Source: Clostridiales bacterium (GTDB lineage: Bacteria; Bacillota; Clostridia; Lachnospirales; Lachnospiraceae). Taken from it: a DNA stretch of 44,538 bases. A program made the position numbers and the translations under genes. Below the pieces are notes generated by a model, which saw only the letters and a program-made list of their open reading frames with translations, did not search any database and was not told the origin of the DNA. Positions 1 through 44,538 of this stretch are shown one piece after another; the stretch's first letter is position 1, and every line of letters starts with the position of its first letter. Where the stretch lies: NCBI GenBank assembly GCA_023663185.1, contig JAMPHY010000001.1, forward strand, positions 224,510-269,047. Direction: 5' to 3'.

Positions 1-89
1 AAGACTCCCAGATATGTTTTATTAATCATAGCATAGTTGTTGTAATTCTGTAAAGGGAAATTTGTAAAAATATTTTAAAACGCTGAACG

Positions 90-126
90 CTGGAAACAGC
101 CGCACTTCCCGAAGAAAGTACGGCTG
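90..126 (-). terminator. Flagellin transcript terminator
   Basis: An 11-bp inverted repeat (97-107 with 116-126, one mismatch, 8-nt loop) lies about 85 nt downstream of the flagellin stop codon and is followed on the minus strand by a short T-rich stretch. It is the likely end of the csrA-flagellin transcript. The weak T-tract lowers confidence. Bases 1-89 hold nothing else I recognise. Confidence 0.6.
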
Positions 127-211
127 CCCCATGGTAATTACAACACTTTGCAATAAATTTATGATATATTCCGTAAACTTACTTAACCAGAGCATATTAC
201 GGAATAGCTCA

Positions 212-1687
212 TTAACCGAGTAATGACAGTGCCAACTGGTTAGACTGATTTGCCTGTGCCAGCATTGATGTACCAGCCTGCTGTAAGATGTTGTTGTTAG
301 CATATTTAACCATCTCTGTAGCAATGTCGGTATCACGGATTGCTGCCTCTGCGCTCTGAGTATTCTCAACAACGTTATCAAGGTTATTGATGGTATGCTC
401 AAGTCTGTTTTGAATAGCGCCGAGTTCTGCTCTCTGGTCTGAAACTTTCTGCTGAGCTGCTTTAATTTTCTCAACAGCGTCCAATGCGTTATCATCATCA
501 GTTCCGTCAACCTTAAGTCCACTGATACCAAGTCCTTTAGCACTCATGGATTCGATATTCATGGTAATCTGATTGTTGGAAGTAGCGTCAGCACCTACAT
601 GAAGAGAGATGGAAAGTGCGCCGACCTTATCCTGTACTGCAACTACTTCTTCTTTCTTAAGAGTAGTCTCATTTCCTACCGCATCATATACCTTAGGCAC
701 GCCGCTCTTTACACTGACTTCACTATCATCCGCGTTATAATTGAAATACCTGTCTAAGTCATTGGCAGAAATCTTATTACCATCGCGGTCATAATAAGCT
801 GCAGTTACACCTGCTGCACTTAATGCTGCACCAGTAACATCTGTTGCGTTAAAAACTACGGTATCCGTATATTCTCCACTGGTTGCACTAGCCGCCTTAG
901 AGTATGTGCCTACGCCCGTAACTTTTGCTAAAAGGTGACCATCCTTATCCTGAATATTGAATGTTCCGGCGGTTTTGTCAGTTGTAACTATTTCAAATTT
1001 CTCTTTTGCCGAACCATTCAACTCAATAGAGTATTCTTTTACTGCTGCTTTAGTGGTCGTATCGTAATAGCTTCTTGCCGTTACAGAGAGTCCCTGCGCT
1101 TTCAATGAGTTTGCCAATTCATTCTGCGCATCCATAGTATATGCTTCCGGGCTTTCAAAGGTAATTTCCGGCTTAAGAGCTGTTACCGTGTCTTGTTTGA
1201 ATGTAGCAGTCGCGGTAGCGTCAGCATCAAATTTCGCATAGCTATAAGTATAAGCTTTTGTAGCGTCCTTATCACCCTTAAGCAGATAAGTCTCATTGAA
1301 CTTGGTTGTCTCAGCTACACGGTCGATTTCAGTTGTAAGCTGGTCAATCTCGTTCTGAACTGCGGTACGGTCAGACTCTGACATTGTTCCGTTTGCTGCT
1401 TTTACTGAAAGCTCGTTCATACGCTGAAGCATATCCTGAACTTCATTCAGAGCGCCTTCTGCGGTCTGTACTGCACTGATACCGTCCTGTGCGTTAGCTG
1501 CTGCCTGTGTAAGACCTCTTGCCTGACGTCTCATCTTCTCACTGATTGCCAATCCTGCTGCGTCATCTGCTGCACGGTTAATCTTATAACCTGATGACAA
1601 TTTCTCTGTGGACTTTGCCTGTGCGCTTGTTGTGATACCAAGCATTCTGTTGGCGTTCATCGCTGTAATGTTGTGTTGTACTATCAT
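212..1687 (-). CDS. hag: Flagellin (flagellar filament protein)
   Basis: This is the structural subunit of the flagellar filament, exported by the flagellar type III apparatus and polymerised outside the cell. The 491-residue protein starts MIVQHNITAMNANR and has the conserved N-terminal D0/D1 helices (about 1-140, with SSGYKINRAADDAAGLAISEK) and C-terminal helices (about 400-491, ending SLLG). These flank a poorly conserved, surface-exposed centre (about 140-400). The start has a strong AAGGAGGT ribosome binding site at 1694-1701. csrA lies 153 nt upstream on the same strand with no terminator between, so the two are probably co-transcribed. The leader carries a CsrA-type hairpin (1714-1729), as in Bacillus subtilis hag. 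No flagellar promoter lies immediately upstream of the pair in this orientation; the only good one is inverted, inside the neighbouring invertible segment. Confidence 0.96.
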   Translation of the reverse strand: MIVQHNITAMNANRMLGITTSAQAKSTEKLSSGYKINRAADDAAGLAISEKMRRQARGLTQAAANAQDGISAVQTAEGALNEVQDMLQRMNELSVKAANGTMSESDRTAVQNEIDQLTTEIDRVAETTKFNETYLLKGDKDATKAYTYSYAKFDADATATATFKQDTVTALKPEITFESPEAYTMDAQNELANSLKAQGLSVTARSYYDTTTKAAVKEYSIELNGSAKEKFEIVTTDKTAGTFNIQDKDGHLLAKVTGVGTYSKAASATSGEYTDTVVFNATDVTGAALSAAGVTAAYYDRDGNKISANDLDRYFNYNADDSEVSVKSGVPKVYDAVGNETTLKKEEVVAVQDKVGALSISLHVGADATSNNQITMNIESMSAKGLGISGLKVDGTDDDNALDAVEKIKAAQQKVSDQRAELGAIQNRLEHTINNLDNVVENTQSAEAAIRDTDIATEMVKYANNNILQQAGTSMLAQANQSNQLALSLLG

Positions 1688-1693
1688 AAAGTT

Positions 1694-1729
1694 ACCTCCT
1701 TGTGTTTGCCAGCCGTAAATCCGTTTACG
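1694..1729 (-). promoter_or_regulatory. Flagellin ribosome binding site with CsrA-type GGA-loop hairpin
   Basis: In the flagellin leader, the minus-strand sequence CGTAAACGGATTTACG (1729-1714) forms a perfect 6-bp hairpin whose CGGA tetraloop presents the GGA core bound by CsrA. A second GGA sits in the Shine-Dalgarno AAGGAGGT (1701-1694), 12 nt further on. B. subtilis hag uses exactly this two-site layout (BS1 hairpin plus BS2 over the ribosome binding site) for CsrA repression. That CsrA encoded next door binds here is inference. Confidence 0.7.
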
Positions 1730-1772
1730 ACCGTTGCTTTGTTTTTAGTTTCTTTTTGTTTTTATGAATAAT

Positions 1773-1798
1773 CCCGAAGCCCCTAGGATTGCTCCGGG
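1773..1798 (-). other. Stem-loop between csrA and flagellin
   Basis: On the minus strand CCCGGAGC pairs with GCTTCGGG (8 bp, one G-T wobble, 10-nt loop containing the palindrome CCTAGG). It lies 43 nt after the csrA stop. No T-run follows (ATTATTCATAAAAAC), so it is a poor Rho-independent terminator. It may be a processing or stability element between the two cistrons, or part of the CsrA-responsive leader. Confidence 0.45.
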
Positions 1799-1840
1799 TT
1801 ATCACCGTTACTTCCTGTACTGGCATTGCTGCTGTGGCGT

Positions 1841-2125
1841 TTATGACGGTGCCGCTGTCTTTACCTTCTTGGCGGAATCGTTTACCACGATTTTTTTCTT
1901 ACGATACTTCTCCGGTAAATCGGGTACTGCATGGTAATGCGGTAGTTTTGCCTTTTCCTCCGGATTAGTCGTGTTATTCTCGATAACTTTGCTGCGGACT
2001 ACATTCAGTTCTTTGGGTGCGTCAATCATAATCCTCAAATGATTTTTGCTGCCGCCTAAGAAAACAATTTTTACGTCCTCCCCAATCATCAAGTAGTCTT
2101 CTGCGCTGACTGTAAGCCTTAACAT
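1841..2125 (-). CDS. csrA: CsrA-family translational regulator with C-terminal extension
   Basis: CsrA is a small RNA-binding dimer that blocks translation by binding GGA motifs; in Gram-positives its main target is flagellin mRNA. Residues 1-50 match the family (MLRL..., LMIGEDVKIVFLG, RIMIDAPKEL). The RNA-contacting L4 and R44 are present, but the usual LSRK start is LTVS, so R6 is lost. Residues 51-94 form a basic tail beyond the usual 60-75 residue length. The start at 2125 is set by an AGGGAGG ribosome binding site about 6 nt upstream. The gene heads the flagellin unit, and only 45 bp separate its start from the left recombination site at 2171-2199. Its promoter must therefore lie in the site or inside the invertible segment, so its transcription should depend on segment orientation. 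Confidence 0.85.
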   Translation of the reverse strand: MLRLTVSAEDYLMIGEDVKIVFLGGSKNHLRIMIDAPKELNVVRSKVIENNTTNPEEKAKLPHYHAVPDLPEKYRKKKIVVNDSAKKVKTAAPS

Positions 2126-2170
2126 ATTAAAACCTCCCTGCTTTTTCTTTTTTAAAAGTGCCGCCCTGCC

Positions 2171-2199
2171 ATGTAACATTTGTATATAAAATGTTGCAT
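2171..2199 (+). repeat. Left inverted recombination site of the invertible segment
   Basis: The site has an 11-7-11 structure: ATGTAACATTT, spacer GTATATA, AAATGTTGCAT. The arms are inverted repeats of each other (10 of 11 positions). A 24-bp core (2175-2198) is repeated perfectly in inverted orientation at 2948-2971. Two inverted arms around a 6-8 bp spacer is the standard core site of tyrosine recombinases. The asymmetric spacer fixes polarity, so recombination with the right copy would invert the DNA between them. Confidence 0.85.
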
Positions 2200-2226
2200 A
2201 ACAACATTTTGTTGTATAGTTAAAAT
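2194..2226 (+). promoter_or_regulatory. Possible recombinase promoter overlapping the left site
   Basis: TTGCAT (2194-2199) followed after 15 nt by TATAGT (2215-2220) is a sub-optimal sigma-A-like pair leading to the recombinase. A perfect ACAAC/GTTGT palindrome (2201-2215) lies between the boxes. The -35 lies inside the right arm of the recombination site, so recombinase bound there could repress its own gene. On the opposite strand TTGCAA (2235-2240) and TATACA (2213-2218), 16 nt apart, form a weak match reading towards csrA. Confidence 0.35.
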
Positions 2227-2254
2227 ACACACTATTGCAAAGGAGCGAAAAAAT

Positions 2255-2836
2255 ATGAGCACTACTTATCCAATTAAAGATGAAAAGCAACTTGAAAAAT
2301 TTGAGAGCTATTTTTTAGAGGTGAAGCCGATTTATCGGAACTATGCCATAATTGTTATGGGATTAAATACGGCTTTCAGAATCGGGGATTTATTATCGCT
2401 TAGATGGGAAGATGTTTATAATGAGAAAACCGGGTGCTTTAAAAAGCATATCCGGCTCAAAGAGCATAAGACCAACAAAGAGCGCTGCGTAGCGGTTAAT
2501 TCTGTCGTCCATAAAGTATTGACTACGCTGCAGGCTGAATATAATTATCAAGATGGCGCGCAATGTCTTTTTCCCGGCAGCAAAAATGCAACAACGCCGC
2601 TTTCACGCACACAGGCATTCCGCATTGTCAAGGAAGCTGCTGAATACGCCGGATTTGAAGAGCACATCAGTTGTCATTCGCTCCGCAAGACCTTTGGCTA
2701 TCAGGCTTGGAAGCAGGGCGTTCCGCCGGCTGTTATAATGGACATTTTCAATCATTCTTCCTACCGCATCACAAAACGCTATTTATGTATCGAGCAGGAC
2801 GACAGGGACAAGGTATATTTAGAAGTGTGTCTGTAG
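2255..2836 (+). CDS. Small tyrosine recombinase (DNA invertase)
   Basis: This is a catalytic-domain-only tyrosine recombinase of 193 residues. The catalytic set is visible: R42 in AFRIGDLL, H141-x-x-R144 in CHSLRKTF, H167 in FNHSS and the nucleophile Y176 (H-x8-Y). It lacks the separate N-terminal core-binding domain of most 280-400 residue phage integrases, resembling short invertases such as FimB/FimE. The start at 2255 follows an AAAGGAG ribosome binding site; a longer in-frame reading from 2180 would begin inside the recombination site and lacks one. The gene sits wholly between the two inverted sites, so it flips with them. Its likely job is inversion of this segment. An alternative, a remnant of an integrated element, is less likely because the active site is intact and the flanking sites match perfectly over 24 bp. 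Confidence 0.88.
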   Translation: MSTTYPIKDEKQLEKFESYFLEVKPIYRNYAIIVMGLNTAFRIGDLLSLRWEDVYNEKTGCFKKHIRLKEHKTNKERCVAVNSVVHKVLTTLQAEYNYQDGAQCLFPGSKNATTPLSRTQAFRIVKEAAEYAGFEEHISCHSLRKTFGYQAWKQGVPPAVIMDIFNHSSYRITKRYLCIEQDDRDKVYLEVCL

Positions 2837-2900
2837 AAGTATTGAAATTTCTGATAAATAGGCTTTGAAAATTATTTTTTAATTTTTTTAAATTCTGCTA

Positions 2901-2927
2901 TAAAGTATTTTAAAAGTGTTCCGATAT
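2901..2927 (+). promoter_or_regulatory. Sigma-D (sigma-28) flagellar promoter, facing away from flagellin
   Basis: TAAA (2901-2904), 16 nt, then CCGATAT (2921-2927) matches the B. subtilis sigma-D consensus TAAA-N14-16-CCGATAT in every position. Transcription would start near 2934 and run right, through the right site, to the terminator at 3026-3057. It is the only full match I found in the window. After inversion it would lie about 75-80 nt upstream of the csrA start, reading into csrA-flagellin. The sequence match is direct; its use is inference. Confidence 0.8.
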
Positions 2928-2946
2928 AAGTTATGTAAGCGTCAAG

Positions 2947-2975
2947 GTGCAACATTTTATATACAAATGTTGCAT
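2947..2975 (-). repeat. Right inverted recombination site of the invertible segment
   Basis: The structure is TGCAACATTT, spacer TATATAC, AAATGTTGCA, with perfect 10-bp arms around a 7-bp spacer that is the exact reverse complement of the left spacer. It is the inverted partner of the site at 2171-2199, with 24 bp of perfect identity at 2948-2971. Polarity is opposite, so recombination yields inversion, not deletion. Confidence 0.85.
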
Positions 2976-3025
2976 CTTTTTCTATTATAACTTTATCTGC
3001 AGGATTTTATACAGATGGTTTAAGG

Positions 3026-3057
3026 CTTCTATTGAGTAAAACTCAAGGAAGTTTTTT
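3026..3057 (+). terminator. Terminator just outside the invertible segment
   Basis: CTTC (3026-3029) pairs with GAAG (3048-3051) and TTGAG with CTCAA around a TAAAA loop, with a small internal bulge, followed by six Ts (3052-3057). It lies 51 nt beyond the right site and about 90 nt downstream of the sigma-D start point. It would end transcription from that promoter in the present orientation and shield the downstream ATPase. Confidence 0.65.
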
Positions 3058-3060
3058 CTA

Positions 3061-3089
3061 TTGTAAAAAACGGATTTCTGGCATATAAT
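3061..3089 (+). promoter_or_regulatory. Sigma-A promoter of the DUF4143 ATPase
   Basis: TTGTAA (3061-3066), a 17-nt spacer and TATAAT (3084-3089) form a good housekeeping promoter right after the terminator at 3026-3057. Transcription would start near 3096, giving a leader of about 125 nt that contains the 33-bp repeats. Confidence 0.7.
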
Positions 3090-3092
3090 ATT

Positions 3093-3191
3093 ATAAAGAT
3101 TTGGGGATTTTTGACATATAGCAGCAAAAAGATTTTGGGATTCTTGACATATGATAACAAAAAGATTTTGGGATTTTTGACACATCACTGT
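3093..3191 (+). repeat. Three tandem 33-bp repeats in the ATPase leader
   Basis: Three copies of a 33-bp unit (core GATTTTGGGATTTTTGACAT) are aligned by TTGACA at 3111, 3144 and 3177. A degenerate fourth copy, with CTGGCA at 3078, overlaps the promoter. The TTGACA motifs have no -10 box at a proper distance, so they are not three promoters. On the minus strand the repeats are open in frame (an 11-residue ICQKSQNLF-type repeat), but I see no ribosome binding site and do not call a gene. Confidence 0.75.
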
Positions 3192-3219
3192 TTAAGATAT
3201 AGGAAGAGGAGTTTATTGT

Positions 3220-4551
3220 ATGGTTTTTCAACGGAAATTATATAATAAAATGCTTGATTGGAAAAAAGAGTTCAACGGAAAAACTGCTCTTTTAATTAAA
3301 GGCGCGCGCAGAGTTGGAAAATCAACACTCGTTGAAGAGTTTGCCAAAAACGAATATGAAAGTTATATACTGATTGATTTTTCAATTGCCCCAAAAGAAG
3401 TACATGAATTATTTTCCGATTTATCCGATTTGAATTATTTCTTTCTGCGTTTACAAATGATTTATCATACCAATTTGATTGAAAGAAAATCCGTAATTAT
3501 TTTTGATGAGGTACAAATGCAGCCATTGGCAAGACAGGCAATTAAACATCTGGTGAAAGACTGCCGCTATGATTATATTGAAACAGGCTCGCTATTATCA
3601 ATTAAGAGAAATATAAAGGATATCGTAATTCCAAGCGAGGAGACTCGTTTTCAACTATATCCTTTAGATTATGAAGAATTCCGTTGGGCATTGGGGGACA
3701 CAACTACCATGCCATTACTTTTAAATGCCTATAATAAAATATCATCTATTGGAGATAGCGTAAATAGGCGTTTGCTACGGGATTTTCGTTTATATATGCT
3801 TGTAGGTGGAATGCCGCAGGCTGTTGCTGCTTATATAGAAACCAATAATATGAGTATGGTAGACCAAGTAAAGAGAAATATTTTAGAATTATATGAAGAT
3901 GATTTCAGAAAAATAGACCCTTCAGGAAGAGCAGGGATGCTGTTTAAGGCAATTCCCGCCGAATTGAACAAAAATGCTACTCGCTATCAGGTATCCAGTG
4001 TATTAGCAGGCGACAGGGAAGAGCGCATACGAGAAATCCTTGCTAATATGCAGGATTCAATGACAGTATATATTTCATACCATGCGGATAATCCAAGCGC
4101 CGGAATTTCCCTTCATAAAGACCCACGAAGATATAAATTGTTTTTATGCGATACAGGACTATTTGTAACTTTGGCATTTATGGATAGAGATTTCACGGGC
4201 AATGAGATATATGAAAAGCTTTTAAATGATAAATTAAGTACAGACTTAGGATATATATATGAAAATGCTGTTGCTCAGATGTTAAAAACGGCAGGCAATG
4301 AATTATTTTATTATACCTTTCCTAAGGAAACGTCAAATCATAATTATGAAATAGATTTTTTGCTGGCAAGAAAAGACAAAATTTGTCCAATAGAGGTGAA
4401 ATCCTCCAATTATAAAAGACATGCTTCTTTAGATGCCTTTCAAAATAAATTTTCTTCACATATATTAAACAGATATTTGATTTATACAAAAGATGTTCGA
4501 AAAGATAAAGATATTCTGTGTATGCCGATTTATATGGTGCCTTTTTTATAA
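3220..4551 (+). CDS. AAA-family ATPase with DUF4143 nuclease-like C-terminus
   Basis: This 443-residue protein belongs to the widespread AAA_14/DUF4143 family of unknown cellular role. Walker A is GARRVGKST (28-36) and Walker B IIFDE (93-97). The C-terminal part keeps a PD-(D/E)xK-like core, D379 in YEIDFLL and E392-V-K394 in PIEVKSS, which suggests a nuclease fold. The start at 3220 follows a GAGGAG ribosome binding site. It stands alone behind its own promoter (3061-3089), with repeats in its leader. Its A+T content is visibly higher than that of the flagellin gene, and the family is patchily distributed in gut Firmicutes, which hints at transfer. I cannot say what it acts on; some relatives have been linked to mobile DNA or defence, but nothing here proves that. 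Confidence 0.85.
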   Translation: MVFQRKLYNKMLDWKKEFNGKTALLIKGARRVGKSTLVEEFAKNEYESYILIDFSIAPKEVHELFSDLSDLNYFFLRLQMIYHTNLIERKSVIIFDEVQMQPLARQAIKHLVKDCRYDYIETGSLLSIKRNIKDIVIPSEETRFQLYPLDYEEFRWALGDTTTMPLLLNAYNKISSIGDSVNRRLLRDFRLYMLVGGMPQAVAAYIETNNMSMVDQVKRNILELYEDDFRKIDPSGRAGMLFKAIPAELNKNATRYQVSSVLAGDREERIREILANMQDSMTVYISYHADNPSAGISLHKDPRRYKLFLCDTGLFVTLAFMDRDFTGNEIYEKLLNDKLSTDLGYIYENAVAQMLKTAGNELFYYTFPKETSNHNYEIDFLLARKDKICPIEVKSSNYKRHASLDAFQNKFSSHILNRYLIYTKDVRKDKDILCMPIYMVPFL

Positions 4552-4573
4552 GCAAACGCAATGGCTAAAAGAG

Positions 4574-4602
4574 TTGACAAACCGCCTAAAAAACAGTATA
4601 CT
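4574..4602 (+). promoter_or_regulatory. SRP RNA promoter
   Basis: TTGACA (4574-4579), a 17-nt spacer and TATACT (4597-4602) form a near-consensus sigma-A promoter. The predicted start at about 4608-4610 coincides with the 5' end of the SRP RNA terminal stem, as expected for a strongly expressed stable RNA. Confidence 0.85.
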
Positions 4603-4605
4603 TAT

Positions 4606-4875
4606 AAAACCGTGCAGCCGGGGCGTTAGCGGTGCCCTGTACCTACAATCCGCTCTAGTAGGGGTGATGCTTGATTGAGGGCTTTTGATTTGTGTAGCTG
4701 CCCTTTATAAGTGGCGTTGAAGTTTGAGTCTTGCGCAATGGGAATCTATGAACCGTGTCAGGGTGGGAACACAGCAGCACTAAGTAGAATCTCCCATGTG
4801 CCGTGAGGGTGCTTGGCGGAGTTAACTGTAAAGGTAACGTGCATGAATCTGGTTCGAGAGAAAGCGCACGGTTTT
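4606..4875 (+). ncRNA. ffs: Signal recognition particle RNA (large, Gram-positive type)
   Basis: The RNA scaffold of the signal recognition particle binds Ffh and targets nascent membrane proteins. The diagnostic apical helix 8 is at 4756-4780: GTCAGG, a GTG-GGAA-CAC tetraloop hairpin and the CAGCAGCAC asymmetric loop. The 5' end AAAACCGTGC (4606-4615) pairs with the 3' end GCACGGTTTT (4866-4875), closing a molecule of about 270 nt. That is the size of the Bacillus/Clostridium type that includes an Alu domain. A consensus promoter sits directly upstream. The radical SAM gene begins 36 nt downstream. Confidence 0.9.
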
Positions 4876-4911
4876 GTATTGTCAGATTTGAGAAAGGCTG
4901 TGGAATAGCAC

Positions 4912-5844
4912 ATGAAGCTTAGTGATTGCACACTCTGCCCTAGAGAATGTCATGTAAATAGAGACGCCGGACAGACAGGTTATTGCGGACAGACGAGCGA
5001 TATAACAGCAGCGCGCGCAGCCCTTCATATGTGGGAAGAGCCGTGTATTTCCGGCACACATGGTTCCGGTACTGTCTTTTTTAACGGATGTAACCTGCAT
5101 TGTATTTTTTGTCAAAATCATGTTATTTCTCGCACTGTCAACACGCAAAGCGGAACCAATAATGTTATTTCTGTTCAAAGGCTCTCGGAAATATATCTTG
5201 AATTACAGGAAAAAGGAGCGCATAACATCAATCTTGTTACCCCGACGCATTACGTTCCCCAGTTAATTGAAGCTATTAAATTGGCAAAGAAAAATGGGCT
5301 TAATATTCCTATTGTATACAATACCGGTTCCTATGAAAAAGTAGAAGTTTTAAAACTTCTAGAAGGCTATGTTGACATATACCTTCCTGATTTGAAATAT
5401 TTTTCTTCCGATATCAGCCGCCGTTATTCCAATGCCCAAGATTATTTTAAGTACGCCACCGCCGCTATTGCAGAGATGTATAGGCAGGTAGGAGAACCGG
5501 TTTTTGATAGCGACTTAGATATAAATGAAAGCGCCCTTATGAAAAAAGGCGTTATCGTGCGGCATCTGATGCTGCCCGGTTGCATGGAAGATTCCAGACA
5601 GATTCTTCAATATTTATATCAAACCTACGGAAACTCAATATACATGAGCATTATGAACCAATATACGCCCATGCCGCAAGTATCAGGTATTCCTGAGCTG
5701 AACCGTAAAGTCAGTATCAAAGAGTATGACGCATTAATCGATTATGCGCTCTCTATTGGTATAGAGAACGCATTTATTCAGGAAGGTGATACGGCGGCCG
5801 AAAGTTTTATTCCGTCATTTAACGGTGAAGGAATTTACAAATAA
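4912..5844 (+). CDS. pflX: Radical SAM protein, PflX/PflA-related
   Basis: This 310-residue radical SAM enzyme resembles pyruvate formate-lyase activating enzyme but belongs to the stand-alone PflX group, whose substrate is unknown. The cluster-binding motif is C60-x3-C64-x2-C67 in FNGCNLHCIFCQN. An N-terminal cysteine group (C6, C9, C13, C25; CTLCPREC...GYCG) is typical of the family and may bind a second metal site. The start is preceded by a rather distant AGAAAGG; the 36-nt gap after the SRP RNA suggests either read-through from its promoter or a weak local promoter. It converges with the next gene, with only one base between the two stop codons and no terminator there. Confidence 0.85.
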   Translation: MKLSDCTLCPRECHVNRDAGQTGYCGQTSDITAARAALHMWEEPCISGTHGSGTVFFNGCNLHCIFCQNHVISRTVNTQSGTNNVISVQRLSEIYLELQEKGAHNINLVTPTHYVPQLIEAIKLAKKNGLNIPIVYNTGSYEKVEVLKLLEGYVDIYLPDLKYFSSDISRRYSNAQDYFKYATAAIAEMYRQVGEPVFDSDLDINESALMKKGVIVRHLMLPGCMEDSRQILQYLYQTYGNSIYMSIMNQYTPMPQVSGIPELNRKVSIKEYDALIDYALSIGIENAFIQEGDTAAESFIPSFNGEGIYK

Positions 5845-5845
5845 T

Positions 5846-6862
5846 TTACAATTCTACTTTGCGTAAGTAGTAGCCGAATTTTCCTTCTTCTGCATTACCG
5901 CCTTCACATTCAAACGCCTCAAAGCCGAACATGAGCGCGACCATCTTTTCTCTTTCATAGAAAACTCCCGGCACTCCAAGATAAAAATCTCTTTCTTTTC
6001 CCAAAATTAAGTATCTATAATTATAAAATCCATGCAGCAAAAAGCTGTTGTTCACTAAATGCTGATATCCCGCGGGCAGAATCACAAAGTCTTTGGGCTC
6101 TAACTTCACGTATACTCTATCGTCGCCATACGGGTGTATTTTTTCGTATGTAGCAAGAAGCTGTTCCCACTTACTCTCATATATCGGCGGATTATCCGTC
6201 ATATTGTGGCTTGTCAATCTACGAGTTCGAGGTTTCGGCTCGACCACAGTTTTCGACTCGACTACAGATTCCGCCTGCGCTGCCGCTGTTTCTTCCTGTG
6301 CTTTCAGCTTAGATATATGTTGCAATGTTACAGAATCCGCTCCTCGTATTGCTGCTGCCGGTGCCTGCTCAGTCGAACTTGACGCTATCGTAAACTGTTC
6401 AGGTGCCGTTGACGTTTCAGCCTGTGATACTGCCGTCAATATCTGTTCAGTCGAACTCGGCGCTATTGTAGATTGTTCAGATATCGTCGGCATTGTTTCC
6501 GCGCGTATTGATGTTTCTGTCTGCACTTCTTCCTCTACCTTATTATATATAGGTGCATTTTTACTCTGTCCTTTTATTATATTTATTTCCGATAGAATTA
6601 TTTCTGCTCCAAAGACCGGCCCTGCCGCGCTTCCACTCCATCTTCCATTTCCGGCATTCAGCGTAAAAGTATCGACGTCCTGCCAGCCCTCAGCATTCTG
6701 GAAGCGAAGCGGATAACTTCCGCTAATATTGCCCGATATATTTTTAACTTGCAACTCCAGCCTGAACTGCCCCTGTCTTTCTTCTGATTTAAGATATCCG
6801 ACACAGCCTTCTTTCACATCTTCGTTATACAGACTCATATATATAATTTCTTTCTGATACAT
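5846..6862 (-). CDS. Uncharacterised protein, possibly a DUF6128-like Lachnospiraceae protein
   Basis: I do not firmly recognise this protein. From the start MYQKEIIYMSLYNED it has 338 residues in three parts: an N-terminal beta-rich domain (about 1-115), a low-complexity linker rich in Ser, Thr, Glu and Ala (about 116-230) with an internal duplication (EQSTIAPSSTEQ and EQFTIASSSTEQ), and a conserved-looking C-terminal domain (about 235-338) rich in aromatic residues and ending YYLRKVEL. The layout resembles Lachnospiraceae-specific proteins whose N-terminus begins Y-[LM]-Y-x-Y-x-N-G-V-K. No signal peptide or membrane segment is seen. The reading frame is open back to 7030, but the extra 56 residues look unlike coding sequence; an alternative start is 6904. 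It is transcribed towards pflX. Confidence 0.55.
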   Translation of the reverse strand: MYQKEIIYMSLYNEDVKEGCVGYLKSEERQGQFRLELQVKNISGNISGSYPLRFQNAEGWQDVDTFTLNAGNGRWSGSAAGPVFGAEIILSEINIIKGQSKNAPIYNKVEEEVQTETSIRAETMPTISEQSTIAPSSTEQILTAVSQAETSTAPEQFTIASSSTEQAPAAAIRGADSVTLQHISKLKAQEETAAAQAESVVESKTVVEPKPRTRRLTSHNMTDNPPIYESKWEQLLATYEKIHPYGDDRVYVKLEPKDFVILPAGYQHLVNNSFLLHGFYNYRYLILGKERDFYLGVPGVFYEREKMVALMFGFEAFECEGGNAEEGKFGYYLRKVEL

Positions 6863-7016
6863 TTTTAATAACCATGCCTTTCCGTAACCTGCAGTTTTGA
6901 CCATAATCACATATATAAATATATGCCGCATGTACCAAAAAAATACCGAATGATTTCTCATCCGGTACTCATGGTTATTTTCTTCTATATAACAGTTCAG
7001 CCCACAAGAACATTCC

Positions 7017-7052
7017 TTAAAAGGAAGCACATACGTTCATGCCCCTATGTGC
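7017..7052 (-). terminator. Possible terminator after the CdaR-like gene
   Basis: On the minus strand GCACATA (7052-7046) pairs with TATGTGC (7033-7027) around a 12-nt loop, followed by TTCCTTTT. It lies 18 nt after the stop of the regulator gene. The stem is short, so confidence is modest. Confidence 0.45.
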
Positions 7053-7069
7053 CAAGCCATTACTTCTTG

Positions 7070-8158
7070 TTAATACTCAACGGAATCCAGATATTTCATA
7101 TAGTTCACTACCATCAGCGCTATTTTAAATGTAAGCGCATCGTCAAATGTACGAATATCCAAGCCTGTGCTTTTCGCCAATTTCTCAATACGATATACCA
7201 GCGTATTCCTATGCACAAATAGCTGTCTGGAAGCCTCGGATACGTTCAGGTTGTTCTCAAAAAACTTATTAATTGTCATAAGAATTTCATCATCTAACTC
7301 GTCCAATACATTCATACCAAATATTTCGTCAATAAATATTTTGCAGAGATTGACCGGAAGCTGATAAATCAACCTTCCTATACCCAGCTTATTATACGCC
7401 GTAACCTTTTTTTCCGCATAGAAAATCTTTCCTACGTCCAATGCCATTCTTGCCTCTTTATATGATTTGGAAACCTCTTTCAATTCATTTACTATGGTTC
7501 CGTACGCCACTTTAACATTCAGCATGGCTTCCATACTCATCATATCGACAATAGTATTGGCTATCTTCTCCAGCTCTCCGTAGTCGTCTACCGACTTCAC
7601 GGCTTTTATTAATATAACATTATTTTCATCTACCGCGGAAATGTAATCTCCCGTCTGCTGTGAAAACAAGCCGTTCAGCAGTTCTGACGCCGCACTGTTT
7701 TTGCCCGGACCTGTCTCTATGAGAAATACGGCTCTTGGTACAGCTACTTCAATATGCAGTTTCTTGGCACGATTATATATATCCACCAAAAGCATATTAT
7801 CTAAAAGTAGATTTTGGAAAAAGTTATTCTTATCAATTTTTTCTTTATAAGCTATAATTAGGTGCTGTAACTGACTGACAGCAATCCTTCCTACCATGTA
7901 GGTTTCTTCATCGACGCCCCTTGCATCAAGAACAAAAATTTGTTCTTCTTCGTCTAGCACCTTAAGTAAGTGATGTGCGCCTATAACCTGACTGTCCGCC
8001 GGTGAAGCAGCAAAACCACTAATAAGGTTAAATGAAATATCTGACGGTTCAAAAGTAGATGCAACTGTATTTCCTTCTAAATCAAATACGCATAAATCAA
8101 CTTTAGTAATGGATTTTAACTCATCTATACTGGATTTAATAACCTGACTGGAAATCAT
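7070..8158 (-). CDS. CdaR/PucR-family transcriptional regulator
   Basis: This 362-residue regulator has the sugar-diacid-recognition type layout. The N-terminal putative ligand domain covers about 1-135, a degenerate GGDEF-like middle domain about 140-260, and the C-terminal PucR helix-turn-helix about 300-355 (NNLNVSEASRQLFVHRNTLVYRIEKL). Such proteins usually activate uptake or catabolic genes in response to small carboxylic acids or sugars; the ligand here is unknown. It follows the sugar-ABC ATPase gene, but a strong terminator (8178-8205) ends only 19 nt before its start codon. It must therefore depend on read-through or on a promoter inside the upstream gene. The ribosome binding site is GGGAAAGGTAG. 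Confidence 0.8.
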   Translation of the reverse strand: MISSQVIKSSIDELKSITKVDLCVFDLEGNTVASTFEPSDISFNLISGFAASPADSQVIGAHHLLKVLDEEEQIFVLDARGVDEETYMVGRIAVSQLQHLIIAYKEKIDKNNFFQNLLLDNMLLVDIYNRAKKLHIEVAVPRAVFLIETGPGKNSAASELLNGLFSQQTGDYISAVDENNVILIKAVKSVDDYGELEKIANTIVDMMSMEAMLNVKVAYGTIVNELKEVSKSYKEARMALDVGKIFYAEKKVTAYNKLGIGRLIYQLPVNLCKIFIDEIFGMNVLDELDDEILMTINKFFENNLNVSEASRQLFVHRNTLVYRIEKLAKSTGLDIRTFDDALTFKIALMVVNYMKYLDSVEY

Positions 8159-8177
8159 ATTCTATTCTACCTTTCCC

Positions 8178-8205
8178 TAAAAAAAGGGGATGCAGCCGCA
8201 TCCCC
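8178..8205 (-). terminator. Strong terminator after the sugar-ABC ATPase
   Basis: On the minus strand GGGGATGC and GCATCCCC form a perfect 8-bp stem around a GGCT loop, followed by a run of Ts. It begins 16 nt after the stop of the ATPase gene and is a textbook Rho-independent terminator. Confidence 0.9.
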
Positions 8206-8221
8206 TAAATAAGTTCAGAAA

Positions 8222-9331
8222 CTAATTTGTAATAACCTGCTCTGTCTCTTTATCAAATACATGAATCTTCTCAACGTCAAATGCAAACTTAACAGCATCG
8301 CCCGGTCTTGCAGTTGTACGTGAATCAACTCTAGCTGTGATAGGGAACTCAGCAAGGTCAAAGTACAAGTAAACTTCTGCACCAAGCAGCTCGTATACTT
8401 TGATGCTTGAATCAAATACACATGATGCATTCTGGATAAAATCCGGAGAATCATATACGTCCTCAGGACGAATACCGAATGTAACTGATTTTCCTTCATA
8501 ACCGCCTGCGATTAATTTCTTTGATTTTGCTGCCGGAAGCGGAATGCTCTTGCCTGCAATCTTAAGGCTTGCAACATCGCCGTTTACTTCAACAACTGCA
8601 TCTAAGAAATTCATCTGAGGAGAACCCATGAAGCCTGCAACGAACAGGTTCTGAGGTTTCTCATAAAGGTTCTGAGGTGTATCAACCTGCTGAACAACAC
8701 CGTCTTTCATAACAACGATTCTTGTTCCCAGTGTCATAGCTTCTGTCTGGTCATGTGTTACGTAAATAATCGTGGTGCCCAATCTCTGATGAAGCTTTGC
8801 AATCTCGATACGCATCTGTACACGAAGTTTAGCATCCAAGTTTGAAAGAGGCTCATCCATAAGGAATACCTTAGGATTACGAACAATCGCACGTCCCATA
8901 GCAACACGCTGTCTCTGTCCACCGGATAAAGCCTTCGGTTTACGGTCAAGCAACGGAGTCAAGTCAAGAATCTTAGCTGCTTCTTTAACCATCTTGTCAA
9001 TTTCATCTTTCGGTACTTTTCTTAACTTAAGACCGAATGCCATATTGTCATATACTGACATATGAGGATACAGAGCGTAGTTCTGGAATACCATCGCGAT
9101 ATCTCTGTCTTTAGGTTCAACATCGTTTACTACTCTGTCGCCAATCTTGAGTTCGCCGGAAGAAATATCTTCAAGTCCTGCAATCATACGAAGTGTCGTA
9201 GACTTACCACAACCTGAAGGTCCTACGAAAATAATAAATTCCTGATCTGCGATTTCGAGGTTGAAATCCTTTACTGCTTCAAATCCGTTAGGATATACTT
9301 TGCAGATGTTTTTTAGTGATAAACTTGCCAT
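8222..9331 (-). CDS. msmK: Orphan carbohydrate ABC transporter ATPase (MsmK/UgpC type)
   Basis: This 369-residue ATP-hydrolysing subunit belongs to CUT1-type sugar importers. Walker A is GPSGCGKST (37-45), the signature LSGGQ (135-139) and Walker B VFLMDE (155-160), followed by the C-terminal OB-fold regulatory domain (about 240-369). The start at 9331 is set by an AGGAGG ribosome binding site; an upstream in-frame ATG at 9364 lacks one. No permease or binding-protein gene adjoins it, so it is a stand-alone ATPase, like the shared MsmK of other Firmicutes. The sugar permeases near 42026-43844 lack their own ATPase and are plausible clients. The leader has a tight hairpin at the predicted transcription start (9370-9391). 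Confidence 0.9.
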   Translation of the reverse strand: MASLSLKNICKVYPNGFEAVKDFNLEIADQEFIIFVGPSGCGKSTTLRMIAGLEDISSGELKIGDRVVNDVEPKDRDIAMVFQNYALYPHMSVYDNMAFGLKLRKVPKDEIDKMVKEAAKILDLTPLLDRKPKALSGGQRQRVAMGRAIVRNPKVFLMDEPLSNLDAKLRVQMRIEIAKLHQRLGTTIIYVTHDQTEAMTLGTRIVVMKDGVVQQVDTPQNLYEKPQNLFVAGFMGSPQMNFLDAVVEVNGDVASLKIAGKSIPLPAAKSKKLIAGGYEGKSVTFGIRPEDVYDSPDFIQNASCVFDSSIKVYELLGAEVYLYFDLAEFPITARVDSRTTARPGDAVKFAFDVEKIHVFDKETEQVITN

Positions 9332-9369
9332 TTTTGAGCCTCCTATAAGTATTATCTGTTTCATTTATT

Positions 9370-9406
9370 TTGAACGTCTTTCGACATTCAAGTCTATTAC
9401 AGTATA
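9370..9406 (-). promoter_or_regulatory. ABC ATPase promoter -10 box with GNRA-capped leader hairpin or operator
   Basis: On the minus strand TATACT (9406-9401) is a good -10 box with a weak -35 (TAGAAA, 17 nt upstream). At about +3 to +24 lies TTGAATGTC-GAAA-GACGTTCAA (9391-9370): nine pairs in RNA, one of them a G-U wobble, capped by a GAAA tetraloop. It could protect the 5' end of the mRNA or act as a DNA operator. Confidence 0.5.
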
Positions 9407-9590
9407 ACGGAATCTTTGCACTTTTTCTATACACCAATTTCACAAATATTTTGCTCTCAGTTGTAAAAAATGCTTATTTTTTAATCGATATTTTGATTTA
9501 TCCGTCAAGTTGTCTAAGAAATTGAGACTTTCTTGTACAGATTGACCAAACAGTGCCTTGATTTACCCTGCAACGCTGTCTATTAAATTA

Positions 9591-11108
9591 TTAATTTTCA
9601 TTATTTTCCGAACTGTCCGCCGGTTTTTCTTCAAGCCACTTTTCTTTATAGAAAGCAAGCTGGTTCTTTCCGCCCTTTTTCGCCTTATAAAGTCCGGTAT
9701 CAGCCGCTTTATATATAGCTTCAAAATCGGCGCCTTCTTCAGGGAAAATCGCCACGCCAATACTTGCGGTTACGGTATACTTACTATATTCTCCCACCTT
9801 AAAATTCTGGAAAAAGTTTTCTACCTTCTTTGCCTCTTTTCTGATAGCGGCAGGATCCGAAATATTTTTCAAGAATACAATAAACTCGTCTCCGCCGGCA
9901 CGACCTATAATATCTGATGAGCGGAACAGCACACGCACCTGCTCGCCTAGCGTGCGAAGCACTTCATCTCCAAATGCGTGCCCCCTTGTGTCATTTATAT
10001 TCTTAAAATTATCTATATCCAGTATAAACATCATGGATTGTGAATTTGGGTTCTGGGCAATATATTCTTTAATCTTTCTCTCGGTAGCGAGCTTATTATT
10101 CAGTCCTGTCAGCAAGTCCGTATCAGCCTTTACTTCCAACTGTTTCTGCTTTTTGCCGCTAATCGTCTTATTTATAATACTTATTATTACAACGAGTACG
10201 AGGAAAACAATGATAACAATAATAAGTTCAATTATCATAGTTCTAAAATTTTTAAGCGTTGCCTCCGCCCTGCCGTCTATGTAGGATTGCGCCACTCCCG
10301 CTACAAGCACTAAATCGCCTATTCCTACCGGCGCATAAGCCAAACAGTTCTCCAGATTATACATATCCACAAAGATTACGCCGCTGGTATTAGTGTTTAC
10401 CCGGCTTTTCATACTATTGACAGATTCCTTGTTTTTCTTCTCAAGCTCTGTGTATACATTACCTCCGGGCTCCCACTGAGTACCTTTTCCGGTAACTGCT
10501 ATCAGATTGCCTTTTCTATCCATCAGCGATGTGGAATTCCATGCCGCAAAGTCAATATTCTTTACAACGTTCTTTATCTGGTTAATCTGATAGAACATCA
10601 CAAGATATCCCATATTATTATCCTGCTCGTCGTCAATCGGCAAAGTTATAAGCAGGGCTCCTTCTGCTGATGCGTCCTCGTCCATAGTATAAATATATCT
10701 TACGTCCTCTGAACCGCTCACGTTTTCAAAATACTCTTCCCCCGCAATAGAAATCTCTACGCCTTCATTGTTTACGCCCTTACCGTTTACATCGCATGCG
10801 TATACCTTATACGCTCCCGAATATTTAATGGCAGTTTCCAGAAGCCATATAGTATCCTCAGAGTCCAAATCCACCTTCTTACCAAGAATATCGGCAATTG
10901 GTTCTCCAACCTTAATAAGCTTAAGAACTTCTTCCTTGAAGTTATGTGCGCTTCTTTCGACCATCATTATTACGGTTTTAGATATTGTATCCCGCGCCTC
11001 ATCTCTGCTCTTAGCGGAAAAATTAAAAAACATCAAAACCAACGCCGCTACTAGCGCTAAAGTCGGACCAGCCCATCTTGCCACTATCGATTTCGCCTGA
11101 TTGTTCAT
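9591..11108 (-). CDS. Membrane diguanylate cyclase with extracytoplasmic sensor domain
   Basis: The protein makes the second messenger c-di-GMP from two GTP. Of 505 residues, about 12-33 form the first membrane helix and 34-285 an extracytoplasmic Cache-like sensor region. About 288-312 form a second membrane helix and 325-490 the GGDEF domain. The active-site motif GGDEF (405-409) is intact, and the inhibitory-site RxxD (R396 to D399) stands exactly five residues before it, so the enzyme should be active and feedback-inhibited. Its ATG overlaps the stop of the upstream YesL-family gene by 4 nt (ATGA), indicating translational coupling. c-di-GMP commonly opposes flagellar motility, which fits a genome region also holding flagellin and chemoreceptors. 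The signal sensed is unknown. Confidence 0.92.
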   Translation of the reverse strand: MNNQAKSIVARWAGPTLALVAALVLMFFNFSAKSRDEARDTISKTVIMMVERSAHNFKEEVLKLIKVGEPIADILGKKVDLDSEDTIWLLETAIKYSGAYKVYACDVNGKGVNNEGVEISIAGEEYFENVSGSEDVRYIYTMDEDASAEGALLITLPIDDEQDNNMGYLVMFYQINQIKNVVKNIDFAAWNSTSLMDRKGNLIAVTGKGTQWEPGGNVYTELEKKNKESVNSMKSRVNTNTSGVIFVDMYNLENCLAYAPVGIGDLVLVAGVAQSYIDGRAEATLKNFRTMIIELIIVIIVFLVLVVIISIINKTISGKKQKQLEVKADTDLLTGLNNKLATERKIKEYIAQNPNSQSMMFILDIDNFKNINDTRGHAFGDEVLRTLGEQVRVLFRSSDIIGRAGGDEFIVFLKNISDPAAIRKEAKKVENFFQNFKVGEYSKYTVTASIGVAIFPEEGADFEAIYKAADTGLYKAKKGGKNQLAFYKEKWLEEKPADSSENNEN

Positions 11109-11785
11109 TTTGTTTCCTCATTTTCACCATTTGTCGTTATAGAAAAGTCATAGTCTGATACCGGTTCTTCCGGTTCCGGCTCAAACCGCTTGAAAATCCC
11201 ACTGTATAAATACGCTGAAATATATGCCGGCACCGATATACCGAACAATATAACAAAAATCACTGAATATGATATAAAATATGCAAGAAGCAGCGGTAAG
11301 AAAAGCACTACCACCATTAAAATTGATTTAGGCAGATTTATAAACGATATTAAAAACGCATTCCTAAGCGTATTCTTAATTGAATTATCAAATCGCGCCA
11401 AAACAGGAAAAATATATACGCCTACTATAAGCAGCAAAAGTGCAATTGCAAGAATAAGTATTGTATAAATACGTGGCATATCCATAGCAGCCGAACCTAG
11501 TATCACTAAGTCCAAAACCAGCAGGGCAACAACTCCTAAAATCATCAACCACAAAATCGTAGCCTGTCTGAAGTTCTGTTTGAAGGATTTAAAAAATCCC
11601 CTGACAAGATATCCTTCTTCACCGCGCACAATTTTTAAAAGGACAAAGTGCATCGCGGTAAAAGCTGCACCCGCCGTAATAACCGGTATACACAATACTA
11701 ATACTAACAGATTTAATATCATCAAATCTGCCATACGGCTTAAGGCACGCATAAACGGGCTGTCTAAATCTAAAAATCTACTCAT
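11105..11785 (-). CDS. yesL: YesL-family (DUF624) membrane protein
   Basis: This is a 226-residue integral membrane protein with about five hydrophobic segments and the family's N-terminal motif (DSPFMRALSRMADLMILN, then CIPVITAGAAFTA). YesL proteins are usually encoded beside carbohydrate ABC transporters or two-component systems; their function is unknown. The start at 11785 follows AAGGA. Here it is coupled by a 4-nt overlap to a diguanylate cyclase instead of a transporter. A second family member sits in the sugar-transporter operon at 41345-41989. The C-terminus (about 205-226) is acidic and hydrophilic. A TATAAT-like box lies near 11813, but no convincing -35 accompanies it. Confidence 0.8.
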   Translation of the reverse strand: MSRFLDLDSPFMRALSRMADLMILNLLVLVLCIPVITAGAAFTAMHFVLLKIVRGEEGYLVRGFFKSFKQNFRQATILWLMILGVVALLVLDLVILGSAAMDMPRIYTILILAIALLLLIVGVYIFPVLARFDNSIKNTLRNAFLISFINLPKSILMVVVLFLPLLLAYFISYSVIFVILFGISVPAYISAYLYSGIFKRFEPEPEEPVSDYDFSITTNGENEETK

Positions 11786-11892
11786 GGCTTTCCTTCTTTC
11801 ATATATAATACTATTATAGTACATTATTGGTAAAAAAATCTACATAATTTGACAACTTTTCATAAATATTTTTAGTCTTTTCCTATAAATGC

Positions 11893-13155
11893 CTATTTTT
11901 CCATCTTAAACCGCTTGCTTACTTGATTATATTGTGAATTAAGAGTCTGATACATTTTCATAATTTCAGCGGAGCCGGTCTGTACGCTCTGCATAATATC
12001 GTCATAATTATTAATAAACATTGACACAATATTTTTATCCAAATGACCTTTTGACGCCTCTTCATTTAAAATATCTATTATTTGGTCTTTATGTAAAGGT
12101 TCGCGGTAACTTCTCGGATTCGTCATTCCGGTGACTGTATCGGCTACCTGAAGCACCCTTTGCTCTATATTCATCTGTAATGCCTTAAGCTTTTTAGGAT
12201 ATCCGCTTCCGTCCAGCCGTTCATGGTGTGCAGTCACAATGGACAAAATATCTGCTCGCAGTACATCGCTCAAAAGTTTATCAGCCATATTGACATGAGT
12301 TCTGACTACCTTAATCTCCTCGGAATTAAGCTTTCTGGGCGCATCAATGATTTCTCTTGGAACCACCAGCATACCCAAATCATGAAGCAGCGCCCCATAG
12401 TACAATTTCTCACTCTCTTCATTCAAAAGATGAAGTCTGTCCGCCAGTTCATCGCAAATGCTTACCGTAGTGATTGTATCAACCACGGAAGCCTCGCTGC
12501 GAAATCCGGTGCAGTACATAAGCATTTCAAGAAGCTTCTTCTTATCTTCATTAGAAAACAGCATGAAGTCAATAATATAATCCAGTTCTTTTTTATACTC
12601 TCCTGTTTTCATCTGTTCAAAAATATCATATTTTTTAGCAACCTGATAGAACAGATTCAAGCCCTCCTCAGACAACTTGCTCCCCGCCTGTTTATGAAAC
12701 ATCTGCATATTAAACTGACTTCCCATTGCCGAAAAATAGATATCCATTTTCTCTGCAATATTAATATACGCCGCCAAGTCTTTATACTCATAATCTACGT
12801 TCTTAAGCTGTTCATAATCCATATGATGATACATTATGACCTTCGCAAGATCCTCAAGCGGTGAAAGATATTTAAAAAACAGATAACCATATATGGTATG
12901 CGCCCTGCTATCGCGCGATTCATAACGCAGCATATCATTAAGGACTCCCGCCTCGGTCTTATAAGCCCCTATATCATGAAGCGTCGCCACCATAACAATA
13001 TCAGCAAGCTCAAACTCTTCATAGCCGCCTTTTTCTTCCAACATCTTATAAACCATATAAGCGACTTTAGAGCCATGTTCCATCAGTCTTGGGTGGATAA
13101 GCTTCAAAGTATCTCTCATCAGTACAAAAATATCCCTGCTCTTAATGTATTCCAT
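11893..13155 (-). CDS. Tandem HD-domain protein with HD-GYP phosphodiesterase-like C-terminus
   Basis: This 420-residue cytoplasmic protein has two HD-type domains. The N-terminal one (about 20-175) has H27, HDIG near 61-64 and a later HH pair. The C-terminal one (about 230-400) looks like HD-GYP c-di-GMP phosphodiesterases: H258-D259, H-VNMADKLL, and HHERLDGSGYP (310-320). The lysine that normally follows HDxG (HDIGK) is methionine here (M262), so catalysis may be altered or lost. Neighbouring genes encode a diguanylate cyclase downstream and a GNAT upstream (39 nt gap), suggesting a small c-di-GMP locus. Hydrolysis of c-di-GMP is inferred; binding only is an alternative. Confidence 0.8.
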   Translation of the reverse strand: MEYIKSRDIFVLMRDTLKLIHPRLMEHGSKVAYMVYKMLEEKGGYEEFELADIVMVATLHDIGAYKTEAGVLNDMLRYESRDSRAHTIYGYLFFKYLSPLEDLAKVIMYHHMDYEQLKNVDYEYKDLAAYINIAEKMDIYFSAMGSQFNMQMFHKQAGSKLSEEGLNLFYQVAKKYDIFEQMKTGEYKKELDYIIDFMLFSNEDKKKLLEMLMYCTGFRSEASVVDTITTVSICDELADRLHLLNEESEKLYYGALLHDLGMLVVPREIIDAPRKLNSEEIKVVRTHVNMADKLLSDVLRADILSIVTAHHERLDGSGYPKKLKALQMNIEQRVLQVADTVTGMTNPRSYREPLHKDQIIDILNEEASKGHLDKNIVSMFINNYDDIMQSVQTGSAEIMKMYQTLNSQYNQVSKRFKMEK

Positions 13156-13194
13156 ACTGTTCCCAACTCCTTTTCCGAAATATATAAATATATT

Positions 13195-13668
13195 TTAAAG
13201 CACAAATTCCATCGGCGTATATTTAATTCCGTCTCTTTCTTCCTCAGGTCTCAAATCTCTAAAGCCCAGTTTATGATAGAAGCCGACTCCGTACGGGGCG
13301 GCGTTTACCGTTACTTTTCCAATGCCCATCTCCGAAAGCAGATATTTCTGCAAGTATAGTATCAGCGCACGCCCGATTCCTTTTCTATGATATTTCTCGT
13401 CCACGAAAAGTAAAGAGATGTGTGAGGAATTACGAAGGGTAATCATTCCTACTATCTTCTTATCGTCCAGCGCTACGAACATCTGATACTCCCCCATAAT
13501 AAACATATTATGCAGAGTCGTGTCGGTAATGAAATCCTCAAAATTCCTTATGCCCTCCTGCGTATAACAGTCCGCTTCAAATCGGAGAAAAGTTTTCCAA
13601 GCCAGTTCCATCGCGTCATCCCACTCGTCACGATATGCACTTCTAATTTTATATGGAACGTCCGACAC
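13195..13668 (-). CDS. GNAT-family N-acetyltransferase
   Basis: The 157-residue protein transfers an acetyl group from acetyl-CoA to an unknown amine. The acetyl-CoA binding motif A is visible as KYHRKGIGRALI (about 110-121), followed by the family's late motif GVGFYHKLGFRDL (about 133-145). Its length is typical for a single-domain GNAT. It lies 36 nt downstream of the dehydrogenase gene and 39 nt upstream of the HD-domain gene, in a row that could form one transcript. The start MSDVPYKIR at 13668 follows a GGAGGGAG ribosome binding site. The substrate cannot be told from sequence. Confidence 0.82.
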   Translation of the reverse strand: MSDVPYKIRSAYRDEWDDAMELAWKTFLRFEADCYTQEGIRNFEDFITDTTLHNMFIMGEYQMFVALDDKKIVGMITLRNSSHISLLFVDEKYHRKGIGRALILYLQKYLLSEMGIGKVTVNAAPYGVGFYHKLGFRDLRPEEERDGIKYTPMEFVL

Positions 13669-13704
13669 GTTTATGTCTCCCTCCGAATTTCTTTTGTATC
13701 TATT

Positions 13705-14688
13705 TTAACGTATTTCGGTGCGATTTACAAGCGGAAGTCCATTTTCAAGTGAATATGCGTTTTCAAGCGTTTCTTTGGCGATTGCCTGCATAGCTTCCTT
13801 TGTGAAAAAGCCCATATGCGAAGTAATCAACACGTTAGGAAACGTCATAAGCCTTGCTAGTTTCTCGTCCTGCATAATCTCATTGGATTTATCTTCATAA
13901 AAAATTCCTTCTTCTTCCTCATAGACGTCAAGCCCGACTCCGCCGAATTTTCCCTCTACCAGCCCATCAATGAGCGCGTCCGTATCAATCAGGCTTCCTC
14001 TGGAAGTATTTACCAGATATACGCCGTCCTTCATCATCTTTATAGAGTTTTCGTTAATAATATGCCTTGTTCCCGACGTCAGTGGACAGTGCAGGGATAT
14101 AATGTCAGATTTTTCAAATAAAGTATCCAGTTCCACATATTCCGCTTCCAGCTTCGTATTCGGATACGGATCATAGGCAAGCACCTGCATGCCAAAACCG
14201 TTACATATTCTTATCATCGCCTGCCCGATTTTACCGGTTCCGATAATTCCGGCAGTCTTATGATACAAGTCCACGCCCATAAGTCCGTTCAGGCTCATAT
14301 TGAAATCGCGCGTCCTGATATACGCACGGTTTATGTGCCTATTTACCGTCAAAATCATTCCTATAGCGAACTCGGCTACGGCTTCGGGAGAATAGCTCGG
14401 CACTCTTAAGACAAGTATTTTATCCTCAGCTGCTTTTACATCTACATGATTGAAACCCGCGCTTCTAAGCAGAATCGCCTTTATCTTCATTTCATAAAGC
14501 GTATCAATCATTTCCGCCGTAATATAGTCGTTCACAAAAACGCAGATTGCATCGTAATTTTTGGCAAGATAAATAGTTTCCTCATTAAAAGGCACTTCAT
14601 AGAAATGGATATCAAATCCATAGTCCTTTCCCATTGGTTCAAACCATATTTTATCATAAGGTTTCGTACTAAAAAATGCAATTTTCAT
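13705..14688 (-). CDS. D-2-hydroxyacid dehydrogenase (D-lactate dehydrogenase-like)
   Basis: The enzyme is an NADH-dependent reductase of 2-keto acids, most like fermentative D-lactate dehydrogenase (pyruvate to D-lactate). The 327 residues contain the Rossmann motif GIIGTGKIGQAM (about 145-156), the substrate-binding arginine in VNTSRGSLID, and the catalytic histidine in ITSHMGFFT near the C-terminus. The start at 14688 (MKIAFFSTKPYD) is fixed by a GGGGGA ribosome binding site; 23 extra in-frame codons upstream are unlikely to be used. It follows the metG-hydrolase-DUF1002 terminator, so it heads a new unit, perhaps with the GNAT and HD-domain genes. Related hydroxyacids are possible substrates. 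Confidence 0.87.
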   Translation of the reverse strand: MKIAFFSTKPYDKIWFEPMGKDYGFDIHFYEVPFNEETIYLAKNYDAICVFVNDYITAEMIDTLYEMKIKAILLRSAGFNHVDVKAAEDKILVLRVPSYSPEAVAEFAIGMILTVNRHINRAYIRTRDFNMSLNGLMGVDLYHKTAGIIGTGKIGQAMIRICNGFGMQVLAYDPYPNTKLEAEYVELDTLFEKSDIISLHCPLTSGTRHIINENSIKMMKDGVYLVNTSRGSLIDTDALIDGLVEGKFGGVGLDVYEEEEGIFYEDKSNEIMQDEKLARLMTFPNVLITSHMGFFTKEAMQAIAKETLENAYSLENGLPLVNRTEIR

Positions 14689-14733
14689 TTTTAATCCCCC
14701 ATCACTATTTTTCAATTTATTATTCACAGAAGA

Positions 14734-14766
14734 TAAAAAAACATTCCGGATTTTCACCCGAAATGT
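14734..14766 (-). terminator. Terminator of the metG-hydrolase-DUF1002 unit
   Basis: On the minus strand ACATTTCGG (14766-14758) pairs with CCGGAATGT (14749-14741, one G-U), followed by seven Ts (14740-14734). The stem begins inside the last codons of the DUF1002 gene, so its stop codon (14756-14754) lies in the hairpin loop. Confidence 0.8.
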
Positions 14767-15689
14767 CCAAAAATGTTTTTGAAAAAATTTGATACGGTAT
14801 CTTTTATACCGTTAAATACGTTCTTTACCGCAGAGAGCAGCGCATTTTCTACCGCTTCATTAATAGCCTCGTTCGCGTTTTCAACAAGTTCAGTGCCGTA
14901 TTTATCATATAAACTCTGCGCCTGTTCGATAATATACTCTGCGTCCAGCCCCAGCGCATCGAGTTTCTTTAATAAAGAAGCTATCTGCTCTTTCTCTTTA
15001 TCACTCAGGCTGACGCCAAAGCGTTCTTCACCTTCTTTAATAGTCTCCTTTATGCTTGTTTCATCTCCGGTATCAAGGTCTCCGCCTGCCACTTTGCCTT
15101 TCAGCCATGCTATCAGGGATTCTACTTCCTCGGAATCCGCGTCCTTTATGCTTTCTGCGAGCTCTCCGGTCGTAATCATTTCATCTAGCGAGGTGTCAAA
15201 TACCGTATCCGATATAGTCGTGTCAGCCATCACCTCATATGCCTTCAACGCTCCAATCAGACCTGCCGTACCTGAAATGGACGTGGGTGCGACTACCAGC
15301 ACTTCCGTATCTTCCATGCCCGCCGTTATCAAGGCATTGCGATACATGCCGGTAGTACAGTAGTTGATATTCTGCGTCGTCACAATAACGCCCGAACCTG
15401 CCGCAGCTTTAGTCAGCTTCACGCTGGAAAGCGATTTGGTTCCGATAACGGAAGCCCCCAGATACGCGTCCAGATATTCATGCTCCATATCGTTAGTAAT
15501 ATAAATTACAGTGCAGTTCGACAAATCTTCTTCCGTCAGTCCCATCAACCCTAGCACCGTAGCGCGCTGACTATCCGACAAATCCGCTCCCAGAGCAACT
15601 ACTACGTCTTTAGTATCCGCCGCCATAACGGTATTCTTGCACAAACCGACAAGCAACAATACAGTAAGCAGCCCCAACCATTTTTTCAT
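14754..15689 (-). CDS. Secreted DUF1002 family protein
   Basis: This 311-residue protein has a cleavable signal peptide (MKKWLGLLTVLLLVGLCKNT, cut near AMAA/VMAA at about residue 24) and belongs to the DUF1002/YpuA family of unknown function. The mature part begins with a compact alpha/beta domain (about 25-165: VVVALGADLSDSQRATVL, then TNDMEHEYLDAYLG). A long helical region follows (about 180-290), and the C-terminus is amphipathic and Phe-rich. It is last in the operon behind metG and a hydrolase (18-nt gap) and ends inside its own terminator. It acts outside the membrane; I cannot give a role. Confidence 0.8.
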   Translation of the reverse strand: MKKWLGLLTVLLLVGLCKNTVMAADTKDVVVALGADLSDSQRATVLGLMGLTEEDLSNCTVIYITNDMEHEYLDAYLGASVIGTKSLSSVKLTKAAAGSGVIVTTQNINYCTTGMYRNALITAGMEDTEVLVVAPTSISGTAGLIGALKAYEVMADTTISDTVFDTSLDEMITTGELAESIKDADSEEVESLIAWLKGKVAGGDLDTGDETSIKETIKEGEERFGVSLSDKEKEQIASLLKKLDALGLDAEYIIEQAQSLYDKYGTELVENANEAINEAVENALLSAVKNVFNGIKDTVSNFFKNIFGHFG

Positions 15690-15707
15690 ATAAAAACAAA
15701 CCTCCGT

Positions 15708-16643
15708 TTATTCCAGTCTTTGCAAAATCCAGCGGTAAATATCACCATACACAAGTTCTCTGTCCGCCTCGTTCAATACTTCATGGCGGTCGCCTTCGTA
15801 AAGTTTCATGCGCACATTAGTCATTCCATACGCCAGATATGCGCTGTATGCCTGCTCCACGCCTTTCCCGTAATTGCCAACCGGATCATCTGCTCCTGAA
15901 ATCATCATAATCGGAAGCTCTTTAGGTAAATTCCCGAAGCTCTCATTATGACAGCAGTTATTAATAAGTTTCATCAGCGTTTCAAAACCGTTGACAGTAA
16001 AGGTAAATCCACATAATGAGTCCGCAATATATTTGTCTACGTTAGCCTCATTTTTGGAAATCCAGTCAGACGGCGTTCTTGAAGGTTCAAAGCCCTTATT
16101 ATATCCGCCGAATATCAACTTATCCAACAATTTACTTGTATGCTTGGAGCCGCAAAAAAGCTTCTGAACTGCAATCACTATTCTTGCCGCAAATATCAGC
16201 GCTTTTGGCACCATGCCGGTTCCGACGATAATAGCGCCGTCCACTCCTGTTCCATAGTGGAGCAGATAATTTCTCAAAATAAACGAACCCATGCTATGTC
16301 CCAAAATCAGATATTTAACTCCGGGATACTGTTTCTGTATAATCTTCTTAAGGCGGTGTTCGTCTCTTACCAGTACATTTGGCGCGTCATTCTCACAGAA
16401 ATATCCATATATTCCGCCTTCCTTAACCGACTTACCATGTCCAAGATGGTCGTCTCCCACTACCAAAATTCCCTTTTCGGCAAGAAAACGCGCAAATTCA
16501 TCATAGCGCTCAATATGTTCCGCCATACCATGTACAATTTGCAATATGCAATGGGGTTTTTCTATCTCCGGCAGCCATTTAACTGCATGTATTTTCTGCC
16601 CCGCTTCCCTTGAGTCAAAATAAAAATCTTCTTTATTAACCAT
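15708..16643 (-). CDS. Alpha/beta hydrolase (monoacylglycerol lipase-like, S33 type)
   Basis: This 311-residue serine hydrolase has the lysophospholipase/monoglyceride lipase look: HGMAEHIERYDEFA, then GDDHLGHGKS and the nucleophile elbow GHSMGS. The acid is likely the aspartate of SGADDPVG and the histidine that of GDRHEVLNE. It probably hydrolyses a lipid or other ester in the cytoplasm; the substrate is unknown. Two in-frame ATGs lie close together; 16643 is preferred because AAGGAG sits 8-9 nt before it, whereas 16649 is almost on top of the ribosome binding site. It lies 14 nt after metG and 18 nt before the DUF1002 gene. Confidence 0.85.
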   Translation of the reverse strand: MVNKEDFYFDSREAGQKIHAVKWLPEIEKPHCILQIVHGMAEHIERYDEFARFLAEKGILVVGDDHLGHGKSVKEGGIYGYFCENDAPNVLVRDEHRLKKIIQKQYPGVKYLILGHSMGSFILRNYLLHYGTGVDGAIIVGTGMVPKALIFAARIVIAVQKLFCGSKHTSKLLDKLIFGGYNKGFEPSRTPSDWISKNEANVDKYIADSLCGFTFTVNGFETLMKLINNCCHNESFGNLPKELPIMMISGADDPVGNYGKGVEQAYSAYLAYGMTNVRMKLYEGDRHEVLNEADRELVYGDIYRWILQRLE

Positions 16644-16657
16644 AAGCATACTCCTTT

Positions 16658-18685
16658 TTAACAGATTTCAGCTCCCGACGGCATGGATTTTTCAGGCGTC
16701 ATCAGCGCAAGATTGCCCTCTGCATCTTCTGCGCATAACAGCATTCCCTCAGAAGTCAGTCCCGCGATTTCTCTCGGTTTAAGATTAACCAGTACCATAA
16801 CTTTCTTACCGACCATCTCTTCTGCACTGTAATACTGTTTAATGCCCGATAAAATCTGCTTAACCTGTGAACCTATGCGCACCTTAGAACAAAGCAGTTT
16901 CTTAGATTTAGGAACTTCCTTACATTCCAAAATCTCGCCCACTTGAAACTGGCATTTGTCAAAATCATCATATGAAATCACAGCCTTTGCCTCTATGTCG
17001 ATTACGGCTTCCTCTGTTTCTTGTGTGACCTCAACGGTATCCTCTTCGCCTGCTGCCGCTTTTCTTTCGGCAAACATAGCTTCTACTTTCTCCATGACTT
17101 CATTCAGGTCTCTTCTTACGAATAAAATCTCAGGCGCTTCCACAACCTTATTTCCTGCCGGATACAAATGCGCCGCCTTCTCAATGTCCTGATTTTCCGC
17201 ACATTGCTCAAGAATTTCATAATCGACAAGGCTTGCGTTAATCTGCTCTGCGATTTTAACTGCGGTTTCAGGCATATAAGGCTCTAATAAGCTGGCGCCG
17301 ACAAGAATTCCGTTTAACAGATTATACAAAACGTCTGCAAGTCTGTCTTTCTTCGTCTCGTCTTTAGCCAATGCCCACGGCATAGTCTCGTCAATATATT
17401 TATTACAACGTTTAAACAATACAAAGATTTCCGTAATGGCGTCGGCAACGCGCAAATCGTCCATTTTTTTGCTTACTCTTGCATAGGTATCCGTAAGTAT
17501 GTTCCACAAATCAGCGTCTATCGCCGCTTCATCTGCCGGTATTTTAGCATTCTTGTTCTCAACCACTCCGCCAAAATACTTATTGCTCATGGAAATAGTT
17601 CTATTTACCAAATTACCAAGCGTATTGGCAAGGTCGGAATTGAGCCTTTCAACCATAAGGTCCCATGTAATAACTCCGTCGTTATCAAAAGGCATTTCAT
17701 GCAATACAAAATAACGTACCGCATCGACGCCGAAAAAGTCTATTAAATCCTCTGCATATATAACGTTTCCTTTAGACTTACTCATCTTACCGTCACCTTG
17801 CAATAACCACGGGTGTCCGAAAATCTGCTTAGGCAGCGGCTCGCCAAGCGCCATCAGGAAAATAGGCCAATACAACGTATGGAAACGGATAATATCTTTT
17901 CCGATAAGATGCAAGTCGGCAGGCCAGAGCTTAGAATACTGCTCAGTACTGTTACCGTCAGCGTCATATCCTATTCCCGTAATATAGTTGGAAAGCGCGT
18001 CCAGCCACACATAGACCACATGCTTATCATCAAAATCAACAGGTATGCCCCACTTGAACGAAGTTCTTGATACGCACAAATCCTGAAGTCCCGGAAGAAG
18101 AAAATTATTCATCATTTCATTTTTACGCGACATAGGCTGAATAAATTCCGGGTGCGTATTTATATGTTCTATCAAGCGGTCGGCATATTTGCTCATTTTG
18201 AAGAAGTATGCTTCTTCCTTTGCCGGTTTGACCTCTCTTCCGCAATCCGGACACTTGCCGTCCACTAGCTGCGACTCTGTCCAGAATGATTCACAGGGCG
18301 TACAATACATTCCTTCGTATGCGCCTTTATAGATATCCCCCTGCTCATACAGTTTCTTAAAAATCTTCTGCACCTGCTTCTCATGATAATCGTCTGTGGT
18401 GCGAATGAATTTGTCATATGAAGTATTAAGCGAATCGCAAATTGAGCGAATCTGTCCTGCAACATTATCTACAAATTCTTTCGGCGTAACGCCGGCTTCC
18501 TGCGCTTTTAGCTCGATTTTCTGTCCGTGCTCGTCAGTTCCCGTCTGAAAATACACGTCATATCCGTCTTTTCTCTTAAATCTGGCAATGCTGTCTGCCA
18601 ATACAATCTCATAGCTGTTGCCTATATGCGGCTTGCCGGAAGTATATGCAATCGCTGTAGTAATATAATATTTTCCCTTGTTCAT
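16658..18685 (-). CDS. metG: Methionyl-tRNA synthetase with C-terminal tRNA-binding domain
   Basis: The enzyme charges tRNA-Met for initiation and elongation. The 675-residue class I synthetase carries the HIGH-type motif PHIGN (residues 19-23), a four-cysteine zinc knuckle (CTPC...CPDC) and the KMSKS loop (GKMSKSKGN). An anticodon-binding helical domain follows, then a C-terminal EMAP/Trbp111 domain (about 570-675: FDKCQFQVGEILECKEV). A Glu-rich linker (about 540-565) joins the last two parts. It has its own consensus-like promoter at 18723-18751; no T-box leader fits in the 60-nt upstream space. It heads an operon with the alpha/beta hydrolase and the DUF1002 protein, an unexplained grouping. 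Confidence 0.97.
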   Translation of the reverse strand: MNKGKYYITTAIAYTSGKPHIGNSYEIVLADSIARFKRKDGYDVYFQTGTDEHGQKIELKAQEAGVTPKEFVDNVAGQIRSICDSLNTSYDKFIRTTDDYHEKQVQKIFKKLYEQGDIYKGAYEGMYCTPCESFWTESQLVDGKCPDCGREVKPAKEEAYFFKMSKYADRLIEHINTHPEFIQPMSRKNEMMNNFLLPGLQDLCVSRTSFKWGIPVDFDDKHVVYVWLDALSNYITGIGYDADGNSTEQYSKLWPADLHLIGKDIIRFHTLYWPIFLMALGEPLPKQIFGHPWLLQGDGKMSKSKGNVIYAEDLIDFFGVDAVRYFVLHEMPFDNDGVITWDLMVERLNSDLANTLGNLVNRTISMSNKYFGGVVENKNAKIPADEAAIDADLWNILTDTYARVSKKMDDLRVADAITEIFVLFKRCNKYIDETMPWALAKDETKKDRLADVLYNLLNGILVGASLLEPYMPETAVKIAEQINASLVDYEILEQCAENQDIEKAAHLYPAGNKVVEAPEILFVRRDLNEVMEKVEAMFAERKAAAGEEDTVEVTQETEEAVIDIEAKAVISYDDFDKCQFQVGEILECKEVPKSKKLLCSKVRIGSQVKQILSGIKQYYSAEEMVGKKVMVLVNLKPREIAGLTSEGMLLCAEDAEGNLALMTPEKSMPSGAEIC

Positions 18686-18722
18686 AAGTCCCGTCCTTTC
18701 TTTATTATTAGAAATTAGTGTT

Positions 18723-18751
18723 AGACTATCACAAAGATATTATATTGTCAA
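18723..18751 (-). promoter_or_regulatory. metG promoter
   Basis: On the minus strand TTGACA (18751-18746), a 17-nt spacer and TAGTCT (18728-18723) form a sigma-A promoter that starts transcription about 30 nt before the metG start codon. The -35 is perfect; the -10 is weaker. Confidence 0.65.
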
Positions 18752-18772
18752 TCAAAGAAACGGAAACGGGTG

Positions 18773-19678
18773 TTAATTTGAATACAGGTTCAGTGTAGTG
18801 CTGCCTGCGTCATAAAGATACTGTAATCGCTCAAATTCCATCTGTTCCATCTTATCATCTACGTTGCTAAACTGATTAGTAACATCTGTCATATTCTGCT
18901 GCATCCTGTCATTTACATCATTAAATTGATTTGTAATGTCCTTCATACTCTGCTCCGCTGCAGTTTTTAACGAGTTCGCCACTTCATCTATTTTCTTTTG
19001 CAATTCGGCATCCGCCGTTTTTAACTCGCTAATCTTAGCATATATATCCAGAATATCATTATCAATATCGTCAATCTGCTGCTCTATCTCGCTTATATTA
19101 TTGTGTATATCCGTAATTGTTTCACTATTAATAATAGTTATCGACTCCACAAGTTCATCAATACGTGTCTCAGCAGTCTGCAGTTGAACCGTCAGCTCAG
19201 TAATCTCATTGGTGATTCCTGATAATTTTTCTTTAAATACAGTATTTTCAAGCTGTGCCTCCGCAGCTTCCATGAGTGTCTCCTTAGTTTCCAGCATAGT
19301 CTGTAAGGAGCTCTCAACTTTTTCCTTGAGCGTCTCCAATTCTGTTATATACTGCTGTAGCATTATCTCTTCCTGCGTGCGCTCTCCATCTGCCGCTCCA
19401 TACCCTTTGCCATCTTCACCGCTTATCGTACTTACTTCCGATAGACTTCCGTCTGCTCCCTCGCTTAGTACGGTTTCTGAAAAGCCTGTATAGGTCTCTG
19501 CTTTTATCTCAGTTTTATTTCTGCCTGATATTTTCTGCCACAGTATGAATAGGCACAATATACATACTATAAACAGTATTACTCCCAATATACACGGAAG
19601 CATCATATTATTGTTACCTTCTGACTCAACCATATCGGCTTCGTCATATTCTGACACTTTTGTCATAATTTCTTTCAT
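18773..19678 (-). CDS. Membrane-anchored coiled-coil protein of unknown function
   Basis: No family is recognised. The 301 residues comprise a short acidic N-terminus (1-24), one membrane helix (about 25-47, MLPCILGVILFIVCILCLFI), an acidic Gly/Ser-rich spacer (about 50-100) and a long predicted coiled coil (about 101-285). Near the end is a duplicated element (DITNQFNDVNDRMQQNM and DVTNQFSNVDDKMEQM). The topology suggests a single-pass protein with an extracytoplasmic rod, conceivably a scaffold or a tether to the cell wall. The start MKEIMTK at 19678 follows AGGGG. It stands alone between the metG promoter and the terminator of the arabinose operon. Confidence 0.7.
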   Translation of the reverse strand: MKEIMTKVSEYDEADMVESEGNNNMMLPCILGVILFIVCILCLFILWQKISGRNKTEIKAETYTGFSETVLSEGADGSLSEVSTISGEDGKGYGAADGERTQEEIMLQQYITELETLKEKVESSLQTMLETKETLMEAAEAQLENTVFKEKLSGITNEITELTVQLQTAETRIDELVESITIINSETITDIHNNISEIEQQIDDIDNDILDIYAKISELKTADAELQKKIDEVANSLKTAAEQSMKDITNQFNDVNDRMQQNMTDVTNQFSNVDDKMEQMEFERLQYLYDAGSTTLNLYSN

Positions 19679-19863
19679 TTTCTCTACCCCTTTCTCTACT
19701 TATAATATCGTTTGAATCATGGCGAGCCGCCGGAAAATCAGAATAACCGCTTTATTACAGAACCGTTATTTAGATTAATTCAAAAGATTTTTAAGATAAA
19801 AATACAATATCATAATAATTTCTCAAATGCAATATCGGCAATTTTCACAAAAAATAATTTTTA

Positions 19864-19905
19864 AAAGCCGGAAAAACATCTCTAATCCCGATGTTTTCCG
19901 GCTTT
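19864..19905 (-). terminator. Terminator of the arabinose operon
   Basis: AAAGCCGGAAAAACATC (19864-19880) pairs with GATGTTTTCCGGCTTT (19890-19905), about 16 bp with one bulged base, around a 9-nt loop. It lies 35 nt after the stop of the GH43 gene; the minus-strand copy ends in a run of Ts. It is long and almost symmetrical and would also stop transcription from the other side. Confidence 0.9.
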
Positions 19906-19940
19906 CTGCATGTCAAAAGACTTATAATTACTTAGGCAAA

Positions 19941-21323
19941 TTACGCATTATTTTTAAGACCTTTTCCCCATATGGTTCTGCCATCTTGCGTATATCCGCA
20001 TATTGTGACACAGACACCGCTGTTTTCATAGTCATATCCAACTCCGGCAACGACCAATGCGTTCTGTATCTGTACGCCTTCATGTTTTGCCCTTGTCATA
20101 TGGTTATCATCATTGCTAAAAATTATCCACTCCCACCAATAATCTTCGTGCAGAATGTCTGTATCCTGCGCAATCTCTTCTGGGAAATGCGGCACTCCGT
20201 CCACAATATCCAACTTAAAGCATTCGGTCTGCGCCGGTTCTTCACCTGCAAAAGGCTCCGGTGAGAACACCGGTATATCATTTAAAAAATACATTCGTCT
20301 TACCATCATATAGTGCATAAGATACGAAACTTTTCCGTCCTGCCTATCCGTTTCTTTCATCAGAGACTTTGCACCGTCTCTAATATGGTGTACGAAATAA
20401 TACTCTCCTTCCGGCTCATTGAAAAAAGGCACGCCATGTCCCGGTCCTCTGAATCCGCCGAAACTCCAACCGTCTCCTTCTTCCGCATACGGTTTCGACG
20501 CGGTGAACCAGTAACTTCCCGCAAGCTTGATACCAAGCGATTCCCCGTCTAATGAAGCCCCCGCCATATCCCTATATGGACCACGGACAGTATCGCTCAC
20601 GCCTACACGAATATCATAATCTTCTCCAAGCCAGCCGTAAGAAAGGAACAGATAATATTTTCCATTACTATGATTCCTTATTATTGACGCGCCCTCTGGT
20701 CCATCGATATAGGAATTTTCAGGTTTATGAGCAATCCTTTCTCCAAGAATATGCGGATTATGGTCCAGTGATAATCCAGTTGTTACCTCTAGTTCTTTTA
20801 GATAAATTCCACCAAAAAAAGAACCGTACACAAGATACTTATTTCCCTTCTCATCATCTATAATATGCGGATCAATGGCGTTGGGCAGACTATCGTCTGT
20901 CCCCCATGAATCCACCACGACTCCACGATTTTCAAATGGGCCCTCCGGATTGTTAGCTACTGCAAGCCATATTCTAGACTCAGAACTGCCAAACGCTCTG
21001 GTTGCAGAATAGTACATTCTGTATTCTCCCTGCGAATATTCGACAAACGGCGCCCAAAATCCCCTTGTAGACGGATATTGTCCGTTATCTCTTCCCTGCT
21101 TTATGGCAGCGTCTGAAAGCGCATATCCTACAAATTCAAAATCCACCAGATTTCTACTGCGCCTAATAGGTATTCCTTGTCTGTAATTAGATGTAATAGC
21201 TGAATCAGTAGCATATGAATAGTACATACCGCTTGCAGCATCGTACATAATCGAAGGATCATGCGACTCAAACAGCGGATTTATTTCCCTGTTATGACAA
21301 TTCAATTTAAATCCCGGTCTCAT
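19941..21323 (-). CDS. Cytoplasmic GH43 glycoside hydrolase (arabinanase-like)
   Basis: This 460-residue family 43 five-bladed propeller enzyme most resembles endo-1,5-alpha-L-arabinanases and arabinofuranosidases. The three catalytic acids are in view: the base aspartate in SHDPSIMY (near residue 22), the pKa-tuning aspartate in NAIDPHII (near 150) and the acid glutamate in GPEGASII (near 215). A C-terminal beta domain follows (about 330-460). There is no signal peptide, so it should act on imported arabino-oligosaccharides in the cytoplasm. It is the last gene of the araB-araD-transketolase operon, 14 nt after map, which supports arabinose release as its job. Exact linkage specificity cannot be told. 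Confidence 0.86.
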   Translation of the reverse strand: MRPGFKLNCHNREINPLFESHDPSIMYDAASGMYYSYATDSAITSNYRQGIPIRRSRNLVDFEFVGYALSDAAIKQGRDNGQYPSTRGFWAPFVEYSQGEYRMYYSATRAFGSSESRIWLAVANNPEGPFENRGVVVDSWGTDDSLPNAIDPHIIDDEKGNKYLVYGSFFGGIYLKELEVTTGLSLDHNPHILGERIAHKPENSYIDGPEGASIIRNHSNGKYYLFLSYGWLGEDYDIRVGVSDTVRGPYRDMAGASLDGESLGIKLAGSYWFTASKPYAEEGDGWSFGGFRGPGHGVPFFNEPEGEYYFVHHIRDGAKSLMKETDRQDGKVSYLMHYMMVRRMYFLNDIPVFSPEPFAGEEPAQTECFKLDIVDGVPHFPEEIAQDTDILHEDYWWEWIIFSNDDNHMTRAKHEGVQIQNALVVAGVGYDYENSGVCVTICGYTQDGRTIWGKGLKNNA

Positions 21324-21337
21324 ATCTTATCTTCCTT

Positions 21338-22210
21338 TTACCATGTAAGTACTTCGTGTCCGTCCTCCGTGACGGCTACCGTAACCTCCCATTGAGCCGA
21401 GGGCAGTCCGTCTTCGGTATATACGGTCCAACCGTTATCATCATCAATGTAGATATCCTGCTTCCCCATATTCACCATCGGTTCAATCGTAAATACCATT
21501 CCGGGAACCATCAACATTTCCGTTCCTTTAGTAGTGACATAGCTGACGAACGGTTCTTCATGGAACTCAAGTCCAATTCCATGCCCGCCTACCTCGCTTA
21601 CGACGGAATATCCGTTCTGCTTCGCATAGTCGTTAATCGCCTGCGCCATATCGCCGAGAAAGTTCCACGGCTTGACCTGCTCTAAGCCTATATCGATACA
21701 TTTATGCGCAGTTTCCACAAGTTTCCTTGTCTTTTCCTCAACGTTCCCCAGCATAAACATGCGGGAAGAATCCGAGAAATAGCCGTTATAAATCGTAGAA
21801 GCGTCTACATTAACTATATCGCCGTCCTTAAGAATCACATCTGTTGAAGGTATACCATGACAAACCTGTGAATTAAGAGATGTACATACACTTTTCGGAT
21901 ATCCGTCATAGCCTAGCGGCGCAGGAATCCCGCCCATCTGCACCGTCTTTTCATACACCATTTTATCTATTTCTTCCGTATTCATTCCTATATGGATATT
22001 CTCCGCTACATAATCCAATACGGCGATATTTATTTTACTGCTTTCTTTGATTCCATCAATCTGTTCTTTAGTCTTGATAATATCGTGGTCCGGAACTATA
22101 TGTCCTTCATAAGCATATTGCTGTATTTTTTCATCAAACGCCATGTGGCAGACTTTATACTTGCGTCCGCTATTACACCAGCAAGGCTCGTTTCTTCCTA
22201 ATTTCTTCAT
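21338..22210 (-). CDS. map: Methionine aminopeptidase type I with N-terminal SEC-C zinc motif
   Basis: The enzyme removes the initiator methionine from new proteins. Of 290 residues, 5-22 form a SEC-C zinc-binding motif (C10-x-C12...C21-H22), followed by the pita-bread catalytic domain with its metal ligands (VNVDAST, FSDSSR, GHGIGLEFHEEP, FTIEPM). SEC-C-bearing Map proteins are a known variant beside a short housekeeping Map; the motif may aid ribosome docking. Its place between rpe (17-nt gap) and a GH43 gene (14-nt gap) inside a pentose operon is odd for a housekeeping function, and suggests this copy is expressed with arabinose use. Confidence 0.92.
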   Translation of the reverse strand: MKKLGRNEPCWCNSGRKYKVCHMAFDEKIQQYAYEGHIVPDHDIIKTKEQIDGIKESSKINIAVLDYVAENIHIGMNTEEIDKMVYEKTVQMGGIPAPLGYDGYPKSVCTSLNSQVCHGIPSTDVILKDGDIVNVDASTIYNGYFSDSSRMFMLGNVEEKTRKLVETAHKCIDIGLEQVKPWNFLGDMAQAINDYAKQNGYSVVSEVGGHGIGLEFHEEPFVSYVTTKGTEMLMVPGMVFTIEPMVNMGKQDIYIDDDNGWTVYTEDGLPSAQWEVTVAVTEDGHEVLTW

Positions 22211-22227
22211 TGTTCTTTACGTCCGTT

Positions 22228-22878
22228 TCACATCAGCTTTAAATATTTCCCGACATTTTCTTCAATATTCCCATGAAAAATTCCGGAGCCCGCTACAATC
22301 ACATTTGCACCCGCTCCTAGAACTATAGGAATATTGCTGTCGGTGATACCGCCGTCCACCTGAATATCCATATCAGGATTCAGTTTATCCGCCAGACTCC
22401 GCGCGGTTCTAATTCTCTGTGTAGATTCAGGAATATACTCCTGTCCGCCAAAGCCGGGCTCCACTGTCATAACAAGCAGCATATCCAGCTTACTAAGATA
22501 CGGCTTCGCCGCTTCTATGGGCGTTTTCGGCTTAACAGACATTCCCACTCTACACCCGGCGCTATGTATCATATCTATAACTTTGTCAGCGTCTTTTGTT
22601 GCTTCCAAATGAAATGTTATACTGTCTGCACCGCACTTTACAAATTCCTCTATATACCGTTCAGGTTCCACAATCATCAGGTGTACGTCAAAAACTTTCT
22701 TCGTCACCTGTCTGATTGTGGAAATTACCGGTATACCAAAGGAAATCGATGGTACGAACACTCCGTCCATGACATCAATATGTATATAGTCCGCGCCCGC
22801 TTTATCCGCCTGCTCTATCTGCTTCCCCAGAATACTGAAGTCCGCAGCCAGTATGGAAGGCGCTAATAAATTTTTCAT
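22228..22878 (-). CDS. rpe: Ribulose-phosphate 3-epimerase
   Basis: The enzyme interconverts D-ribulose 5-phosphate and D-xylulose 5-phosphate in the pentose phosphate pathway. The 216-residue TIM barrel shows SILAADFSILG, the metal-site HIDVMDGVFVPS, HLMIVEP, TVEPGFGGQ and VDGGI, all standard. Length is typical. It lies 40 nt after the transketolase C-terminal half and 17 nt before map, within the arabinose operon. There it would rebalance pentose phosphates for the adjacent transketolase. Confidence 0.96.
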   Translation of the reverse strand: MKNLLAPSILAADFSILGKQIEQADKAGADYIHIDVMDGVFVPSISFGIPVISTIRQVTKKVFDVHLMIVEPERYIEEFVKCGADSITFHLEATKDADKVIDMIHSAGCRVGMSVKPKTPIEAAKPYLSKLDMLLVMTVEPGFGGQEYIPESTQRIRTARSLADKLNPDMDIQVDGGITDSNIPIVLGAGANVIVAGSGIFHGNIEENVGKYLKLM

Positions 22879-22918
22879 AATTTTTCCTCATTCTTACTAG
22901 GTCATGCTCAAGTGTAAA

Positions 22919-23860
22919 TTAACTCAAATACTCTTTTACCTTCGCATAGATACCCTTACCGTCTAAGCCGTATTTTTCTACCAACGCCGCTGCCGTACCG
23001 GATTCTCCGAATACGTCCTGCATACCAATCTTCATAACGGGAGTAGGAAGGTTTTCGCATAAGCAGTCACATACCGCGCTACCAAGTCCACCGATAACGC
23101 TGTGCTCCTCAGCCGTAACCACCTTACCGGTCTTTTTAGCAGAGGCAATAATAGTGTCTTTATCCAGCGGTTTAATCGTATGGATATTGACAACTTCCGC
23201 GCTTATGCCGTCTGCCGCAAGCATTTCTGCCGCTTCCAATGCAGATGATACCGTAATACCGCACGCCACAATCGTAACGTCCGTACCTTCTCTTAGCACC
23301 ACGCCTTTACCCACTTCAAATTTATAATCAGGTCTGTCATTGATAACCGGAACCGCCGCACGTCCGAATCTTAAAAATACGGGACCATTAATCTCTATCG
23401 CCGCCCTGACAGCCGCCTTTGCCTCCACATCATCAGAAGGCACGATAACTGTCATGCCGGGAATAGTTCTCATCAGCGCTATATCCTCGTTACACTGGTG
23501 TGTAGCTCCGTCCTCTCCAACGGTAATACCTGCATGGGTTGCGCCGATTTTTACATTCAGGTGCGGATAGCCGATAGAATTACGAACCTGTTCAAAATTA
23601 CGTCCTGCCGCAAACATAGCAAAGGAGCTGATAAAAGGAATTTTCCCGCAGGTTGCAAGACCAGCCGCAATACCCGTCATATTACATTCTGCAATACCAC
23701 AGTCAATATGACGCTCCGGAAAAGCTTTCTTAAATACTCCGGTCTTAGTTGCAGCCGCAAGGTCTGCGTCCAGTACTACCAGATTAGGATACTCTGCTCC
23801 GCACTCTACCAGTGCATTTCCGTAACTTTCTCTTGTTGCCACTTTCTTTACATCTGACAT
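22919..23860 (-). CDS. Transketolase, C-terminal subunit
   Basis: This is the pyrimidine-binding and C-terminal half of a split transketolase (313 residues), which transfers two-carbon units between sugar phosphates using thiamine diphosphate. Features include DADLAAATKTG, the catalytic-region glutamate in DCGIAECNMTG, GATHAGITVGEDGATHQ, and the C-terminal domain VVTAEEHSVIGGLG. It overlaps the N-terminal subunit gene by 13 nt, so the halves should be made in step. Split transketolases are common in Clostridia. In this operon it receives xylulose 5-phosphate made by AraD. Confidence 0.94.
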   Translation of the reverse strand: MSDVKKVATRESYGNALVECGAEYPNLVVLDADLAAATKTGVFKKAFPERHIDCGIAECNMTGIAAGLATCGKIPFISSFAMFAAGRNFEQVRNSIGYPHLNVKIGATHAGITVGEDGATHQCNEDIALMRTIPGMTVIVPSDDVEAKAAVRAAIEINGPVFLRFGRAAVPVINDRPDYKFEVGKGVVLREGTDVTIVACGITVSSALEAAEMLAADGISAEVVNIHTIKPLDKDTIIASAKKTGKVVTAEEHSVIGGLGSAVCDCLCENLPTPVMKIGMQDVFGESGTAAALVEKYGLDGKGIYAKVKEYLS

Positions 23861-24684
23861 AATGCTTCACCTACTTTCTCCAAATCTGCCATCGCTATTT
23901 CATACTCTTCATCATTGGGCGCTTTGCCATGCCAGCCTATGCTGCCCTCCATATAAGAAACGCCTTTTCCTTTTAATGTCTTACAAATAATCGCCGTCGG
24001 CATTCCCTTTGTATTTCTCGCCTCTTTAAACGCCTGCTCAAGCTGGTCGAAATCGTTGCCGTCTATTCTAATTACATGGAAGTTAAACGCTTCAAACTTC
24101 TTATCAATAGGATTAGGCGAACATACGTCGTCAATGCTGCCGTCAATCTGTAATCCGTTATTATCCACAATCACTACGAGATTGTCCAGTTTTCTATGTC
24201 CTGCAAACATGGAAGCTTCCCATACCTGTCCTTCCTCAAGCTCGCCGTCGCCAAGCAGCGTATATACCCTATAATCCTTTTTATCCATCTTGCCGGCAAG
24301 CGCCATACCGACTGCTGCCGAAATACCCTGTCCTAATGAACCGGACGACATATCCACGCCGGGCGTTTCCTGCATACAGGGGTGTCCCTGTAAATATGAA
24401 CCCAAATGGCGCAGCGTAGGTAAATCCTCTACCGGAAAATAACCGCGGTTTGCTAACACCGAATATAAACCCGGCGCCGTATGTCCCTTAGATAATACAA
24501 ACCTGTCTCTATCGGCTTTTTTCGGTTCTTTGGGATCAATATTCATCTCTTCAAAATAAAGATAGGTAAAAATATCCGCCGCGGATAAAGAGCCTCCGGG
24601 GTGTCCGGCTTTTGCTCCGTGGACCGCAGCAATAATACCCTTACGGACTTCATTCGCCGTTTTTTGTAACTCTAGTTTATTCAT
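23848..24684 (-). CDS. Transketolase, N-terminal (thiamine diphosphate-binding) subunit
   Basis: This is the N-terminal half of a split transketolase (278 residues). The thiamine diphosphate motif is GDGELEEGQVWEA...NNG, preceded by GHPGGSLSAADI and LSKGHTAPGLYS. The ATG at 24684 is chosen because GGAGG stands 6 nt before it; an in-frame TTG two codons earlier is possible but less likely. It precedes and overlaps the C-terminal subunit gene. A 103-nt gap separates it from araD; I see no terminator there, so read-through is expected. Confidence 0.94.
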   Translation of the reverse strand: MNKLELQKTANEVRKGIIAAVHGAKAGHPGGSLSAADIFTYLYFEEMNIDPKEPKKADRDRFVLSKGHTAPGLYSVLANRGYFPVEDLPTLRHLGSYLQGHPCMQETPGVDMSSGSLGQGISAAVGMALAGKMDKKDYRVYTLLGDGELEEGQVWEASMFAGHRKLDNLVVIVDNNGLQIDGSIDDVCSPNPIDKKFEAFNFHVIRIDGNDFDQLEQAFKEARNTKGMPTAIICKTLKGKGVSYMEGSIGWHGKAPNDEEYEIAMADLEKVGEALCQM

Positions 24685-24787
24685 CGTCAACCTCCTAAAT
24701 ATTATTTTTTACTCTACATCTATCTTACCATACTGCATAATTTACCGCTACACAAAATTGCGAACCATATCGACGCTCTGCTAGTTA

Positions 24788-25489
24788 TTACTGTACCGAC
24801 TGTCCATAATAAGCGTTAGCGCCATGTTTTCTATAATAGTGCTTATCCTGCAGCTCCTGCGGGGCGGGATTGACCTTCGGATTAATCGTTTCTGTCCGAT
24901 ACGCCATCTTCGCCACTTCCTCTAAGACAACTGCATTGTGAACCGCGTCATGCGCATTCTTACCCCAAGCAAAAGGTCCGTGGTTCTTGCACAAAACTGC
25001 CGGAACCGCCATGATATCTTTGTCCATTTTCTTAAATTCATTGACAATTAAAAGTCCTGTATTCTGCTCATAAGCGTCTTCTATCTCTTCTTTCGTCAGG
25101 CACCTTAAACATGGCACTTCTCCATAAATATAATCGGCATGTGTTGTTCCGTAACACGGAATGCTTCTGCCCGCCTGCGCCCAGCTTGTCGCATATGAAG
25201 AATGCGTATGTACTATGCCGCCGATTTCGGGATAAGCTTTATATAACTCCATATGAGTCGGGGTATCGGATGAAGGGTTATATTTTCCTTCGATTTTATT
25301 ACCGTTTAAATCCATCAGCACCATATCGTCAGGCGTTAATTTATCATATTCCACGCCCGAAGGTTTAATGGCAAATATCCCCGTTTCTTCATCAATGGCG
25401 CTGACATTCCCCCATGTAAAAGTCACCAATCCGTACTTGGGTAAAAGCATATTTGCTTCATATACGCTTTTCTTTAAATCTTCTAACAT
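24788..25489 (-). CDS. araD: L-ribulose-5-phosphate 4-epimerase
   Basis: The enzyme converts L-ribulose 5-phosphate to D-xylulose 5-phosphate, the last step of bacterial arabinose breakdown. The 233-residue class II aldolase-fold protein has the zinc ligands H94 and H96 in GIVHTHSSYATSWAQAG, followed by YGTTHADYIYGEVPC and the late histidine in CKNHGPFAWG. Length matches E. coli AraD (231). It lies 18 nt downstream of the kinase gene. UlaF/SgbE epimerases are close relatives, but the kinase and GH43 context favours arabinose. Confidence 0.94.
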   Translation of the reverse strand: MLEDLKKSVYEANMLLPKYGLVTFTWGNVSAIDEETGIFAIKPSGVEYDKLTPDDMVLMDLNGNKIEGKYNPSSDTPTHMELYKAYPEIGGIVHTHSSYATSWAQAGRSIPCYGTTHADYIYGEVPCLRCLTKEEIEDAYEQNTGLLIVNEFKKMDKDIMAVPAVLCKNHGPFAWGKNAHDAVHNAVVLEEVAKMAYRTETINPKVNPAPQELQDKHYYRKHGANAYYGQSVQ

Positions 25490-25507
25490 ATCTCGTCCCC
25501 CTTTTTA

Positions 25508-27115
25508 TTATTGTAAGCATTTAACTGCAGCTCTTTCAATCTCAAGCCCTTTTGAATAACGCTCCATAAATTTATTGAAGCCTTCTACATCTTCTTTATG
25601 CGGAGCTTCTTTGATTCCCTTCTGTCCGACAAAGACCTTATTTTCAAGAAATGCAGCCAGTGTTTCTCCCGCTTCTTTATTCATCATATAAGAGGCAAGC
25701 AACGCCATGCCCCACGCGCCGCCTTCTCCTGCCGTCTCCATGACGCTTACCGGCGCGTTAATTGCCGCTGCCAAAATACGTTGTCCCACGCCTTTAGTCT
25801 TAAACAAGCCTCCATGTCCAAACATCTCATCTATCTGCACGCCTTCTTCCTTAAACAGAATATCGAGACCGGTCTTTAAAACGCCCAGCGCTGTAAAAAG
25901 ATGTACGCGCATGAAATTAGCAAGATTGAAATTAGCGTCCGGCGTGCGCACAAAAAGCGGACGTCCTTCTTCAAATCCGGTAATATGTTCGCCTGAAAAA
26001 TAATTATAGGCAAGCAGTCCGCCGCAATCATCATCACCCTCTAGCGCCTTGCGATAGAGAGTACCAAACAGTTCGTCCATATCAACCTTTATTCCCATAT
26101 TTTCGGCAAATTCTTTAAAAATGCCAACCCACGCATTTAAATCAGAAGTACAGTTATTGCAATGCGCCATTGCCACCAAACTTCCGTCCGGAGTAGTAAC
26201 AAGGTCGATTGCATCATATACCTTCTTTAACTCTTTCTCCAAGACCACCATTCCAAACACACTGGTTCCTGCGGATACATTACCCGTCCTCTTAGCCACA
26301 GAGTTAGTCGCCGCCATACCGGTGCCTGCATCACCCTCCGGCGGACAGAGCGGTATTCCTGCTTTAAGCCTGCCCGACGTATCTAGCAGCTTGGCTCCTT
26401 CTTCACTTAAGGTTCCCGCATTTTCTCCCGCCGTCAAAACCTCCGGCATAATTTCTCTCAACTTCCACGGGAAATTCTTATCGGAAACAAGCTCGTCAAA
26501 CTGAGCAATCATTTTATCATTGAAGTCTCCGGTAGCTATATCAATCGGGAACATTCCCGATGCTTCGCCTACTCCGACGACACGCCTGCCTGTAAGTTTC
26601 CAATGCACATATCCTGCTAACGTCGTAAAGAAACGAACTGACGCAACATGCTCTTCCCCATTTAAAACTGCCTGATAAAGATGCGCGATACTCCACCGCT
26701 GCGGAATATGATAATTGAATACCTTAGTTAATTCCTCCGACGCCTGACCGGTTATAGTATTTCTCCATGTACGGAAGGGAACTAAAAGCTCACCCTTCTC
26801 ATCAAACGCCATATACCCGTGCATCATGGCGCTAAAACCAATAGCGCCGATATTCTCAAGTACAACGCCATAGCGAGTCTTTACATCTTCCGCCAAATCC
26901 CGATAGCAATCCTGAAGACCATCCCAGACATCTTCCAAACTATATGTCCAGATTCCATTCTCCAACCGATTCTCCCAATCATGCGCTCCGGAAGCAACCG
27001 ATGTATTATCTCTCAGAAGCAAAACCGCTTTGATTCTGGTAGAACCAAGTTCGATTCCGAGTACAGTTTGACCGGATTCAATCTGATTCTTTATTTCACT
27101 CATTGCAACTCCCAT
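25508..27115 (-). CDS. araB: FGGY-family ribulokinase
   Basis: The protein phosphorylates L-ribulose with ATP. The 535-residue FGGY kinase begins its ATPase fold with [16 protein letters not shown] (about 18-33), has a central [14 protein letters not shown] segment and the FGGY-type C-terminal signature [19 protein letters not shown]. Length and the neighbouring araD point to ribulokinase rather than xylulokinase. The start at 27115 has a perfect AAGGAGGG ribosome binding site 6 nt away. It is the first gene of the operon. L-arabinose isomerase, needed between arabinose and ribulose, is not in the window and must be encoded elsewhere. Confidence 0.9.
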
Positions 27116-27331
27116 TTTTAACCCTCCTTATTAAGTTTACATTATATAGTATTCTATTAACTTATTATAATATCATTATATACATATCTACAGCTCCTAG
27201 CAAGTATAAACATTTAATTTAAACTAAAATGGTTCAAATTATGCTAAACTAATCTAGAAGCGGATTTTTCCATGAATGCGCAGTTATTATCATACATATA
27301 ATTAATTAAAAATATATTAGGCGGCATTTTC
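27116..27331. promoter_or_regulatory. Divergent intergenic region upstream of the arabinose operon
   Basis: This very A+T-rich stretch separates araB (leftward) from the DUF885 gene (rightward) and must hold both promoters. Several TATAAT-like boxes are visible, such as 27296-27301 on the plus strand, but no pair is clearly better than chance in such base composition. A TTTAATTTAAACTAAA near-palindrome (about 27213-27228) is a possible regulator site. I cannot name the regulator. Confidence 0.35.
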
Positions 27332-29188
27332 TTGAAAAAGAAACTTTCTCTCAAACAATGGCTTGGAGCAGTTGCAATCTTGCTCCTTTTTATCTTATTG
27401 ACGTTCTTTCTGTACGGCGCATTCCACGAGGACTCACAGTTTGAAAAATTCACGGAAGAACTATTCAAATCGGAGATGTGCGCAAACCCGATTAATCTCC
27501 ACTTTACCTTAACAGATGCGTCCAAATACGGAATTGATGAAAGCAATATCACCCTTCCCATATATCATGCAGGCGAAGCTCTTGAAAATAAGGACAGGGC
27601 GGACGGCGTTCTGCTTTCTCTAAAAAAATTTAATCCTGATAAACTCTCTTCCGTAAATCAATATACTTATATACTTTTATCCTCATATCTGACGGCAGCC
27701 AAAGAGAACGCTTCTTATCTGTATTATGAAGAACCGCTCTCGCCCTCTTCCGGCATACAGTCAAATCTGCCTTTACTGCTTTCGGAATACAGAATATCGT
27801 CTGTTAGCGATGTAGAAAATTATCTTGCTATTCTTGCGCAGATTCCTTCTTATCTTGAAGGCGTCATTATTTATGAAAAAGAAAAGGCGGCACAGGGGCT
27901 TTTTATGTCCGATTCTTCCGTAGATAAGGTAATAGAACAATGTGCGACTCTAATGGACGCGCATAACCTTGAATCCGGCGGACATTTTCTGGAAACGACC
28001 TTTGAACAGCGTCTTAATACTTTAGTGACGCAAGGAATAATAAACGAAACACAAGCTGGGAGCTGGATATCGGAAAACAACCGTCTGCTCTTAACTGTAA
28101 TCGCGCCCGCATATGATAAACTTGCCGACGAGCTGACTCTGTTAAAGGGCAGCGGTATCAATCCGCAGGGACTTGCATACTACCCTGACGGCAAGGAATA
28201 TTATCAGTCGTATTTACGCATTAACACCGGTTCTTATAGAAGCATACCGGAAATAAAAGAAATGCTGGCAAATGATTTTGAAAAAAATTTCACGGCTATG
28301 CTTAAGCTTTTTAAAGAACAGCCCGACTTAAACTCCCTGCTTGCTGATAGCGCTGACAGCAACGCCTATTTTCCCTCGCTTACTCCGGAAGATATGCTGC
28401 TTAAATTGCAGTCCATGATAGCGCAAGATTATCCGCCTATCGCAGATAGAGCAAACGACTCTGGTAGTGCACTGTCAGGCGAAAGCACTGTCAACTGCAG
28501 CATTAAATATGTAGACGAATATCTTGCGCCGTACTCTGCGCCCGCCTTTTATCTGACGCCGCCGATTGATGACGCAAGTGAAAACGTCATCTACATAAAC
28601 ACTATGGATAATGCAGACTCCCTTACACTTTTTACCACACTCGCACATGAAGGGTATCCGGGGCATTTGTATCAAACCGTATATCACCATAATTATATTC
28701 AGGATAAAAACGCCGGACCGCTGCGGAATATCTTAAATTATGGGGGATATATAGAAGGCTGGGCTATGTATGTGGAGCTTAATTCTTATGATTACGCCAT
28801 CAATCTTACTAAGGATATGTATCCGGAAACAGAAACATTATATACGGCGGAAAAGCTGAACAGGCAGATTCAACTATGCCTTTATTCGCTGCTTGACATT
28901 ATCATTCATTATGAAGGCGCGTCATATGAAAGGGTAAACGCCATTCTGTCCGCCATCGGCTTTACGGAAGAAGAAAGTATACGCAGCGTTTACGAATATA
29001 TTATTGAAGAACCTTGTAATTATCTGAAATATTATCTGGGATATTTAGAGATTGAAGAATTAAAGAAACAGGCGCAGAGCCTTTGGCAAGATTCATATAC
29101 ACCTTACCGTTTCCATACTTTTATCCTTGACAACGGTCCGGCGGACTTTAGAACGCTTGGCAGGCTGCTTGAGCTTACACAGTCGTAA
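27332..29188 (+). CDS. Membrane-anchored DUF885 family protein (putative metallopeptidase)
   Basis: The 618-residue protein has an N-terminal signal-anchor helix (about 10-30, WLGAVAILLLFILLTFFLYG) and a large extracytoplasmic DUF885 domain. The family motif HEGYPGH (about 439-445) supplies an HE...H group like that of zinc peptidases, with a later EGWAMYVE glutamate (about 473-480). A peptidase activity is thus plausible but unproven for most members. The start appears to be TTG at 27332, giving MKKKLSLKQW, after a weak AGGCGG; no ATG lies near. It is transcribed alone, diverging from the arabinose operon and ending at a shared terminator with the ABC exporter genes. Confidence 0.8.
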   Translation: MKKKLSLKQWLGAVAILLLFILLTFFLYGAFHEDSQFEKFTEELFKSEMCANPINLHFTLTDASKYGIDESNITLPIYHAGEALENKDRADGVLLSLKKFNPDKLSSVNQYTYILLSSYLTAAKENASYLYYEEPLSPSSGIQSNLPLLLSEYRISSVSDVENYLAILAQIPSYLEGVIIYEKEKAAQGLFMSDSSVDKVIEQCATLMDAHNLESGGHFLETTFEQRLNTLVTQGIINETQAGSWISENNRLLLTVIAPAYDKLADELTLLKGSGINPQGLAYYPDGKEYYQSYLRINTGSYRSIPEIKEMLANDFEKNFTAMLKLFKEQPDLNSLLADSADSNAYFPSLTPEDMLLKLQSMIAQDYPPIADRANDSGSALSGESTVNCSIKYVDEYLAPYSAPAFYLTPPIDDASENVIYINTMDNADSLTLFTTLAHEGYPGHLYQTVYHHNYIQDKNAGPLRNILNYGGYIEGWAMYVELNSYDYAINLTKDMYPETETLYTAEKLNRQIQLCLYSLLDIIIHYEGASYERVNAILSAIGFTEEESIRSVYEYIIEEPCNYLKYYLGYLEIEELKKQAQSLWQDSYTPYRFHTFILDNGPADFRTLGRLLELTQS

Positions 29189-29204
29189 ACTTTTCCTCAT
29201 TGAT

Positions 29205-29240
29205 AAGGGGCTTCGCATTATACGCGCCGCCCCTTTATTT
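29205..29240. terminator. Shared terminator between DUF885 and exporter genes
   Basis: AAGGGGC (29205-29211) pairs perfectly with GCCCCTT (29229-29235), followed by TATTTTATT on the plus strand; on the other strand A/T-rich sequence also follows. It lies 17 nt after the DUF885 stop and overlaps the end of the convergent permease gene. Confidence 0.7.
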
Positions 29241-32200
29241 TATTCTATGGACTTCAAGGATTCCGCCATATTAATCTTTTCAAGCTTAAAGAACATTATG
29301 CCGTTCACAAACATTGCAAATACGAAAGTAAATAACAAACTGAGTACATAACTTACAGGCTTGACAATAGTTTTGAAAGAAATCATGTCGATTTGAACCT
29401 GATACATAACAAACTGATGTAGGAACTTGCCTAATATAAGCCCCACGACTGCGCCTATCGCCGTTAATATCAGATTTTCACGGAAAACATAGTCTGCGGT
29501 TTCTTTCGAGTAAAATCCAAGCACCTTTATTGTCGCTATCTCTCTTATGCGCTCGGTTATATTTATATTAGTCAGATTGTAAAGTACGATGAAGGCAAGG
29601 CTTCCTGCGCAGACTATAATAAGGGCTACGATATAGTCCATGTTTTTCATCATATTGCCAACCCGCTCACGCATGTCCTGAATAACGGAAACGGAAAGTA
29701 CATTGTCCATATCGGCAATCCGCGCCGCCGCTTCATGAATATCCGCCCCATCTTTTGCATTGGCGTAGGCGCTCTTATATTCAGGCTCAGTTCCAAGCTG
29801 CTTAATATAACCCTCTTTATCAATATAAATATAATTATAAACAAAGTTCTCGCATACAGCAGATACAGTCACTTCTATGCTATTCATGTCGTTATCCCTT
29901 AAAACAACCGTATCCCCTGCTTTAATCCCCATGCTCTTAGCAATCTTAGATGTAAGAACCGCTCCTGTCCCCGTCGGATAAGCAATCTCCTCTCCCGACA
30001 GCGTATGCAGATTTACAAATTCGCTCACTTCCTCTGGATTTTGAAAAATCTCCATATATACGGATTTGGTCTTACCGTTATAATCCATATCTACGCTTTC
30101 TTCATAACGATAGGCAATACTATCAATTACATCTGCCGTATTCGCTTTCATGGCATCAATATCCGAAACCTCTACTTTCTCTGAAAAGCTTACTCCTATA
30201 TCATATATCTGAATCTCATCATACTGCAAATCCGCAATATCCATTACAGAATCTTTAATGCCGAAGCCTGTTACCAACAATGCAGTACAGCCGCTTATGC
30301 CAAGTATCATCATGAAGAACCTTTTCTTATAACGTATAATATTTCGCGCTGAAACCTTATGTAAAAACTTCATTCTGTTCCAGATAAAAGTAATCTTCTC
30401 TAAGAAAATACGCTTGCCGTTCTTAGGCGCTTTTGGGCGAATAAGCTCTGCCGGCACGCTGTAAAGCTCATACTTACAGGAGAAATATACCGCTCCTACG
30501 GAACAGAGTATCGCTGTCGCAAGCGAAAGCGCCGCCACCACGAAGTTAAGGACATATTTAATTTCAGGCATATTATACATAATTTGATAACCTTGCCAGA
30601 TTACCTTAGGGAAAAGCCACGAGCCAACCGCGCAGCCTATTACAGCGCCGACTAGCGCTGCGCTTCCGGCGTAAAATAAGAACTTCCCCATAATGACTCC
30701 GTTATTATATCCGAGCGCCTTTAACACGCCTATCTGTGTCCTCTGCTCTTCCACCATTCTGTTCATGGTCGTCATACACACCAGTGCAGCAACCAGAAAG
30801 AAGAAAACCGGAAATACATTAGCGATTCCCGCCACAATTTCCGAATCGCTCTCATAGCACGCATAGCCGATATTAGTATTGCGGGTGAGCGCATAATAAT
30901 CCGGCTCTTCAATATCATCAAGCTCCGCCTGTGCGTCGTCTATCTTTTGCTGCGCGTCCGCCACTTCTTTATCAAACTTATTTCTGGCGTCCTCATATTC
31001 GATTTTAGCGTCCGCAATATCTTCTTTTGCTGTTAAAATATCCTCTCTTGCGCTTGTAATATCTTCTCTCGATAATTCAATTTCGTCTCTTGCCGTATTA
31101 AGCTGCGCCTCTCCGTTAAGAAGCTGTCTCTCATTCTCATCTATTTCACTCCGCATTGCCGCTATCTGTTCCCTGCCCGCCTGAATCTGCATTACAGCCG
31201 CCTGATACTGCTCTGCGGGTAACATTGCCGCCATTGCCGGAAGCTGTGCTTCTCTTTCGTCAAGCTCTGCTTCCTGTTCATCAAGCATGTCCCTTGCCTG
31301 CCTAATTTCTGCTCTTCCATCGGCAATCTCCTGCTCTCTGTCAGCAATCTCCTGTTCCCCGTCCGTAATCTGTTGTTCGCCGTCAGCTATTTCCAACTCG
31401 CCATCGGCAATCTCTTGTTCTCCGTCCGTAATCTGCTGCCAAGCCGAGTCCAATTCTTCCTGCGCTTCCGCTTTTTTATCGTCCAGTTCTGTCTGCGCAT
31501 CGTCTATTTTCTCCTGCGCCTCTGCCACCAGTTTATCGTATCTTATCTGCACAAGCTCCTGCGTCTTATCTTCTACTGTCTCTTGAAGCGAGTCTATATA
31601 GTCATCATATTCATCAGTATATACATGGTATTTCTGCCTCGTCGTCAGGTATATTCCCGTCAGGTAATCGCAGTCAAAAGCTTCCCTCGGCACACAAATA
31701 AACGCTGCAATCCTGCCATCTCCAATAGCGGTTGTCCCTCTCTCGAAATTAATATAACACGGGGACTGCACGATTCCTACTATCGTATATGTAGTATTAT
31801 TAAACATTTCCAGCGTATCTTCATTATTATTCTCTGTCACGGTGATATGCGAGCCTATCATCGACTCCCCCGCCATACCAGCATCTAGAACGCACTCATT
31901 CGCACTCTCCGGCAGCCTGCCGGCAGTCACCGTAATCATATTAATCGTTTCCGGCACCGTAAAAATTTTGTATGCGGACTCGTTACCATCTTCTATCACA
32001 CATAAAGCGTCAACGGATATGGTTCCTTCCGCAGCTTCTATTTCTTCAAGCTCTGTAAATTTTTCAACGTCTTCTTCTGTAAAGCCTACGGTTGAGAGCA
32101 GATTAAAGTCGAAGAAGTTTCTCTCCCTTAGATAATCGTTTTCCGTTTCTATCATAGCAGGAGTAGTCATCTTAAGTCCTACATATAAGGCAACCCCAAG

Positions 32201-32284
32201 CATTACAATCGCCAAAATCGCCATATACCGTCCTAAGCTTGCTTTAATCTCCCTTATGGTTGTTTTTATTATTGCACCGCTCAT
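29240..32284 (-). CDS. FtsX/MacB-type ABC transporter permease with long coiled coil
   Basis: This 1014-residue permease has two FtsX domains. It has a first membrane helix (about 18-40), a large extracytoplasmic region, a membrane cluster (about 500-625), a second extracytoplasmic region, and a last cluster (about 870-1010). Between about 235 and 465 lies a long charged coiled coil containing tandem heptads of the form QEIADGE (DNA repeats at 31321-31446). Such permeases pair with MacB/LolD-like ATPases, here the next gene upstream (54 nt), and use mechanical force across the membrane for export or signalling rather than import. The substrate is unknown. The coiled-coil insert is typical of Lachnospiraceae members but its repeat number may vary. 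Confidence 0.87.
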   Translation of the reverse strand: MSGAIIKTTIREIKASLGRYMAILAIVMLGVALYVGLKMTTPAMIETENDYLRERNFFDFNLLSTVGFTEEDVEKFTELEEIEAAEGTISVDALCVIEDGNESAYKIFTVPETINMITVTAGRLPESANECVLDAGMAGESMIGSHITVTENNNEDTLEMFNNTTYTIVGIVQSPCYINFERGTTAIGDGRIAAFICVPREAFDCDYLTGIYLTTRQKYHVYTDEYDDYIDSLQETVEDKTQELVQIRYDKLVAEAQEKIDDAQTELDDKKAEAQEELDSAWQQITDGEQEIADGELEIADGEQQITDGEQEIADREQEIADGRAEIRQARDMLDEQEAELDEREAQLPAMAAMLPAEQYQAAVMQIQAGREQIAAMRSEIDENERQLLNGEAQLNTARDEIELSREDITSAREDILTAKEDIADAKIEYEDARNKFDKEVADAQQKIDDAQAELDDIEEPDYYALTRNTNIGYACYESDSEIVAGIANVFPVFFFLVAALVCMTTMNRMVEEQRTQIGVLKALGYNNGVIMGKFLFYAGSAALVGAVIGCAVGSWLFPKVIWQGYQIMYNMPEIKYVLNFVVAALSLATAILCSVGAVYFSCKYELYSVPAELIRPKAPKNGKRIFLEKITFIWNRMKFLHKVSARNIIRYKKRFFMMILGISGCTALLVTGFGIKDSVMDIADLQYDEIQIYDIGVSFSEKVEVSDIDAMKANTADVIDSIAYRYEESVDMDYNGKTKSVYMEIFQNPEEVSEFVNLHTLSGEEIAYPTGTGAVLTSKIAKSMGIKAGDTVVLRDNDMNSIEVTVSAVCENFVYNYIYIDKEGYIKQLGTEPEYKSAYANAKDGADIHEAAARIADMDNVLSVSVIQDMRERVGNMMKNMDYIVALIIVCAGSLAFIVLYNLTNINITERIREIATIKVLGFYSKETADYVFRENLILTAIGAVVGLILGKFLHQFVMYQVQIDMISFKTIVKPVSYVLSLLFTFVFAMFVNGIMFFKLEKINMAESLKSIE
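31321..31446 (-). repeat. Tandem 21-bp repeats encoding heptads in the permease coiled coil
   Basis: About six imperfect units of 21 bp run in register from 31321 (units begin at 31321, 31342, 31363, 31384, 31405 and 31426). Each encodes one seven-residue turn of the (E/Q)-I-(A/T)-D-G-E type. Because 21 bp is a whole number of codons, slipped-strand changes would alter rod length without breaking the frame. Confidence 0.8.
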
Positions 32285-32338
32285 TTAACCGACTCCTTGT
32301 ACCTTATGCCAATGTCTGTAAGAACGCCTTAAATATGC

Positions 32339-33055
32339 TTACCATTCGATTTCTTCCACCGGTACTATATTCTCGTTCATTTCTATTTTTTTCACCGTAC
32401 CGCTCTTGACCGTAATTATTCTGTCCGCCATAGCGGTAAGCGCCTGATTATGAGTAATGACTACGACTGTCACGCCCTCGTTTCGACATGTATCCTGAAG
32501 CAGTTTCAATACGGCTTTACCGGTATTATAATCCAATGCGCCCGTCGGTTCATCGCAGAGTAGAAGCTTAGGGTTTTTGGCAAGCGCCCTCGCGATAGCT
32601 ACCCGCTGCTGTTCGCCGCCTGATAACTGCGCGGGGAAATTTCCCGCCCGCTCTTTTAAACCTACCATTTCCAAAACCGTCATAGCGTCCATAGGATTTT
32701 TACAAATCTGTGCCGCCAGTTCCACATTTTCAAGCGCCGTCAAATTTTGCACCAGATTATAGAATTGGAATACGAAGCCGATATCAAAGCGTCTGTATGA
32801 TGTAAGCTTCTTGCTATTGTAAGCTGAAATATCTTCTCCGTCCAGAAGGACTTGTCCGCTAGAGAGCGAGTCCATACCGCCCAATATATTTAAAATCGTC
32901 GTTTTTCCTGCGCCGGACGCGCCTACAACCACGCAAAACTCCCCTTTTTCGATGGTAAAATTAACATCTTTAAGAGCTTCGATATCTACCTCGCCCATAT
33001 GATAGGTCTTACTGACATTTTTAAATTCTACAAATGCGCTCATTTCAATAACCAT
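32339..33055 (-). CDS. MacB/LolD-type ABC transporter ATPase
   Basis: This 238-residue ATPase partners the FtsX-type permease immediately downstream. Walker A is GASGAGKTT (about 43-51), the signature LSGGEQQR (about 144-151) and Walker [13 protein letters not shown] (about 164-175), the last being the hallmark of the MacB/LolD/FtsE group. Two starts are possible: 33055 (chosen, but AAGGA is very close) and 33043 (MSAFVEFKN, with AAGGA about 14 nt away). About 200 nt of A+T-rich sequence precedes it and should hold the promoter; it includes a TTTGTG-N8-CACAAA inverted repeat (33078-33097) of unknown meaning. Confidence 0.9.
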
Positions 33056-33257
33056 GTTCCTTTCTTTTGCCTACGGATTTGTGCGCTCAAACACAAACCT
33101 TTCATAACATATGTAAACATTTACTTACAGCCTTTTACGTTTATATCTGATATTTTCACATTTTATCATATTTTCTCGCCTGCTTAAATAGGTTGATTAT
33201 AAAAAAAATATTAAAGATACCACAAACCAGAAAGATAAAGCAGTCTTTTATATAGTC

Positions 33258-33785
33258 TTACATAAATCTCGCCAGCATAATGCTTGCGGCGACTCCGGAC
33301 ATGGTGGCAAGCAGCGCGCCTTTAAGGGTATATTTGGTTTTAGTGACCTTCGCCGCCATATAATATACCGACATGGTATAGAATACAGTTTCCGTACAAC
33401 TTGTCATAATCGACGTCGTCATGCCGATTAATGAATCCGGTCCGTGATTTTTGAAGATATCAAGCACCAGTCCCGTCGCTGCTGAGGAGGAGAACATTTT
33501 AACCAGAATAAGCGGCACTAACTCCGATGAAAAGCCAAGTTGCTCCGTAACTCCCGAAAACAGACCACCCAGAAAGGTAAGAAAGCCCGATGCGCGCAGT
33601 ATCCCTACCGCCACCATCAGTCCAATCAACGTAGGCATAATTCGTATTACCGTATAGAAGCCGTCTTTTGCCCCTTTAACAAAATCTTCATATACGTTCG
33701 ACTTAACCGTAAGCCCATACGCCACTATATAAAAAATAATAACAGGAATAATAATGTTAGAAAAATGTGTAAAAAGCTGCGTCAT
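33258..33785 (-). CDS. spmB: SpmB-like spore maturation / nucleoside-recognition domain protein
   Basis: This 175-residue membrane protein has the Gate (nucleoside-recognition) domain: MPTLIGLMVAVGILRASG, then SSAATGLVLDIFKNHGPDS and TSCTETVFYTMSVYY. It matches B. subtilis SpmB in length and motif; SpmB with SpmA helps dehydrate the spore core. Here no spmA gene adjoins it. It is instead the last gene after a sugar-kinase cluster, 32 nt from the ROK gene. It suggests a spore-forming lineage, though Gate-domain proteins also occur in transporters. Confidence 0.82.
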   Translation of the reverse strand: MTQLFTHFSNIIIPVIIFYIVAYGLTVKSNVYEDFVKGAKDGFYTVIRIMPTLIGLMVAVGILRASGFLTFLGGLFSGVTEQLGFSSELVPLILVKMFSSSAATGLVLDIFKNHGPDSLIGMTTSIMTSCTETVFYTMSVYYMAAKVTKTKYTLKGALLATMSGVAASIMLARFM

Positions 33786-33817
33786 AGAAATGCCTGCATA
33801 AATTCTTTACTTATAAT

Positions 33818-34693
33818 TTATGCAGGCTGAGATTCCATTATTCCAAGCTTTAACGCTCCCATAATGCCCTGCTTATCATCAAGGCTCTGCGGCACGATGT
33901 ATGAATCCAAATCTTCTAATTCCTTCGTCTTTAAATAGCCGTTTAATAATTCTTTAAACCTATCTCTAATCAGTGGAAGAAGTTGTTTCTGGTGCATAAC
34001 ACCGCCGCCCAGAATAATGCGCTGCGGCGATAGTATACAAGTATAGTCAACAAGCGCCTGCGCAATATAGTCAGCCTCCATCTCCCAGACTTCCTTTTTA
34101 TCCGAGAGTTTGGCAGCTTTCTTTCCCCATCTGCCCTCAATGGCTGGTCCGGCAGCAAGCCCTTCAAAACAGTTCTCATGGAAGGGGCAAAAACCTTTAT
34201 AATTATCATCATGCCGTCTATGGAGCAATATATGTCCGCCCTCAGAATGTAACATTCCATGCAGAAGTTTACCATCAGTGATTATGCCGACTCCGATTCC
34301 CGTTCCTATGGTGATATAGATACAACTGTTAAGATCTTTTCCGGCTCCCCATGTATACTCTCCAAGCACCGAGCCGTTCACGTCAGTGTCAAAGCCCACC
34401 GGAACATTTAACGCCTTTTTAAACGCACCTACTATATTATAATTCTTCCACGCTGTCTTAGGCGTCGTCGTAATATAACCGTAAGTATCGGAGTCACGGT
34501 TTAAGTCAATCGGTCCGAAGCAGCCGATTCCCAACGTTTCTATTTCTTTCTCCCGAAAAAATTCAATCAACCGCGGCACCGTAATCTCCGGAGTTTCAGT
34601 AGGTATTGATATCTGCTCTAAAATTTCACCATTCTCATTGCCTATGGCGCATACCATCTTAGTACCGCCCGCCTCCAATGCGCCTGCTAACAT
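33818..34693 (-). CDS. ROK-family sugar kinase (fructokinase-like)
   Basis: This 291-residue cytoplasmic kinase probably phosphorylates fructose, mannose or a related hexose. The ATP-binding motif is AGALEAGGTKMVCAIG at the N-terminus, followed by the substrate region DTDVNGSVLGEYTWGAG and phosphate loop TIGTGIGVGII. The zinc-binding ROK signature is H...CPFHENCFEGLAAGPAI (CXH-type cluster). It resembles B. subtilis GmuE/YdhR fructokinases. It lies 23 nt after the sugar isomerase gene and 32 nt before spmB. Confidence 0.88.
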   Translation of the reverse strand: MLAGALEAGGTKMVCAIGNENGEILEQISIPTETPEITVPRLIEFFREKEIETLGIGCFGPIDLNRDSDTYGYITTTPKTAWKNYNIVGAFKKALNVPVGFDTDVNGSVLGEYTWGAGKDLNSCIYITIGTGIGVGIITDGKLLHGMLHSEGGHILLHRRHDDNYKGFCPFHENCFEGLAAGPAIEGRWGKKAAKLSDKKEVWEMEADYIAQALVDYTCILSPQRIILGGGVMHQKQLLPLIRDRFKELLNGYLKTKELEDLDSYIVPQSLDDKQGIMGALKLGIMESQPA

Positions 34694-34716
34694 GATTATT
34701 CTCCCCTAAGTTTCTG

Positions 34717-35553
34717 TTAGATAATTTCTAAACTGTCGTTTGCCATTATAAGCTTCTGCAAAAATTCAGCCGAGCTTTTCATGCACTGTTCCTGATTTGG
34801 CGTATCAAAGTGTTCAACCGCCAGATAATCATCGTAGCCGCTTTCTTTAAGCTTCATAACAAGTTCCGCAATAGGAATATTTCCTGCCCCTGCTGCAACT
34901 GATGAAAAACCTTCCCCACGGTCTTTACAATGCACATGCGCCACTTTATCCTTAAGAAGCTCCCACGCTGCCATAACGTCTTCCTCATGAAAAATAAAAT
35001 TCCCCATATCCAATGTATAACGCAGTCCCGGAACTTTTTCAAGAAACCATTTAATTCCGTACATATTAGAAAGCGGTGATTTAATATCGTCAAAATCCTC
35101 AACCGTTATCGTTACCTTTAAGTCGGAACCCGCCTTTACACATTCGCTAAGCCCTTTAGCCATATTTACAACCTTATCATTATGATTAAAGAAATTTGAC
35201 AACTTTTCATAATCATGCACTAACTTCCACATTTCATCAGCTTCCGCCTCAGAAAGAAAGCCCGGTACAACAAGAAGCTTCTTTGCATTCAACTTAGCGG
35301 CTGTTTCAACATGCTTCTTTATCTTATCAGTCTCAGACTTATTCTCCATCTCATAAAACTCATAGATACAGCTTATTCCAAGTCCCGTATCTCTTAACAG
35401 CTTAAGCGTCTTTTCATGTTCAAGCAGATATTCCAGCCTAATCTCAACCGCTTCAATTCCTGCTTCGTATACTCCTTGCAGCAATTTTTCTATCGGCTTG
35501 CCGCTCTGCTGCGCCGCCTGTAAAATATGGTCGTAAAATACAGATATTTTCAC
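34717..35553 (-). CDS. Sugar phosphate isomerase/epimerase (xylose isomerase-like TIM barrel)
   Basis: The 278-residue protein has the AP-endonuclease-2 fold used by inositol, tagatose and other sugar isomerases. Likely metal ligands are spread as in the family: the glutamate of VEIRLEY, the glutamate/aspartate of TVEDFDD, TLDMGNF, AHVHCKDRG and the glutamate of AVEHFD. It probably isomerises or epimerises a keto-sugar; the substrate is unknown. It overlaps the ThuA-like gene by 4 nt and precedes a ROK kinase, so the three likely form one catabolic route. Confidence 0.82.
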   Translation of the reverse strand: MKISVFYDHILQAAQQSGKPIEKLLQGVYEAGIEAVEIRLEYLLEHEKTLKLLRDTGLGISCIYEFYEMENKSETDKIKKHVETAAKLNAKKLLVVPGFLSEAEADEMWKLVHDYEKLSNFFNHNDKVVNMAKGLSECVKAGSDLKVTITVEDFDDIKSPLSNMYGIKWFLEKVPGLRYTLDMGNFIFHEEDVMAAWELLKDKVAHVHCKDRGEGFSSVAAGAGNIPIAELVMKLKESGYDDYLAVEHFDTPNQEQCMKSSAEFLQKLIMANDSLEII

Positions 35554-36257
35554 CGCTTAACTTCCTCACATTCCAGCTTTTTTCTGCTCTCGGCAATCGG
35601 ATTGCAGAAGCGCACAGCGTTAATAATTATTTTCTGAATTTCTGGCTTATAATAAACAGGATACTCCTCATGCCCCGGTTGGAAATAGAAAATTTTACCA
35701 AGTCCCCTTGAAAAAGTGCAGCCGCTTCTAAATACTTCCCCACCAGAAAACCAGCCGGTAAAAATCACGTCGTCCGGCTTAGGAATATCAAAAAATTCTC
35801 CATACATTTCTTCTTGCGGAAGCTCTATCATATCCGAAACCCCTTTGGCTATGGGGTGCGACGGCGCAGTACACCAAAGCTTCTCACTATCGCCATGCCG
35901 CCATTTTAATGTCATGGAAGTTCCTAGAAGCTTCTTCATAATCTTACTAAAGTGCGCTGAATGAAGGGCGATTAAACCCATTCCACCTAATACATGATTC
36001 TGTACGCGCTCTGCAACCACATCTGAAAACTCGTCCTGCAAGGCATGACTCCATATAATCAGCACGTCCGTTTCGCGTAATGTTTCCTCTGTAAGCCCAT
36101 GCTCCGCCATATCAAAAGTCGCCGTTTTTACCGTAAAGTCTTCTTCGTTTTTTAAAAAGGAAGCAATGCAGTCGTGAATACCGTCCGGATATACCTTTCT
36201 GATATTTTCATATTCTCTCTCGTGCTTATATTCATTCCAAACCGTTACTCTAATCAT
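35550..36257 (-). CDS. ThuA-domain protein (trehalose-utilisation type)
   Basis: This 235-residue protein has a glutamine-amidotransferase-like ThuA fold: MIRVTVWNEYKHERE, DVLIIWSHALQDEF, MGLIALHSAHFSKI, and the late GKIFYFQPGHEEYPVYY. ThuA proteins take part in breakdown of disaccharides through 3-keto intermediates in some bacteria; the exact reaction is unsettled. No catalytic cysteine typical of amidotransferases is evident. Its 3' end overlaps the isomerase gene by 4 nt, and its start is 21 nt after the chemoreceptor gene, so it looks co-transcribed with both. Confidence 0.82.
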   Translation of the reverse strand: MIRVTVWNEYKHEREYENIRKVYPDGIHDCIASFLKNEEDFTVKTATFDMAEHGLTEETLRETDVLIIWSHALQDEFSDVVAERVQNHVLGGMGLIALHSAHFSKIMKKLLGTSMTLKWRHGDSEKLWCTAPSHPIAKGVSDMIELPQEEMYGEFFDIPKPDDVIFTGWFSGGEVFRSGCTFSRGLGKIFYFQPGHEEYPVYYKPEIQKIIINAVRFCNPIAESRKKLECEEVKR

Positions 36258-36278
36258 ACTAACAGTTATATCCCCTTC

Positions 36279-38156
36279 TTACGACTCTACGATATCCAAC
36301 AATTTTCCCGTTATCTCCGCCATATTGGTAGATACGCGCTTCGTGTTCTGTGAAATCTCCACATTTCTCTCTACTACCGCAGAGATACTTTCAATCTGCT
36401 TAACCGCATCGGCAACAGTGCTTACGTTATCGCGCACCATGCCCGTAATCCTCTCAACATCGGCATTGGTTTTCTCTATATCTTCCACTACGCTGCTGAA
36501 AGTCTCCGCCGTCTTGTCCGTAATCTCTTTGCCGCCTTCTACCGCCAATATGGAATTAGTAATCAGCTCGTTAGTCTCTTTAGCCGCCTGTGAACTTCTT
36601 GCCGCAAGCTCTCCTACCTGCGTCGCCACAACTGCGAAACCTTTACCCATCTCACCCGCACGTGCTGCTTCAATAGAAGCATTTAAGGAAAGCATATTAG
36701 TTTGCTGTGCAATTGAGTTAATTTCATCAATAATTTTCTCAATAGCTGCCGACATTTCCGCAATCTTATACATAGACTCTTTAAGCTGGTCCACCTGAGA
36801 CTGAGTCTGCATGATTTTCTTCACGGTCTCGCTCGTATCCGAAGTCACATTTACGGATACGTCAACGCTTCCATTAAGCTCGTCTACCAGCCTGTTCATA
36901 ATCCGCTGCAAGCCTTCAAGCGCATCTTTCTGCTCTCCGGTTCCATTATAGATACTATCCGCATTTTCAAGCGTCTCGCTCGATACGGCGTCTAAATCCG
37001 TACATACGCTTTTTACATCTCTTATCAAAGTCTTGTTATTTTCCACATCGGCTTTCTGCTGCTCCAAAAGCGTCTCATTTTCCTTGATACTGCTATGTAT
37101 ACTACTTAACATCTTATTGATACTTTCAGAAAGTTGAGTATACTCTTCGTTACCCTTTTCATTTACCGTAATATTAAAGTTACCTGCTGCAATGCCCGAT
37201 GTAGATGTAATAATATTATTGATACCTCTTATTATCTTACTGTCAACCAGACGGTTAATAGTAACAAGCAGCACGCCGAAAATAATAAGCATACTAATCG
37301 CCACTACGATAAGCTGGCTGCGCCTTGCACTGTAATACTCATTAGAAGGCATAAAGGTTCCGATGATTTTTCCATCATACGCCTCCGCCTGATAATAACC
37401 GCTTTTATTATTTATTTTAGCCTTGCCGCGTCCCGTAAGTTCATCTGGAAAACCTGCGTCTTTAGCGGCTGTTCCAATTAAGTTATTATCGGGGTGCGCG
37501 ATAATAAGCCCGCTGCTCTGGTCGATTGCATATACATATCCGTTCTCGCCATAATCGATACTGTTAAGCACAACATTGATGTCCGTTCCAGCAAGCGTGT
37601 TTTCAAGAACTTCCGGACGCACGCCTACCTGCACAAGTCCCTTGTCGTCCTTACGCGCTACGCCGATATACTGCATAACTATGCCTTCAGCCACGTTCTG
37701 CTGAGGCTCTTGCGCGATTTCAATGGAAGGATCGTCTACGATTACCATAAATGCGTTGGACTGCTCTCCGCTTTTCATATCAAATCCGATATATGAATCT
37801 ATGGTACTGCTCGTAATAATTCCGTCCTCGTCGATGATATGTAACTCGTTTACTTTAAGCCTGTCCTTAATTTCATTTAACTTATCCGTGTTTCCGTTAA
37901 TTGAGCTGTCAATCGCAAGCATATCTGCAAAAGCTCTTGCCTTAGCAAGATTGTCTTCGCTAAGGTTTTCCGTCAGTCTTTGAATGTTTTCTTCGTTGCT
38001 CTCCAACTTCTCTTTTACCGTTTCAAGCCGCTCCTGACTGGAAACATTATTGCTGTTCTGATTTACAAAAGTCTGTAATACAAAAATAGCTGTAATAGTG
38101 CATAAAAATGCCACCAGCATGTAGATAAAAAGGTATTTTGTGATAGTTTTTTTCAT
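36279..38156 (-). CDS. Methyl-accepting chemotaxis protein
   Basis: This 625-residue chemoreceptor signals through CheW/CheA to the flagellar motor. It has a membrane helix at about 8-27, an extracytoplasmic Cache-type ligand domain at about 30-285, a second membrane helix at about 288-308, a HAMP linker at about 310-360 and a methyl-accepting coiled coil with the conserved tip [25 protein letters not shown] split across about 480-510. There is no C-terminal pentapeptide tether. It has its own sigma-A promoter (38188-38216), an AAGGAGG-like ribosome binding site, and is first in a cluster with ThuA, sugar isomerase and ROK kinase genes. It may therefore sense the sugar those genes process. 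Confidence 0.93.
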
Positions 38157-38187
38157 TTGGCTCTCCTTCCTTTGCGATGATAGGTAA

Positions 38188-38216
38188 ATTATATCATCTT
38201 AGGGCTAATGAAGCAA
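38188..38216 (-). promoter_or_regulatory. Chemoreceptor operon promoter
   Basis: On the minus strand TTGCTT (38216-38211), a 17-nt spacer and TATAAT (38193-38188) form a good sigma-A promoter about 30 nt before the chemoreceptor start. It is not a sigma-D promoter, unusual for a chemotaxis gene, and fits control with the sugar genes. Confidence 0.75.
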
Positions 38217-38232
38217 TGCACGGATTAAAATA

Positions 38233-38261
38233 TTGCGCATTTTATTTATTTGCTATATAAT
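38233..38261 (+). promoter_or_regulatory. Promoter of the ArsR-type regulator
   Basis: TTGCGC (38233-38238), a 17-nt spacer and TATAAT (38256-38261) form a sigma-A promoter leading to the regulator at 38313. It is back-to-back with the chemoreceptor promoter; the two -35 boxes are only about 16 nt apart, so one bound regulator could affect both. Confidence 0.75.
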
Positions 38262-38312
38262 AGAAAAGCATTCTTACATAAATACCAAAGAAATAAGGTT
38301 GGTGATTATACT

Positions 38313-39248
38313 ATGCTTCATATTAAAACATTAGACGATGGATTAGAAATATTTAAAGCGCTCGGTTCAGAAATTAGAATTGAAATCATCAAAATTCTTT
38401 TGGAAAACCGCGGCATGAGCATGAATGAACTTGCAGGCAGATTGAACATTACCAATGGAGCTTTGACTAATCATATTAAGAAACTGGAGGACTGCGGCAT
38501 TGTTTCTATATCCAGCGAATCTGCGGGACATGGAAACCAGAAAAAATGTTCTGTATATCTTGATAAAATCTTAGTTGATATAGATCCTCAGGAAGATTCT
38601 AAGAACATATACCAGACAAGTCTGAAAGTGGGGCATTATACCGACTATTATGTATATCCCACCTGCGGTATCGCCTCAAATACAGCATTAATTGGTGAAG
38701 TTGACGATACCAGATACTTTTCCCACCCGGAAAGATATTCGGCTGATATTCTCTGGTTTACCAAAGGCTATGTGGAATATATTATTCCTAACTTTATTCC
38801 ATACGGGCAAAAAATAGATCAAATCAGCATTTCCTTAGAAATTGGTTCAGAAGCTCCCGGAATTAACGATATATGGCCGTCCGATATTTCCTTTAAGATT
38901 AACGGTCGAAAGATAGCAGTCTGGACCAGTCCCGGCGATTTTGGCAATGTTAAGGGGATTTTTACTCCGGACTGGTGGTATCCTAATTGGAATCAATATG
39001 GTCAGTTGAAAATCCTCGTTATTAATAAAAGGGGAACTTTCATTGATGGTCTTCAAGTGTCCGACGTCTCTGTAAAGGACTTTAATTTTAACTATCACAG
39101 TACGATTAAATTCAAGCTGGAAGTTGAAGATGACTCTGAACATGTCGGCGGACTTACTATTTTTGGAAAAAGCTTCGGAAATTATAATCAGGATATTGAT
39201 GTACGAATTAATTACAGTCCTATCGCCGAATCAGAACCACCGGCTTAA
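38313..39248 (+). CDS. ArsR-like helix-turn-helix regulator with large C-terminal domain
   Basis: In this 311-residue protein, residues 8-80 form a winged helix like ArsR repressors ([17 protein letters not shown], then [23 protein letters not shown]). The rest (about 95-311) is a beta-rich, aromatic-rich domain without a metal-binding motif that I recognise; it may bind a sugar. Similar proteins accompany carbohydrate transporter and glycosidase genes in Firmicutes. The start at 38313 follows AAGGTTGGTG. It diverges from the chemoreceptor-ThuA cluster and converges on the sugar-ABC operon, so either could be its target. Its stop codon lies in the loop of a terminator shared with the convergent gene. 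Confidence 0.8.
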
Positions 39249-39257
39249 CCGGTGGTT
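39235..39257. terminator. Bidirectional terminator containing both stop codons
   Basis: AACCACCGG (39235-39243) pairs perfectly with CCGGTGGTT (39249-39257) around the 5-nt loop CTTAA. T-rich sequence follows on the plus strand. The stop codon of the plus-strand regulator (39246-39248) and that of the minus-strand chemoreceptor (39245-39247) both lie in this loop. Confidence 0.8.
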
Positions 39258-41326
39258 TCTTCTTCTAAGATAAACTGACTCATAGATTCTTGTAATTCTT
39301 CCGCTTCTGTATTTAACGTCCTAACCGTATCGGCAAGTATGCTTATTTCCTCCATTTTATCACTTACCACTTTAGATATATTTTCTATAGATGATGCTAT
39401 CGTGCCGGACAACTGATAAATTTCTTCTATGGATTTATTTACTACTTCTTTATTTTCCTGCATGTTTTCCATCTTTTGACGAATAGCTCCGAGCGCATCT
39501 ACTAACATCGTAACGCTGTCATTGATATTGCCAAACATCGAAACTGTATCATTTAACATATCTGTCTGCCCATGCAGAAATTCTTCTGTTGTCTTAGCTG
39601 CGGTCGTCGCTGCCAGATTGCTCTCCTGAATATCTTTTACAATTTCCCTGACAACCGTTCCTGCCTGCATGGACTGGTCCGCCAGATTACGAATTTCCAT
39701 AGCTACAACGGAAAAGCCTTTACCGCTCTCTCCTGCCCGTGCTGCTTCTATGGAAGCATTTAGGGACAGCAAGTTAGTCTGTGAAGCAATATTTTCTATT
39801 GTTGTAATGATATCAACAATCCTTCCTGACTGGGTATTAACCTGAGATATACTTGATATTAAGCTTTCTGTAATTTCCACCGTTTCTTTTGATTTCACGC
39901 TTAACTCATTAATACCGTCTTTTCCCTGTTCAACTGAACGCAGCGCTTCCTCTATTTTTTGCGTCATTTCTTCTGAGGTTGAATATACATCATTTATTTT
40001 CTCTGAGAAATTCTCCATTTCCTCCACGCTCATCTCAGTCTGTTTAAATTGCTCCTTAACGCCACCCGATACAGATTCCATAGACGTTGAAACCTGATTC
40101 ATGGAATCTTCAATTCCACTTGTAAGCGAGAACGCCTGCTGCGAAAGGTTCTTCACTTGAGCGCCGAATTTCTGATTATTTCCTACCAGACTCCTGATAC
40201 CGACAAGCATATTATTAATGCTTTTTGCAAGCGTGCCAAACTCGTCCTCTCGTTTTACGTGTACAGTTTCCATTAAGTTTCCCTGTGAGATATTGTAAAG
40301 CGAACCGCCCATAGATTTCAAGGCGCTGCTAATACCTTTAGAAAGCCATATTCCGCATATGACTGCAAATAAAGAAGCCAGAACTACAATAATAACAGTA
40401 ATATTTCGTATACCACTGACTTCCGCTAAAATCGTACTCTTAGGGACCAGCACGCAGATTTTCATTCCGGTTTTACCAACAGGCGCGCTGACAAACAACT
40501 GACTCTCTCCATCTATCTGTACATATTCCGATATAACTTCCTTAGACGACGCTTCCGAAAGAAAGTCTTTATCCGCAAAAATAGAATCTCCTTGATAATG
40601 CTGCATATTGACTGCTTCCCCGTCTTTTTCCTCCTGCACTAGAAATTCGCGCCCATCTTGCGTCACTATTCCCCGGATACTTCCATTACCAAGCTCCATA
40701 ACATTAATAAGATTTTCCATATAGTTCTTATCTACATCAATGACTAAAAAACCCTTATTATTTTTTAAAACGAAGTGCATCATAAAGGAAAATACATAAG
40801 ACTCATTGTTTGTTCCAAGTACACTGTCAATATATGTATGGTTTCCCACCCATGTATTAGACGTCTTTTTACTATCCAGAGACTGTCCTTCCTGTGTCTC
40901 CATGAAATCCTGATATGCGTTTTCAGGAAATCCCTTAACATTCGCCAAAAGGCTCTTACCGCCTTCCGCAAACACATAATAATTTCCCATATATGAAGCC
41001 GCGCTCCTTATTGCTACTAAATCGTCATTAAGTCCATTGGCGTGACGTGTAGCGTCCGCGCCACTTGTACTAAACATATCATTATAATATGTACTAAAAT
41101 CATCACTAAGATAAAATTCCACAGCCTTACCGGATATAGACTCACAAATAAGCTGCACCGAAGTAGCCATAGAAGACGCCGCACTGACTACTGCATCTTC
41201 ATATTTCTGCATTATAGCGCTGGACGCCATCTTAAATGACAAACTACCCAATAAAATAATGAGTACAATCGCCCCAGCGAAAACAACCATAAGTGAATTA
41301 GCAATTTTCTTTTCTCTTTTTTTCAT
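39245..41326 (-). CDS. Methyl-accepting chemotaxis protein in a sugar-transporter operon
   Basis: This 693-residue chemoreceptor has a membrane helix at about 12-35, an extracytoplasmic double-Cache-like domain at about 38-300, a second membrane helix at about 303-328, HAMP at about 330-382 and a signalling coiled coil whose tip reads [21 protein letters not shown] (near 520-540). It is last in the operon that encodes a sugar-binding protein, two permeases and a YesL protein, 18 nt after yesL. Tactic response to the imported sugar, directly or through the binding protein, is inferred from this position. Its coding end overlaps the convergent regulator by 4 nt within the terminator. Confidence 0.93.
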
Positions 41327-41344
41327 ATTTTATCTCCAACGACA

Positions 41345-41989
41345 CTATATCTCTGTGTTTGTATCAAAGTCATCATATTTTTCATCAATATATTTCATAA
41401 ATACTTTGTAAAAAAAGAACGATTTTATATAGGCTGAAAGCGCAAAACCCACAAACAGCATGATACTGTTGGCTGCCAGAGACGTCAGATTCGCGTATAC
41501 AATAACCACTGTAATTAATAACACTATAAATGTGTAGGGGAAATGTCCCACGGCAAACGCCGCCGCATTCTTTATCAGCTCCTTGCTTTTCCCATCTAAC
41601 TTTGCAAATACCGGAAAAATCCACATCGTCCATATAAAAAACAAAAATGCCACCGCTGCACTGGCAATAAACATAAATTTACCAAAACCTGTATCCATCT
41701 GATACCAGAAAAACATGTCTCCTGCCAAAATCAATGTGCATAGCAAAATGGCAATCCATATTGGAGTAATCTGTCGAAAGTTTTTTCTAAAACCGTCAAA
41801 AAATCTTCTTACTACATACCCATCTCCACAACGAATCGACGTTATATTGACATAGTATAATGCAACAGTAGCTGCCCCCGCTGTAATAACAGGGAGGCAG
41901 CATATTATCCAGAGAATATTTAATAGAATTAAATCAGTCAACTTGTTTATGAATGCAATAACAGGCGAATTTGACATCTTAATAACCAT
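41345..41989 (-). CDS. yesL: YesL-family (DUF624) membrane protein
   Basis: This is a 214-residue membrane protein with about five hydrophobic segments and the family motif (FINKLTDLILLN, then CCLPVITAGAATVALYYV, then FFDGFRKNFRQITPIWI). It follows the two sugar permease genes, the classical place for YesL in Firmicutes; its function there is unknown. The start is uncertain: AGAAAGG lies directly before ATG 41989 and about 13 nt before ATG 41977 (MSNSPVIAF). A paralogue is coupled to a diguanylate cyclase at 11105-11785. Confidence 0.82.
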   Translation of the reverse strand: MVIKMSNSPVIAFINKLTDLILLNILWIICCLPVITAGAATVALYYVNITSIRCGDGYVVRRFFDGFRKNFRQITPIWIAILLCTLILAGDMFFWYQMDTGFGKFMFIASAAVAFLFFIWTMWIFPVFAKLDGKSKELIKNAAAFAVGHFPYTFIVLLITVVIVYANLTSLAANSIMLFVGFALSAYIKSFFFYKVFMKYIDEKYDDFDTNTEI

Positions 41990-42025
41990 GCCTTTCTCTT
42001 GGTCCCAGACCAATGTTGTTTCAAC

Positions 42026-42892
42026 TTATTTGATGCCGCTGATTGCCACTGATTCAATAATAACTTTCTGGAAGCAGAAGAACAATGCAATGGTCGGCAG
42101 CATGGCTATAACGGAAGCCGCCATAATTAATGCGTAATCACTCTGAATAGAGTAATATGTATTAAATGAACGAATAACTACTTGCAATGTCCAATTTGCT
42201 TCGCTTCTAAGGAAAATTGTCGGTGCCAGGTAATCATTCCAAATTGCCATAAACCATAATGTCAACTGCGTACCCACCGCACCTTTCATCAGCGGAAGGA
42301 AAATCTGTATAAAAGTTCTAAAATAACCGCAGCCATCAAGCTTAGCAGCATCCATCAAATCATTAGGAATACTGGAAAGATTTTGACGCAGGAAAAATAC
42401 CATACTGATATTACCGAAACATGGCGGTATAATCAGCGGCAGAAGCGTATCTGTCCAACCAAATTTGGTAAACATAACATATTGTGGAATCATGATAACT
42501 GCAAAAGGAATCATGATAGTTGCAAGAAGCCCCATAAAAATGATTCCCTTGCCCCTGAAATTCATCTTCGCAAACGCAAACGCCGCCAACGATGAGGTAA
42601 ATCCACCAATCAATAATACCGGCACTTCCACCTTAACCGTATTTAAAATACCGGAAATGAAGTTGCCTTTTTTCATAACCTCTGAATATTTTCCCCATAC
42701 CCACGGATCCGGAATAACTCTTAACTGTCCCGACAAATACTGATTCTTCGTCATAAATGAGGTCATTACCATATAAAAGAATGGGAACACCATAACTACT
42801 GCGCCAAGCGCAAGCAGGAGAAAGACGATAATGTTAATTGTTTTTTCCTTTGAGGACGTTATCCCCGATGATAGTTGGTCTTTATTTTTCAT
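42026..42892 (-). CDS. Carbohydrate ABC transporter permease (MalG/AraQ type)
   Basis: This 288-residue inner-membrane permease of a CUT1 sugar importer has about six membrane helices. The conserved cytoplasmic EAA-type loop that contacts the ATPase appears as DAAKLDGCGYFRTFIQIFLP (about 185-204). It begins 10 nt after the partner permease gene, so the two form the channel together. No ATPase gene accompanies them. The ribosome binding site is GGAGGGAC. The sugar cannot be named from sequence. Confidence 0.92.
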   Translation of the reverse strand: MKNKDQLSSGITSSKEKTINIIVFLLLALGAVVMVFPFFYMVMTSFMTKNQYLSGQLRVIPDPWVWGKYSEVMKKGNFISGILNTVKVEVPVLLIGGFTSSLAAFAFAKMNFRGKGIIFMGLLATIMIPFAVIMIPQYVMFTKFGWTDTLLPLIIPPCFGNISMVFFLRQNLSSIPNDLMDAAKLDGCGYFRTFIQIFLPLMKGAVGTQLTLWFMAIWNDYLAPTIFLRSEANWTLQVVIRSFNTYYSIQSDYALIMAASVIAMLPTIALFFCFQKVIIESVAISGIK

Positions 42893-42902
42893 TTCGTCCC
42901 TC

Positions 42903-43844
42903 CTAATCCATGGTCTTAACCCATTTATTCTGACCGATAAAGTTAATCAGCGTAATAATAAAGATGATAATAGCAAGAATAACCGCGATTGCACTTGCAT
43001 ATCCAAGCTGATAACTTTCAAAAGCTTTCTGATACAAATAGAATACTATTGTGGCCGCACTGTAACCGATTCCACCGTTTCCGGAAGGCGTCATAACCTG
43101 AACCTCTACGAAAACCTGAAAACCGCCAATCAATGTCGTTATCATTATATAAAATGTTACAGGAGAAAGCAGAGGCAGCGTAATACTCTTAAACTTCTGC
43201 CAGCCACTGGCTCCATCTACCATCGCCGCTTCATAATATGAGCGCGGTATATTCTGAAGGCCCGCAAGATATAAAATAATCGACGTGCCTAAACCTTTCC
43301 AAACCATAAAGATTATCATGGATACTTTTATTAATATTTCATCACCAAGCCAGTTCGGACCATGCCGTCCTGTCAACGCCTTGATGATTGTATTTAAAAG
43401 ACCATAATCATAATTGTATACCCATGCCCATAGGATTGACACGGATACAAGAGAAGAAATAACAGGTATATAATACATTGTACGCAAAACCCTCACACCA
43501 GGAATTTTACGATTCATACCCATTGCGCAGATCAACCCTAATATCATACCAATAGGTATACCAATCAAATAAATGATTGTAGTACCAAGCGTCTGCCAGA
43601 ATTTTCTATCTGAAAATAATTTCACATAATTATCAAAACCGCAAAAGCGGTCCATCATGCCCTGAAATCCTTTTGCTCCATTCCAAGTAGTTAAGCTGGT
43701 CAGGAAAGCAAAAATAATGGGATAAAGCATAAAAATAAGAAATCCCAATGCCGGCGCCGCAACGAACAAAAGCCCCCATCTTTCTTCACGTTTTGCCATT
43801 ACAGACAATTTATTTTTTTGTTTTTTGCCCATTTTAGAATCCAT
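42903..43844 (-). CDS. Carbohydrate ABC transporter permease (MalF/UgpA type)
   Basis: This 313-residue permease is partner of the preceding MalG-type protein. It has about six membrane helices, the first at about 26-48 after a basic N-terminus, and the EAA loop YYEAAMVDGASGWQKFKSIT (about 216-235). It follows the binding-protein gene; the 77-nt gap between them contains a strong hairpin (43881-43908) that probably keeps the permeases at lower levels than the binding protein. The ribosome binding site is AAAGGTGG. Confidence 0.92.
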   Translation of the reverse strand: MDSKMGKKQKNKLSVMAKREERWGLLFVAAPALGFLIFMLYPIIFAFLTSLTTWNGAKGFQGMMDRFCGFDNYVKLFSDRKFWQTLGTTIIYLIGIPIGMILGLICAMGMNRKIPGVRVLRTMYYIPVISSLVSVSILWAWVYNYDYGLLNTIIKALTGRHGPNWLGDEILIKVSMIIFMVWKGLGTSIILYLAGLQNIPRSYYEAAMVDGASGWQKFKSITLPLLSPVTFYIMITTLIGGFQVFVEVQVMTPSGNGGIGYSAATIVFYLYQKAFESYQLGYASAIAVILAIIIFIITLINFIGQNKWVKTMD

Positions 43845-43880
43845 AATGCCACCTTTCTACCATCTCTGTTGATAAAATGA

Positions 43881-43908
43881 GGTGCGGAAACCCCTATGTT
43901 TCCGCACC
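43881..43908 (-). other. Intercistronic hairpin after the binding-protein gene
   Basis: GGTGCGGAAAC (43881-43891) pairs perfectly with GTTTCCGCACC (43898-43908) around a 6-nt loop. On the minus strand TCATTTTATC follows, a weak T-tract, so it is at best a leaky terminator. Such hairpins after binding-protein genes commonly stabilise that part of the mRNA and lower permease expression. Confidence 0.75.
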
Positions 43909-43921
43909 TGTATTTTATATT

Positions 43922-44538
43922 TTACTGTCCGTTTGCCGCTGCCTTCATTTCATTTGCATTATCAAGCGCTTCCTGCATCGCGGGCTGTACTTCTGCACAG
44001 TATTCCGCCGCAGTCTTTTCACCTGTTAATACATATTCATAGCCGCCGCTTAAGAACTCATTCCACCAATCAGAATTGTATGTATAAGTAGTCTCAACGA
44101 AAATACCTTCATACTTGTCGGTTCCTTCAATGTAATTGAAGATAACATCTACGTTGTCACCGTAAGGAATTGTTCCATCAGCGATTCTGTCTTTGAAATC
44201 ACCTTTTGCATAACTCATGATATTAGGAATCTGCAAAGATGCACCGGTTGTCTCACCGGATAATACTCTCTGTCCCTCTAAGTCTGTTGAGAACAGTGTA
44301 ATCAAAGCCGCTGCTGCTTCAGGATATTCCGTATCTGCTGAAATCGCAAAACCTACGGAACCGTTACGAGTCATGGATACTCCTGTAGAACCTACAGGCC
44401 ATGCGCACAGTCCCCACTCATAAGGGAATGTATTCTCGTCCATGAATGCACCTACGTCCCATGTACCGCATGCGTAGAAACCAATCTGTCCGTCTAACCA
44501 TCTCTGGTATCCGCCAAGAGCCGTATCCTGCTCAACAG
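43922..44538 (-). CDS. Extracellular sugar-binding protein of the ABC importer (partial)
   Basis: Only the C-terminal 205 codons are in the window; the reading frame runs off the right edge. The visible part has the look of family 1 sugar-binding proteins: YQRWLDGQIGFYACGTWDVGAF, GLCAWPVGSTG, ISADTEYPEAAAALITLFSTD, and an Asn/Ala-rich helical tail ending AAANGQ. As a lipoprotein in Gram-positives it would catch the sugar outside the membrane; the signal peptide and lipobox are beyond the window. It heads the visible operon of binding protein, two permeases, YesL and chemoreceptor. Confidence 0.85.
   Translation of the reverse strand, partial: VEQDTALGGYQRWLDGQIGFYACGTWDVGAFMDENTFPYEWGLCAWPVGSTGVSMTRNGSVGFAISADTEYPEAAAALITLFSTDLEGQRVLSGETTGASLQIPNIMSYAKGDFKDRIADGTIPYGDNVDVIFNYIEGTDKYEGIFVETTYTYNSDWWNEFLSGGYEYVLTGEKTAAEYCAEVQPAMQEALDNANEMKAAANGQ

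Follow-up and report, generated by a model that had tools for sequence, protein, structure and literature searches.

Inverted sites, recombinase and csrA-flagellin unit

An inverted pair of 29-bp candidate recombination sites, neither assigned to a strand, is present in the window, by which we mean the whole 44,538-nucleotide stretch of DNA that was analysed. The csrA-proximal site (2171-2199) has the sequence ATGTAACATTT-GTATATA-AAATGTTGCAT, with arms at 2171-2181 and 2189-2199 around the 7-bp spacer GTATATA (2182-2188). The distal site (2947-2975), inverted relative to the first, has the sequence GTGCAACATTT-TATATAC-AAATGTTGCAT, and its spacer (TATATAC, 2958-2964) is the reverse complement of the proximal one. 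The two share a 24-bp perfect inverted match, the longest in the whole window at spacings of up to 3 kb; in dinucleotide-shuffled versions of the window (n = 60), the longest inverted match averaged 13.4 bp and never exceeded 16 bp. The original prediction had described such a pair, with 24 bp of perfect identity and an asymmetric 7-bp spacer facing its exact reverse complement, and on these points it was correct. Its description of the sites as "perfect 11-7-11" stands as far as the layout is concerned but not as to perfection: the 11-bp arms differ by one mismatch inside each site, and the sites are near-perfect only. Inverted core sites with a spacer of 6-8 bp that is the same in both copies, as found here, characterize tyrosine-recombinase invertons.

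The sole gene between the two sites (2255-2836, plus strand, with an ATG at 2255) encodes a small tyrosine recombinase of 193 aa, a predicted invertase that matches Pfam PF00589 Phage_integrase at 2.2e-25. An alignment of 45 of about 95 recombinases that could be translated, the window's included, bore out the earlier claim of a full catalytic set: R42, K72, H141, R144 and H167 are present in 45/45 sequences and Y176 in 44/45, which corresponds to the R-K-H-R-H-Y set of tyrosine-recombinase invertons. Phage_integrase was the only Pfam match at 1e-3, and no serine recombinase (resolvase) domain was found at that threshold. At a threshold of 0.01, the only solved structures with a sequence match were those of a XerA, a XerC-like recombinase and an integrase (2e-5 to 5e-5). 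The NCBIfam model PRK09871, "tyrosine-type DNA invertase", aligns to the protein over 28-177. Like FimB and FimE, the protein is a tyrosine recombinase of about 200 aa, but its scores lie far under their curated cut-offs (46.9 versus 222 bits for PRK09871 and 35.3 versus 221 bits for PRK09870). The fim recombinases lie outside their switch, whereas here the recombinase gene lies inside the segment.

A csrA-flagellin unit abuts the left site, as had been predicted. Its first gene (1841-2125, minus strand) encodes a divergent CsrA paralogue of 94 aa (Pfam CsrA, 2.1e-16), and its second gene (212-1687, minus strand) encodes a 491-aa flagellin with Pfam Flagellin_N and Flagellin_C matches, predicted to be phase-variable. 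The CsrA of the switched unit is longer than canonical CsrA, divergent from it, and under the NCBIfam csrA cut-off (37.7 of 73 bits), so RNA binding by this paralogue is not assured. The genome contains four csrA matches, the window's among them, and FliW adjoins a canonical csrA. In CsrA-regulated flagellins, a GGA is found in a leader hairpin loop and at the Shine-Dalgarno sequence. The window flagellin has both, a leader hairpin of CsrA-site type with GGA in the loop (1710-1733, minus strand) and a GGA at the Shine-Dalgarno position. Of 66 distinct flagellin leaders, 59 had a GGA placed in or at a hairpin loop, versus 3/66 in a control with one mononucleotide shuffle per leader.

A match to the sigma-D (sigma-28, FliA) promoter consensus, TAAA-N16-CCGATA, is found at 2901-2926 on the plus strand, 20 bp inside the right site. 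Taken alone, the motif is no better than chance (2 matches in the window versus 0.8 expected). For the switched units, a strict sigma-D motif was found only inside the segment, the search covering the window and, for the other two modules of this genome described below, up to 700 bp from the recombinase. The genome has a gene for the FliA sigma factor (271 bits). At the level of motifs, the segment therefore holds both a recombinase gene and a sigma-28 flagellin promoter, as does a Hin-type segment. The motif faces out through the distal site and away from csrA and the flagellin gene, so the window represents the OFF orientation; inversion would put the promoter upstream of the csrA-flagellin unit. 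The outward promoter of the original prediction is in place as a sigma-D motif, and the prediction was silent on its sigma-D type, on its pointing away from the unit and on the OFF state of the window. It also made no mention of the terminator-like character of the distal site, and the further modules of the genome lay beyond its view.

The distal site, together with the T-rich tract that follows it, resembles an intrinsic terminator (2944-2988, plus strand). The stretch 2935-2990 folds with an energy of -15.9 kcal/mol (z -5.2). Two further features were observed on this side of the segment: a three-copy direct repeat with 33-bp spacing (GGATTTTTGACATAT...), at 3072-3185, just past the distal site, which is unexplained, and a large bacterial SRP RNA (Rfam RF01854) at 4610-4871 on the plus strand.

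Conservation of the module among relatives

Two paralogous modules are present in the same genome, on contigs 4 and 50. Their recombinase is 69% identical, and each comes with a separate pair of inverted sites, a sigma-D motif inside the segment, a csrA and a flagellin gene. All three modules of the genome are in the OFF orientation. Their spacers differ (GTATATA, GTATGAA and GTATATG), and cross-recombination between the copies should therefore be poor. The flagellins of the modules have common ends and a differing middle; the difference is clearest for the window flagellin, while the contig-4 and contig-50 copies closely resemble one another. Altogether, the genome has eight Flagellin_N matches, one of which is weak and, judging from where it lies, probably represents FlgL. 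A fixed sigma-D motif precedes two of the four non-switched flagellins, lying 160 bases upstream of the contig-3 flagellin and 83 bases upstream of one of the three on contig 19; no sigma-D motif was found within 500 bases of the remaining two. Inspected by eye, the leader of the contig-3 flagellin also contains a GGA hairpin.

Searches with the recombinase, in a sample of one genome per species, gave matches below 1e-40 in 40/77 genomes of the genus (a looser count, 73/77 at 1e-3, includes Xer-like recombinases), in 30/397 genomes of the family at 1e-30, and, by profile, in 75/392 genomes of the order. The loci analysed are part of the matches from these searches; matches not longer than 400 nt or with E above 1e-15 (L071, L077 and L079 among them) and exact duplicates of recombinase DNA were excluded. 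At a stage of 96 loci, 73 were flanked by csrA or flagellin genes, and a site pair was detectable in 65 of the 73; the neighbour gene is directed away from the segment in all 65. The final set comprised 127 distinct recombinase loci spanning several genera and families, 83 of them csrA/flagellin-flanked and 71 of these with a pair. In the other 12 of the 83, some of which lie at contig ends, a site pair was not found.

These numbers bear on the view that the segment is a remnant of an integrated mobile element, with a phage-type integrase and its attachment sites. The window recombinase does match a PHROG integrase family (1.7e-48), and, as judged by eye, the three modules of the genome have different neighbours. 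However, the sites are inverted and not direct, the cargo of the segment is only a promoter, and csrA or flagellin genes adjoin 83 of the 127 recombinase loci across several genera and families. We consider a mobile-element origin of this kind extremely unlikely.

Some loci depart from the common layout. At L106, L107 and L111, two or three tandem csrA-flagellin units are found downstream of a single switch. The recombinases of L070, L072, L073, L074 and L075 are 44-47% identical to that of the window and have site pairs of their own, and these loci adjoin operons that look, from gene names assessed by eye, glycan- or nonulosonate-related, not flagellin. At L143 (G455:C1, 882-8725), two convergent flagellin genes and two glycosyltransferase genes occupy a 7.1-kb invertible-looking stretch, whose inverted sites share the spacer TGTATCA; the promoter motif (at 882) and the recombinase gene are both outside it. 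Inversion of this stretch is predicted to swap the expressed flagellin.

To compare spacers within pairs, sites were located with a spacer-blind motif, and the 48 of 73 loci with exactly one motif on each side were used. Spacers were equal within the pair in 47/48 loci, the window included, while 2000 shuffles of partners gave equal spacers in a mean of 3.2 and a maximum of 10 loci. The only unequal pair, at L086 (G023:C87), has TGTGTGA and TGTATGA, one base apart. A count based on inverted repeats (58/64) is biased by the way pairs are found, and some of its centres are misplaced; the motif-based count is preferred. Per base, paired sites mismatched at a rate of 0.003 within the spacer, compared with 0.245 for the four outer-arm bases adjoining it and 0.042 for the four on the inner arm.

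The promoter motif is similarly constrained. Among the 65 loci with a site pair, a relaxed sigma-D motif was found just inside the distal site, directed outward, in 62, and at the csrA-proximal end in one; six control windows gave 0-1/65. With the strict motif, the corresponding numbers were 40 (distal) and 1 (csrA-proximal). A distal-side target gene for the promoter was considered and rejected: by eye, the distal neighbours of the three copies in the genome look unrelated, and the predicted terminator would block the transcript.

Of the 65 paired loci, 52 or 51, depending on the count, were used to assess terminator-like properties. The ten bases past the distal site contained, on average, 7.35 T, compared with 1.47 on the csrA side (n = 51), and about 3-4 T per ten bases were found farther out from the distal site in the same 51 loci. 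A run of at least four T within 12 nt followed the distal site in 46/51 loci and the csrA-side site in 0/51, and T content was higher after the distal than after the csrA-side site in 52/52. When the hairpin was closed with the distal as opposed to the csrA-side outer arm, its stability was higher in 43 of 52 loci, equal in six and lower in three; the ON form used for this comparison was constructed in silico, except at L106.

Could the repeats serve only to end transcription, or as operators through which a recombinase-like gene regulates itself, without any inversion? The distal site could well act as a terminator, and the recombinase gene follows shortly after the proximal site. Yet such a view gives no reason for the identity of the loop (i.e., the spacer) within pairs, the csrA-side copy has no T-tract, and loci in the ON orientation exist, as shown below. 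We regard this explanation as very unlikely.

Orientation of the segment

The orientation of each locus was assigned from a sigma-D motif no more than 110 bp inside each site; a looser pattern produced a spurious match in a coding region. In the final set of 71 paired loci, which includes the three of the window's genome, 67 were OFF, two were ON, and two had no sigma-D-like motif. Three OFF loci have the opposite recombinase-promoter arrangement, with the recombinase gene reversed and the promoter again directed away from the unit. L071 is not part of this tally, and L143 and L196, where a flagellin gene lies beside the recombinase gene with no usual pair, were not counted as ON.

One ON locus, L066/L106, is from genome G072. 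Here, the recombinase gene and the sigma-D motif read into csrA and the flagellin gene, and at both junctions the inner arm adjoins the outer arm of the opposite flank, i.e., the outer arms have been exchanged. The csrA-flagellin unit of L106 is orthologous to units at OFF loci, its flagellin being 94% identical to that of L111 and 92% to that of L107; recombinase identities are 81% and 85%, respectively. Conservation of the distal flank between L106 and its OFF orthologues was looked for and not found, and the orientation was therefore called from the csrA side and the junctions. The second ON locus, L190, is in G668, a genome from another family with four modules, of which L191, L192 and L193 are OFF; the recombinases of L192 and L193 are identical, and G668 has a weaker form of the sigma-D motif (ACGATA). 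Both orientations thus occur among related loci, between species (L106) and between copies within one genome (L190).

The original prediction called for a comparison of orientation across relatives and would have been contradicted by a single fixed one. Orientation is not fixed, although 67 OFF against two ON loci approaches this, an extreme skew that gives no sign of free, frequent inversion. The excess of OFF loci could possibly come from biased recombination, from selection in the gut, or from use of one module at a time. It is also what would be seen if the switch had decayed and, though formerly invertible, were now effectively locked OFF in the window strain and most of its relatives. 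A few broken or mutated recombinases fit such decay: at L071 (G042:C19), the recombinase gene is broken over two frames, with sites and promoter motif retained, and at L025 (1501-2079), Cys replaces the catalytic Tyr while the site pair is retained, possibly yielding a locked switch. Against this, the catalytic set is complete in 44/45 aligned recombinases, spacers stay equal within pairs while outer arms drift, and the promoter and terminator features are conserved. Together, these features suggest selection on switching; we consider a locked switch quite unlikely.

As far as sequence comparison can tell, the earlier view of the locus, in which a tyrosine recombinase inverts DNA to switch a flagellin unit, is supported by an anatomy conserved in dozens of loci, by spacers equal within pairs, and by two loci of opposite orientation. 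We conclude that the segment is very probably a functional phase-variation switch for the csrA-flagellin unit, captured in the OFF state in this assembly.

Proposed mechanism and relation to known switches

The account that we favour, and hold with considerable confidence, is that of a self-contained invertible segment that switches a csrA-flagellin unit by flipping a sigma-D promoter. Between its two 11-7-11 sites, the segment of about 0.8 kb holds a small tyrosine recombinase and the sigma-D promoter. Strand exchange by the recombinase within the 7-bp spacer would flip the segment; catalysis, like inversion in the window strain, is inferred. In the OFF state, the promoter would face away from csrA and the flagellin gene, and the distal site with its T-tract would end the transcript at once. 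In the ON state, the promoter, presumably dependent on sigma-D, would read across the csrA-proximal site, free of a T-tract, into csrA and the alternative flagellin gene. The co-expressed CsrA would probably bind the GGA hairpin in the flagellin leader and tune or repress flagellin translation in the manner of FljA.

The hairpin is predicted to stop both the sigma-D and the recombinase transcripts in the OFF state. With a terminator-like distal site and T-tract, OFF would be doubly silent, while ON is predicted to read through. The main role of the T-tract may, however, be to end the recombinase transcript. Release of a CsrA-sponging small RNA in the OFF state was also considered; between the -10 element and the hairpin, the window contains no GGA. 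The switched CsrA may also repress other flagellins, as FljA does. A wider proposal, which we offer tentatively and find somewhat harder to accept than to doubt, is a multi-module antigen system: self-flipping sigma-D segments, kept apart by their spacers, would each express a flagellin together with a CsrA that silences translation of the other flagellins, giving one filament type per cell, and the distal site would act as a split terminator that keeps OFF tight.

In Salmonella, the Hin recombinase gene and a flagellin promoter lie in one invertible segment (the H2 segment) and in the same direction; the fljBA-fliC system uses a sigma-28 promoter, and the switched unit encodes FljA, a post-transcriptional regulator of flagellin. 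The module described here is alike in having a recombinase gene and a sigma-28 promoter inside the segment, both in one direction, with CsrA in the place of FljA. It differs in that the recombinase belongs to the tyrosine and not the serine family, the sites have a 7-bp spacer, csrA precedes the flagellin gene, the distal site is terminator-like, and three or four modules are present in the two genomes examined in detail (G000 and G668). A Hin-like layout built on an unrelated tyrosine recombinase, as originally proposed, is borne out, and a serine recombinase domain like that of Hin was not found among the Pfam matches. The csrA-flagellin switch is convergent with Salmonella Hin/FljBA and not a member of that family; the same layout seems to have arisen independently, built around another enzyme and another post-transcriptional regulator.

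The nearest published case, among the matches listed, is that of the hin-csrA-tldR-fliC loci of Flavonifractor plautii and Oscillibacter (PMC13418256, available portion). As described there, inversions of ~120 bp involve a region that holds the FliA promoter, a CsrA of the csrA-tldR loci is enriched at a fliC 5' UTR, where a predicted stem-loop contains the CsrA motif, and one Oscillibacter strain has four such loci. A csrA-flagellin unit with a FliA promoter on inverting DNA is common to both systems; in PMC13418256, unlike here, the recombinase is a serine Hin encoded beside and not inside the inverting DNA. The RNA-guided repressor TldR is also part of those published loci. The RecV switches of Clostridioides difficile, as presented in the available parts of PMC5386303 and PMC2784873, likewise combine a tyrosine recombinase with inverted repeats, and one of them controls flagella. 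There, one RecV serves several switches, with the early flagellar operon and cwpV as targets in place of a csrA-flagellin unit; the flgB flagellar switch acts after transcription initiation (PMC5386303). For cwpV, a terminator is predicted in the OFF transcript, about 5% of cells are ON, and the switch DNA is promoterless, the proposed OFF terminator arising from that DNA (PMC2784873). The invertible DNA of a RecV switch carries neither a promoter nor a recombinase gene; in the segment described here, both are inside.

The word "recombinase" does not occur in the available portion of PMC3720852, on Eubacterium and Roseburia flagellins, nor the word "tyrosine" in that of the review PMC11868660. 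A tyrosine-recombinase promoter switch of a csrA-flagellin unit was not found among the matches listed from open-licence full texts, judged by titles and the starts of abstracts; within the same open-licence matches, little was found on how Lachnospiraceae vary their flagellins. Judged by these matches, the arrangement is new within tyrosine-recombinase invertons.

Lachnospiraceae flagellins are immune targets in the gut. A switch of this kind would let one cell line keep several flagellins and display them in turn, and the family of recombinases that would drive it recurs across a bacterial order. The orientation of such switches could be read straight from metagenomic reads, and the finding opens a simple test of whether pressure from the host leads gut bacteria to conceal or exchange their flagellins.
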